Part shown: positions 1-47,040 of the stretch, piece by piece | Position numbering within the stretch: the first letter of the stretch is position 1 | Layout: the number at the start of each line of letters is the position of its first letter | Assembly: GCA_003193925.1 (NCBI GenBank) | Contig: PSPG01000013.1 | Location: 1-47,040 of the forward strand | Length of the DNA stretch: 47,040 nt | Direction: 5' to 3' | Source of the DNA: Candidatus Thalassarchaeum betae | Lineage (GTDB): Archaea; Thermoplasmatota; Poseidoniia; Poseidoniales; Thalassarchaeaceae | Made by a program: the position numbers and the translations under genes | The notes under the pieces: model-generated | The model's database searches: none | What the model was told of the DNA's origin: nothing | The model's input: only the letters and a program-made list of their open reading frames with translations

Positions 1-2570
<2,570 letters not shown>

Positions 2571-2677
2571 TTCTACAATCCCACCTTTGTGAGTCCTCTG
2601 GTGTCCAGGCATATCAATTCAGGTATCTCAGGCCACTCCGTCTCCCCGCAGGGCTGAGCGGCCTCAACCACTTACTA

Positions 2678-2695
2678 TGGTACCTGATAGTACCA
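2678..2695 (-). other. Stem-loop in the 23S leader
   Basis: TGGTAC at 2678-2683 and GTACCA at 2690-2695 form a perfect 6-bp stem around a 6-base loop. It lies between the candidate promoter and the 23S 5' end, so it is part of the pre-rRNA leader and could belong to a processing structure. The 3' flank needed to test a bulge-helix-bulge processing stem is outside the window. Confidence 0.35.
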
Positions 2696-2730
2696 AAGCG
2701 CACTAAATGCAGGTTGGCGACCTACCTTTG

Positions 2731-2740
2731 GTATTTGAAC
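2731..2740 (-). promoter_or_regulatory. Candidate TATA box for the 23S rRNA gene
   Basis: On the minus strand this reads GTTCAAATAC, the most TATA-like element between the upstream zinc-ribbon gene and the mature 23S 5' end. It would place transcription start near 2708 and give a leader of about 135 bases. With no 16S upstream, a dedicated promoter in this 215-base gap is expected. Assignment is by position and composition only. Confidence 0.35.
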
Positions 2741-2754
2741 TAAGCGGGATTCAC

Positions 2755-2774
2755 CCGCCCCCCTTAGGGGGCGG
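2755..2774 (-). terminator. GC-rich hairpin after the zinc-ribbon gene
   Basis: CCGCCCCC (2755-2762) and GGGGGCGG (2767-2774) form a perfect 8-bp stem with a 4-base loop, 11 bases beyond the stop codon of the minus-strand gene 2786-3115. No T-tract follows, so its role as terminator is uncertain. It could separate that gene from the rRNA transcription unit. Confidence 0.4.
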
Positions 2775-2785
2775 TGAAAGTAGGG

Positions 2786-3115
2786 TCAGTCATCATCGTT
2801 CTCTGGGATGTGATCCAAGCCGAATGCCAAGGAGGTAGAGGAGAGTGCCCCGGGGCTGTCCTCGAGGCCGAACAGCAAACTACCCTCAGCAGGGGGCTCG
2901 GGGGCCACGTCCAAGTCGAATGGGAGCTCAGAGGAAGCAGGTATCGAAGCGTCTCTGTCGAGGTCGAAAGGGAGGTCGATGGGCTCGGGCGAGGATTCTG
3001 TGTCAGAGTGCTCCAACTCGGTGACCGGGGCTGGTCCCGAGCCCTCGTCGCTGCCGCATGCAGGGCACGACGGGGAGCCGGCGGACACCAGTCCGCATAT
3101 CGGGCATTCGTACAC
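2786..3115 (-). CDS. Small zinc-ribbon protein with acidic LPFDLD-type repeats
   Basis: A 109-residue protein starting with GTG. The N-terminus is a zinc ribbon, with CPIC at residues 4-7 and CPAC at about 17-20. The rest is acidic, low in complexity and probably disordered, and carries four copies of a short hydrophobic motif: LPFDLD twice, then LLFGLED and LAFGLD, spaced about 15-25 residues apart. Such spacing suggests repeated docking peptides for one partner, but that is inference. I do not recognise a family. It follows the transporter gene by 57 bases on the same strand and could be cotranscribed with it. Overlapping frames on both strands are longer but have random-looking composition, so this frame is preferred for its zinc ribbon and repeat structure. 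Confidence 0.7.
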   Translation of the reverse strand: MYECPICGLVSAGSPSCPACGSDEGSGPAPVTELEHSDTESSPEPIDLPFDLDRDASIPASSELPFDLDVAPEPPAEGSLLFGLEDSPGALSSTSLAFGLDHIPENDDD

Positions 3116-3172
3116 TGGCCTCGCTGCCCGGACTCACGCTTCACGCTGTCGGAGAGTCGGTCAGGCGAGGCG

Positions 3173-4579
3173 TCAGAAGCTGGTGTAGAGGACGCCGTGG
3201 AAGACGATGATGAAGACGGACGCGATGATGCAGGTGATGACCATCACAGGCAGGCCCACCCTAGCCCACTCCGCAGTGGTGATCGGTCTCGGCCCGCGCT
3301 CGCTGATGGCTACGGTCATCACGTTGGCGCTGGAGCCGATGGGAGTGGCGTTGCCACCGAATCCAGCCCCCATGGCGAGAGCCCAGAACAGAGGTGCTAT
3401 GTCGATGCTCGGGTCGGCTTCGCCGATGCTTACGATCACTGGGATCATCGCGGCGGTGAAGGGGATGTTGTCGATGACCGCGCTGGCGATAGCCGAGACC
3501 CAGACGACAGCTACGGCGAGCATCACCTGGTTGCTACCGAAGTTGTCGTAGATCCAAAATGCCAGATCGGACATGTAGCCTACGTTGCCGACCGCTCCGA
3601 CTAGGATGAACAGGCCGGCGAAGAACAGCAGGGCGGCCCACTCGATCCTCTCGGTGACCATGTGCATGAGACCGCCCCTGAGCTCGTGGTCCTTAGGGCG
3701 GGCCGCGACGAGCGCCAGACCTGCTCCGGTCAGTGCGATGGCGTGGATCTCGATTTCTAGACCAAGGAACTCCTTGGCGGAGAATGTCATCACCGTCAGG
3801 AGCAGGATGGCCAAGGTGGTGTACATGAGCCTCTTGTCCTCGACGGCATCCCACTCGTCCTCGGCGAGGATGGAGTCCACATTCGCAGGCTTCGAGTCGG
3901 CCCAGTCGCGGTAGTACCAGCGCATGTAACCCAGCGTTACGATCCATGCCAGCAAAGTCAGGATGCCTAAGCGTAGCAGGAACCCGTTGAAGCCGAACAG
4001 GTGGTCGAGTCCGAGATTGGCTGCCTCGGTGGCTATCATCACATTAGGCGGGTCACCGACCATGGATGCGACGCCGCCTGTGTCGGAGAGGATGGCCTCG
4101 GCGATCAGAGGGGGTATTGGATTGATCTCCATCCTGTTGCAGATTCTCAGGGTGACTGGGGCGATGATGATGATTGCCGTGACGTTGTCGATGACCAGTG
4201 AGATCACGGTGGTGAAGGTGCCGAGCAGGACGATGAGTTTCCACGGGTCGCCCCCGCTCATCTTCGCCGCCTTTATGGCGATGAACTCGAAGAATCCGCA
4301 GAGCTCGAGGATGGCGGCGAAGACCATCATGCCAAGCAGTAGTCCGATTACCTCGAACTCGATCCAACCAAGCATCGTGTGTTCGAGAGAGTATGTTTTG
4401 ACCAACTCTCCAGCGCTATCGTAGACCTCGTGGAGGTGAAAGACACCGGTCGCATGACCGTATAGGAGCATGACCGTCGAACCGAACCAAGCCGCGATCG
4501 TGCGGTGTGTGGATTCGGACAGGATGAGTATGAATGACACTATGAAAACAGCCAGAACCACCTGTTCCTGACTGAGCAT
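3173..4579 (-). CDS. NhaD/ArsB-type ion transporter (probable Na+/H+ antiporter)
   Basis: A polytopic membrane protein of 468 residues in the ion-transporter superfamily that includes NhaD antiporters and ArsB. Family motifs are visible in both halves: DNVTAIIIIAP and GDPPNVMIA in the first, DNIPFTAAM and GGNATPIGSSANVM in the second. This two-fold arrangement of DN and G-N/P re-entrant motifs is typical. About eleven or twelve hydrophobic segments can be counted. The start at 4579 (MLSQEQ) is chosen over an in-frame ATG at 4621 because a TATA-like box at 4601-4610 lies 27 bases before it, which would exclude the longer start from the transcript. Sodium/proton exchange fits a marine cell; an arsenite or dicarboxylate substrate cannot be excluded. 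Confidence 0.88.
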   Translation of the reverse strand: MLSQEQVVLAVFIVSFILILSESTHRTIAAWFGSTVMLLYGHATGVFHLHEVYDSAGELVKTYSLEHTMLGWIEFEVIGLLLGMMVFAAILELCGFFEFIAIKAAKMSGGDPWKLIVLLGTFTTVISLVIDNVTAIIIIAPVTLRICNRMEINPIPPLIAEAILSDTGGVASMVGDPPNVMIATEAANLGLDHLFGFNGFLLRLGILTLLAWIVTLGYMRWYYRDWADSKPANVDSILAEDEWDAVEDKRLMYTTLAILLLTVMTFSAKEFLGLEIEIHAIALTGAGLALVAARPKDHELRGGLMHMVTERIEWAALLFFAGLFILVGAVGNVGYMSDLAFWIYDNFGSNQVMLAVAVVWVSAIASAVIDNIPFTAAMIPVIVSIGEADPSIDIAPLFWALAMGAGFGGNATPIGSSANVMTVAISERGPRPITTAEWARVGLPVMVITCIIASVFIIVFHGVLYTSF

Positions 4580-4600
4580 GGCTTGCCGACCATTGGGGCC

Positions 4601-4610
4601 TCTAAATAAG
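4601..4610 (-). promoter_or_regulatory. TATA box for the NhaD-type transporter
   Basis: The minus strand reads CTTATTTAGA, centred about 27 bases before the ATG at 4579. This is the archaeal spacing from TATA box to transcription start, so the mRNA is probably leaderless. Confidence 0.55.
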
Positions 4611-4654
4611 TGACCATGCAACCCTATCCTCGCAGAGGATAGTTTTTGGTGTCC

Positions 4655-4909
4655 TCAGTAGTTCCCAGACCAGAACACGGCGACGTTGCCTCGGTGGTGG
4701 ACCAACCTCGAGTCAGTGGCTTCTGCGAGGAGGCCGAACATCTCAGACCTCTCTGCAGCACCATTGGCCACTCCCCGATTGGCCTTCGCCTTCACTAGGC
4801 CACGCTTGGAGAGTTGGTCGCTGAGTTCCTGGACCACCGAGTCGGTGACCCCATCCTTGCCAATCCTGACGGTGACTGATGTCGTCTTATCCTTGGCCTG
4901 GCGCCGCAC
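4655..4909 (-). CDS. CRM/YhbY-domain RNA-binding protein
   Basis: An 84-residue protein with a GTG start. It matches the CRM (YhbY) fold: RIGKDGVTDSVVQELSDQL followed by KRGLVKAK, then the C-terminal strand with FGLLAEATDSRLVHHRGN. The family binds structured RNA, and bacterial members associate with pre-50S ribosomes. It lies 19 bases downstream of the RNase P subunit gene on the same strand, an association common in archaea that supports a role in RNA processing. The frame ahead of the GTG overlaps the end of the RNase P gene and offers no better start. Confidence 0.85.
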   Translation of the reverse strand: MRRQAKDKTTSVTVRIGKDGVTDSVVQELSDQLSKRGLVKAKANRGVANGAAERSEMFGLLAEATDSRLVHHRGNVAVFWSGNY

Positions 4910-4928
4910 GGAGTCGGGGATGCCGGGG

Positions 4929-5267
4929 CTAATCAGAATCGCCCCCCGAGAAGTCCAGGCCAGAGCGCTTGATTCTGCCGCAGTTCTCGCAGGTTATGAC
5001 GAGCATGCCCCCTGTGATCCGGGTTCGGGCGGTGCGCCCGGGAATCAGGGCTGATTCGCAGCCCCGGCAGATCAGTCGCGAGGTGCCGGAGTCAGGACGC
5101 TCGCCGTGACGCTTGCCTATGCGGAGTATGTCACGCGCGGCGGCGTCGGCGAGCCGAGGGTCGATGGCATCGGAGTCCTTCAGCAGGGATGACAGCTCGT
5201 CGACGGCCCTCGAGGCCCTCCTCTTCCTCTTCGAGTCCCTACTGCCATGACGGCGCGGCTTCGTCAT
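4929..5267 (-). CDS. rnp4: RNase P protein component 4 (Rpp21/Rpr2)
   Basis: A 112-residue zinc-ribbon subunit of archaeal RNase P, which trims the 5' leader from pre-tRNA. A basic N-terminus (MTKPRRHGSRDSKRKRR) and a helical region ending ARDILRIGKRHG precede the zinc ribbon, whose cysteines are C67, C70, C93 and C96 (ICRGC and ITCENCG). The start at 5267 is preferred to an in-frame ATG at 5285 because a GAGGTCAGG sequence overlaps the adk stop codon and serves as Shine-Dalgarno site. Translation is probably coupled to adk, whose stop lies 7 bases upstream. Confidence 0.9.
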   Translation of the reverse strand: MTKPRRHGSRDSKRKRRASRAVDELSSLLKDSDAIDPRLADAAARDILRIGKRHGERPDSGTSRLICRGCESALIPGRTARTRITGGMLVITCENCGRIKRSGLDFSGGDSD

Positions 5268-5274
5268 CCTGACC

Positions 5275-5901
5275 TCACAGGGCACCGGAGAGGGCTTCCT
5301 CTATGGCCATGCCGACTTCGTCGATCGAGCGGTCTCCGTCGATTCTGACCAGCAGGCCCTTCTGCGCGTACCAGTCGGCTAACGGGGCCGTCTGCTGGTG
5401 GTAAGCCGAGAGCCGTTTCCTGACGGTCTGCTCGTTGTCGTCCTCGCGCTGGATGAGACGGCTGGATATCCCGGAGGGAGCCGGATTGAAGGCGACATGG
5501 TAGATGTCGCCGGTCTCGGGGTCCATCCTCCTGCCGACGATGCGCTCGACTACCGCATCGTCCGGGACCTCGATTGAGATGACGGCGTAGACCTCTGCCA
5601 CCTTCGACAGGGCCTCGGCCTGGGGGATGGTGCGTGGGTAGCCGTCGAACAGGACCCCCGAGGAGGCGTCATCGTCCTGCAGCCTCTCGGCAATTAGCCC
5701 GATGATGATGACGTCGGGCACGAGGAGCCCGGCGTCCACGTAGCCCTTGGCCTCCATACCTAGCTCGGAGCCAGCGGCCACCGCGGCGCGGAGCATGTCG
5801 CCAGTCGATATCTGAGGCTTCCCGGTGCGAACGACGATCCTGCCCGCTTGCGTCCCCTTGCCCGCGCCCGGGGGGCCGAACAGGACGACTGAGCCGCTCA
5901 T
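5275..5901 (-). CDS. adk: Adenylate kinase (bacterial-type)
   Basis: A 208-residue enzyme that interconverts ATP plus AMP and two ADP. It has the P-loop GPPGAGKGT (residues 9-17), the AMP-binding STGDMLRAAV and DGYPRT segments, and the LID-domain start GRRMDPETGDIYH. The LID has no zinc cysteines. Length and motifs match the bacterial adenylate kinase family rather than the shorter archaeal AdkA type, which suggests an old transfer. It starts the adk-rnp4-yhbY operon. A TATA-like element lies about 28 bases before the ATG. Confidence 0.95.
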   Translation of the reverse strand: MSGSVVLFGPPGAGKGTQAGRIVVRTGKPQISTGDMLRAAVAAGSELGMEAKGYVDAGLLVPDVIIIGLIAERLQDDDASSGVLFDGYPRTIPQAEALSKVAEVYAVISIEVPDDAVVERIVGRRMDPETGDIYHVAFNPAPSGISSRLIQREDDNEQTVRKRLSAYHQQTAPLADWYAQKGLLVRIDGDRSIDEVGMAIEEALSGAL

Positions 5902-5924
5902 CGGCTCGACGGACGTGGCGTGGG

Positions 5925-5934
5925 TGATAAGTCA
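5925..5934 (-). promoter_or_regulatory. Candidate TATA box for adk
   Basis: The minus strand reads TGACTTATCA, centred about 28 bases before the adk ATG at 5901 in the 41-base gap after the subtilase gene. It suggests that adk-rnp4-yhbY is a separate leaderless transcription unit. Confidence 0.4.
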
Positions 5935-5942
5935 AGCGCAGC

Positions 5943-8900
5943 CTATGGCTTGTTCTGCTCCCACCACAGGTGGCCATAAGCTACCCACTGCTCCATGGTC
6001 CAACCCTCGGGAAGCCCGCCGAGTGGCAAGGGGTGAGACCCCTCAGGAGACGAGGGGGGCTTCAGCGACGGGGACGACTGGGCGATGGCGGTTTGGACCT
6101 CTTCATCACTGACCCCACCCGTCATGACCTCTCCCGAAGCGGATGTGTCTAGGGCAGCGGCCTTGCGCTCGGACTGGGTTCCAGCGAGGAGGGCGGAGCC
6201 GGGCGGAATCAGCTCCTCCTCGGGCCTGAGCGACGACTCGGACGACCTGCGCATCCTGACGCCTGCGGCCACGACCGAGCCGAGCAGCGTGAGGAAGACC
6301 AGCGCCAAGGTCCAGTTAGGCAGTCCCAGATAGTCAAGCAGACCGCCAAGGCCACCGCGTGAGGACTCCCTTGCCTTGCTCACCCCCACCTCCAAGGTTC
6401 CGTCGGTGACAGTGGTGCTCGCGTCGCTGCCCGTCGAGTTCGCGAGGAGAGTGATTTCAGTCAGTCCGTGAGCGGCGTCGTCACCGGGGACCGCGGTGAC
6501 TGTGACCACCGCGGATTCGCCCGCACCCAGCGCTAGGATTGATGACGGACTGACTTCTATGGTCCAGTCATTGGGGCCGATTGCCTCGATATCGATATCG
6601 CTGACGGTATTGCCAAGATTGGTGACAACGACTTCGAAGGAGTCGCCTTCGGAGCCGATGTCCTCGATAGCCGTGGAATCGAAGGAGAGTCCGATCCAGA
6701 TCGAGGGCACCACTTCTATGGCCATCTCGACGGTGTATACGGAGGTCTCACCACTGGGAGTGGTTGCCTCGATGATGACTGAGACTGTCTGCTCAAGTGG
6801 CCCTGCAGGAAGGCTGCCGGGTAGGTCGACACCGACGGAGATGGTCGCCTCCCTGTTCATATCCATAGAGAAGTCCTTGCCGGACAGGAAGCCGCCCGAC
6901 CAGTCTGCAGGCAGGCTGCCCATCGTCAGGCTGACGGACAATTCGACGTTTCCTATGTTGTGAGCGAGGATGTCAGCAGTCCCCGGGCGCCCGAGGGCGA
7001 TGGACATGGTTTCATCCCATGACAGGTCCAATGCCGCGATCTCCTGCACCACGAGACGAGTGGCATTGGTGACGGTAGGGCCGTCGGCTAGGGTCGTGCG
7101 GATGGTGATGGTGTTGGAGTCCCCCATCTCTGCGGCCGGAGGCACGATGGTGACGATGGTGACTGATTTCGAGGAGCCCGCGACTATGTCGAGGGAGATC
7201 TTCTCCGATTGCACGTCGCTTCCCTCAGTGAGCTGGATGGGCCAGCTGTTCAGGGACGAGAACGCCTGGACGACGAACTGCATGGGCACGTTACCCTGGT
7301 TGGATACGACCAATTCGGTGGATATGGTGTCGCTGTTCAGGACGAATCTCGGCAGAGCGAGGGGCAGGGGGCCGAGCGCGGCTCCGTCTGAGTCGAACAA
7401 CTCCGGAGAGAAGTCGAGGCTCTCGAATACCTCGACCGTGGTATGCTCGTTAGTCTGCAGACTCGGATCGTTGACCGAGGTGGTGATGCACTCGACGTCC
7501 TCGGTGGTGCCTGCCGCGGGCTCGCCATCTTGGGCCGTAGGGACCTTGATACGTATCTGCAGGGGCAGGAACTGCAGTCGGTTCAGCGGCTCGAGCGTCA
7601 ACTCGGAGGACTGGCTGTTGCCGAGGTGTATGGTCCAGCGCTCAGTGGTCTCGCAACTGACGGTGTACTGCGTCGGGCCGTTGCCCGTGTTCTTGATGGA
7701 GAGAGAGAAGACGGCGAAATCACCGGGCTCGGCGCCTAGGCCCCCGGTCCCAGCGACTAGGGTGAACAGGCCCTCCACTCTCTCCACGATAACGGTGAGC
7801 CTGATGCTGTGGGCTACGGTGGGGGCGTTCGTGTCAAACAGGGTCAAGTCGGAGACGAAAGTCCCCGGGAGGGCATAGACGGCGTCGGACGGGTTCGAGA
7901 TGTCGGTGTCCATATCCGACATGTTGAGAGTGACCACGATGCGATCCCCCTCCTCTCCAAAGGGAGCCAGCGTCCACGGTCCGGACTCGTTAATCAACTT
8001 CCACCACTCGTCCTGAGGCTGATACAGAACGCCGTCGTTGCTCAGTAACTGCACAGGCGAAACGCTCAGCCCGACCGATATCTGCGAGGTTCCCTCGTTG
8101 CGCATCTCGAGCTCGAAGAGTACCCAGCTCGCCGTCCTCGGGTCGAGTGTGCGGGTCTTGGCCTGCTCTAACTCGGCCGGGTTGTTGGGCACGGTGCCGT
8201 CCTCCAGCAGAGGCGTGAGTCGAACGCCTATCTGCGAGACGTTGATGAGCAGTAGGATGCGATTGTTGTCGACACCGTTGACCTCGTCGTTCAGCTCTTC
8301 GACCTCTGATGCGGAGTCCAGTCGTAACTCCAACGTGTGGAGTCCTGTCGTAGAGAAGGAGTGCGGGAACGACAGCGAGTCCAGCATCCCCCCGTCCAGC
8401 GAGGAGCGTCCGGAGGTGTGGATGACGACTCCGTCAGTGATGTCCTCGATCTCGATCGAGTAGGCGCCGGTGGGCGCTGCGGCTTGGTTCTTCCACGCCG
8501 CCTCGACGAGGAAGGTGTCCCCCTGAAGGGGGCTCTCCACAGAACTCGACAGCGAGCCCGGGAAGACGGTGAGATCGGAGTCCTCGCGCTCGACGGCCAA
8601 GCCGCTCAGCACGAGGGCGAAGTCCTGCATACCGCCCCCGGCGTGTCCGACCTCGATGGTCCAGACACCCGTCGGACCTGCCGGCAGGCGTATCCTCTCG
8701 ATGTTGTTCAGGCGGTCTGCCGAGCCACCGGTTACACTCATGCCGTTGGCGAAGTCATTGCCGAGGTACTCGGTGCCATCGGGGGAAGTCGCCTTGAGAT
8801 CCAGATCATTGACCAGCCTCGGCGCGCTTTGGTCGGCTACAGCCGAGCCCTCTCTGTCGTTCCAGACGAGGGTGATGTCCATTCCCGATGCTCCGTCCAC

Positions 8901-10727
8901 GTCGAACGTGTAGAGGAAACTGTGACCAGGCAGGAGCTCTCGGGAGTAGTCGTACATCACGGAGAGCGCCTGGCCACTGGAAGTCGGGTAGAGGCTGTTT
9001 GCGAGGTCCAGCTGACCCCATCCCTCCATCGCATTGGGCACGTCTGCTGCCCCGATGTCCTCGGCGCCGTTGATCATGATGGCTCGAATCAGGTCGGAGC
9101 GCGGCTCGCTGATGCCTTCGTATTCCCTGAGGTACTGTCTGACCATGGCGGCCGCTCCTGCGGCCACGGGCGTGGCCATCGAGGACCCGTTGAGCGTCAT
9201 GTACAGTGGAGTGGTGCCGTCGCTGTGGGTGGCGCTGGAGCACGAGCCTCCATTGGCGAACTGAGCCTCCTCGGCTCTGGCCGAGCATATCATCACCCCG
9301 GGCGCGACCAAGTCGGGCTTGATGCGCCCGTCAAGGGTGGTACCTCTAGATGAGAAGCCAGCGACGGAGCCCTCGGCCGTGCTGCCGTAAGCGCCGGTCG
9401 TGGAAGCCCCCACCGTGAGCACGTTCTTCGCCGTCCCGGGGGGGGTGACGCTGTTCCCGCCGCTGGAGCCCAGATCGCCAGCGGAGAAGAGGACGAGGAA
9501 GCGCGGGTAGTCCACTATGAAAGAGTCGGCGGACCTCGAGTCGGAGCTATACTCGCCGACCAGGTTCTCGTTGCCCCAGCTGTTGGTCTGTATGCGCGCG
9601 CTGTTCTGCCATGCGTGGCTGAACATATCGTAGAGGGAGCCCCAGCGAGCGAGCAGCCCCGAACTGTCGGCTTCGAGCTGGTAGAAGTGGAAGGTGGCGG
9701 CTGGGACCATGCCGACGGTGGTGGAGTCGCCCGAGCCGTCGCCCAGCAGGGTCGCGGTTACGTGAGTGCCGTGCCCGCTGTTCCTGTCGAGGGCGGAGTT
9801 ATCCGGGCCGAACTGATGATATATGGCCCGAATCCTATTGCCGAAGTCACCGTGGTCACCATCGAGCCCGGTATCCGAGATGGCGAGCACTTCCCCACTT
9901 CCGTTCAGAGTGTTACCCGAGCTGAGGAAGGTCGAATCGATGCCGCCTATAGCACGCGCGTTATCATTGTGGATGGTGATCTGAGAGGCGGAGCCGACAT
10001 GGAGAATCCTGCCGTCCATGGCGAGGACGGGAATCCAGGCGGCATCGACCGAGCGCGGTTGGCACAGGTAGGCGTCACAGACGCCTCGAGGTCCGATCTC
10101 TCCTGAGATCGACTCGAGGTCCTGTGACAGGGCCGCGAGCTCCTCGGACCTGAGGTCGGGAGAGGGAGTGATGTCGAGATCGACCACGATGCCCTGACGG
10201 CCTGCCAGAGGGACCAACTCAGAGGAGACTCGCCACGCTATCGGCAGTTGGCCGGCCCACCTGACGCTGGGCAGCCTGCCGAGCTCTCCGATGATGGCAT
10301 CGATACGCTGGGAGTCCACGCGGATGACCACGGTGTCGTCGGGGACGACGTCTATCACAGAGACGCCCATGGCGGAGAGGGACTCCTGCAGCGGAGTCAT
10401 GTCCGCGCTAGTCGACTGGACCAGTAGCATCCCTGTGCGTTGCATGGCAGATGGGTCGTACAGGGTCTCGGGGCCGAGCGGGATTACGTCCCTGATTGGG
10501 TCGAAGGAGCCGAATGGCGAGTGTATCACCCCAGAGGCTTCTCGCAGGGAGTAGGTCGATGGCCTGACGACTGAGATGGAGGTCCAGGAATGAGACTCGG
10601 TCGATGTCACCTCACCTATCTCGGAGACCGGTAATTCAGCGTCTTCGGAGACGCTGGCTAGCACCCCTCCCCATGTGGATAGGAGCAATGCTGCGAGTAC
10701 AGGTATGACCAAGCGTACGCTAGTCAT
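5943..10727 (-). CDS. Giant membrane-anchored subtilisin-family serine protease
   Basis: A 1594-residue S8 peptidase. After a signal peptide (residues 1-25) comes an I9-like propeptide region with GMLLVQSTSADMTPLQESL. The catalytic triad is complete: Asp near 285 in ISDTGLDGDHGDF, His near 322 in SGHGTHVTAT, and Ser near 516 in NGSSMATPVAAGAA. The following region (about 595-720) resembles the jelly-roll domain of KP-43-type subtilases, with NDLDLKATSPDG and DRLNNIERIRLP. About 700 residues of repeated CARDB/NEW3-like beta-sandwich domains follow. A single TM helix near 1466-1490 leads to a cytoplasmic tail ending in LPEGWTMEQWVAYGHLWW. The protease should stand off the cell surface on its beta-domain stalk and degrade extracellular protein. 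Confidence 0.93.
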   Translation of the reverse strand: MTSVRLVIPVLAALLLSTWGGVLASVSEDAELPVSEIGEVTSTESHSWTSISVVRPSTYSLREASGVIHSPFGSFDPIRDVIPLGPETLYDPSAMQRTGMLLVQSTSADMTPLQESLSAMGVSVIDVVPDDTVVIRVDSQRIDAIIGELGRLPSVRWAGQLPIAWRVSSELVPLAGRQGIVVDLDITPSPDLRSEELAALSQDLESISGEIGPRGVCDAYLCQPRSVDAAWIPVLAMDGRILHVGSASQITIHNDNARAIGGIDSTFLSSGNTLNGSGEVLAISDTGLDGDHGDFGNRIRAIYHQFGPDNSALDRNSGHGTHVTATLLGDGSGDSTTVGMVPAATFHFYQLEADSSGLLARWGSLYDMFSHAWQNSARIQTNSWGNENLVGEYSSDSRSADSFIVDYPRFLVLFSAGDLGSSGGNSVTPPGTAKNVLTVGASTTGAYGSTAEGSVAGFSSRGTTLDGRIKPDLVAPGVMICSARAEEAQFANGGSCSSATHSDGTTPLYMTLNGSSMATPVAAGAAAMVRQYLREYEGISEPRSDLIRAIMINGAEDIGAADVPNAMEGWGQLDLANSLYPTSSGQALSVMYDYSRELLPGHSFLYTFDVDGASGMDITLVWNDREGSAVADQSAPRLVNDLDLKATSPDGTEYLGNDFANGMSVTGGSADRLNNIERIRLPAGPTGVWTIEVGHAGGGMQDFALVLSGLAVEREDSDLTVFPGSLSSSVESPLQGDTFLVEAAWKNQAAAPTGAYSIEIEDITDGVVIHTSGRSSLDGGMLDSLSFPHSFSTTGLHTLELRLDSASEVEELNDEVNGVDNNRILLLINVSQIGVRLTPLLEDGTVPNNPAELEQAKTRTLDPRTASWVLFELEMRNEGTSQISVGLSVSPVQLLSNDGVLYQPQDEWWKLINESGPWTLAPFGEEGDRIVVTLNMSDMDTDISNPSDAVYALPGTFVSDLTLFDTNAPTVAHSIRLTVIVERVEGLFTLVAGTGGLGAEPGDFAVFSLSIKNTGNGPTQYTVSCETTERWTIHLGNSQSSELTLEPLNRLQFLPLQIRIKVPTAQDGEPAAGTTEDVECITTSVNDPSLQTNEHTTVEVFESLDFSPELFDSDGAALGPLPLALPRFVLNSDTISTELVVSNQGNVPMQFVVQAFSSLNSWPIQLTEGSDVQSEKISLDIVAGSSKSVTIVTIVPPAAEMGDSNTITIRTTLADGPTVTNATRLVVQEIAALDLSWDETMSIALGRPGTADILAHNIGNVELSVSLTMGSLPADWSGGFLSGKDFSMDMNREATISVGVDLPGSLPAGPLEQTVSVIIEATTPSGETSVYTVEMAIEVVPSIWIGLSFDSTAIEDIGSEGDSFEVVVTNLGNTVSDIDIEAIGPNDWTIEVSPSSILALGAGESAVVTVTAVPGDDAAHGLTEITLLANSTGSDASTTVTDGTLEVGVSKARESSRGGLGGLLDYLGLPNWTLALVFLTLLGSVVAAGVRMRRSSESSLRPEEELIPPGSALLAGTQSERKAAALDTSASGEVMTGGVSDEEVQTAIAQSSPSLKPPSSPEGSHPLPLGGLPEGWTMEQWVAYGHLWWEQNKP

Positions 10728-10749
10728 GAATACAGCCGACTCACGGGGG

Positions 10750-10757
10750 CTTTTTGA
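10750..10757 (-). promoter_or_regulatory. TATA-like box for the subtilase gene
   Basis: The minus strand reads TCAAAAAG, centred 26-27 bases before the ATG at 10727, in the 77-base gap behind the GAPDH gene. No Shine-Dalgarno site precedes the ATG, so the mRNA is probably leaderless. Confidence 0.45.
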
Positions 10758-10804
10758 CCGTTCACGCTAGGTGTATGCTTGTGCTCACTACCTTGGAGTC
10801 GCCT

Positions 10805-11845
10805 TCAGAGGTCGTAGTAGTCTGAAATCGCCCTGTCGGTCTTGGCCACAGAGACCCGCCAGTCGGGCTCTGTGCCCATTAGTGCGCGGATGCAGTCGAT
10901 GTTCTCGGGGATGACGTCGCTCTCCTGGTGGATGGCCTGGAAGTAGTACAGTCGGTCATCAACCAGCTTGACGCCGTCCTCCCACACGAATATCTCGTGC
11001 AGGTCACCCCACTTGCGGCCTATGTCGCGTGCCATCTCCATTACCTCGGCAGTGGTGGTCAGACGGTGCCGCTCGCCGTGCATGACGACGACTCTCGGCG
11101 TGCCCCTCCACATCTCGATGACCGACTCGGTCGTGAGTCCGTGGCCCTCGGGCAGGTCGGCGATGATGGTGTGTACATGCATCAGGGTGGTGGGCACGGC
11201 GACCGCCAGTGAGTTGATCTCGATCTCAGGTTTGACGGTCATAAGGTCGAAACCGTGGTGGCTGGGCACCTTGAGCACTGGCTTGATGGCGTTGATCGGG
11301 CCCTTATTCGAGTCTCCGGGGTCAGCGGCGCGACGAATCATCGTGCACTCGACCTTGAGCGAGCCGCAGTGCTCGTACAGTGGGACGAGGGTACGCGAGA
11401 GCCCGGTGGTGTTGCATGAGACTACGCGAGTGCCGTCTGCGTCGAGGTTCTCGGCGTGATTCGCATTGGAGGAGTATGACAATCCGGTCAGCGAGTGCTT
11501 CTCTCCGCCTTGGAACACGTGCTTGACACCTGCGGCCGTGTACTTCGATAGGTTGTCAGCGCCCATCTTGCCCGGTGCGCAGTCGACGACGATGTCGGCG
11601 ATCGCAAGCAGGTCGGAAAGGCCGCCTCGACACTCGTAGCCTCCTGAGGAGAACGAGGCGATGCGTGCGGACTCGTCGGTGGTGCAGTAGAGGGGAAAGC
11701 CCTTCCTCGCAGCGAGTTCGCAGCCGAAGCTCGGGCCGGTCTTAGAGACGCCGACGACCTCCATGTCGTCTTGGGCGTCCACTGCATCGGCTACTCTCTT
11801 ACCGATAGTCCCGTAGCCATTGATGGCGACTTTGATCAACGCCAT
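10805..11845 (-). CDS. gap: Glyceraldehyde-3-phosphate dehydrogenase, archaeal type II
   Basis: A 346-residue archaeal (phosphorylating, NAD(P)-dependent) GAPDH of central glycolysis/gluconeogenesis. The N-terminal nucleotide-binding motif is NGYGTIGKRVADAV (residues 9-22). The catalytic cysteine is C144 in VVSCNTTGLSR. The segment VPTTLMHVHTIIADLPEGHG and the C-terminal IPENIDCIRALMG are characteristic of the archaeal class. Length is normal. It is divergent from the GXGXG-fusion gene at 12009 and stands 77 bases ahead of the subtilase. Confidence 0.95.
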   Translation of the reverse strand: MALIKVAINGYGTIGKRVADAVDAQDDMEVVGVSKTGPSFGCELAARKGFPLYCTTDESARIASFSSGGYECRGGLSDLLAIADIVVDCAPGKMGADNLSKYTAAGVKHVFQGGEKHSLTGLSYSSNANHAENLDADGTRVVSCNTTGLSRTLVPLYEHCGSLKVECTMIRRAADPGDSNKGPINAIKPVLKVPSHHGFDLMTVKPEIEINSLAVAVPTTLMHVHTIIADLPEGHGLTTESVIEMWRGTPRVVVMHGERHRLTTTAEVMEMARDIGRKWGDLHEIFVWEDGVKLVDDRLYYFQAIHQESDVIPENIDCIRALMGTEPDWRVSVAKTDRAISDYYDL

Positions 11846-12008
11846 GACCCCACGAAGCGCCGCTTTCGGCGATTTGACGCCCTTGACTACCCTCTATCAA
11901 CATACCCTTTGCCCCGCGGGCTGGATTACCTGCCCCTAAGCACCTGTGGGGCGTCTCGCTGCCCGTCAGAATGAAGACTACTAGCACCACGTCCGGGCAG
12001 GGAGAACC
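11846..12008. promoter_or_regulatory. Divergent promoter region between gap and the GXGXG-fusion gene
   Basis: This 163-base gap holds no open frame worth calling and no tRNA. On the minus strand GTCAAATC (11871-11878) lies about 29 bases before the gap ATG and is the best TATA candidate. I see no clear box for the plus-strand gene. A short GCCG/CGGC stem sits near 11860-11871. I do not recognise an operator. Confidence 0.4.
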
Positions 12009-13550
12009 GTGCGCGAGGTCACTACGAAGAGCATCAAACTCAGCCGTGACCTCGATGGAATGCTCTCCGAGGCTCTCGAACGGGACCTTTTGGTCAGGAT
12101 AGGATGGGGGCGCGGAGGCGACGAGAAGCCCAAGAAGGGGGAGATAGGAGCCATCACTCATCTACCTCCGAAATCCAGGGTTCTCCTCCTAGGCGACCTA
12201 GGCGAGTGCGCCGGAGCGATGAACCGCGGTGGCAGCTTCACTCTCCAAGGCTCGAGCACTTCGATGCTCGGGGCGTTCCAGCAAGACGGCCGTATAGTCG
12301 TCGAGAAGGACGTCGGCGACCGGTTGGGACACAGGATGACCGGTGGGTCGATCACAGTCCAGGGCTCTGCCGGTGACGAGGCCGGCGCCGGTATGCTCGG
12401 AGGTACGGTCATCGTGCGCGGACATGCTGGCAAGAGGGTCGGGGCCGGGATGGGTGACGGCACCGTGATCGTCCTCGGCTCGGTCGGCTCAGAGCCCGGA
12501 GTCGGCATGACCGGCGGGCGAGTGGTCATCGCAGGCAGCTGTCCGCCGCCCGGCGATGGGACTGCCATGCGAGGCATAGACGCCTCGGAGATATCGCAAC
12601 TCTCGGAGCACCTCGAGCCGCTGGGGCTGACTCTCGAGGATGATGCTCTCGTGCTAGTCCCATCAGACTCAGCACCCACTGTGGCTGAGAGCCCCGAGTC
12701 ATTCGTGGCCGAGGGCTTCGGGAGCATCGCTCTGGTCCCGTCAAACACAGACCGGCTCTCGGACCACTCGCCTCTTGACCCGTACACTCTCCTGATGCCG
12801 CTCGGCTCCGATGAAGGGGGGGTGCTGTTCCCCATACCTTGGCTGGTCGAGTGCGAATCCGCATACGAGTGGGGAGGGGGGATGGCAGCAGAGCAACCTG
12901 CCCTGGTGAGGACTTCGCCGCGTGCGAGCGACCTTCTGCTAGTCGGCGAGTCGGAACTTGTGGATTGCGCTTCATTCCTGAGCGGCTGCGCCGGAGTCGT
13001 CCTCGACCTAGCGAGTCTGCCACCGCTCAATGACGCCGAGATCGAGGCGGTGTTGGTCTCAATCTCAAGCAGGATGCCCGAGGACTCTCTGGTGCTGCTT
13101 CGAGACTGCGTGGACCGGGTCGATCACCTGTTCAGACTGGTGGTCGAACTGGACCTCGATGGTGCGGTGATTGACGCTGCTGCCCCGGGAGGTGGCCGTG
13201 CGGCCTCGGCGCTGCCGAGGATCGGTCTTGCGGCAAGAGCGATGAACCTGATCGAGCAAGGCCGTCATCTGATGATAGAGCTCGACGAGTCACCGAGCGC
13301 CGAGGACCTCCTGATCGCAGTAGGAGCGGGGTGCCCGGTCATCGTTGCGCCACCGCCCGAGGAGGGGCTCGAGGATCTGCTGTCTTGGCTCGACTCGACC
13401 CTGAGGGGGTGGATGCGTGAGCTCGGCGTGGACGGCCTGGAGAAGGTCACCCGCCGCAACCTGCGCGCCTTGGACTACGACACCGCGGCTATCAGCGGCC
13501 TGCGCCTCGTGGGCTACGACCGCCCGCTACCGATGTGGCTGGGCAACTGA
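12009..13550 (+). CDS. Glutamate-synthase-like protein: GXGXG domain plus degenerate FMN-barrel domain
   Basis: A 513-residue protein with a GTG start. Residues about 60-185 form a GXGXG beta-helix as in the C-terminal domain of glutamate synthase large subunit and in FwdC, with about 19-residue turns such as GAGMLGGTVIVRGHAGKRVG. The C-terminal half (about 280-513) looks like the FMN-binding TIM barrel of glutamate synthase, with DGAVIDAAAPGGGRAA and a last segment MRELGVDGLEKVTRRNLRAL. Domain order is reversed relative to canonical GltB. The glycine-rich FMN phosphate site is not conserved (LDESPSAEDLLIAVGAG), there is no cysteine cluster for an Fe-S centre and no glutaminase domain. It is therefore unlikely to be an ordinary glutamate synthase. 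It is followed 8 bases later by pheT and is probably cotranscribed with it. The function is unknown. Confidence 0.75.
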   Translation: MREVTTKSIKLSRDLDGMLSEALERDLLVRIGWGRGGDEKPKKGEIGAITHLPPKSRVLLLGDLGECAGAMNRGGSFTLQGSSTSMLGAFQQDGRIVVEKDVGDRLGHRMTGGSITVQGSAGDEAGAGMLGGTVIVRGHAGKRVGAGMGDGTVIVLGSVGSEPGVGMTGGRVVIAGSCPPPGDGTAMRGIDASEISQLSEHLEPLGLTLEDDALVLVPSDSAPTVAESPESFVAEGFGSIALVPSNTDRLSDHSPLDPYTLLMPLGSDEGGVLFPIPWLVECESAYEWGGGMAAEQPALVRTSPRASDLLLVGESELVDCASFLSGCAGVVLDLASLPPLNDAEIEAVLVSISSRMPEDSLVLLRDCVDRVDHLFRLVVELDLDGAVIDAAAPGGGRAASALPRIGLAARAMNLIEQGRHLMIELDESPSAEDLLIAVGAGCPVIVAPPPEEGLEDLLSWLDSTLRGWMRELGVDGLEKVTRRNLRALDYDTAAISGLRLVGYDRPLPMWLGN

Positions 13551-13558
13551 GGTGAGAC

Positions 13559-15313
13559 ATGCCTACTCTGAACCTCCAGCACGCGCTCCTGAGGTACATA
13601 CAGGAAATCAACGGCGCTGGGCACGATGCGGCGGGGTGGTCCGACTGGCTGCCGGCAATCGGCTGCCCGGTCGAGGGCAACGACGACGAGGCCGTCGATG
13701 TCGAGGTCTTCCCCGACCGCCCAGACCTGCTAAGCCACGAGACGATAGCCAGAGCGGCCCGCTCATTCCTCGGTTCGGCTGTGGAAGACCCCTCGATGGA
13801 GGTCTCGGACAGCGGCGTCGAACTGGTGGTCGACCCATCACTGGCCGAAGTCAGACCTGTGATACTCGCCGCCATCGTGAGAGGGGTGGACACGGGGAGC
13901 ACGAGCGCGGAGAGGGACGAGTTCATCCAGTCGTTGATGGACCACCAGGAGAAGCTACATCTGACTCTTGGCAGAAAGCGGAGATTCTCGTCGATAGGGG
14001 TTCACGACCTGTCGGCCCTAGCGGCGCCGTTCAGGGTGGTCACCGTCCCGGCATCACACTCCTTCGTGCCTCTGGCGATGACCGAGGAGATGAGCATAGA
14101 ACAGATTCTCGGCGAGCATCCCAAGGGGATGGAATACGCCCACCTCATGGAGGAGCTGGACTCGTACCCTGTGATTCTGGACTCCAACGACGACATACTC
14201 TCCTTCCCGCCGATCATCAACGGTGACCACACCACGGTCACTGAGGCGACCTCTGACTTCTTCATCGACGTGACCGGATGGGACCAGAGGGCCTGCGAGG
14301 CCTGCCTGATGCTGGTCTGCCTCTCACTCGCGGAGAGGGGCGGCAGCGTCGAGAGCGTCCACGTCACCGGTCACGACGGTGCGACCACTTCCACTCCCCG
14401 AGGCGATGCGCGTGAGCATCGCATACCGCATCGCCTGATACAGAAGATCCTTGGACTGGACCTGGGTTCTGATGAGATCGCGGCCGCGCTGACGAGGATG
14501 GGCGGGCAGCTGATCGAGTCACGGACAGTCACCGACGGGACGAACTCGGTTGAGAGGTGGGCCGACTGCGCGGTTGGCGAGCGAGAACACGTCGTAGTGA
14601 TGCCGCGATGGCGCAGCGACATAATGCACCCCATTGACGTCGTCGAGGACATCGCAATCGGCTACGGTTACGACAACATGCCAGAGCAACTGTCGGCGCT
14701 CCACATGGACGCCATTCCACTCAAGTCCTCACACCTGAACCGCAGGGCGCGCGCGAGCCTGCGTGCGCTGGGCATCCAAGAGACGCAGAGCCTGACCCTC
14801 TCGAACGAGAGGGACCAGTTCAAGCTCCTCAGATGGCCACATGAAGGGGGGATGTCGGTGATCGCGAACCCGATTACGGGCGATCATACCATGCTGCGGC
14901 AGTACATCCTCCCCTCCCTGTTGAGGCTGCTAGCGGCCAACCGCCACCACGAGTTGCCTCAGAGGGTGTATGAACTGGGCACAGTGGTGCGTGACTCGGC
15001 CAACGCGACGAGGGTCGCGTGGGCGTGCGCGGAGGTAGGGGGCGGGTTCACCGCTGCCAAAGGCATCGCGCAGGCCCTCCTGAGGGACCTCGGAGCCGAG
15101 GTCGGAGAGGTCCGCTTCGTAGCGTTAGGCGCCCAAGACGGGCCTTGGATTGACGGCAGGGGAGCTGGGGTCATGGTATCTGAGGAGGTAGTGGGGCAGT
15201 TTGGCGAGGTCGACCCAGCAGTGAGTCACGAGTTCGGACTCAGGTCGCCCATACAAGCAGGGGAATTCGACATCGACGCCATGGGCCGACTGATACCGGA
15301 CCCTGTCCTCTGA
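13559..15313 (+). CDS. pheT: Phenylalanyl-tRNA synthetase beta subunit (archaeal type)
   Basis: A 584-residue PheRS beta chain of archaeal/eukaryotic type. The B3/4 editing domain shows HPKGMEYAHLMEELDSYPVI (starting near residue 186) followed by ILSFPPIING. The B5 domain has RWRSDIMHPIDVVEDIAIGY near residue 350. The C-terminal catalytic-like core contains NPITGDHTMLRQYILPSLL and the ending HEFGLRSPIQAGEFD. A good Shine-Dalgarno sequence, GAGGTGA, overlaps the stop codon of the preceding gene and fixes the ATG start. The alpha subunit gene is not in the window. It converges with the small minus-strand gene at 15320, with 6 bases between the stops. Confidence 0.95.
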   Translation: MPTLNLQHALLRYIQEINGAGHDAAGWSDWLPAIGCPVEGNDDEAVDVEVFPDRPDLLSHETIARAARSFLGSAVEDPSMEVSDSGVELVVDPSLAEVRPVILAAIVRGVDTGSTSAERDEFIQSLMDHQEKLHLTLGRKRRFSSIGVHDLSALAAPFRVVTVPASHSFVPLAMTEEMSIEQILGEHPKGMEYAHLMEELDSYPVILDSNDDILSFPPIINGDHTTVTEATSDFFIDVTGWDQRACEACLMLVCLSLAERGGSVESVHVTGHDGATTSTPRGDAREHRIPHRLIQKILGLDLGSDEIAAALTRMGGQLIESRTVTDGTNSVERWADCAVGEREHVVVMPRWRSDIMHPIDVVEDIAIGYGYDNMPEQLSALHMDAIPLKSSHLNRRARASLRALGIQETQSLTLSNERDQFKLLRWPHEGGMSVIANPITGDHTMLRQYILPSLLRLLAANRHHELPQRVYELGTVVRDSANATRVAWACAEVGGGFTAAKGIAQALLRDLGAEVGEVRFVALGAQDGPWIDGRGAGVMVSEEVVGQFGEVDPAVSHEFGLRSPIQAGEFDIDAMGRLIPDPVL

Positions 15314-15319
15314 GCCCGC

Positions 15320-15517
15320 TCACTTCTTCTTCGGCTCGTCGCCGAGCAGTGCCATGGCGTCCTTGAAGCCCTTGTCATCGAGGTGGCTGCGGTCCGCCAT
15401 CGTCTCCTCGGCAGAGCGGTCCGGCTTCCTCTCGTACTCGACGACCCGCCTCTTCTTGGGAATCTTCGCTTGGCGCGGCTCGGCTCCCTTCTTCCCGAAG
15501 GGCCACTTCAGCGCCAT
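15320..15517 (-). CDS. Small basic hypothetical protein
   Basis: A 65-residue, lysine- and arginine-rich protein (MALKWPFGKKG at the start, GDEPKKK at the end) with no TM segment or metal site. I recognise no family. An in-frame ATG at 15523 would add two residues. It is retained as a gene because it fills the space between convergent and divergent neighbours and its composition is non-random. It lies tail-to-tail with pheT, 6 bases between stop codons. Confidence 0.5.
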   Translation of the reverse strand: MALKWPFGKKGAEPRQAKIPKKRRVVEYERKPDRSAEETMADRSHLDDKGFKDAMALLGDEPKKK

Positions 15518-15580
15518 GGGCATGCAACAGCACCCTAGACCATCAACACTTCGTATGATTCGCTATCGTGAGGGGGAGGG

Positions 15581-15588
15581 ATAAAAGA
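15581..15588 (+). promoter_or_regulatory. TATA box for the SGNH surface-protein gene
   Basis: ATAAAAGA lies 26-27 bases before the GTG at 15611, the classical archaeal distance to transcription start. This favours a leaderless mRNA beginning at that GTG over the longer start at 15602. Confidence 0.55.
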
Positions 15589-15610
15589 GTGAGAATGATG
15601 GGTGTCGCCT

Positions 15611-18475
15611 GTGAATGAGAGTCAGTTGACCATGATTCTCATTTTCTTGCTGATTGCATCTAACCATTCGCCGAGCACCTTGGATCCACCGAATGAAGAT
15701 GCGGATTCCCGCGCTAAAACGAGTACCCTCGATGTGTTGATGCTCGGCAATTCATATACCAACCAGAACAATCTCGCTTCTGCACTCGATGACCTCCTCA
15801 CCGATGGGGGGGAGAATGCCGAAGTCTCCGCATTGACCGGTGGTGGGTTGAAACTCTACGAACACGAAGACCGAGCCAGGGAAAGTGGCAATCAGTGGGA
15901 CATTGCACTCGATGAGTCGAACGATTACGTGATTCTCCAAGACCAGAGCCAAGTGCCTTCATTCCCAACTGACTCTCAATACTGGCAGGACAGTAAGGAC
16001 GCTGCGATTTATCTTAATCAGCGTGCCTTGAACTCTGGTGGAAATACCATTCTGTTCATGACATGGGGTTACAAGGATGGTGATTCAAACAATCAGTGGC
16101 GAAACCCAGATTATCCTTCGATGCAAGTTCATTTGCAGCAGGGGTACGAGATGTATCTTGAGAATATCACCACGCAAGCGGAACCCGCCTTCATCGCACC
16201 AGTAGGGTTGGCGTACAAGCATCTGTACGACGCAATCGCCGATACGGGAGTTGATCCAAGCGCCGGCTCGACTGCATTTTCGACTCTATATTCTAGCGAC
16301 GGTTCGCATCCGTCAATAGATGGAACGTACCTCTCCGCATGCGTTTTCCACGCGGTGATTACCGGTGAGTCAACGGTAGGGCGCGCCTATCCCGGGCAGA
16401 TTTCCCCAGCAAGAGCACTCGAATTGCAGGAAACCGCTTCTGCAACTGTGCTCAATGAGACTCCAGACTACCTTTACCCATTCGAAATCGGACCCCCTGG
16501 CACCGAATTCGGTCCGGATTCGGGCTCGGTCTTCGACATCGACCCCGGCAGCACCATCGGACTCAACTTCAACTTCACCAACCACGCCGAGGTCGACGAC
16601 ACCGCACTCGTAGAGATCAACGGTCCCGAGGGCTGGTCGATTGTCTGGTCGAATCCCGAACCTCCTGAAGTCGGGCACACATACGATGCCGCCTCAGACA
16701 CCCCCCAGTGGGTGCAGTTCTCCGTCACTGCGCCTGAAGTGTCCGGGGGCTACCCACTGGCAGGCTCGCTGCACGGATTCAGCATGCGGCTGACCACGGG
16801 CTCCGACGGTGGGCGTGACTGGTACAACTTCTCGCTGGAGTACGGGTTCTACCACGCTGCCGCCATCGACGAGGGCGGTGGCAACGCCTCCCTATCCCCC
16901 GGCGAGGTGATTGACCTCTTCGTGATGGCAAGGAACCTCGGCAACTCGGTGCGCGACCTAGAGGTCCGCATCGCGCAGACCGACGAGAACGGCTCTCAGA
17001 TCGGCACCGCGGGCTTGGCGTTCTCAGACGATGGATGGGCAGTGATCGTGCTGAATAAGGCGCAGCTCGCAGCGATGTCGCCCAACGAGTCGGGCGAGGT
17101 CCATCTGCAGGTCCAATCGCCCGAGCGTTATCCCGGAACGCTATTCTTCGACATCCATGTGTGGAGCACTGCGGCTCCGTCAGATGTCTCAATCGCCTCC
17201 CAGAGGGTGAGCATCATCCCGCGCACCGGCGGGACTATGACGCTGGTCGGAGACGGCTGCTCCGGCGATATCTCCCCGGGCGAGACCTGTCATGGCTCCC
17301 TGAGAGTCGTGAACACCGGAGACGTGTCGTCGACGTTCGACCTGGTGATAGGCCAGACCCCCGAATGGCTCTCGGCCGAGTTGGGGGAGTCGCGCTTCAC
17401 GCTGGGCCCAGGCCAGTCTATGAGCGGTATAGTGGTCTCTTGCACTGTGGCTAACCGAACGCCTGCTGACCTAGTAGGTAGCATAGTCGTCGAGTTGTAC
17501 GCAGAGGACTGGTCCCCTACTCAGGTCACTATCGAAGTCACCGTCGGCGAGCACTACGAATGGCTGGTGGAGAGAGTCTCTTCCCAACTCGGCGAAGACA
17601 ACAACCTGACCTCCTACTGGAGCCTCACTAACGCCGGCAACGAACCGGACGGCCTAGTGGTCAATCTGGACGTCAACCTGGCCACCGACTTCGGCTTGAT
17701 TCCCCCACAGGGGGCTTCGACCGGAACCGAATCCAACTCCCCTCGCTCATTCGAGATATTGAACGTGCCCTCAGGCGGCTCGGTGAGTTTCAGCGCTTGG
17801 ATGGCTGTGCCACTAGAGGCTCCCGTGGAGACCACCGCAGTGCTGACGGTCGAGGTCCGGTCGATGCGCGAACCTGGCATCTCCTTCACCGCCGAGGACT
17901 CGGCGTTGGTGCCGGCTGCCTACGTAGCGCCGCACGAGTCTGTGGACGACCCCTGGCACTGGGCTATGATTGACTGGCTGGAGGTCTGGCTCGAGTTCAT
18001 CCTGATTGCCATCGTGGTCATCGCTGGGAGCATCGGGGTGGTGATTGCGATTCGGGTCAGGAAGGAGCGTGAGCTCGCCCTGAGGGGCCCGACCCCACCG
18101 CCGGAGGAGAAGGCCGAAGAGTGGATGGCAAAGTTCGAGGGAGGCGGTGACGGGGCGCCTGAGCTCGTAGACAGCCCGCAAGTAGCAGCAGAGGGGTTCG
18201 AGGCTGACTTCATGGAGAAGGCCGGTGGGCCCGCTGAGCAGCCTCGTACCGGCCCGCGCAAGGAGGTGGTGGATTCCGCCAGCGACGTACTGGACAAGCA
18301 CCAGGCCGAGGACGCGATAGACGCGGCCTACAAGATGGCAGAGGAAATGACCGAGGGCGAGATGCCCCACCCCAGCAACGTGATGCTCGACCCTGCCGAG
18401 CCAGAAACTCGCGGGGTCGTGCCCAAGAAGCGCAGAGATGATGATGGTCCGTCGGACTTCGAATTGGAGCTGTGA
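15611..18475 (+). CDS. Surface-anchored SGNH-hydrolase-like protein with beta-sandwich stalk
   Basis: About 954 residues. A short hydrophobic N-terminus (TMILIFLLIAS) acts as signal peptide. Residues about 35-275 resemble an SGNH/DUF4886-type hydrolase: the nucleophile block is LMLGNSYTNQNNL (Ser near residue 48), and the C-terminal Asp/His block is SDGSHPSIDGTYLSA (near 230-240). Then come about 500 residues of CARDB/NEW3-like beta-sandwich repeats (for example SPGEVIDLFVMARNLGNSV), a TM helix near 795-817 (FILIAIVVIAGSIGVVIAI), and an acidic cytoplasmic tail of about 140 residues. Esterase activity on a cell-external polymer is likely but the substrate is unknown. The first 880 bases are clearly richer in A+T than the rest, with the break near 16480 at the end of the hydrolase domain. 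The stop overlaps rnhB by 4 bases. Confidence 0.82.
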   Translation: MNESQLTMILIFLLIASNHSPSTLDPPNEDADSRAKTSTLDVLMLGNSYTNQNNLASALDDLLTDGGENAEVSALTGGGLKLYEHEDRARESGNQWDIALDESNDYVILQDQSQVPSFPTDSQYWQDSKDAAIYLNQRALNSGGNTILFMTWGYKDGDSNNQWRNPDYPSMQVHLQQGYEMYLENITTQAEPAFIAPVGLAYKHLYDAIADTGVDPSAGSTAFSTLYSSDGSHPSIDGTYLSACVFHAVITGESTVGRAYPGQISPARALELQETASATVLNETPDYLYPFEIGPPGTEFGPDSGSVFDIDPGSTIGLNFNFTNHAEVDDTALVEINGPEGWSIVWSNPEPPEVGHTYDAASDTPQWVQFSVTAPEVSGGYPLAGSLHGFSMRLTTGSDGGRDWYNFSLEYGFYHAAAIDEGGGNASLSPGEVIDLFVMARNLGNSVRDLEVRIAQTDENGSQIGTAGLAFSDDGWAVIVLNKAQLAAMSPNESGEVHLQVQSPERYPGTLFFDIHVWSTAAPSDVSIASQRVSIIPRTGGTMTLVGDGCSGDISPGETCHGSLRVVNTGDVSSTFDLVIGQTPEWLSAELGESRFTLGPGQSMSGIVVSCTVANRTPADLVGSIVVELYAEDWSPTQVTIEVTVGEHYEWLVERVSSQLGEDNNLTSYWSLTNAGNEPDGLVVNLDVNLATDFGLIPPQGASTGTESNSPRSFEILNVPSGGSVSFSAWMAVPLEAPVETTAVLTVEVRSMREPGISFTAEDSALVPAAYVAPHESVDDPWHWAMIDWLEVWLEFILIAIVVIAGSIGVVIAIRVRKERELALRGPTPPPEEKAEEWMAKFEGGGDGAPELVDSPQVAAEGFEADFMEKAGGPAEQPRTGPRKEVVDSASDVLDKHQAEDAIDAAYKMAEEMTEGEMPHPSNVMLDPAEPETRGVVPKKRRDDDGPSDFELEL

Positions 18476-19206
18476 GCGCGCTACGCACGGGAGTGGACGA
18501 AGCCGGGCGAGGCCCGGTCATCGGCCCGCTGGTGGTCTGCGCCCTGTGCATTCCAGAGAGCGAGAGCGGGGTCCTGAAGAGTATCGGGGCACGCGATTCT
18601 AAGGATCTCAGCAGTCAGCGCAGGGAAGCCGTAGCGAAGCGTATTCACGCCGAGGCCGGAGCCCGCGGATGGGGAATCGGTCTCGTGGTCTGCGAAGCCA
18701 GTAGGATTGATGCGAACAGCATCTCGTCAGACTTGAACAGCCTGGAGATAGAGCTCTTCGGCGAGGCCATAGAGGCGGCCTCGCCACGTGAGGGTGAGGG
18801 GCGGGTCATGGCCGATGCCTGCGATGTCGACGAGGAGCGCTTCGCAAGGAGACTGGCCTCCCGTCTCGGCGAGGGCTGGTCCTCGTGGCAGGTAGTCGCA
18901 CGCCACGGCATGGACTCGGATGACAGGGTAGCCGGGGCTGCGAGCATACTGGCCAAGGTCGAGCGAGACGCCGGAGTGGCGAGGCTCGAGGCGGAGGTGG
19001 GGATTCGGCTGGGCTCGGGATACCCATCCGACCAGATTACCCGCCAAGCCGTCCGAGGGCTCGTCTCTGGGGAGCTGCCCCACGACTGCCTACGCTGGAG
19101 CTGGTCCACTGTCTCGGATGCTTGGTATGAGGCCCACGGAACACTTGTTCCAGCAAGGTCCGCTGATGGGGCTGCCACCGTTCAATCGTCCCTCGACGAG
19201 TGGTGA
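18472..19206 (+). CDS. rnhB: Ribonuclease HII
   Basis: A 244-residue RNase HII, which cleaves RNA in RNA-DNA hybrids and at single ribonucleotides. The N-terminal motif VDEAGRGPVIGPLVV supplies the first catalytic residues D9 and E10; MADACDVD supplies another acidic residue, and GAASILAKVERD is the conserved family helix. The GTG start overlaps the preceding stop in GTGA, indicating translational coupling with the unrelated surface-protein gene. Length is normal for archaea. Confidence 0.94.
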   Translation: MSALRTGVDEAGRGPVIGPLVVCALCIPESESGVLKSIGARDSKDLSSQRREAVAKRIHAEAGARGWGIGLVVCEASRIDANSISSDLNSLEIELFGEAIEAASPREGEGRVMADACDVDEERFARRLASRLGEGWSSWQVVARHGMDSDDRVAGAASILAKVERDAGVARLEAEVGIRLGSGYPSDQITRQAVRGLVSGELPHDCLRWSWSTVSDAWYEAHGTLVPARSADGAATVQSSLDEW

Positions 19207-19253
19207 GCATGAGAAGCGTGAAATGCTGCTTTTTCGCCGTATTGCCAGATATC

Positions 19254-20981
19254 ATGGCCGATCCTGCAGATTGGGACCCCGACATAGTCTCGGCCGTGCG
19301 CAAGTACGCACTGCAAAATGCGGTTGAGTATGCAGGCGAAGGGCAGTCGGGCAGCGTGCTGGGCAGGCTGCTGGCAGAGCGTGAGGACCTTCGTCGGATG
19401 GCTCGCGAGATTATGGCCCTGGTAGATGCCGAGGTCGCCGCTGCTAACTCGATGGCGGCGAGCCAAGGGGTGGATGCTGTTCGAGCCGAGCTCGAGCAGT
19501 CCGCACCGGAGGCCCTCAAGCGCCGGAAGCACCAGAAGGCGCAGGGGCTGCGCGAGTTACCCGGCGATACCTCCGGAGGCGTCGTCCTGAGGTTCGCGCC
19601 CAATCCCAACGGCCCGCTGTCTCTGGGCCATTCCCGTGGCGTTGCGATTAACTCCGAGTACGCGAAGATGTACGGCGGCAAGGTGGTGCTGCGGTTTGAC
19701 GATACCGACACTAAAGTCAAGCCGCCGGTCCCGGACGCCTACGGCTGGATAGCGGACGAGTACGAATGGCTGGCAGGAAGGCCTGCCGATATGGTCATCC
19801 GGGCCAGCGAGAGAATGCCGGTCTACCTCGAGCATGCCGAGCGGATGATTGCTGGGAGCTTCGGCTACGTCTGTAGTTGCAGCGCGGCGGAATTCAGGAA
19901 CCTGCGCGAGGACAAGAAAGACTGCCCGTGCAGGGACAGGGCTGCCTCAGACAGTCTGTCCGACTGGAAAGCGATGAACGCCGGCGAGATTGCGGAGGGG
20001 GATGCAGTGGTAAGGGTGAAGACCGATATGACGCTACCCAACCCCGCCCTACGCGACTGGCCTGCCCTGAGGATTCAGTACGCCCCTCACCCCATGGTCG
20101 GTGAGCGCTACAAGGTGTGGCCGCTGCTGGACTTCCAGAGCGCCATCGAGGATCACGAGCAGGGTATCACGCACATCGTCAGGGGAAAGGACCTGATGGA
20201 CAGCACTCGCAAACAGACCCTGCTCTACGAGCACTTTGGATGGGCCTACCCCGAAACGCTGTACTGGGGGCGGGTCAAGGTCCACGAGTTCGGTGGGTTC
20301 TCCACCTCCGGGATGCGCGCCTCCATCGAAGCCGGAGAGTACTCCGGCTGGGACGATGCGCGCCTTCCTACGCTCAAGGCGCTGCAGCGGAGGGGATTCC
20401 GCGCGCAATCGCTTCTGGACTTCTGGATTGACCTCGGACTGACCCAGAAGGACATCTCGATCTCGATGCAGACAATAGAGTCGTTCAACGCCAAGCGGAT
20501 CGATGCCTTGACCGAGCGCCGCAGCTTCGTCCGAGACCCGGTGATGCTGGCCTTGGACCGCAGTTCGGCGCCCGGCGGACCGGGCTCACAGATTACCATC
20601 CCGAAGCACCCCGGCGGCACCATTGAGGGGTTCCGGGAGTGGAGCGTGGGCGAGTCGGTGGCCGTCCAGTCCGCAGATGCCGCGGCCGGCAGCATCCGGC
20701 TGAAGGAGTACGCGGACATCGAGGCCTCAGGCGAATCGGCCGCGGTCGGGTCCTGGGACAGGTCCGACGACCGACCTGTAGTTCACTGGCTTCCCGCCAG
20801 CATGGGGCGTGATGCGGTACTGCACAGGCCGGAAGGAGGACGCATGGTTTCCGAGAGCGGGCTGCTCGAGGACTTCGAATTGGAAGCCGGCGAGATATAC
20901 CAACTAGAGAGAGTCGGTTTCGCCAAGCTCGACGAACTCCCTGAAAAAGGGCCTGCGAGCCTGCTCTGGCTACATGGGTAG
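19254..20981 (+). CDS. gltX: Glutamyl-tRNA synthetase (archaeal type)
   Basis: A 575-residue class I synthetase of the archaeal GluRS/GlnRS type. An archaeal N-terminal helical extension of about 100 residues precedes the catalytic core RFAPNPNGPLSLGHSRG, where LGHSRG (about residue 124) is the HIGH signature. Typical signals follow: RFDDTDTKVKPP, DFQSAIEDHEQGITHIVRG and WDDARLPTLKALQRRG. The KMSKS position reads FSTSGM. The C-terminus is the beta-barrel anticodon-binding domain. The ATG at 19254 (MADPADWD) is chosen over an in-frame start at 19200 that overlaps rnhB, because the longer N-terminus is cysteine-rich and unlike the family. Confidence 0.95.
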   Translation: MADPADWDPDIVSAVRKYALQNAVEYAGEGQSGSVLGRLLAEREDLRRMAREIMALVDAEVAAANSMAASQGVDAVRAELEQSAPEALKRRKHQKAQGLRELPGDTSGGVVLRFAPNPNGPLSLGHSRGVAINSEYAKMYGGKVVLRFDDTDTKVKPPVPDAYGWIADEYEWLAGRPADMVIRASERMPVYLEHAERMIAGSFGYVCSCSAAEFRNLREDKKDCPCRDRAASDSLSDWKAMNAGEIAEGDAVVRVKTDMTLPNPALRDWPALRIQYAPHPMVGERYKVWPLLDFQSAIEDHEQGITHIVRGKDLMDSTRKQTLLYEHFGWAYPETLYWGRVKVHEFGGFSTSGMRASIEAGEYSGWDDARLPTLKALQRRGFRAQSLLDFWIDLGLTQKDISISMQTIESFNAKRIDALTERRSFVRDPVMLALDRSSAPGGPGSQITIPKHPGGTIEGFREWSVGESVAVQSADAAAGSIRLKEYADIEASGESAAVGSWDRSDDRPVVHWLPASMGRDAVLHRPEGGRMVSESGLLEDFELEAGEIYQLERVGFAKLDELPEKGPASLLWLHG

Positions 20982-21009
20982 GAAGATTCGGCGCCTGTGG
21001 CGCCGCCCC

Positions 21010-21036
21010 CGCGAACCGCGTACGCGTGGTTCCGCG
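21010..21036 (+). other. Strong imperfect palindrome after gltX
   Basis: CGCGAACC (21010-21017) pairs with GGTTCCGCG (21028-21036) with one bulged C, and the centre GCGTACGC is itself palindromic. It stands in the 96-base gap between gltX and the next gene. It could be a transcript-ending or processing hairpin, or a dyad operator. No T-tract follows. Confidence 0.4.
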
Positions 21037-21077
21037 AGGCGGCGGATTCAAGGGAGGCGGGCCAGCCACATAGACCG

Positions 21078-23093
21078 ATGACGCGTAGGCACGGGCCCAA
21101 TGCCTTCGCTCTGGTGGCTCTGATGCTGGCCATGAGCATGTCCCCGATGGCGGTGGTCGCGCAGGACGATGTGACGTGCTGCAACTCCACCGAGTTCAGG
21201 CTCTACCTGCTGGGCGAGGCTGACGTTGGGACACTCACGCCATTCGACGGCGACTTGGAGGAAGACGAGGACGATTCCGAGTCGACCTTGGTCACCCCCT
21301 CCATCTTCGGCGAGATAAATATCGGTACTTGGGGCGTGGTCTGGGGCATCGAGGGCAGCTACCCCAACGCCAGCTGGGACTTTCGCATCCCCTACGAGGT
21401 CGAGGGTGCTGTCGGGGTTACCATCAACTCCACCCTCGAGGTCAAGATCGGTGGCTCGTTCTACGAGGGAAATTCCGGTATTGACCCGTATCTGACGGGT
21501 TCGGGCGAGTTGCAGATTACCGTGGATGTCGAGCAGGGAGATGTCCGAGACGGTGATCTGGTTGAGCTCACTCTGAGTGTGCAGAGCCTGATGTTCGCGC
21601 AGCCAGGGGATGATGCCGGAATCAGGTTCCTCTGGGGCTCGGAGGAGCACGATGCCCACGTCTCGATGAGATTTCCGTTGGTTGACATCGAGATGAAGGA
21701 CGCCAGCGTCCTCGGACGACTCGTCTACTTCCCGATCGTTCTCACATCGGGCTTCGACGACCGAATGTGGTCCGGTTCCACTGGGGGTATCGCGGTGCAG
21801 AACGCCGAGGTCAGCCAGATGCCGATAGCCACTGGACTGGAGGATGGGGTCGAGGTGACCTTCGTATGGGAGGTGCCTGAGACCTCGGAAGGCGGCAACG
21901 TCCGTGTCGACTTCCATCTCATACCCCAGAGCGGACTGAGTATCGATACCAGTCGCACCCATGACATCACCATCGGTGAGGACACCGGAAACACAGGAGG
22001 CTGGTACCCCGCGAACGAGCCCCTGCGGACTGGCGGCTCCTCATTGAACCTCGATATCGATGCTAAGTGGGACGGCTACAAGACAGACCGCGAGGTCATA
22101 ATCAGCTTCGATGGGGCGATGTCCCAGTGGATGCGCTGGGGACTGGACAACATCGGCAACCAGAGCCTCAGTTCGAGCAGTTGGTGGCGCAACCTGAACT
22201 CGTACTCTGACTCGGTCCCAACTGCGGACAAGCACAATGGACGCGTCGATGATTCAGAGTTGCTCGCGCTGCAGGGCCACCTGACCGGTTCCGCAGCGAA
22301 CATGCGCTCATTCCTGTCCAATGGCCTCTCACTCGAGGTCGAGGCGATTGTAGGAGTCAATCCGATCGACCTCGGGCCCACTGAGATTACCATCGACATG
22401 GGCGGCACCAGGGCCTTCAGCGCTGATGCCATCACCATCGTCATCGACACTTCTTACAGCACCAGTAGCGGTGAGAGGCAGGTACTGGTCGAGACCTTCG
22501 TGCGCTCCTCGCTCGAGGAGTACTGGACCGAGGTCGATCTAGATGCGGAGATCAGGGCCACCATGCTAGAGGACCTAGGTGCCGTCTCTGCCGACGAGAT
22601 TGAGTATTCTCACCGGCGGTGGTTAATTCTCGAGGTGATTACCATCGATCAGCCGGACCTAGATCCTGATTTAGATTTCAGACTGGAGTTTCAACCCTCT
22701 GGTAACACCATGTACAGTTCTCTGTTCGGTGCGATGTTTTGTGTCTTGATACTCTCTGCCGCCATCGGACTGGGTATGTCCCTGACGAAGAAGAGGGCGA
22801 GTGTGCCCGCCTTGGTCACGGTGGTCTCCCTAGGTGCTTTGGCTCTGGTGATCTACGTGCTCGGGATGCCGATGCCGATAGTTCTCGGAGTAGTGTTATC
22901 TTCCATGCTGTTGGTATTCCCCGTTGCCTTGGTATCCCCAAAACAGGAGACCATGCAGAGAATCAGCGAGCGTAAAGGCGGCCCGCACATAGATTGCCCG
23001 GCCTGCGGCACCTCTGTGCCCGTGGATTCTGACGTACGCCCCCTGAGACTGGAGTGCCCTAACTGCAAGAGCATGCTCAGGGTCGAAGAGTAA
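21078..23093 (+). CDS. Secreted-domain membrane protein with C-terminal zinc ribbon
   Basis: About 671 residues. The start at 21078 gives a clean signal peptide (MTRRHGPNAFALVALML, cleavage near VVAQDD). An extracellular beta-rich region of about 520 residues follows, with an acidic patch (DLEEDEDDSES) and alternating hydrophobic strands. Then come two to three TM helices (for example FCVLILSAAIGLGMSL and IVLGVVLSSMLLVFPVALV) and a cytoplasmic zinc ribbon with CPACGTSVP and CPNCKSML. I recognise no family for the extracellular part. The topology, with an outside sensor-like domain and an inside metal ribbon, suggests signalling or assembly of surface structures, but this is inference. It converges with the next gene with no base between the stops. 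Confidence 0.75.
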   Translation: MTRRHGPNAFALVALMLAMSMSPMAVVAQDDVTCCNSTEFRLYLLGEADVGTLTPFDGDLEEDEDDSESTLVTPSIFGEINIGTWGVVWGIEGSYPNASWDFRIPYEVEGAVGVTINSTLEVKIGGSFYEGNSGIDPYLTGSGELQITVDVEQGDVRDGDLVELTLSVQSLMFAQPGDDAGIRFLWGSEEHDAHVSMRFPLVDIEMKDASVLGRLVYFPIVLTSGFDDRMWSGSTGGIAVQNAEVSQMPIATGLEDGVEVTFVWEVPETSEGGNVRVDFHLIPQSGLSIDTSRTHDITIGEDTGNTGGWYPANEPLRTGGSSLNLDIDAKWDGYKTDREVIISFDGAMSQWMRWGLDNIGNQSLSSSSWWRNLNSYSDSVPTADKHNGRVDDSELLALQGHLTGSAANMRSFLSNGLSLEVEAIVGVNPIDLGPTEITIDMGGTRAFSADAITIVIDTSYSTSSGERQVLVETFVRSSLEEYWTEVDLDAEIRATMLEDLGAVSADEIEYSHRRWLILEVITIDQPDLDPDLDFRLEFQPSGNTMYSSLFGAMFCVLILSAAIGLGMSLTKKRASVPALVTVVSLGALALVIYVLGMPMPIVLGVVLSSMLLVFPVALVSPKQETMQRISERKGGPHIDCPACGTSVPVDSDVRPLRLECPNCKSMLRVEE

Positions 23094-23951
23094 TCATTTC
23101 TGCCCATCCCTGAGAAGTGAGTCAACTAGCTTCCCCGCTGCTACTGGAGCCGGATTCTCCTTCCACAGCCCTGCGGCGGATGAGACCTGCCCCGCCAGAT
23201 CGGTGGACCAGCCGGGCCCAAGCACGCAGTGCCAGCCGATCTCCTCCAGTCTGGCAGTGGAGGGGGTAGAGCGTGCGAGGCCGGGACGCATCAGATGAGA
23301 GAGGGCGCGTGCCCGGCCCTCGAGATCCAATGTGGCCCAGCGTGAGGCGATCGCGTCCAGCGCGGTTGGGTCTATCCACGAATTGGCGCTGACGTTCGGC
23401 TCGGGCACCTCGGGCAGGGGGACGACGCGAATCGAGCCTTCCTTCACCAGAGCGTCACGCAGGGCCGTAAAAACCGGGTCGTAGGTGGTATCCAGAGCAG
23501 AGTGGAGCCAATTGCCAGAGATCGCCCAAGGTCTGAGCCGTCGCACTCTCGCGCCTCCCGGACAGATCGCCTGAGCCAGGGCATGAGCCTGGGCCACTGC
23601 GGTGAGCGGTCCCTTCCGAGCATCGCCCTGATGTCCCGTCAGGCCATCGACCACGACGCCGGACAGAGTGAGTTGAGGAGGCCCGGAAGCAAGGCGGGGA
23701 CCGCTCTCCTCAGCCGGTCCGAGAATATGCACCCATGCCCCCTCGGAAGGGGCCTCCAGTCTGAAGCGGCGCCGGTACGGGAGTCCGGCGTCGACCAACG
23801 CCGCCTCGATTGGGGCGATGGCCAGAGCACCCGGAAGGGATGGTGCTGCGAGCAGGAGTATCGTCTCGGTGCAACTACGCAACTCGTCGGCGGCCTGTGA
23901 GAGAACTCCGGCGACGGGGGTGAGCAGTTCGGTCTCGAGGAGAGCGCGCAT
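23094..23951 (-). CDS. Putative degenerate RecJ/Cdc45-like (DHH-superfamily) protein
   Basis: About 285 residues from the ATG at 23951 (MRALLETELL). Its place just after rps15 is where euryarchaea often carry a RecJ-like GINS-associated nuclease. The segment ILLLAAPSLPGALAIAPIEA followed by ALVDAGLPYRRRF has the pattern of the first DHH-domain strand and helix, where active enzymes have a DADG motif; here no Asp is present, nor is there a DHH triad. It is also much shorter than active archaeal RecJ. If the assignment is right it is a catalytically dead, structural relative like Cdc45. The identity rests on context and weak pattern similarity. The distance to rps15 is 43 bases. Confidence 0.45.
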   Translation of the reverse strand: MRALLETELLTPVAGVLSQAADELRSCTETILLLAAPSLPGALAIAPIEAALVDAGLPYRRRFRLEAPSEGAWVHILGPAEESGPRLASGPPQLTLSGVVVDGLTGHQGDARKGPLTAVAQAHALAQAICPGGARVRRLRPWAISGNWLHSALDTTYDPVFTALRDALVKEGSIRVVPLPEVPEPNVSANSWIDPTALDAIASRWATLDLEGRARALSHLMRPGLARSTPSTARLEEIGWHCVLGPGWSTDLAGQVSSAAGLWKENPAPVAAGKLVDSLLRDGQK

Positions 23952-23994
23952 TGGGGGGGCTGTGGGGCCGGGGTTCAAATTCCCTGCGCAGGAA

Positions 23995-24450
23995 TCACTC
24001 GACCATCAGTCGCAACTGATCGCGCTTGTAGGCCCAACTCTCATCGAGTTGACCGGTGCTCTTGTAGTACCTAGCGAGGCGGCGGATCTTCGACTCGCAG
24101 AGCTCGAGTTGGCGGCGGTTGTGTAGGTCCTTACGGTTGCCGGTGAGGTGGTCCATGAGACCCAAAGCCCTGCGCATGAGGTTCATCATGTCCTCAGGGT
24201 ACCTCGGTGAGATGCCGTTGCGGGCCAGAGTCTGGGAGATTCGCTCGCCCATGACCAAGCGGACATCGGGTACTGCGTGCTGGTCACGCAGGAGGGTTCC
24301 GATTACAGAGGTCGAATGCCCTTCCTGTGCCAAGCTGACGATTAGGTCCTCTACTTCCTTCTTGTCCGTGGCTGACCATGCTGGGGCCTCGCTCACGCTG
24401 GGCTTGCTGGATCCGCTGCGACCCTTTCCACCGCTGTGCATTCGTGCCAT
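23995..24450 (-). CDS. rps15: 30S ribosomal protein uS15 (archaeal S15/S13e)
   Basis: 151 residues, the usual archaeal length. The start MARMHSGGKGRSGSSKP is the typical archaeal/eukaryotic N-terminal extension. The core matches uS15: PEDMMNLMRRALGLMDHL, RKDLHNRRQLELCESKIRRL and the C-terminal YYKSTGQL. A GGTGGTG Shine-Dalgarno-like element lies just before the ATG, and a TATA-like box about 41 bases upstream implies a short leader of about 15 bases, unlike the leaderless genes nearby. Confidence 0.97.
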   Translation of the reverse strand: MARMHSGGKGRSGSSKPSVSEAPAWSATDKKEVEDLIVSLAQEGHSTSVIGTLLRDQHAVPDVRLVMGERISQTLARNGISPRYPEDMMNLMRRALGLMDHLTGNRKDLHNRRQLELCESKIRRLARYYKSTGQLDESWAYKRDQLRLMVE

Positions 24451-24487
24451 TCACACCACCTAGGCGTCCGGCCGACCTGCTCTCCCT

Positions 24488-24495
24488 CTTTAATC
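24488..24495 (-). promoter_or_regulatory. TATA-like box for rps15
   Basis: The minus strand reads GATTAAAG, about 41 bases before the rps15 ATG. It would start a transcript near 24465 with a short leader containing the GGTGGTG element. Confidence 0.45.
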
Positions 24496-24505
24496 GCTAC
24501 GCAAA

Positions 24506-24520
24506 CCACCCGAAGGGTGG
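24506..24520 (-). terminator. Hairpin directly after arcS
   Basis: On the minus strand CCACCC TTC GGGTGG forms a 6-bp stem and is followed by TTTG, beginning 2 bases after the arcS stop codon. It lies before the rps15 TATA-like box, so it could end the arcS transcript. Confidence 0.45.
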
Positions 24521-24522
24521 GC

Positions 24523-26307
24523 TCACAACCGGTGATGTGCTCGTGCCAGTCTACCCGGGCCATTAGGCCACTCCCACCCGGGTGCTTCGGCACGCGCTGA
24601 TCCGACCAGCCCACCGTCTTGCATCACCAGAACCTCGTCGCCTGCCCTGATCCCCGCCTCGGCGCTCTCGACGTTCGTGGCGAACAAGTCGCCGCGCCAC
24701 TCCACTCCGGTTCTGAGGAGCACTCTCGGCAGCGCATCGCAGGCGTCCAGCAGTGGCAGGCAGGACTTCGAGAAGGCGAAGCGCCCTGTGCGTGGGTTCC
24801 ATTGGGCTATCTGCACTCCTTCCCTCTTGATGGTGAATATCGGCGGGCGGCCTTGGATTGATGCGCCTTCGAGCCAAGTGTCGGTGCCGTGTTGGAACCG
24901 CGACAGCGCTCGCAGCTGGGCCAGTCTGTGCCGGCCCTTCTTGAGATTGGGCAGCCTCAGATCCTCGGCGGCGCGATTGACTTCGGATGTCAAGCGCTCC
25001 AGAGCCTCCTCTGAGCCGGCGGAGTCGTCGCCTCGAGTATCGACGACCTCGAGGGCTTTGACCTCGATTTCGACTCCGGAGTGGTTGATAATTAGCGAGT
25101 ACCCAACCCTCGACGCCAGACGCGCAACCATGTCATGGATAACGGCGAGCTCGTCGGAGTCCCAATCGCCGGTCACGGGTATGTCGTAGTTCGCCGCGGG
25201 CCATATCTCCTCCAATTCCCTCGGCACCAGCCCCAGCGGGGCTGTGACCATCACCTGATGGGCCCCATTGGACTGTATGGCCCTGCGGAACCTCCTGTGA
25301 CTCTGGGACACCCTGTACGGCTTGGTGGCCGAGCAGGGCAGCAGGACAAGAACCTCGCGCTGGTGCTCCGGGGGCTCGTGCTCGTCCGCGACCCTGTTCC
25401 GCCAATCGTGTATGAGAGCGTCTTCGCGGCTCGTGTAGGTGTGGCACCTGAGCGTGCGCTCACTACCCACGACTCTTGCCAGACCGGCGCGCCAACCCTC
25501 GTGCTCGCGCATCTTGGCGTCGTGCTGGCGCAGTCGCTCGACCGAACGAGGGCTCGAAGTGCTCTGACGCTCGGCGAGCTCGCGCAGCGAACCGTTTCTG
25601 ATTGCTGTCCTGGTGGCTGCGATAGCACGCGACCAAGCCGCGCATTGGGCATCCATATCCGCGGTCTCGCCGATTGTCTCCTCAACGTCTCTAGGACCGT
25701 CCTCCGAGAGCAGCACACCGAGCGACGATGCGTGCCTCGATCGGGCCATGTCGAACAGATCGACCCCCATCCAAGCGAGCAGAGCGCAGTTGTCGGGACC
25801 GGCGATGCCGGGAGTCCAGAGCAGCGAGGTCGGGAATCGCACCCTCAAGGCATCGAGGGCATCGACGAGCATCCCCGGCCGCTTGGCCAACTGCGGTGCG
25901 TCTACCAAGACCACCACCGATGGCTCGAGATCGGCGTCGTTGAGGCTCCGATCGTGGTGCATCGCCTGCCATGAGACGGGAAGCAACTGCGCACCGCTCG
26001 CGAACTCGCCCGAATCAGACTCGGCGAGGCTAGGAGGAAGGACCAGCCCCTCGGTGGCCTCCCAGATGTCCTCGCAGTCGAACGGATAGCAGAGATTGGC
26101 ACGTGTAGAGAGCGTGATTCTCGCGGGGGGGGATCCTCCTTCCCTGAGGCTTGCGAACGGGGCGAGGGCGGGCGGCAGTTCGGGGTCCTGAGGGCCCAAT
26201 ACCAGCCCGGGAGTCCATGCCACAGGCTGATACCTGTCCCCGAGCGACATCAGCCTGCCGAATCGGTGGCGTGCAGCCACACCACGGGCCAGCGGTCGCT
26301 CGGACAT
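24523..26307 (-). CDS. arcS: Archaeosine synthase (ArcS/TgtA2), TGT-like with PUA domain
   Basis: About 594 residues. The N-terminal half is a tRNA-guanine-transglycosylase-like barrel. The ArcS-specific motif LPCSATKPYRVSQSHRRF is near residue 318. The C-terminal region (about 520-590) is a PUA RNA-binding domain with RAGDEVLVMQDGGLVGSARA. ArcS converts the nitrile of preQ0 at position 15 of tRNA to the formamidine of archaeosine; it needs a separate transglycosylase, not in this window. The ATG at 26307 (MSERPL) is preferred to one four codons upstream. It diverges from the receptor-like gene at 26370 with 62 bases between them. Confidence 0.9.
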   Translation of the reverse strand: MSERPLARGVAARHRFGRLMSLGDRYQPVAWTPGLVLGPQDPELPPALAPFASLREGGSPPARITLSTRANLCYPFDCEDIWEATEGLVLPPSLAESDSGEFASGAQLLPVSWQAMHHDRSLNDADLEPSVVVLVDAPQLAKRPGMLVDALDALRVRFPTSLLWTPGIAGPDNCALLAWMGVDLFDMARSRHASSLGVLLSEDGPRDVEETIGETADMDAQCAAWSRAIAATRTAIRNGSLRELAERQSTSSPRSVERLRQHDAKMREHEGWRAGLARVVGSERTLRCHTYTSREDALIHDWRNRVADEHEPPEHQREVLVLLPCSATKPYRVSQSHRRFRRAIQSNGAHQVMVTAPLGLVPRELEEIWPAANYDIPVTGDWDSDELAVIHDMVARLASRVGYSLIINHSGVEIEVKALEVVDTRGDDSAGSEEALERLTSEVNRAAEDLRLPNLKKGRHRLAQLRALSRFQHGTDTWLEGASIQGRPPIFTIKREGVQIAQWNPRTGRFAFSKSCLPLLDACDALPRVLLRTGVEWRGDLFATNVESAEAGIRAGDEVLVMQDGGLVGSARAEAPGWEWPNGPGRLARAHHRL

Positions 26308-26369
26308 GGCGCATCGCACTGACGCGGTTCGCTTGAAGGATTCTAAGGTGGAGCCGGGTCGGCGGGTAC

Positions 26370-28520
26370 GTGCAAGGCGCGCGGGCGTGGCTCTTAGCAG
26401 CGGTTCTGGTGCTCTCTGCGTTCAGCATCAGCGCCATGGCGCAGGATGACGACCGAGTAACCCTGCAGGATGAGGAGTTCAGCACCAACGGGCCAGTGTG
26501 GATCGGCGTGACGTGTACCGAACTGAGTTGCCCGGGCATGGAACTTGTCGTCACCGTTGACGGCAATGAGACTAGCCATTCGGACTCGCATCACGTCCAA
26601 TGGTCGGGCTGGGTCGACGACATCGTCTCCTGGAAGTTGCTGGCCGACTCTGGCACGGATGTGGCCCACCTCGACCTCGACGTGGTAATGAGTTGGCAGG
26701 AGGACTGGACCGAGCACGACGATCTTCCGAACATCGTACCCCCTCCGGGTGCGCAGGGAGACTATCCTCAGATCAACACTGCCTCGCCGTGCCAGTTGCA
26801 CAACTGTGCCGCGATCGACCTGTTGTCAGAGGGCGTGCTCTATGTCGGCGCGCTAGAGAACCTGAGCGACAAGGACGCATTGCACATCGTCGGGGACGCA
26901 GGGGACGTGATGCTGCTCAACCGCCTGAGGAGTCCGGATGAGATGAACGTGGAGATCTGGCAGAGGAGCGAGGATTCCAAGACCCTTCTCGACAGCATCT
27001 CCTCCGACGAGCTAGATTCGCATTACTTCGACTATCCCGCCGACGGGGAGCTCTGGCTCCGGATGGTTCACGCCACTGTGGCTGACTACTCGCCCTACGA
27101 GTTCGAAGTCATCCGCTATGACGATGACACAGAGGCGCCCGGAGGCGGCGAATTGGGTAACCCGTGGACTCACGGTGATGCTCTTCCCTTCGGCGGCTAT
27201 TCCTCACCCGTTTACTACGGGCACATAGCCGGGGGGGACAGCGAGGGCGACTCTCTGCTCATCGAAGCCGGGCCCAAAATGCACATCGAGCCGCATTGCA
27301 TGTTCACGGGCGGCCAAGGGGCCGTGAATCTGGACATCGTGATGCATGAGCACGATGGTTCGACAGTCGTCGTTACTCAGAACGCATATTCATGTCCCGA
27401 TTCGATTCAGACCACTGAGCAGACGGACACAATCGAGTTTCGAATGACCTCCGGGGGGACGGTGGCCTGGGGCATTCGCATGGAAACCGAGGATCCCGGC
27501 GATGGCTGGCTAGTCGGGGATGCCCCGGATCATTTGTGGGGGGTCGGGGGGTTGGACGACAGATGGCAAACCATCATGCCCGGCCCGTTCAACTTCCGCG
27601 GAACTCTGGGGCCGGATGACGCAATAGACGTATTCGCAATCAGCATCACAGAGGAAAACGGTTCGTACGTTCGGGTGAACAAGATTGGGGAATCAGCAGC
27701 AGTCTACCGATTGCTCGCCTTGAACCAGGAAACCGGCGACGTCGTGAATTTCACGAATGGCTCGATGATGATAGTGCCCCCTGGGACTCACGCCTTGGTG
27801 GTTGAGATGACAGGTGGGGACCAGACTGTGGAGTATCATTTCTCTCTACCTTGGATGGGACCTTACGAACCAGCTGAGGAGGAGTTTCAGGACCTGTCAT
27901 ACCGCGCGAAGGACTTCTACATCTTTGCAGGGGTCTTCCTGCTCTCGCCTTTGTTGCTGGTAATCTGGTGGAACAGAGGAGCGATTTTCGGTGGCGCGCC
28001 CCTCGCCTCGGATATCGAGGAACACGAACGCCGCAAGCTGCGTCGCCTGCGCGAGAGGCTTGCCGAGGCTCTGGCCGAGGAGACGATCGACGAGGGCGAG
28101 GTCGAATACGCCCTCCGGCAACTGGGAGACAGCCCGTGGAGGTTTGTCGTGCAGGACTGGGGCGAGCCGCTACTGCGTCATATGACCGAGCAAGTCGAGA
28201 TCTGCGTCTGGCGAATAAGTGAGGGTGATGCAACACTGCTCTTGGGAATACGAGTGGCCGACGAGCCTTGGGAACTCGCCGCAATGAGGGTCCACGCACC
28301 AGAGGGGTCCAAGGTCGGAATAGCCGCAGTCTCCCCGAGCCACCTCTTCCGGGGGGACGAGATATTCCTCGACACGATGCCGGCTGGCAGCAGCATGTTC
28401 CTCAGCCTGACTCTGGAAGGGAGCCCGTCCAGCCTCGGCTTCCAACTCTCCGGACTCGTGGACGGCCAGCCACTGGCAGCCGTTCCCAACAGGGCTTTGG
28501 ACTGGGACAAGTCCGGATGA
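26370..28520 (+). CDS. Receptor-like single-pass membrane protein with PPC-like ectodomains
   Basis: A 716-residue protein with a GTG start. The signal peptide (MQGARAWLLAAVLVL) ends near SAMAQDDD. The ectodomain (about 25-505) contains three segments resembling PPC (bacterial pre-peptidase C-terminal) beta-sandwiches, for example NLSDKDALHIVGDAGDVML and LGPDDAIDVFAISITEENG. One TM helix near 512-532 (FYIFAGVFLLSPLLLVIWW) leads into a charged helix rich in E and R (EEHERRKLRRLRERLAEAL), likely a coiled coil, and a globular cytoplasmic domain of about 130 residues with strands such as SSMFLSLTLEGS. The arrangement is that of a signalling or docking receptor; the cytoplasmic domain is not one I recognise. 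Its stop abuts the dnaJ stop. Confidence 0.78.
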   Translation: MQGARAWLLAAVLVLSAFSISAMAQDDDRVTLQDEEFSTNGPVWIGVTCTELSCPGMELVVTVDGNETSHSDSHHVQWSGWVDDIVSWKLLADSGTDVAHLDLDVVMSWQEDWTEHDDLPNIVPPPGAQGDYPQINTASPCQLHNCAAIDLLSEGVLYVGALENLSDKDALHIVGDAGDVMLLNRLRSPDEMNVEIWQRSEDSKTLLDSISSDELDSHYFDYPADGELWLRMVHATVADYSPYEFEVIRYDDDTEAPGGGELGNPWTHGDALPFGGYSSPVYYGHIAGGDSEGDSLLIEAGPKMHIEPHCMFTGGQGAVNLDIVMHEHDGSTVVVTQNAYSCPDSIQTTEQTDTIEFRMTSGGTVAWGIRMETEDPGDGWLVGDAPDHLWGVGGLDDRWQTIMPGPFNFRGTLGPDDAIDVFAISITEENGSYVRVNKIGESAAVYRLLALNQETGDVVNFTNGSMMIVPPGTHALVVEMTGGDQTVEYHFSLPWMGPYEPAEEEFQDLSYRAKDFYIFAGVFLLSPLLLVIWWNRGAIFGGAPLASDIEEHERRKLRRLRERLAEALAEETIDEGEVEYALRQLGDSPWRFVVQDWGEPLLRHMTEQVEICVWRISEGDATLLLGIRVADEPWELAAMRVHAPEGSKVGIAAVSPSHLFRGDEIFLDTMPAGSSMFLSLTLEGSPSSLGFQLSGLVDGQPLAAVPNRALDWDKSG

Positions 28521-29690
28521 TCAGCCTCTGCGACGGCCTATGGCCTCGTCTCGAATCCGGTCCTGCAGTGAGTCCATGTCGGTGCCTATCTGGTCGCGCA
28601 TGCCCTCTAGGCTCTTCCTGAGCCCTCGTGGCACCCTGCCGGGCATGTCCAACTTGAGCAGGACGGTGACCGAGCCCCTGCCGCGGCGGCCTCGGGCTCC
28701 GGGTAAGCCGCGGTCCGCTATCGTCAGCGTCTCACCAGGCTTCGAGCCTGCTGGGACCTTGATGGACAGCGACTTCCCATCGATATGAGGAATCTCGATC
28801 TCGGTCCCGAGGACTAGGTCCACATATCCGAGAGGCAGAGCCATGAGCAGGTCTGGCCCGTCCCTCTCGAACCACGGGTGCGACTTGACTTCGATTTGTA
28901 TGTAGAGGTCACCGGAATTGCCCCTGTTGCCCTTCGGCGCCTCGCCATGCCCCCTCATCCTGAGTCTGGTGCCGCTGGAGATGCCTGCCGGAACCATGAA
29001 CCTGATCTGCTTGGCCTGGCTGGCTCTGCCATGCCCTCTGCAGCCAGAGCACGGGTCCTGTACTATCCTGCCCTCGCCCCTGCAGGTCGGGCAGTCCGAT
29101 ACGACTTGCTTGGTGAACGGGCCGGCCCTCTCGATCCTCTGCAACCTGCCTCTGCCATCGCAGGTGGGGCACTCCCGAACTCCATCTGGACTCTCTGAGC
29201 CCGTGCCGTCGCACTTTGCGCAGACCTTCAGCACGTCGATCTCGATCTCGTCCTCAAGACCCGCCATTGCGGCTTGAAAGGGGACCTCGTGGTGCACTAG
29301 GAGGTCTTGGCCGCGATTTCTTCGAGTGCCTCTGGTTCCGCTGAAGAGTTGGCTGAAGATGCTCTCGAAGCCACCACCGAAGAGGTCGTCGATGCTGATG
29401 TTGATGCCTTGGAAGCCGCCGGGGCCGAACGGTGACCCACCCGGCTGTTCGTGGCCGAACATGTCGTACTTCCTGCGCTCATCCGGGTCGGAGAGAACTG
29501 CATACGCCTCCTGGACCTCCTTGAACCGCTTCTCGGAATCGGTGTCGTCGGGGTTCTTGTCGGGGTGGTGCTGCCTCGCGAGAGACCTGAATGCCCTCTT
29601 GACCTCGGTGTCAGTGGCGTCTTTGGATAGTCCGAGGACTTCATAGTAATCGCGCTTACCGGACACGTCACCCACTTGTCGCCGGCTCAT
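28521..29690 (-). CDS. dnaJ: Chaperone DnaJ (Hsp40)
   Basis: A 389-residue type I DnaJ. The J domain has HPD at residues 42-44, followed by a Gly/Phe-rich linker (GGSPFGPGGFQGINI). Four zinc-binding repeats are intact: CAKCDGTG, CPTCDGRG, CPTCRGEG and CSGCRGHG. The C-terminal substrate-binding and dimerisation domains end with a charged helix. It stimulates DnaK ATPase and holds unfolded proteins. dnaK and grpE are not nearby in the window. It is 27 bases downstream of the zinc-ribbon membrane protein gene and may share its promoter. Confidence 0.96.
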   Translation of the reverse strand: MSRRQVGDVSGKRDYYEVLGLSKDATDTEVKRAFRSLARQHHPDKNPDDTDSEKRFKEVQEAYAVLSDPDERRKYDMFGHEQPGGSPFGPGGFQGINISIDDLFGGGFESIFSQLFSGTRGTRRNRGQDLLVHHEVPFQAAMAGLEDEIEIDVLKVCAKCDGTGSESPDGVRECPTCDGRGRLQRIERAGPFTKQVVSDCPTCRGEGRIVQDPCSGCRGHGRASQAKQIRFMVPAGISSGTRLRMRGHGEAPKGNRGNSGDLYIQIEVKSHPWFERDGPDLLMALPLGYVDLVLGTEIEIPHIDGKSLSIKVPAGSKPGETLTIADRGLPGARGRRGRGSVTVLLKLDMPGRVPRGLRKSLEGMRDQIGTDMDSLQDRIRDEAIGRRRG

Positions 29691-29717
29691 GGCCGACCGT
29701 TTTCAACCCCTCCCCGC

Positions 29718-30503
29718 TCAAGAGAGGAAGTCGCCGCATGAGGTGCAGTACGGCGTCCCCGAGTTGTTCAGGGCCCCACAGGAGCCGCAGGAGGCGACAG
29801 AGCGGGCCAAAGACGAGGCGGACGGGGCCGACCACTGAGTGTCAGAGTCGCTTCTCCCGGAGGTCTTCTTGGCTGCCGCCTTTGCTGCTGCCTTGGCAGA
29901 ACGCTTCTCCAAGCGGTGCTGGGCGGATGCGTCCAATCTGCTGTTGATGGAACTGGCCGTTCTGGAGAGGATACCGGTTTCCTTGGGCTTGGCGATGACC
30001 TGCTCATCCACCATCGTGCCCATCCCCGTGACCTGAGTCCTGACCTCCACCTCGGGATCGTCGTCGGGGATCTCCTCCTCGGAGCGCTCGGTGTTCAGGG
30101 CGCCGACGGTTCCAGACTTGAGCGCCTGGGATTCCAACGCCGCCCGCCCGGTCTGCGGCTCGCTGGCCTTCGCCTCGAGACGCTCAATCGCCGCCTCGCC
30201 CTTCTCCCAGAGGCCCCTGTCCTCCTTAGAGTAAGTCTTCGAGAGCTTGCGTATAGCCCTGGAACGGTGAAACTCGTGATCCTTGACCTTTCGGTATCTC
30301 ATGAACATCACAACCCCGATCAGTAGGGCGGCGGAGTGTATCGAGTACCTCAGTGTGTCATCCTGCGAGATGACCTCCTCGAGAGCTGCCGAGCCATAGC
30401 GCAGCGCGACCACGCACATCGTCGGGGCGATGAGGAGTGCTGCGCCGAGCATCGGTGAGCGCTGAGCCATGGAATCGGTCCATTCACCCATCGTTTGAAT
30501 CAT
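29718..30503 (-). CDS. Two-TM protein with C-terminal zinc ribbon
   Basis: A 261-residue protein; starts at the fifth or twelfth codon are also possible. Two hydrophobic segments (LGAALLIAPTMCVVAL and SIHSAALLIGVVMFM) form an N-terminal hairpin in the membrane. A long charged cytoplasmic region includes an Ala/Lys-rich stretch (KRSAKAAAKAAAKKTSG), and the protein ends in a zinc ribbon, CGSCGALNNSGTPYCTSCG. I recognise no family. It precedes dnaJ by 27 bases on the same strand, so a link to protein quality control at the membrane is possible but unproven. Confidence 0.68.
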   Translation of the reverse strand: MIQTMGEWTDSMAQRSPMLGAALLIAPTMCVVALRYGSAALEEVISQDDTLRYSIHSAALLIGVVMFMRYRKVKDHEFHRSRAIRKLSKTYSKEDRGLWEKGEAAIERLEAKASEPQTGRAALESQALKSGTVGALNTERSEEEIPDDDPEVEVRTQVTGMGTMVDEQVIAKPKETGILSRTASSINSRLDASAQHRLEKRSAKAAAKAAAKKTSGRSDSDTQWSAPSASSLARSVASCGSCGALNNSGTPYCTSCGDFLS

Positions 30504-30564
30504 TCGCGCTCGTGGGAGTGCGCTCGGGCAGAGAACTCATGACCGACCACCTGCACGAGAGGGT

Positions 30565-31077
30565 ATGGCACCGATGGTCAGCGTGTCCACCGTCGTGCAA
30601 CCGCATGAGGACCCGCAGATGGTCGTAGAGTCAGTCAAGGCCATTTTCCCCGATTGGGTGCCTGATCGCGTACCCGAGAACGCGCCATTCCCCAATGAGA
30701 GGGAGGGCGTCCTGATTACCGGTTCCTCTGAATCGCTGGACACGCTGCTGGAGGCTGCGAGGAGTCAGAGAATCCTCGATACCGCCCTCGATGCTATGAC
30801 GCTGGAGCTAGAGATCGACTCGACGGGATTCTCCCTTTCGAGACAGGCTGCTCTGGCGGGGAAGGCCTCCTTCGTCATCGATGAGAGGCCGATTGGCGGT
30901 GAGATGCGCATCGGCCTGACCGGAGAGGGGCTGGCGGTCTGGCTCGAGCAGCAGACCTGGCACGCCGGTCGCAACTCGGTCCCACGCAGCGTCGGAGACG
31001 AATTGGCGATGTCCGAGGATGGCGAGCCCGTAGAGTGGTTCGACCGCATGGGCAACCGCACAATCGGCGGGGACTAG
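30565..31077 (+). CDS. UPF0201 family protein (predicted RNA-binding)
   Basis: A 170-residue protein; the ATG at 30574 is an equally good start. It matches the archaeal UPF0201/COG1931 pattern: an N-terminal strand VSVSTVVQPHEDPQMVVESV, the central signature RSQRILDTALDAM, and SRQAALAGKASFVIDE with the family's QAA.AGK core, ending near GLAVWLEQQTWH. The function is not established; comparative genomics links the family to RNA metabolism. The stop codon TAG overlaps the stop of the convergent gene in CTAG. Confidence 0.8.
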   Translation: MAPMVSVSTVVQPHEDPQMVVESVKAIFPDWVPDRVPENAPFPNEREGVLITGSSESLDTLLEAARSQRILDTALDAMTLELEIDSTGFSLSRQAALAGKASFVIDERPIGGEMRIGLTGEGLAVWLEQQTWHAGRNSVPRSVGDELAMSEDGEPVEWFDRMGNRTIGGD

Positions 31078-32063
31078 GGCTCGGGTAGGCCCTCTCGGCG
31101 CCATTGCTCGATAATCGGCAGGTCTGCTGGGAGCCATTGCACATCGAGCAACTCGTCTCGCGAGAGCCAACGAGCCGCCTCGTGCTCGGCGAGAGCGAAC
31201 GCCGAGGGATCGATGACTCCGCAGTTCCAGATCTGTAGGCTCACCGACCTGTCATCGTACTCGTAGTCGATGTGGGCGACCTTCTCCTTGGGTGTTGGCG
31301 AGATTCCCAGCTCCTCCTCAAGCTCGCGGAGAAGTGCCGTGGGCGGGTCCTCGTCTGAGTCAATCTTCCCTCCCGGGAACTCCCACCACCCCCCCCAAGC
31401 GTCCTCATTGGGTCTGCGGCAGGACAGAATCCTACCCCTGTCGTCGAACAACAGAGCGCCGACGACCTCATACTTGGGTCTGGTCACAAGACATCTCGCG
31501 ACCCTATGGACCGCCGCTACCTGCTGGTCGAGTAGAATCTCGCTCTCGGGCGGTAGGTGCACGAAAATCGCAGGCAATGCGGGTCCGGTGCTGGCTTGCA
31601 ACTCGTAGAGCGTCCTGTAGATGGTCTCGTTGCACACGTAGCCGCCCGGGTCTTTGCTCCACTGCACATCGGGGTCGTGCTCGAACTCCTCGTCCAGAAC
31701 GTGGATGGAGGCCGTCGTCTCCAGGGCGTCGGGGCCGTAGGCGACGATACTGCCGGACTCTTCCAGTCTTCCAGAGTTGTCTGGCTCGGTCATCGAGTAG
31801 CTGTTGCGAGCTAGCCTCTCGAGACAGATTCCAGTCCTCCTCTGAGCCAATCCGAGGTGGAGTATGCCATCCACCTCGATACCGTCTCTGATTTCAGTAG
31901 CCACAGCGCTTGAGCCGGCCTCGTCCACGCTAAGCATCCGTGTCACTACATCAAGGCCGTCGATGCCATCCCTCTCGAGACGCTCCAAGACGGATTCTGA
32001 GACGTTCGTCTCTAAATCCGAGAACGGCGGGAATGCCGTGACGAGGATTCTCGGCTCGCTCAC
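31074..32063 (-). CDS. Pyroglutamyl-peptidase I / Nudix hydrolase fusion
   Basis: A 329-residue two-domain enzyme with a GTG start at 32063. Residues 1-185 are pyroglutamyl-peptidase I (family C15), which removes N-terminal pyroglutamate. ILVTAFPPFSDLETN is the N-terminal signature, and all three catalytic residues are present at almost canonical numbers: E82 in LERLARN, C144 in GGYVCNE and H169 in IFVHLPP. Residues 198-329 are a MutT-like Nudix hydrolase with FPGGKIDSDEDPPTALLREL followed by EEELGI, a complete Nudix box (G232, E238, R246, E247, E250, E251, G253). The open frame extends upstream but that part is antisense to the next gene and low in quality. I know of no established pairing of these activities. 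Either domain could act on products of protein turnover or damaged nucleotides. Confidence 0.88.
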   Translation of the reverse strand: MSEPRILVTAFPPFSDLETNVSESVLERLERDGIDGLDVVTRMLSVDEAGSSAVATEIRDGIEVDGILHLGLAQRRTGICLERLARNSYSMTEPDNSGRLEESGSIVAYGPDALETTASIHVLDEEFEHDPDVQWSKDPGGYVCNETIYRTLYELQASTGPALPAIFVHLPPESEILLDQQVAAVHRVARCLVTRPKYEVVGALLFDDRGRILSCRRPNEDAWGGWWEFPGGKIDSDEDPPTALLRELEEELGISPTPKEKVAHIDYEYDDRSVSLQIWNCGVIDPSAFALAEHEAARWLSRDELLDVQWLPADLPIIEQWRREGLPEP

Positions 32064-32151
32064 ATGGCAACGGTGTCGAGAGGTGCTGTTCGCCTTTTCG
32101 CCGAGCCAGTCGGCGTCAGATTCATGCATCGGGGCATTGGGTGGCCTGCCG

Positions 32152-32484
32152 ATGGCCGAGGAGTACGTGGTGAGTGTCGTGCCCGACGAGGGGCCCGAAG
32201 AGGCCAGTACCCTAGGCGTTGTCGGCGTCATCTGGAACGAGTTGAGCGGGGGAATCGGTCCATGGGGGACTCTGCGTCCACTAGTGGCTCTGGCCCTCTC
32301 ACTAGTCCCGTTCCTGTATCTCGGACAGCACTTCAACCGGCAGCACGGCAAGGGATTCGGTTGGTTCGTCATCCAACTGCCGCTGATTCTGTCCGTTGTG
32401 CTCTGGCCCGTCCTCTTCATCTGGTCGATAGCGGATGCCTGGTGGGTCTCCAGCGGCATCGTCGCTCGCGCCCAGTCAGCCTAA
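32152..32484 (+). CDS. Small two-TM membrane protein
   Basis: A 110-residue protein from the ATG at 32152 (MAEEYVVSVVPDEG). An acidic N-terminus is followed by two TM helices, LVALALSLVPFLYLGQ and FVIQLPLILSVVLWPVLFIW, with a short basic loop (HFNRQHGKGFG). The open frame begins about 290 bases upstream, but that part is the antisense of the pyroglutamyl-peptidase domain, so only the hydrophobic portion is taken as real. Family and function are not recognised. Confidence 0.65.
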   Translation: MAEEYVVSVVPDEGPEEASTLGVVGVIWNELSGGIGPWGTLRPLVALALSLVPFLYLGQHFNRQHGKGFGWFVIQLPLILSVVLWPVLFIWSIADAWWVSSGIVARAQSA

Positions 32485-32510
32485 GTGAGCCTCAGGAACT
32501 GATTCAGCAA

Positions 32511-32978
32511 TCAGAATCCATCGGGCAAGTCGATCGGGCTGAACAGTTGCCCGGGGCTGCTGGAGTTGGCGAGCTGCACCCTGACCATCGACTCCCATTC
32601 CCTGAGCAGCGTCAACGCAGGTGCGAACGGTAAGCGGGTCTCGTTGAGAATCGTCCTAATCAGGGTGTCGAGGATGTCCATCCTGTCCTCATCTAAGCTC
32701 CCAAGAAGCGTCTCGAGAGGAAACGAGTCGATCCTCGGAGCCTCGCCCTCGACATCTGTCCCCCACGGCTCGGTCAGCCCCTCAGGCAGTTCCTCGCCGT
32801 TCCTAGCGGCTGCCGTCTCGAGTGACTCGAGCAGTATCCGTATGTACTTCGAGAGGACCAGTGCGACCTCGACCACTGGCATGCTGAACTGATTGGCGAA
32901 GTTGACCATGTTCTCTTGGAGGAACAGCAGTCGCTCCTCGACTGGTGCGTCAGGGGCCGGTAGCGTGTCGTCGGCCAT
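32511..32978 (-). CDS. Hypothetical helical protein
   Basis: About 155 residues from the ATG at 32978 (MADDTLPAPDAPVEERL); an upstream start at 33002 is possible. The sequence is acidic and mostly helical, with an amphipathic segment LFLQENMVNFANQFSMPVVE and LSKYIRILLESLETAA. No metal site or TM helix is visible. It follows the giant secreted protein gene by 41 bases on the same strand and may be cotranscribed. I do not recognise it. Confidence 0.62.
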   Translation of the reverse strand: MADDTLPAPDAPVEERLLFLQENMVNFANQFSMPVVEVALVLSKYIRILLESLETAAARNGEELPEGLTEPWGTDVEGEAPRIDSFPLETLLGSLDEDRMDILDTLIRTILNETRLPFAPALTLLREWESMVRVQLANSSSPGQLFSPIDLPDGF

Positions 32979-33019
32979 GAGGCCGGGAGCGAGCCGTCGC
33001 ACATGAATGCAGTCTGTGC

Positions 33020-36000
33020 TTACGACGTCGTCCGGTCGTCGTACCTGATGGGCGAGCCGCTGTTGCCGCGGACGCCGTCGAGCATGTCATCCTCAATCTC
33101 GAAGAAGTCGTTCAGCCAGTCACCGTCGGTGTCCCAGTTGGTCGGGTCGGTGCCGTCGGCGATCTGATCCCCGTCTATGTCAATCTGCCACCATCCGTAG
33201 ACGTACTCGCCCAAGCCGGTGTTCGGCAGGTGGTACTGGTCGCCGGCGAACCTGTGGTACTCGTCGGTCCAAGCGCCGTTCACCAGGACCTCGTCGTCGC
33301 TGGTGTCGATGTCCTCGTAGTCGCCGTCGTTGTCGTTGACTATCAGGGCATAGAGCATGTCGGCGTTGTTCGCCCTGTACATGCGGAAGTAGTTGGAACT
33401 GAGCGCCGCACTGCCCGAGCAGGTCCCCAACAGTGACTCGCGCAACTGCCACCACTCATGGACGATGCTGCCCGAGCAGTCGTAGAGGTTTGCCTGCCTG
33501 ACCAGCGTCGGGGATGCCAGGGAGGCGTTGACAAGGCCGTAGTACTCCTGGAAGTTGTTGTACGGGACGTAGATGCAACTGCCGCTGGAGCAGTCCCAGC
33601 CGCCGTCGTTATCGGCGTCTTGGCCGGCATCAGACGGGTCGGTGGCGTCGTGGGTGAACCACACCCAGTCCAACTCGGGCCTCGCTATGTTGACACCGGA
33701 GATGTTGACTGGTTTCCAGTTGGTCGCGGTGATCTGCTGCCACACGACTGAGATCTTGAGGTAGGACGACCAGTTGTCGTTAGCCTCGTTCCATCCCCTG
33801 TAGTACTCGTAGAAGTCGGGCATCATGTCGCCGTCGCTGTCGTTGTCCAGCGGGTTGGTGCCATACTTGAACACCTCACGACCGTCCGAGAGGTTAGTGT
33901 CCTGGACGTAGCCGATCACAGCACCGCTCTGCATGATTGGATTCATCACCATCGAATCGTCATCGGAATCGGGATCGAGCGGGAGCGTGCCGTTCTCATA
34001 CTCCATCAGATTGGTGAAGTACAGTTCGAGGAAGCCCTGTCCGATCTGCTGGTCTACCGCTGCGGGCGTGAACTGCCTGTCCTCCCAAGTTCCCTGCTCG
34101 GCTGGAACGTCGCCCCAGTTCCTGTCGTACCAGCCGTCGGCGTCGGGGTCATAGGCGACGTCGAGGGGGTTGATCGGGTTCATCGACCAGCGGTACGCGT
34201 TGACGGGCAGGAACTCGCCGTAGATGGAATAGCAGAACTCCCAGCCGTCGGGTATCCCGTCCCTGTCGGAGTCACTATCTGTCGGGTCGCTGACCCCGGC
34301 CAAACTGTAGTTGAACGTGTCGGCATCGATCTCGTTGATCAGCCCGGCACGTTCGGCGGATACGAGGCTCTTGGTGGAGAACAGGACGTACAACTGGCCG
34401 AAGGCGGCCTCGTACGTCATTCCGTTCTCTTCGATCTGCGCCGTGACAGCATCAGCACCATACGAGACCAAGCCGGTGCCGTTCGGGATGGTGTCAATGG
34501 CTGAACGCTTGCCGTAGACCCTCGCGTCGTACTCGGCGAGGTTGTCGTAGGATTCGGAGTCGGAGATGTGGCCGTCGTTGTTGCAGTCGAACGAGTCGTC
34601 GTCTGAGTCCGTGTGGATGTCGTTGTCGGTCAGGAGATTCATCTCCCAGATGTTCTCCTCGAGATTCCACTCTGTGAACCAGTACTCGTAGCCGTCGCTC
34701 ATGCCGTCCCTGTCGGTGTCCTCGGAATTCGGATCCGATGCCCCGAGCAGCGCTGAGATGACAGGTTTGGCAGGCATTCCCTGCTGCCACTCCTGAAACT
34801 GGGCGATGGCCAGCTGAGCCCTACCCTCCTTGTTGAACAGAATCCTGTAGACCCTGTTCACCGACTCATCGGGGTCCAGTTGCTCGGCCTCCTCCCACAT
34901 GCGCGGCGCATCGGGCGGAGACAGCCCTCCGTTCGCCGGGTTGTTCAGCGTCAGATTGAGCTCGACGAGGTCGGTGATGCCGTCGCGGTCTGAGTCGTAG
35001 TTGCCGTCGCCCGCGACGAGAGGGTTGAGTGTCCAGACCTTGTCAGTCGAGTTCCAGCGCGTGAATATCAGCTCAATGCCGTCGAGCAGGCCGTCGCCAT
35101 CGGTATCGGGGTCGTTGGGGTCAGCGGTCCTTCCGCTCTTGTTGACCTGCTCGTCTGACAGGAACATACCGAAGGAGGCGGCGGACTCGGCTGAGAGCCA
35201 GGGCGATGCCAGCAGTTCGCCACCGACGCTGAGCAGGTAGAACTGCGGCACGGTGATCAGTTCGTCGGTCTCGCTGAGGTTGCCGTCGATGACGTTGTAC
35301 TCCTCCCAGTTGTTCATCCCGTCGCCGTCTGGGTCGCCGAGTCGGTCCCTCTCGTCGACGGGATTGAGGGTCCACTGCTGGTCGAACAGGCTCCATCTGG
35401 CGTAGTAGAACTCCCATCCGTCTGGCATCCCGTCGCGGTCGGAGTCGGCGCTCAACGGGTTGGCGGCACCGACATCCCGAGGCGTCGTCCCGTTGACTAG
35501 GCTGCGGTATGCGGGGCTGGTGAAGTGGCCGAACGAGTCGTCCGCGGAGTCGAGCCAGGTCTCGTTCCACAACTGGGTGGTGAAGTTCTCCGGGTAAGCC
35601 ATGCCCGAGGCGGACTGGTCGCCGTACAGTATCTCCGACTTGAGGTGGTACTCGAGCCAGTTGACCAGTCTCTCCTCAAGGTCGAGCACCCCATCGTGGT
35701 TGATGTCGAAGCCATCGCCGTCGGGGTTGTTGAGGTAGTCTGATCCGTTGAGTGGGTTGATTCCCGCGTTGTCCCTGTTCCAAGTGCAGGTGTAACGGGC
35801 CTCCCAGCCGTCGGGCAGGGAGTCGCCGTCGGAATCGATGTTATTGGGGTCGGTCTTGGTCCAATTGGTCGCAGCCTCGGCGGTCTCCCCGTGCGTCGGT
35901 AGGCCCTCGCGCAGGACTGTCTCGAGCAGGTTGCCCCACATATACTCACACAGATTGCTGAGTCCGTCGCCATCGGCGTCCTCATCCTTGTCCGTCGGGT

Positions 36001-38740
36001 CCCTAGGGTCCAGCGTCCAGAGATTCCCGCCGTTGTAGGCATCGCCGATCCACCTGCGGTGCTCCATCTCCCAGCCGTCGGGCATCCCGTCGCCATCGGT
36101 ATCCGGGTTGGTGGGGTCGGTCGGACCGTCAGTGCCCCCGCCCGCGCCCGAGCCCAGCCACCCCTCGAGGTGGACCTGCTCGGCAAGCCTGCCAGTCTCC
36201 TCGTCGCAGATGTACTCGTGATTGAGGTAATGGCAGTCGAAGTTAGTCGAGTCGGCGAACCAGCCCCAGTACTCCTCGCCATCGGTGAGTCCATCGTCGT
36301 CCGAGTCAATGTCCCTCGGGTCGGTGCCGTTGAATCCGCCCGAGGTCGTGGATACGAACCTGTACTCGTCCAAGTTAGTCCAGTCTCTGTCGAACTCGAA
36401 GCCGTCGGAGGAGGTGAAATGGACGCCGTCTGCGTCGGCGTCGCGATAACGGTCGTGGGGATCAGTCGGGTCGAGGCCGTAGATGAACTCCCAGCCATCG
36501 GGCATACCGTCGAGGTCCGAGTCGCTGGACGTCGGATCGATCGGCATGATGTTCATATATCGGCCCGGTGAGATGCCTGCGAATACCCACAGATCCCCGG
36601 CGTGCTCCAGAGTGGTCAGGGAGGTGACCAAACCGGGGATCCTAGTAAGGTTGAGGTAAATGCCTAGGACGCCCGAATGGCCGCCTTCGAGGGCCCATGT
36701 CCCGTCTCTGGAGCCGATGACCACCATGCCGTTCATGGGCAGCACCGAGCGAACGTCGTTGGCGCCCTTGGCCCATCTGTCGATGTTGTACATCCTCTCG
36801 GAGTCGAAGGCCGTGTAAGGCATCTGAATCAGGAGGTCTAAGTCGAGCAGTTGCAGGCCTCCGGCGGTGCCTACCCAGATTCCAGTGACCTCCTCGACGC
36901 CGCCGACGGCGTCCAAGGGGCCGGCTAGTACCAGCGCGTTGACCACGGCGGACTTGGAGACGTCCAGCAGGTCCGCCCGCTGGACGAAATCCTCCGCGTT
37001 CTCGCGGTCAAAGACCCACCATGGGTCGCCGGCGGAGGCCGAACCGTCGGTGGTGTTCCAAGCGATGAGCCCGGCATCGGTCCCAACCAAGAGCAGTGGG
37101 CCTCGTCCCTCCATCGGCACATGCAAGGCCGTGTTGACCTCGGTGTTGGAGCCTGACAGCGTGTCGGCCATCGCGTCGTTGTACTCGGGCTCGCCGACCA
37201 GAGCGTCCTCGTCCTCGCCCTGATCCATCACAGTGACGGTCCAAACGGCAGAGTTCTGGCCGAACAGGATCAGGTCGAGGTCGCCACTGCCCGTCTGGAG
37301 GGCGAAGATGTTCTTGACGGGCCCGATGTCAGAGTGAGACATGGAGTCCATCACGGGCAGTCCGCTGTCGAGCGTGATGCAGTGCAATCCGAGGTTGGAG
37401 CCGATCAGCAGGAAGTCCGAGTCACCAGGGGACCATCGCATCATGGTGTACATCTCCATCCCCGAGGGCAATCCGTGCAGCGATGCGGAGCCCTCGAACG
37501 GGTCGACGGCGGAGATTCCGTATCTCGAGCCGATTAGCAGCCTGTCCCTCGCAGAGTCGGACAGCACGGTGTGGACCGCCCCGTCCACGAGCCCCGGGCT
37601 CGTGCCTTGGTCGAAGGAAATCACCCCCCCCTCGGAGTCCGAGGACGAAGTGCCTCTGAGACCAGGGGTGACCCAAGCCCCGTCGTCGAAGTGAACCATG
37701 TACTCCTCGTAGTTGCTGAAGGCCTCGCCCCAGTGGGCAGTGGAGATGGAGATGTCGGGGATCAGGAAGCCGTCCCTGTCGAGGTCCCATCCGTCCGAGT
37801 CGCTGTCCAGGATGGCGTCGCTGGAGTTCCGTGGGTCCAAGCCGTAGTGGACCTCCCAGCCGTCGGGTATCCCGTCCCCGGGGACGGCGAGTCCGATTGC
37901 AATCACCTCTGACCAGGTGTAGTAGTCCGAGTCTGCCTTGGTGGGGTCGCTCCCGAGCCAGCCGTTGTCTCCGGTTGCCCTCTCGACATCGCTCTGACAA
38001 GCATCTGGGCTAAGCCCAGCGATCTGCCCGGCGCACCAAAGCCCGTCTCTCTCTGTCAGCCAGTCGTCGGAGGTGCCGTACAGGTACTCCTCCGAGTTGG
38101 TGTAACGCTCACCGAGGTCGATGAATCCGTCTCGGTTGACGTCGAAGCCGTCACCGCAGCCGAAGCTGAAGTCCTCGCAGCGGTCGATGTCCTCGGTAGA
38201 GTCAGAGGGATCGAGGGGGTCGAACCACAGGCACTGCCATGCATTGGTTGCGTTCTGGTAGCCCAGTCCCCCCTCGGTGCACATATAGATCTCGTAACCG
38301 TCAGGCAGACCGTCACCGTCGGTGTCGGCATTTCGGGGGTCGAGGTACTCCCGGAGGCCAGAATCGGTCAGATGTGGCGGCTTGCCAGTCAGGGAGAGCC
38401 TGTCGAAGCACACGTCGAGGGTGTAGGGCCAGCAGAACTCGAGGAGGGCGCTGGCGCCGTCGTTGTCGTGATCGGACATGTTGTCGGTCCCGTTGGTGGG
38501 GTCCAAGCCCCTGACGCTGACCACCCCCGTGCTGGTCTCAATCAGTCTGACATCGCCGAATACCGACTCGTGCAAATCGGGTATTCTGTCGCCATCCTCG
38601 TCGGTGACAGGGGGGCCCCCTCTGTCCGCTGTAATCGGATCGGTCGATGAAACGGGTGACTGGGGGCGGGTCTGAGAGACGAAAGCCAAACCTCCGAGGA
38701 GCAGGAGTGTCATGAGTAGCGCTGTCTGCTTGCGACGCAT
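33020..38740 (-). CDS. Giant secreted protein with TSP3-like calcium repeats and a beta-propeller
   Basis: A 1906-residue protein with a signal peptide (MRRKQTALLMTLLLLGGLAF). About fourteen Asp-rich repeats of the thrombospondin type 3 kind are visible, such as DTDGDGLPDGYE, DSDLDGMPDGWEFIYGLDP and NDSDGDMMPDFYEYYRGW; they should bind calcium. They lie on both sides of a repeat-free block (residues about 380-733) with seven blade-like motifs. No TM helix or sorting signal is present at the C-terminus, so the protein is either released or held by calcium or a partner. GAGGT lies 5 bases before the ATG, so this gene probably has a Shine-Dalgarno leader. It is probably adhesive or matrix-forming; the ligand is unknown. 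Confidence 0.88.
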   Translation of the reverse strand: MRRKQTALLMTLLLLGGLAFVSQTRPQSPVSSTDPITADRGGPPVTDEDGDRIPDLHESVFGDVRLIETSTGVVSVRGLDPTNGTDNMSDHDNDGASALLEFCWPYTLDVCFDRLSLTGKPPHLTDSGLREYLDPRNADTDGDGLPDGYEIYMCTEGGLGYQNATNAWQCLWFDPLDPSDSTEDIDRCEDFSFGCGDGFDVNRDGFIDLGERYTNSEEYLYGTSDDWLTERDGLWCAGQIAGLSPDACQSDVERATGDNGWLGSDPTKADSDYYTWSEVIAIGLAVPGDGIPDGWEVHYGLDPRNSSDAILDSDSDGWDLDRDGFLIPDISISTAHWGEAFSNYEEYMVHFDDGAWVTPGLRGTSSSDSEGGVISFDQGTSPGLVDGAVHTVLSDSARDRLLIGSRYGISAVDPFEGSASLHGLPSGMEMYTMMRWSPGDSDFLLIGSNLGLHCITLDSGLPVMDSMSHSDIGPVKNIFALQTGSGDLDLILFGQNSAVWTVTVMDQGEDEDALVGEPEYNDAMADTLSGSNTEVNTALHVPMEGRGPLLLVGTDAGLIAWNTTDGSASAGDPWWVFDRENAEDFVQRADLLDVSKSAVVNALVLAGPLDAVGGVEEVTGIWVGTAGGLQLLDLDLLIQMPYTAFDSERMYNIDRWAKGANDVRSVLPMNGMVVIGSRDGTWALEGGHSGVLGIYLNLTRIPGLVTSLTTLEHAGDLWVFAGISPGRYMNIMPIDPTSSDSDLDGMPDGWEFIYGLDPTDPHDRYRDADADGVHFTSSDGFEFDRDWTNLDEYRFVSTTSGGFNGTDPRDIDSDDDGLTDGEEYWGWFADSTNFDCHYLNHEYICDEETGRLAEQVHLEGWLGSGAGGGTDGPTDPTNPDTDGDGMPDGWEMEHRRWIGDAYNGGNLWTLDPRDPTDKDEDADGDGLSNLCEYMWGNLLETVLREGLPTHGETAEAATNWTKTDPNNIDSDGDSLPDGWEARYTCTWNRDNAGINPLNGSDYLNNPDGDGFDINHDGVLDLEERLVNWLEYHLKSEILYGDQSASGMAYPENFTTQLWNETWLDSADDSFGHFTSPAYRSLVNGTTPRDVGAANPLSADSDRDGMPDGWEFYYARWSLFDQQWTLNPVDERDRLGDPDGDGMNNWEEYNVIDGNLSETDELITVPQFYLLSVGGELLASPWLSAESAASFGMFLSDEQVNKSGRTADPNDPDTDGDGLLDGIELIFTRWNSTDKVWTLNPLVAGDGNYDSDRDGITDLVELNLTLNNPANGGLSPPDAPRMWEEAEQLDPDESVNRVYRILFNKEGRAQLAIAQFQEWQQGMPAKPVISALLGASDPNSEDTDRDGMSDGYEYWFTEWNLEENIWEMNLLTDNDIHTDSDDDSFDCNNDGHISDSESYDNLAEYDARVYGKRSAIDTIPNGTGLVSYGADAVTAQIEENGMTYEAAFGQLYVLFSTKSLVSAERAGLINEIDADTFNYSLAGVSDPTDSDSDRDGIPDGWEFCYSIYGEFLPVNAYRWSMNPINPLDVAYDPDADGWYDRNWGDVPAEQGTWEDRQFTPAAVDQQIGQGFLELYFTNLMEYENGTLPLDPDSDDDSMVMNPIMQSGAVIGYVQDTNLSDGREVFKYGTNPLDNDSDGDMMPDFYEYYRGWNEANDNWSSYLKISVVWQQITATNWKPVNISGVNIARPELDWVWFTHDATDPSDAGQDADNDGGWDCSSGSCIYVPYNNFQEYYGLVNASLASPTLVRQANLYDCSGSIVHEWWQLRESLLGTCSGSAALSSNYFRMYRANNADMLYALIVNDNDGDYEDIDTSDDEVLVNGAWTDEYHRFAGDQYHLPNTGLGEYVYGWWQIDIDGDQIADGTDPTNWDTDGDWLNDFFEIEDDMLDGVRGNSGSPIRYDDRTTS
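36540..37600 (-). other. Region encoding a probable seven-bladed beta-propeller
   Basis: Within the giant secreted protein, seven similar strand motifs recur about every 45-60 residues: LLIGSRYGISAVD, LLIGSNLGLHCITL, ILFGQNSAVWTVTV, LLVGTDAGLIAWN, IWVGTAGGLQLLD, VVIGSRDGTWALEG and WVFAGISPGRYMNIM. The pattern of a hydrophobic strand, Gly-Ser/Thr turn, then a second strand is that of two-component-regulator-type or PQQ-like propeller blades. Seven copies suggest a closed propeller. Confidence 0.55.
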
Positions 38741-38933
38741 GATATGACCTCGTCTAGACGGATTCGAGCGCCCTTGGCTGACTTATGATGATGATGGAGC
38801 GCCGTTCGGACACGTTGCGGTCACACACACGCGACGGCAGAGCCGTCGGAAGCCCTGAATCACAGTCGGAGAACCTAGCGGACGGATTCATTCAAGGGGG
38901 GCGATTGGCCGGATGCTCTCGATTACCGTGGGA
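38741..38933. promoter_or_regulatory. Divergent intergenic region with a perfect hairpin
   Basis: This 193-base gap separates the giant secreted protein gene from the MBL-fold gene. CGACGGC (38832-38838) and GCCGTCG (38842-38848) form a perfect 7-bp inverted repeat with a 3-base spacer, preceded by an ACAC run. It could be an operator for one or both genes. I find no convincing TATA box for either gene, no tRNA and no other gene. Confidence 0.35.
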
Positions 38934-39746
38934 ATGGAGATTACTCATCTCGGCTCGGGTAGCAGAGGCAACTCGACGCTGCTGAAATCAGGTAGCACCC
39001 GAGTTCTGGTGGATTGCGGATTCTCGCTGCGCCAGATGGAAATTAGATTGGGGCTAGTGGGTGTCGAACCAACTTCGATAGACGGTATCCTCGTCACTCA
39101 TCACCACGCTGACCACTCGCGTTCGGCGATGCGTGCTGCTAAGCTGTGGGGCGCGAGCCTGCATGCCAATCTGGGGACGGCGTCGAGGATGGGGTGGGGG
39201 CCGATCTCCGAGTGCAGGACCTTCGGGGACTTGGAGAGGATCAGCATCTCGGACGATCTCAGCCTGCTACCGATCCCAGTGCCTCACGAGGATGCTGACA
39301 ACGTCGCCGTGATCGCCACCAACGGCGACGGGCGCAGAGCTGGCATCGTGACCGACCTCGGTGAGCCTACGGTCGAGCTGAAGAGGCATCTGAGCGGATG
39401 CAGCCACGTCTCCGTCGAGGCGAATTACGATCTCCGGCGTCTGATGAGCGGGCCCTACCCCGAATCGCTCAAGAGGAGGATTTCAAGCAGGGGAGGCCAC
39501 CTCTCGAACTCTCAGACGGCCGAGATGCTCGCCGAGATACTGCACCCGGCCCTAGACAGCATCGTGCTGTGCCACCTGTCTGAGAAGAACAACGCCCCGC
39601 ATCTGGCTGAGAGCGAAGTGCTTCTGCACATCGGCGATCGCTACTCGGGGGACCTGTCGATCTCGAAACAGGACGGACCGGAGTTCAGCCATTGGCTGGG
39701 TCAGGTGGAGCCCGAGGGGGGGGTGAGGCGGCTTAGTGTCCCATGA
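38934..39746 (+). CDS. MBL-fold metal-dependent hydrolase (YycJ-like)
   Basis: A 270-residue metallo-beta-lactamase-fold protein from the ATG at 38934 (MEITHLGSGSRGNS). Motifs include VDCGFSLRQ, the metal site THHHADH, a later metal ligand in IPVPHEDAD and SVEANYD, the segment GGHLSNSQTAEML, and LCHLSEKNNAP near the C-terminus. This combination is that of the YycJ/WalJ group, whose members are single-stranded DNA exonuclease-like or phosphodiesterase-like. Seven upstream codons are dropped because the family begins with this strand. The 3' end overlaps the convergent STAND gene by 14 bases. Confidence 0.87.
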   Translation: MEITHLGSGSRGNSTLLKSGSTRVLVDCGFSLRQMEIRLGLVGVEPTSIDGILVTHHHADHSRSAMRAAKLWGASLHANLGTASRMGWGPISECRTFGDLERISISDDLSLLPIPVPHEDADNVAVIATNGDGRRAGIVTDLGEPTVELKRHLSGCSHVSVEANYDLRRLMSGPYPESLKRRISSRGGHLSNSQTAEMLAEILHPALDSIVLCHLSEKNNAPHLAESEVLLHIGDRYSGDLSISKQDGPEFSHWLGQVEPEGGVRRLSVP

Positions 39747-42261
39747 CCGCTCTGTGGACAGCGGTCTGCACCTCTCTCATACTGTCGACAGCGCCGAGCT
39801 CCCTGAAGACGGAAAGTGAGCGCTGCAGGTACTCCATCTTCTGCGAGCGGTCGCTCTCGACCTCGCCCAGCCGGGCGAGCAACTCGCCTTGGAGCATCCT
39901 GAAGTCGTTCGCCTCGGCCAGAGCGAGTCCGTCAAGGTAGTGCTCTGCAGCCTCCCCCCCGCGACCGGCGTCACCCAGCACCTGACCCAGTAGAATCTGG
40001 ACCTCGACGGCGCTGTGCGGATCGGCTTGCTCTGAGAGGATCTCGAGGGCCCCGGAGTAGTATTGCATCGCGAGCTCGTTCTCCTTCGCTCGGGCGTAGT
40101 ACCTCCCCAAGACAGCCCGAGCGCGTGCGTGCAGGATGTCCACGCCCTTGTCCTCGGTCTCCTCGAAGGCGACCATTGCGTGATCTCTGGCTCGGTCGAG
40201 CTCGCCCATCTCCAAGAAGGCGGTTGCGAGGCTGATGCGCGCGTCGCACAGCTCCGGGTCATCCTCGGACTCGAGCAGTTTCTCGACGTTGCCGTAGACC
40301 TCGAGAGCGTGGCGGTCGTCCTTCCTGCGTCGGAAAATGTAACCCATGTTGTTGTAGGAGCGTGCAGCGCCTACGGCATCCCTCATCGCGATCTGGATCT
40401 CCAGCGCCTTGCGGTGCAGCTCCAGGGCGTCGTCCATCGCACCGCGCTTGACGGCGATGTCGGCTCGGGCCGACAACAGGCGAGCAAGTATCTTGCTCAT
40501 CTTGTGCCTGCGCGCGAGCGCGACAGCGCCATCGTACTCGACCTCGGCCTCGTCCCATCGACCCTGAATGGACAGGATGTCGCCTCGCAGCTCCTTGATC
40601 ACACACCAGCTTCTAGGTCCGTAGCCCTCGCGCTCGAGCGGCCTGAGGATCCCAAGCAGCTCGGTGTGTCCCGCGCTGACGAGATTGTGGCCCTCGGCGG
40701 TGAGAACCTCGGCGAGGGTGTCGGTGTCTCCGGATTCGTTGAGATGGTGGATGTACTCTATCCTCTCGGCTGCGCTGCCGCGACGGGAACGGTACCAGAC
40801 GGTGGCGTTGGCGTGGAGCTCCTGGCGCAGTGACTCATTCATTGATCGAGTCAGGAACTCCCTGACTAGGTCATGGACGTCGTAGTTCTCGCTGTCAGCC
40901 TGGCGTGCGAGGCCCTTCTCGACGAGGCCGTCCAGAAGGTCAGTCTCGGCCTCGACCCCACTGATGGCCTCGAGGGGCATCGGCTCGCGGAACACGGCGA
41001 TGGAGCCAAGCAGCCTCTTCTCAGAACCCGATAGTCGACTGAAGATCTCCTGCTCGACGAAGGCCTCCAGCGTTGCGTGGAAAGTCTCTCCGACGTTTCC
41101 CCGGTTGATGAGCTCCAGTACCAGCGGATGCCCCCTCGAGAGCGTGTAGATGTGCAGGAACTGGACCATATCGAGATCCGGCATGGCCGTCAGAATCTGC
41201 CGGCTGGAATCCTGATCCAGACCCTCTAGGGGCATGACCAGAGTCACTATGCGACCGGTGGAGTCCGACTCGGGGACGACCATCCTGAATGAGCGGGAGA
41301 ACATCACCAGACCCACGTCTTCGAACTCCGGGATCCTCAGGGTGAGTGACCTCAGGGCGGAGATCAGCGTCTCGTCGCCGACCTTGTGCAGGTCGTCTAT
41401 CACGATCAGCGAGGGAGAGTCCTGCAATCCCTCGAGAATCAGATTGACCGCCATAGACGCCTTGGGCACCGGAGTGGCGGCGAGGTAATCTGAGAGATCG
41501 TTGTAGCCCATGGCCGACAGCCACTCCGAGGTGGCTTCCAGGAAGGCTCGCGAGCCCTCCCAGTCCTGGCAGCGGTGATACAGGAGGTTCCGCCTGTGAG
41601 TGAAGCCCTCGAGCAGCTTGCCGGCTAGGGCCGTCTTCCCTATGCCGGCGATTCCCGGCACAAGTATGGAGCTGGATTGGTCCTCGAGCAGAGCGACCAT
41701 GTTCTCCAGCTCGTTCGCCCTGCCGAAGAAGCGGCGGGTCTTCGGCAGGTCGTTCAGCGACGTGACGAGCTGCTTCTCGATGTGCTTGGACAGGTCCCTC
41801 TCAATCAGTTCGGCCGAGAGCGTTGATAGGTCGACGGTCCCGGTCTCATCGAGGTATCTCAGGAAGTCGACGTGCCTCAGAGGCAGGTCAGTCGCCTCGA
41901 GCGCCTGAGCGAGCTCGAGCATCTCGGAGCGGCCGTCGGGGTGCACCAGACGGACCGGCTGGGTGCTCACCTTGGACCAGATGTCGTCTGCGATGTTGGC
42001 GCCGTCCTCGGTCAGGAAGTACGCCTTCCTCTTGCGAGACACCCCGGTAACGTGGGCCTGTCTCTCGATCAGGTGCCCCTGCTCCCTCATCCCGGCTATC
42101 GCCCTAGGGACGTTCGAGCGGGCTATGGCCACGGCGTTGGCGATTCCCATCTGGGACAGAGCGAACGGGACCTCGACCTTGTCGGCGTGGTCGACGTAAT
42201 CACGCAGGTGCAGGAGGATTCTCTCCTGAACCCCTGGCCGGGGCACGGCTATGGCGGACAC
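39733..42261 (-). CDS. wHTH-STAND NTPase-TPR regulator
   Basis: About 842 residues from the GTG at 42261. Residues about 1-110 are a winged-helix DNA-binding domain with IANAVAIARSNVPRAIAGMR and AYFLTEDG. A STAND-type ATPase follows: RRFFGRANELENMVALLED, Walker A VPGIAGIGKTALAGKL (near residue 205) and Walker B SLIVIDDLHKV (near 283). The C-terminal half (about 540-820) is TPR-like, with GAARSYNNMGYIFRRRKDD and ARAVLGRYYARAKENELAMQ. Such proteins are ligand-triggered switches; MalT-like members regulate transcription and others act in phage defence. The DNA-binding domain favours transcription. A TATA-like box 27 bases before the GTG makes this start preferable to a TTG at 42288. Confidence 0.87.
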   Translation of the reverse strand: MSAIAVPRPGVQERILLHLRDYVDHADKVEVPFALSQMGIANAVAIARSNVPRAIAGMREQGHLIERQAHVTGVSRKRKAYFLTEDGANIADDIWSKVSTQPVRLVHPDGRSEMLELAQALEATDLPLRHVDFLRYLDETGTVDLSTLSAELIERDLSKHIEKQLVTSLNDLPKTRRFFGRANELENMVALLEDQSSSILVPGIAGIGKTALAGKLLEGFTHRRNLLYHRCQDWEGSRAFLEATSEWLSAMGYNDLSDYLAATPVPKASMAVNLILEGLQDSPSLIVIDDLHKVGDETLISALRSLTLRIPEFEDVGLVMFSRSFRMVVPESDSTGRIVTLVMPLEGLDQDSSRQILTAMPDLDMVQFLHIYTLSRGHPLVLELINRGNVGETFHATLEAFVEQEIFSRLSGSEKRLLGSIAVFREPMPLEAISGVEAETDLLDGLVEKGLARQADSENYDVHDLVREFLTRSMNESLRQELHANATVWYRSRRGSAAERIEYIHHLNESGDTDTLAEVLTAEGHNLVSAGHTELLGILRPLEREGYGPRSWCVIKELRGDILSIQGRWDEAEVEYDGAVALARRHKMSKILARLLSARADIAVKRGAMDDALELHRKALEIQIAMRDAVGAARSYNNMGYIFRRRKDDRHALEVYGNVEKLLESEDDPELCDARISLATAFLEMGELDRARDHAMVAFEETEDKGVDILHARARAVLGRYYARAKENELAMQYYSGALEILSEQADPHSAVEVQILLGQVLGDAGRGGEAAEHYLDGLALAEANDFRMLQGELLARLGEVESDRSQKMEYLQRSLSVFRELGAVDSMREVQTAVHRAVMGH

Positions 42262-42283
42262 GCACCGCGAGCGTAATCGTCCA

Positions 42284-42292
42284 CTCAATAAT
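42284..42292 (-). promoter_or_regulatory. TATA-like box for the STAND regulator gene
   Basis: The minus strand reads ATTATTGAG, centred 27 bases before the GTG at 42261, in the short gap after the beta-helix gene. It suggests an independent leaderless transcript. Confidence 0.5.
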
Positions 42293-42318
42293 GTTGGTGA
42301 GACACGGGTGGGCCCGGC

Positions 42319-45300
42319 TCACGCGTCAGAGTGATCCGGATCGGGCACCCACTCCCCCTCCTCGGGGTCCCAGAGCCATCCGGGGTGCTCTTCGTGCTTC
42401 TGCAGCCTTGACTCGGGCTCAGGTGGGGGCTCCTCTCTAATGCCAGGTTCCGCGTAAGGCTCCTTGGCCCACGCGTAGGCGTCCTCCTCGGCCTCCTCCT
42501 TGACCTCAGAGGTACCGTCGAACTCCTCGTCCTCCTCGTCCTCCAGTTCGACGAAGAAGTAGACGAATCCGCCGATGGCTGCGATTAAGACCAACAGGAT
42601 GAGGATGATCGTGCCCATTCCCAACCCGCCTCCCCCAGAGTCGCCCACACTGATTGTGTAATCCGCGCTCTCAAAGGAGTTGCCGCCGTACTTGAAGACA
42701 GGAGTGGCCGAGCCGTCTATCCTAGAGGCCGGGATTCCCAGTGACCAGGTCGAATCTGCGCCCACGAGGGTGTTGTTGACGTTGTTCCCGGAGATGGTCA
42801 CGGAGACCGTCTTGCCGGGGAGTCCGATTCCCGTGAAGACCGCTACTCCGCCAGAGGGCAGCATGTCGTCCTCGGGCGGCGTGATCTGGAACTCCAAGCC
42901 TACGACAGTGAAGGTGATGGGCGCGGAGTTGATCTTCGAGCCGTACGTGTCTGTAGCCACGAAGACGACGTTCTCGAGGGTCCAAGTCGCTATGTCGATG
43001 TCGTAGAAGAACATGGAGACCGGGTTGTAGATCGCCATTCCGTTCATGCCGACGTTAATCACCATGCCGAAGTGGTCGTCGGAGTCACGTGCCTCATCGT
43101 CGTACACGGCGAGGATGAGCTCTTGGCCGGGGTCTGGGTCCTCGAAGTAGTCGAGCAGGTTGATCTCGGCCCTCGTGCAGCGGTCCTGGGCCTGCGAGTT
43201 GGTCTCGCAGAACAGGGTGATTTCGCTGCTCCAGCCCGACGGGTCGAAAGTGGGCGGGTTGTTGTCCGCGTCGGGCGGGTTGTCGGCGACGATGAACATC
43301 TCAGTCCAATCGCTGTAGTCATAGCCGTCGTAAGAGCGGAATCGGATCAGGTACTGATGGTCATGCATCAGCTGCGTCGAGTCCCATGCCAGCGACCAAG
43401 CGCCACTCGGAGCGAAATCAGTCACCGAGGTGGAGTAGACCATCAGGTAGTTGTTGACGACGTCCTGGACCTCGATGTCGACTCTGGAGACCGAACCGTC
43501 GTTGTCCCGGGCGACGCCCTCGAACACGGTTTCCTCCGAAACTGATAGCCTCTGCCCGTCCTGTGGCGAGATGACGCTGATGAACGGCGGGCTGTTCGAG
43601 TTGTCGATGGTCAGCGTGAGGACCGCGGGAATGCATTCGTCCACCACGCTCTCGCAGAAGTCCGTGTCAGACGCCCAGACGGTGAATGTGTAGGTGGCGA
43701 TATCGCGAGGCTGGCCGCTGAAGTCCCAAGTCCAGCTCCACTCAGCGCCTCCTTCGGTCGGGGTCGTGACGAGGAAACTGGGGCCCTCGATCTGGAAGTA
43801 GATGTCCTGGATGTCGACGCTACACTGCATCGGGCAGCCGTAGTGGTCGAAGGCAGTGCCCTCGAAGGTAACGGTGCCCTCCGAGTGCGTCGAGAAGGAG
43901 CTCGGGGAGGTGACCGAGATGGTGGGGGGCTGGGTGTTGAGTTTGATGCTTCTGGAGATGATCGGGCTGTAGTCGATGCCGTCGAACGCCCTGAACTCGA
44001 AGACGTAGTCGCCCTCCTCCCGGTTGCTCATGTCGATCGCGTAGTACCACGAGCTGAACGGCCTGTTCGTCTTAGTGACCTGCCCCTCGGCCATGCCACT
44101 GGTGTCCACGGCGAGCCCTGCGTTACTCCACTCACTGGTGAACGGGTCCCTGACCTGTACCTCGTGGACGTAGCCCCCCTGGTCCCACTGAGCCAGCTCG
44201 TCGGTGGCGTAAACCCCCGCCAACTGCCCGTCGTGGGCGCTGCCGGTGACGTTCACTATCCTGCGGTAGGAGTGGCCGTCCGACTGCGTGACGGAGACCG
44301 TCGGACCCAGGTTGACGAGGTTGATGGTGTCCTGCAGGGTTGAGTCCACCAGCGTGAAATCGCTCCTGTCGTAGCCGAAGCCGAACCTGTATGCTGTGTA
44401 GTAGTAGCGGGACAGCTCCCGGGTTCCGGCCGCGGTGTCGCAGTCCTCGTCGGCGGTGTCTATGGTGAGATCGCCGTCATTGTCGATCCCGTCGGAGCAC
44501 GAGTCCTCGTACTCGTCATCGGCGAAGTGGTCAGGATTGTCGCCCCCCGCGAGCCCTCTGAAATCGAGATGGAAGTCCGATGGAAGGGCGACCCACGGGG
44601 TGTAACCGTCGCTCTCGGTGTAAAGGGAGTAGAGGTCGTTGCCCAGAGCGTCCTCGATGAGCACGTTCGCATCTGTGACGCGCTCGCCGTTGACCAATGT
44701 CTGGAAGCGAACCATCTCTGCTCGCCGGACCTGAACTGTAGCGGGTGCGGTTGTGGTCTCAATGTAGATCTTCGTGCGATCGAGATTTGACAGATTTGCG
44801 AAGGTGAACGTGGTCGAGTTGTTGTCCATGTTCAACGCCAGGGGGAAATTCCTGGGCGTCAGGTCGGCGCAGTTGGGGCAGTCCTGGACGAATGTCGTGA
44901 CGATGTTCGTCTGGAAGTCGTTGGCATGATATGCCTGTGGGCCGGACCAGGACAACAGGGCGGGGTACTCGTCGGGAGGCGGGCTCGGAATATACTCCGA
45001 CTGCACGGTTATCGAGCTCTTGGTGACATTGTACGTCATCCCGACTCCCGACCACGTGTTCTGCGAGAAGAAGCCGAGAGTACCGTACTGCTGCGAGCCG
45101 GCGTAGCCATCATCATATTGCTTGACTATCACACCTGTGCCTGGTACGTTGAAGGTGTTCCGCCGGATGTCCAGAAGCGCGCCCACCGCCCTGATTCCAT
45201 CGGCGTCTCCAGAATCGGGGATGTTGATCGTGTTGTCGTACATCGTGACACCGGTCCTGTAGGCGTGGACCGCAGGGCAGGTGAAGTCACCGTCCCAGTC

Positions 45301-46605
45301 ATCGTACCTGGTGGCCTGGCACACGCCTGTCCCATCACTGGAGATCGTGTTGTTGGCCAGATAGACGCGGGCCGCCTGGGGGTTGGGTGCTGAAGAGCCG
45401 TACTCGCCTGCTCGGATGGGCTCCCTGGCAGTGTCGTGGATGGTGTTGTTCTCGGCCACCACGTCGAAGGAACCGAGCAGCCACAGCCCGTTCCAGCCAC
45501 CGACCGGGCCGATGTCGTTGTTGTAGATCTGGACCTCGCTCGATTCGATGGAGATCCCCGAAGCCTCACCCGCGCCTTCGAGTTCGTTGTCCCTGATGAT
45601 GACCAAACCACCGTCAAAGACGGTGATGGGCGAGCCATCGCCAGTCGTTATCTCATTCGAGATGATCTCGATTGAGTAGTCCACGTTCCCGACTGCCTTC
45701 CTGCTGTTGATGTCGATGCCGTTGCAGTTGACGGTCAACTCGGAGTTAGCGATCCTGCCCGATGAGTGGCGCATGCTCAGGCCGTAGTCGCCGAAGACGG
45801 TCGCGCCGTCGATCTCGATGAAGGTGTCCTCGGCCCAGAGCCCTGGTCGGCTCGGCGCAAAGCGGCCGCAGCCGACGTTGGTCCCGTAGAAGACTGGAGA
45901 TTCGAGCACCAGTGGCGTGATCGGCGTGCCAGAGCTGTAGATCTGCACGGCCGAGCCCCTCACCTCGCTCTCGTCGTCGGTTCCGACCACATACTCGCCG
46001 CCGACGAACCGGGGCTGAGCGAGGTTCGTGGTCAACACGCTGGTGGTGTTGATGTCAATGAACTCCAGTTCGATCAGCGTCGGGCTGGCGCCATCGATGA
46101 CCAGCGCGCCGTACCTCCACTCGAAGACGGTCGGGATGTAGTAGGGTATGCCCCACGCCCCGTCGATCCTGATGTACCTGAACCCGGTCTGAGACAGGTC
46201 GATGGTGTTGCGAATCAGCACGCCTTCGTAGCAGGAGGGGTCCCTCACCCAGATCTGCTGGTTGCCGTGGCTCATGCCATAGCACTCGCCGGTGGCGCTG
46301 CCGTTGGCCGGGTCGGTCCACCGGAAGGTGATCCTCTGCGCGGTGTTGGCATTGCCTGCGGCACCGCAGGCCATGACCCCTGCACACAGATTGCCTCGGA
46401 CGTCGAGGTGGGTGCCGTTGGGGAAGGTGACAGTCGTTCCAGGCTGGATGATCAGTTTGGCGCCGGATCCGATGACAACATCACCGGTCAGGGCGTGGTT
46501 GCCCCACCAGGTCTCGGTGCCGGAGATGGTCCCCGAGGTCGTCTCGTTGTTGGCCGAGACCGGGGCAGCCGGGCCGACCAGAGCGACGAACAGGCTCGTC
46601 AGCAT
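42319..46605 (-). CDS. Giant beta-helix surface protein with C-terminal TM anchor
   Basis: About 1428 residues. A hydrophobic signal segment (MLTSLFVALVGPAAPVSA) is followed by a right-handed parallel beta-helix (about 30-560) with recurring turns such as NNTIHDTAREPI, NNTISSDGTG and DNTINIPDSG. Next is an Asp-rich disulfide motif (CSDGIDNDGDLTIDTADEDC), then Ig-like or FN3-like domains (for example PPTISVTSPSSFSTHSEGTV). A TM helix near 1327-1350 (GTIILILLVLIAAIGGFVYF) is followed by an acidic cytoplasmic tail ending HPGWLWDPEEGEWVPDPD. Polysaccharide binding or lyase activity is possible; no catalytic residues can be assigned. The start is uncertain: the open frame has a TTG at 46611 and this ATG at 46605, while the well-placed ATG at 46631 is out of frame. 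Confidence 0.85.
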   Translation of the reverse strand: MLTSLFVALVGPAAPVSANNETTSGTISGTETWWGNHALTGDVVIGSGAKLIIQPGTTVTFPNGTHLDVRGNLCAGVMACGAAGNANTAQRITFRWTDPANGSATGECYGMSHGNQQIWVRDPSCYEGVLIRNTIDLSQTGFRYIRIDGAWGIPYYIPTVFEWRYGALVIDGASPTLIELEFIDINTTSVLTTNLAQPRFVGGEYVVGTDDESEVRGSAVQIYSSGTPITPLVLESPVFYGTNVGCGRFAPSRPGLWAEDTFIEIDGATVFGDYGLSMRHSSGRIANSELTVNCNGIDINSRKAVGNVDYSIEIISNEITTGDGSPITVFDGGLVIIRDNELEGAGEASGISIESSEVQIYNNDIGPVGGWNGLWLLGSFDVVAENNTIHDTAREPIRAGEYGSSAPNPQAARVYLANNTISSDGTGVCQATRYDDWDGDFTCPAVHAYRTGVTMYDNTINIPDSGDADGIRAVGALLDIRRNTFNVPGTGVIVKQYDDGYAGSQQYGTLGFFSQNTWSGVGMTYNVTKSSITVQSEYIPSPPPDEYPALLSWSGPQAYHANDFQTNIVTTFVQDCPNCADLTPRNFPLALNMDNNSTTFTFANLSNLDRTKIYIETTTAPATVQVRRAEMVRFQTLVNGERVTDANVLIEDALGNDLYSLYTESDGYTPWVALPSDFHLDFRGLAGGDNPDHFADDEYEDSCSDGIDNDGDLTIDTADEDCDTAAGTRELSRYYYTAYRFGFGYDRSDFTLVDSTLQDTINLVNLGPTVSVTQSDGHSYRRIVNVTGSAHDGQLAGVYATDELAQWDQGGYVHEVQVRDPFTSEWSNAGLAVDTSGMAEGQVTKTNRPFSSWYYAIDMSNREEGDYVFEFRAFDGIDYSPIISRSIKLNTQPPTISVTSPSSFSTHSEGTVTFEGTAFDHYGCPMQCSVDIQDIYFQIEGPSFLVTTPTEGGAEWSWTWDFSGQPRDIATYTFTVWASDTDFCESVVDECIPAVLTLTIDNSNSPPFISVISPQDGQRLSVSEETVFEGVARDNDGSVSRVDIEVQDVVNNYLMVYSTSVTDFAPSGAWSLAWDSTQLMHDHQYLIRFRSYDGYDYSDWTEMFIVADNPPDADNNPPTFDPSGWSSEITLFCETNSQAQDRCTRAEINLLDYFEDPDPGQELILAVYDDEARDSDDHFGMVINVGMNGMAIYNPVSMFFYDIDIATWTLENVVFVATDTYGSKINSAPITFTVVGLEFQITPPEDDMLPSGGVAVFTGIGLPGKTVSVTISGNNVNNTLVGADSTWSLGIPASRIDGSATPVFKYGGNSFESADYTISVGDSGGGGLGMGTIILILLVLIAAIGGFVYFFVELEDEEDEEFDGTSEVKEEAEEDAYAWAKEPYAEPGIREEPPPEPESRLQKHEEHPGWLWDPEEGEWVPDPDHSDA

Positions 46606-46652
46606 CAGCAAGACGAGGAGGTGCTAGCCATGCGTTTCGGGGAATCGAGGGT

Positions 46653-46662
46653 GGATTTAATC
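46653..46662 (-). promoter_or_regulatory. TATA box for the beta-helix protein gene
   Basis: The minus strand reads GATTAAATCC, centred 26-27 bases before the ATG at 46631. The spacing matches other leaderless genes here and indicates that the transcript starts at that ATG. Confidence 0.55.
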
Positions 46663-46672
46663 ATAGGGTAGT

Positions 46673-46691
46673 ATCGAGCCATAGGCTCGAT
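46673..46691 (-). terminator. Perfect 8-bp hairpin between subtilase and beta-helix genes
   Basis: ATCGAGCC (46673-46680) and GGCTCGAT (46684-46691) pair perfectly around ATA. It lies 32 bases after the stop of the upstream subtilase gene and just before the promoter of the next, as expected for a transcription boundary. An operator role is the alternative. Confidence 0.45.
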
Positions 46692-46723
46692 TGATACAGG
46701 TCCGGCGATAATGATACCTTACG

Positions 46724-47040
46724 TCACGCCAGATTCAGCTCGAATGCTATGTCAGAAGCCCATTGAACCGCGTCCAGACGGCCGTAGCCTCCGCTCAGGT
46801 CGTGTGAGCTCCCTCTGATGGAATCCTTGTCGCAGGAACTCGCCAAGCTCCTCTTCACGATCGCCATCTCGGTGGGATCGAGGATCCCGTCGTCCCCAGC
46901 CAGTGCCTCGCCGTGCAATTCGAGAATGAGGGCGAGAGCCCCGGTGACGAGGACGGTCGAGTCACTGGTCCCCGTGGAGTAGGCGTATGGAGGGGTGATT
47001 ACGGTCGAGGCTGTGGAGAACAGCAGAACGCCGGGGGCAG
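46724..47040 (-). CDS. C-terminal part of a second subtilisin-family protease (runs off window)
   Basis: About 104 residues are visible, open to the window edge. They match the end of an S8 peptidase domain: APGVLLFSTAST, then YSTGTSDSTVLVTGALALIL, where the Ser of GTS (codon 46964-46966) stands at the catalytic position, and finally GGYGRLDAVQWASDIAFEL, the usual closing helix region. The protein ends right after the catalytic domain, unlike the 1594-residue subtilase, so it has no C-terminal stalk or anchor. A short internal frame starting at TTG 46918 is only a part of this gene. The Asp and His of the triad lie outside the window. Confidence 0.82.
   Translation of the reverse strand, partial: APGVLLFSTASTVITPPYAYSTGTSDSTVLVTGALALILELHGEALAGDDGILDPTEMAIVKRSLASSCDKDSIRGSSHDLSGGYGRLDAVQWASDIAFELNLA

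Follow-up and report, generated by a model that had tools for sequence, protein, structure and literature searches.

The C15–Nudix locus

The window analyzed here is a stretch of 47,040 nucleotides, the whole of positions 1 to 47,040 on contig PSPG01000013.1 of Candidatus Thalassarchaeum betae. The organism belongs to the Thalassarchaeaceae (MGIIb), one of the lineages of the order Poseidoniales (Marine Group II). On the reverse strand of the window, a family C15 peptidase and a Nudix hydrolase domain share one reading frame, which lies between two constant neighbors:

30565–31077, forward strand: convergent neighbor, weakly similar to PF01877 (RNA_binding; 21.1 bits against a cut-off of 26.9)
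31074–32063, reverse strand: C15–Nudix fusion gene, 329 residues in one frame, with a GTG start at 32063 and a stop ending at 31074
31086–31475, reverse strand: MutT/NudG-like Nudix domain, residues 197–326 (PF00293, PF14815; PDB matches)
31302–31370, reverse strand: Nudix box, residues 232–254 (GKIDSDEDPPTALLRELEEELGI); G232, E238, R246, E247, and E250 kept in 98 of 98 fused homologues, E251 in 97 of 98
31476–32051, reverse strand: C15 (pyroglutamyl-peptidase) domain, residues 5–196, including the C-terminal helix 178–193 (PF01470; structural model and PDB matches)
31557–31559, reverse strand: H169, C15 catalytic histidine, motif FxHxP; 98 of 98 fused homologues
31632–31634, reverse strand: C144, C15 nucleophile, motif CNE; 98 of 98 fused homologues
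31818–31820, reverse strand: E82, C15 catalytic glutamate; 98 of 98 fused homologues
32152–32484, forward strand: divergent neighbor, small hydrophobic protein with no Pfam match

The frame of the fusion gene remains open for 139 codons further upstream (468 codons from stop to stop). This extension overlaps the conserved divergent gene at 32152–32484, and the frames of relatives such as L030 and L037 open about two codons before the start of the alignment; therefore, a start near 32063 is sound. At its other end, the fusion gene overlaps the convergent gene by 4 bases. The Pfam match to Peptidase_C15 spans residues 5–179 (64.5 bits; cut-off 22.7), and the match to NUDIX (PF00293) spans residues 200–314 (73 bits; cut-off 21.1), with NUDIX_4 also scoring above its cut-off (65.5 against 35 bits). 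From G232 to G253, the protein reads G-x5-E-x7-R-E-x-x-E-E-x-G, a complete instance of the GX5EX7REUXEEXGU consensus. The original prediction had placed E82, C144, H169, and this box in a single frame of 329 residues, and we recovered each of these elements under the same numbering.

Two genes further out are also conserved. The reverse-strand gene at 33020–38740 encodes a protein of 1906 residues, likely secreted, that is rich in DxDxDG-type (thrombospondin type 3-like) repeats, and in family f1 relatives it likewise adjoins this locus. On the other side, the product of the reverse-strand gene at 29718–30503 is conserved, contains hydrophobic segments, and ends in a zinc-ribbon-like CxxC...CxxC tail; it has no Pfam match. 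In the relatives checked, this gene is flanked by the PF01877-like gene and dnaJ.

Conservation of the two active sites

A search of 318 Poseidoniales genomes returned full-length matches to the fusion in both families of the order (f1 and f2), with nearly all genera represented. The conserved fusion for which the original prediction proposed a search of archaeal genomes therefore exists, as the same fused gene in the same neighborhood in both families. Conservation was evaluated in 98 sequences, namely the window protein and 97 homologues covering both domains, which come from at least 20 genera plus a UBA106 record and share from 78% down to 29% identity with the window protein. All 98 share E82, C144, H169, N20, G71, D95, N96, S136, G140, N145, E146, F167, and P171 in the C15 half. 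They also share R217, W227, E228, G231, G232, E238, R246, E247, and E250 in the Nudix half, where E251 is kept in 97. The two phenylalanines of the C15 pocket are also maintained: position 11 is F or Y in all 91 sequences with a residue there, and position 14 is F in 93 and Y in 1, with gaps in 4. These patterns indicate that both active sites are under selection, and the earlier claim that one protein carries two intact sites was borne out across the order. The mean pairwise identities of the two halves (38% and 40%) show that they drift at a similar average rate, and 82 of the 98 have a span of exactly 30 residues from P171 through V200, both included.

Could the fusion nevertheless be an accident of assembly? 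The original prediction held that close relatives with two separate genes, divided by a stop between residues 185 and 198, would point to an assembly artefact or a recent accident; none of the 97 two-domain homologues has such a stop. With the same frame at 97 other loci in both families, in independent metagenome-assembled genomes that include the single-contig genome G035, an assembly or annotation artefact joining two genes has a negligible chance, and a recent accident is ruled out.

A few loci showed apparent interruptions. The homologue with 78% identity, from another Candidatus Thalassarchaeum betae sequence (L010:3992-4984, equivalent to region G278:C8:7487-8470), is interrupted within its Nudix half by an in-frame TAA near residue 266, past which the conserved sequence continues; it is either a sequencing error or a very recent loss. 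The internal TGA stops in G175, G180, G181, and G182 proved to be ordinary termination codons located where the match ends. The split genes in G213 and G204 were due to a run of N in the scaffold and a contig break, respectively.

Predicted structure

AlphaFold2 predicted the window protein with a mean pLDDT of 96.6 and a pTM of 0.89, and a distant member from family 2 (32% identity) with values of 95.3 and 0.89. These models suggest that the two halves are held in a fixed, compact arrangement. The C15 half of the model matched pyrrolidone-carboxyl peptidases in the PDB (Z about 27, rmsd 2.1 over ~190 residues), and the Nudix half matched MutT, MutT2, RppH, and CTP pyrophosphohydrolases at Z scores of 17–20. 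Among the PDB matches listed, none covers both domains.

Identity of the C15 half

Is the C15 half a true pyroglutamyl-peptidase I? Its Pfam score, its Glu-Cys-His residues, and its fold place it in family C15. Furthermore, it resembles the pyroglutamyl-peptidase I enzymes of Thermus (2ebj), Fervidobacterium (6ltq), and Pyrococcus (1iof) in fold (Z about 26–27), in the E/C/H triad, in the pocket phenylalanines, and in the DN-G and CN motifs. By its catalytic residues, its F11/F14 aromatic pair, and its predicted fold, it thus fits the pyroglutamyl peptidases. On the other hand, the known enzymes are single-domain proteins, whereas the fusion protein continues into the Nudix domain, and the C15 half has a glutamate (E146) after the CN motif and scores far below the NCBIfam cut-offs for pyroglutamyl-peptidase I (TIGR00504, PRK13197, and others; 69.6 against 201.75 and 78 against 199 bits). 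Because these cut-offs are missed, we file it as family C15 and not as a proven pyroglutamyl-peptidase I.

E146 (31626–31628), adjacent to the nucleophile, and R99 (31767–31769) are invariant or nearly so in the C15 proteins of Poseidoniales, fused or not. Both are rare at these columns in eleven other C15 enzymes of Thermoplasmatota, among which L076 has E at the E146 column. Since they are absent from most of these other enzymes, the specificity of the Poseidoniales C15 may have shifted, with E146 and R99 as its possible marks. They also occur in the descendants that have only C15; therefore, they are traits of the lineage and not of the partnership with Nudix.

The fate of the putative product is also of interest. 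None of 96 sampled Poseidoniales genomes encodes PxpA (PF03746), and a single one (G170) has the OplAH-type hydantoinase-B domain (PF02538), although C15 peptidases are nearly order-wide. Consequently, free pyroglutamate would be left without a known route to glutamate.

Identity of the Nudix half

The Nudix half resembles NudG and MutT, but it falls below the NCBIfam equivalog cut-offs for both NudG (79.9 against 156 bits) and MutT (71.9 against 97.9 and 74.7 against 148 bits). Even so, it is by far the highest-scoring of the seven Nudix domains of the genome on the MutT and NudG models (74.7 and 79.9, against 47.4 and 26.6 or less for the others). The best NCBIfam model was PRK08999 (103.7 bits; cut-off 245), of which only positions 7–127 of 315 were matched. 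PRK08999-type proteins resemble the fusion in that a MutT-like domain is joined to an unrelated enzyme. Their partner, which we take to be a C-terminal thiamine-phosphate-synthase-like domain, differs from C15, and the match is confined to the Nudix part of the window protein.

A profile built from the fused Nudix domains scored 123 bits with a Butyrivibrio (d)NTP pyrophosphohydrolase, 118 bits with E. coli NudG, and 80 bits with MutT, and on these comparisons NudG-type enzymes are the closest named relatives. E. coli NudG (2rrk), MutT, and M. smegmatis MutT2 share with the Nudix half a complete Nudix box, a fold at Z 17–20, and the residues R217, E228, F229, and K233, along with D314 (an aspartate as in NudG). 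They differ in being stand-alone proteins of ~130 residues. Residue 314, which is D in 93 and N in 3 of the 98 sequences, aligns with an aspartate of NudG. It presumably corresponds to N119, the base-recognition position of MutT. NudG has been reported mainly as a 5-hydroxy-CTP diphosphatase (PMC7593582). By inference from these relatives, the Nudix half would clean or trim nucleoside triphosphates.

Origin and losses of the fusion

Wherever the locus was examined, it had the same order: the small hydrophobic-protein gene, the fusion gene, and the convergent gene weakly like PF01877. C15 stands alone at this locus, at ~200–220 codons and with the Nudix part cleanly gone, in part of g9 (G258, G259, and others), in part of g11 (G304, G307, G310, and others), and in G311, where the Nudix part was deleted and not split off. 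The C15 tree places these C15-only proteins inside the diversity of the fused ones, with the catalytic triad intact. The Nudix half has therefore been lost at least twice with C15 retained, and C15 without Nudix was seen several times at this locus, whereas Nudix without C15 was never seen there. In genus g7 and in other members of g11, the whole fusion gene is missing and the two neighbors lie ~80–130 bases apart.

Beyond the order, no C15 was found in those members of f3, the other family of Poseidoniia, that were sampled. Stand-alone C15 genes are present in the other Thermoplasmatota sampled, but the fusion was not found in that sample, and the three C15 frames there that exceed 320 codons (G323, G347, G381) contain no Nudix domain. 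Plasmid, phage, and viral collections yielded single-domain relatives only and no fusion. Because the fusion occurs in both families at one locus, C15-only proteins nest among fused ones, and the other Thermoplasmatota sampled are unfused, the fusion predates the split of the families. This distribution of sequences indicates that the fusion is ancestral to Poseidoniales, that it arose once, and that it was later trimmed or lost; the claim of a single origin is bounded by the scan outside Thermoplasmatota, where genome contigs were scanned with narrow patterns only. The fused Nudix domains group together with no stand-alone member inside, with a weak tree support of 0.35.

Proposed function

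What might the two domains do together? We consider it probable, from the conserved residues and the structural models, that the protein is a bifunctional enzyme of single origin in which two complete catalytic units run separate reactions and the gain lies in joint production or stability. Here, both activities, their substrates, and the benefit of the fusion are what we infer. The C15 unit would be a cysteine exopeptidase that uses E82, C144, and H169 to release pyroglutamate from peptide N-termini, which would let aminopeptidases go on degrading peptides that are taken up or turned over. The Nudix unit would act as a metal-dependent pyrophosphohydrolase of the MutT/NudG type, converting (d)NTPs, whether normal or damaged and most likely those with pyrimidine or oxidised bases, into (d)NMP and pyrophosphate. 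In the models, the C-terminal helix of C15 runs straight into the first Nudix strand, and the two units would for this reason pack as a single compact, rigid body. Joint production and stability would then be the likely gain, not the channeling of a common metabolite.

To our knowledge, the C15 and Nudix reactions belong to no common pathway. The C15-only descendants keep their active site, as expected if the two activities are separable, and the loss of Nudix while C15 stays argues against an obligatory shared reaction. Furthermore, Poseidoniales reportedly live by proteolysis and depend on an outside supply of amino acids (PMC6461757), a lifestyle that pyroglutamate removal in peptide scavenging would fit. 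The original prediction had raised two links, a shared repair of cyclised glutamine and oxidised nucleotides or a peptide- or amino-acid-linked Nudix substrate. The sequence evidence favors neither, and the damage-repair theme is a possible one.

The fusion might also have brought no gain at all. Two unrelated housekeeping genes could have been joined long ago, with both products working and the junction persisting since it is hard to undo. The losses, being plain deletions of either the Nudix part or the entire gene, agree with such neutrality, as does the finding that no C15–Nudix gene adjacency was seen near ten stand-alone C15 genes of the phylum. However, the near-constant linker over a deep split and the confidently predicted packing between the domains suggest a selected arrangement, and we regard a neutral fusion as rather unlikely.

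Alternatively, the Nudix domain could be mainly a nucleotide-sensing or structural partner that stabilizes or regulates the peptidase, its own turnover being minor. Non-catalytic Nudix domains are known in multidomain proteins (PMC5389931), and both this precedent and the compact predicted body are in line with such a role. So is the pattern of losses, as Nudix was lost alone and C15 was never seen lost alone. A pure sensor would not need the Nudix catalytic residues, yet all of them are invariant, which makes this role unlikely.

Finally, the two domains may share a single substrate or handle consecutive intermediates, such as a nucleotide conjugate of a peptide or amino acid, with an altered C15 specificity. 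In favor are the persistence of the fusion across the order with invariant sites in both halves and a fixed spacing, the lineage-specific E146 and R99, and the lack of a known route for free pyroglutamate. No known metabolite fits, however, and at least two losses removed the Nudix half but left C15; E146 and R99, kept by the C15-only descendants too, are not tied to Nudix. We thus give this reading little credence, and still less to its most specific form, in which a C15 that has left ordinary pyroglutamyl peptides would handle, with Nudix, a nucleotide-linked peptide or amino-acid conjugate; that form is very improbable.

Precedents and significance

Two separate reactions in one protein, the reading we prefer, have a parallel in plants. 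In Physcomitrella and Arabidopsis, Nudix hydrolase 3/dipeptidyl peptidase III combines an exopeptidase and a Nudix domain, as the C15–Nudix fusion does, and dual activity was reported (Karacic et al. 2017, as cited in PMC5389931 and PMC9820243). The plant peptidase is a zinc enzyme of family M49, unrelated to C15, and its Nudix domain is N-terminal, the opposite order, in an independent eukaryotic fusion. Pfam finds only C15 and Nudix families in the window protein, with no M49 zinc-peptidase domain. A literature search for C15 or pyroglutamyl peptidase plus Nudix found no relevant paper, and C15–Nudix goes unmentioned in the main text of a survey of archaeal fusions from 2024 (PMC11237513). 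The original statement that no enzyme with this pairing has been described therefore holds for C15 plus Nudix in the literature searched but not for peptidase–Nudix fusions at large. The combination seems to be undescribed: two known enzyme families in a new partnership that is ancient and spans nearly the whole order. Taken with the plant protein, it suggests that an exopeptidase and a Nudix domain were fused independently on at least two occasions.

No archaea are more abundant in surface seawater than the Poseidoniales, none of which has been cultured (PMC6461757, PMC6864105). Known 5-oxoprolinases are nearly absent from their sampled genomes, and one may ask what becomes of the released pyroglutamate. 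An ancient two-enzyme protein, whose gene occupies one locus in nearly every genus, offers a directly testable piece of the peptide and nucleotide metabolism of Poseidoniales, for which the lineages with only the Nudix half deleted provide natural controls.
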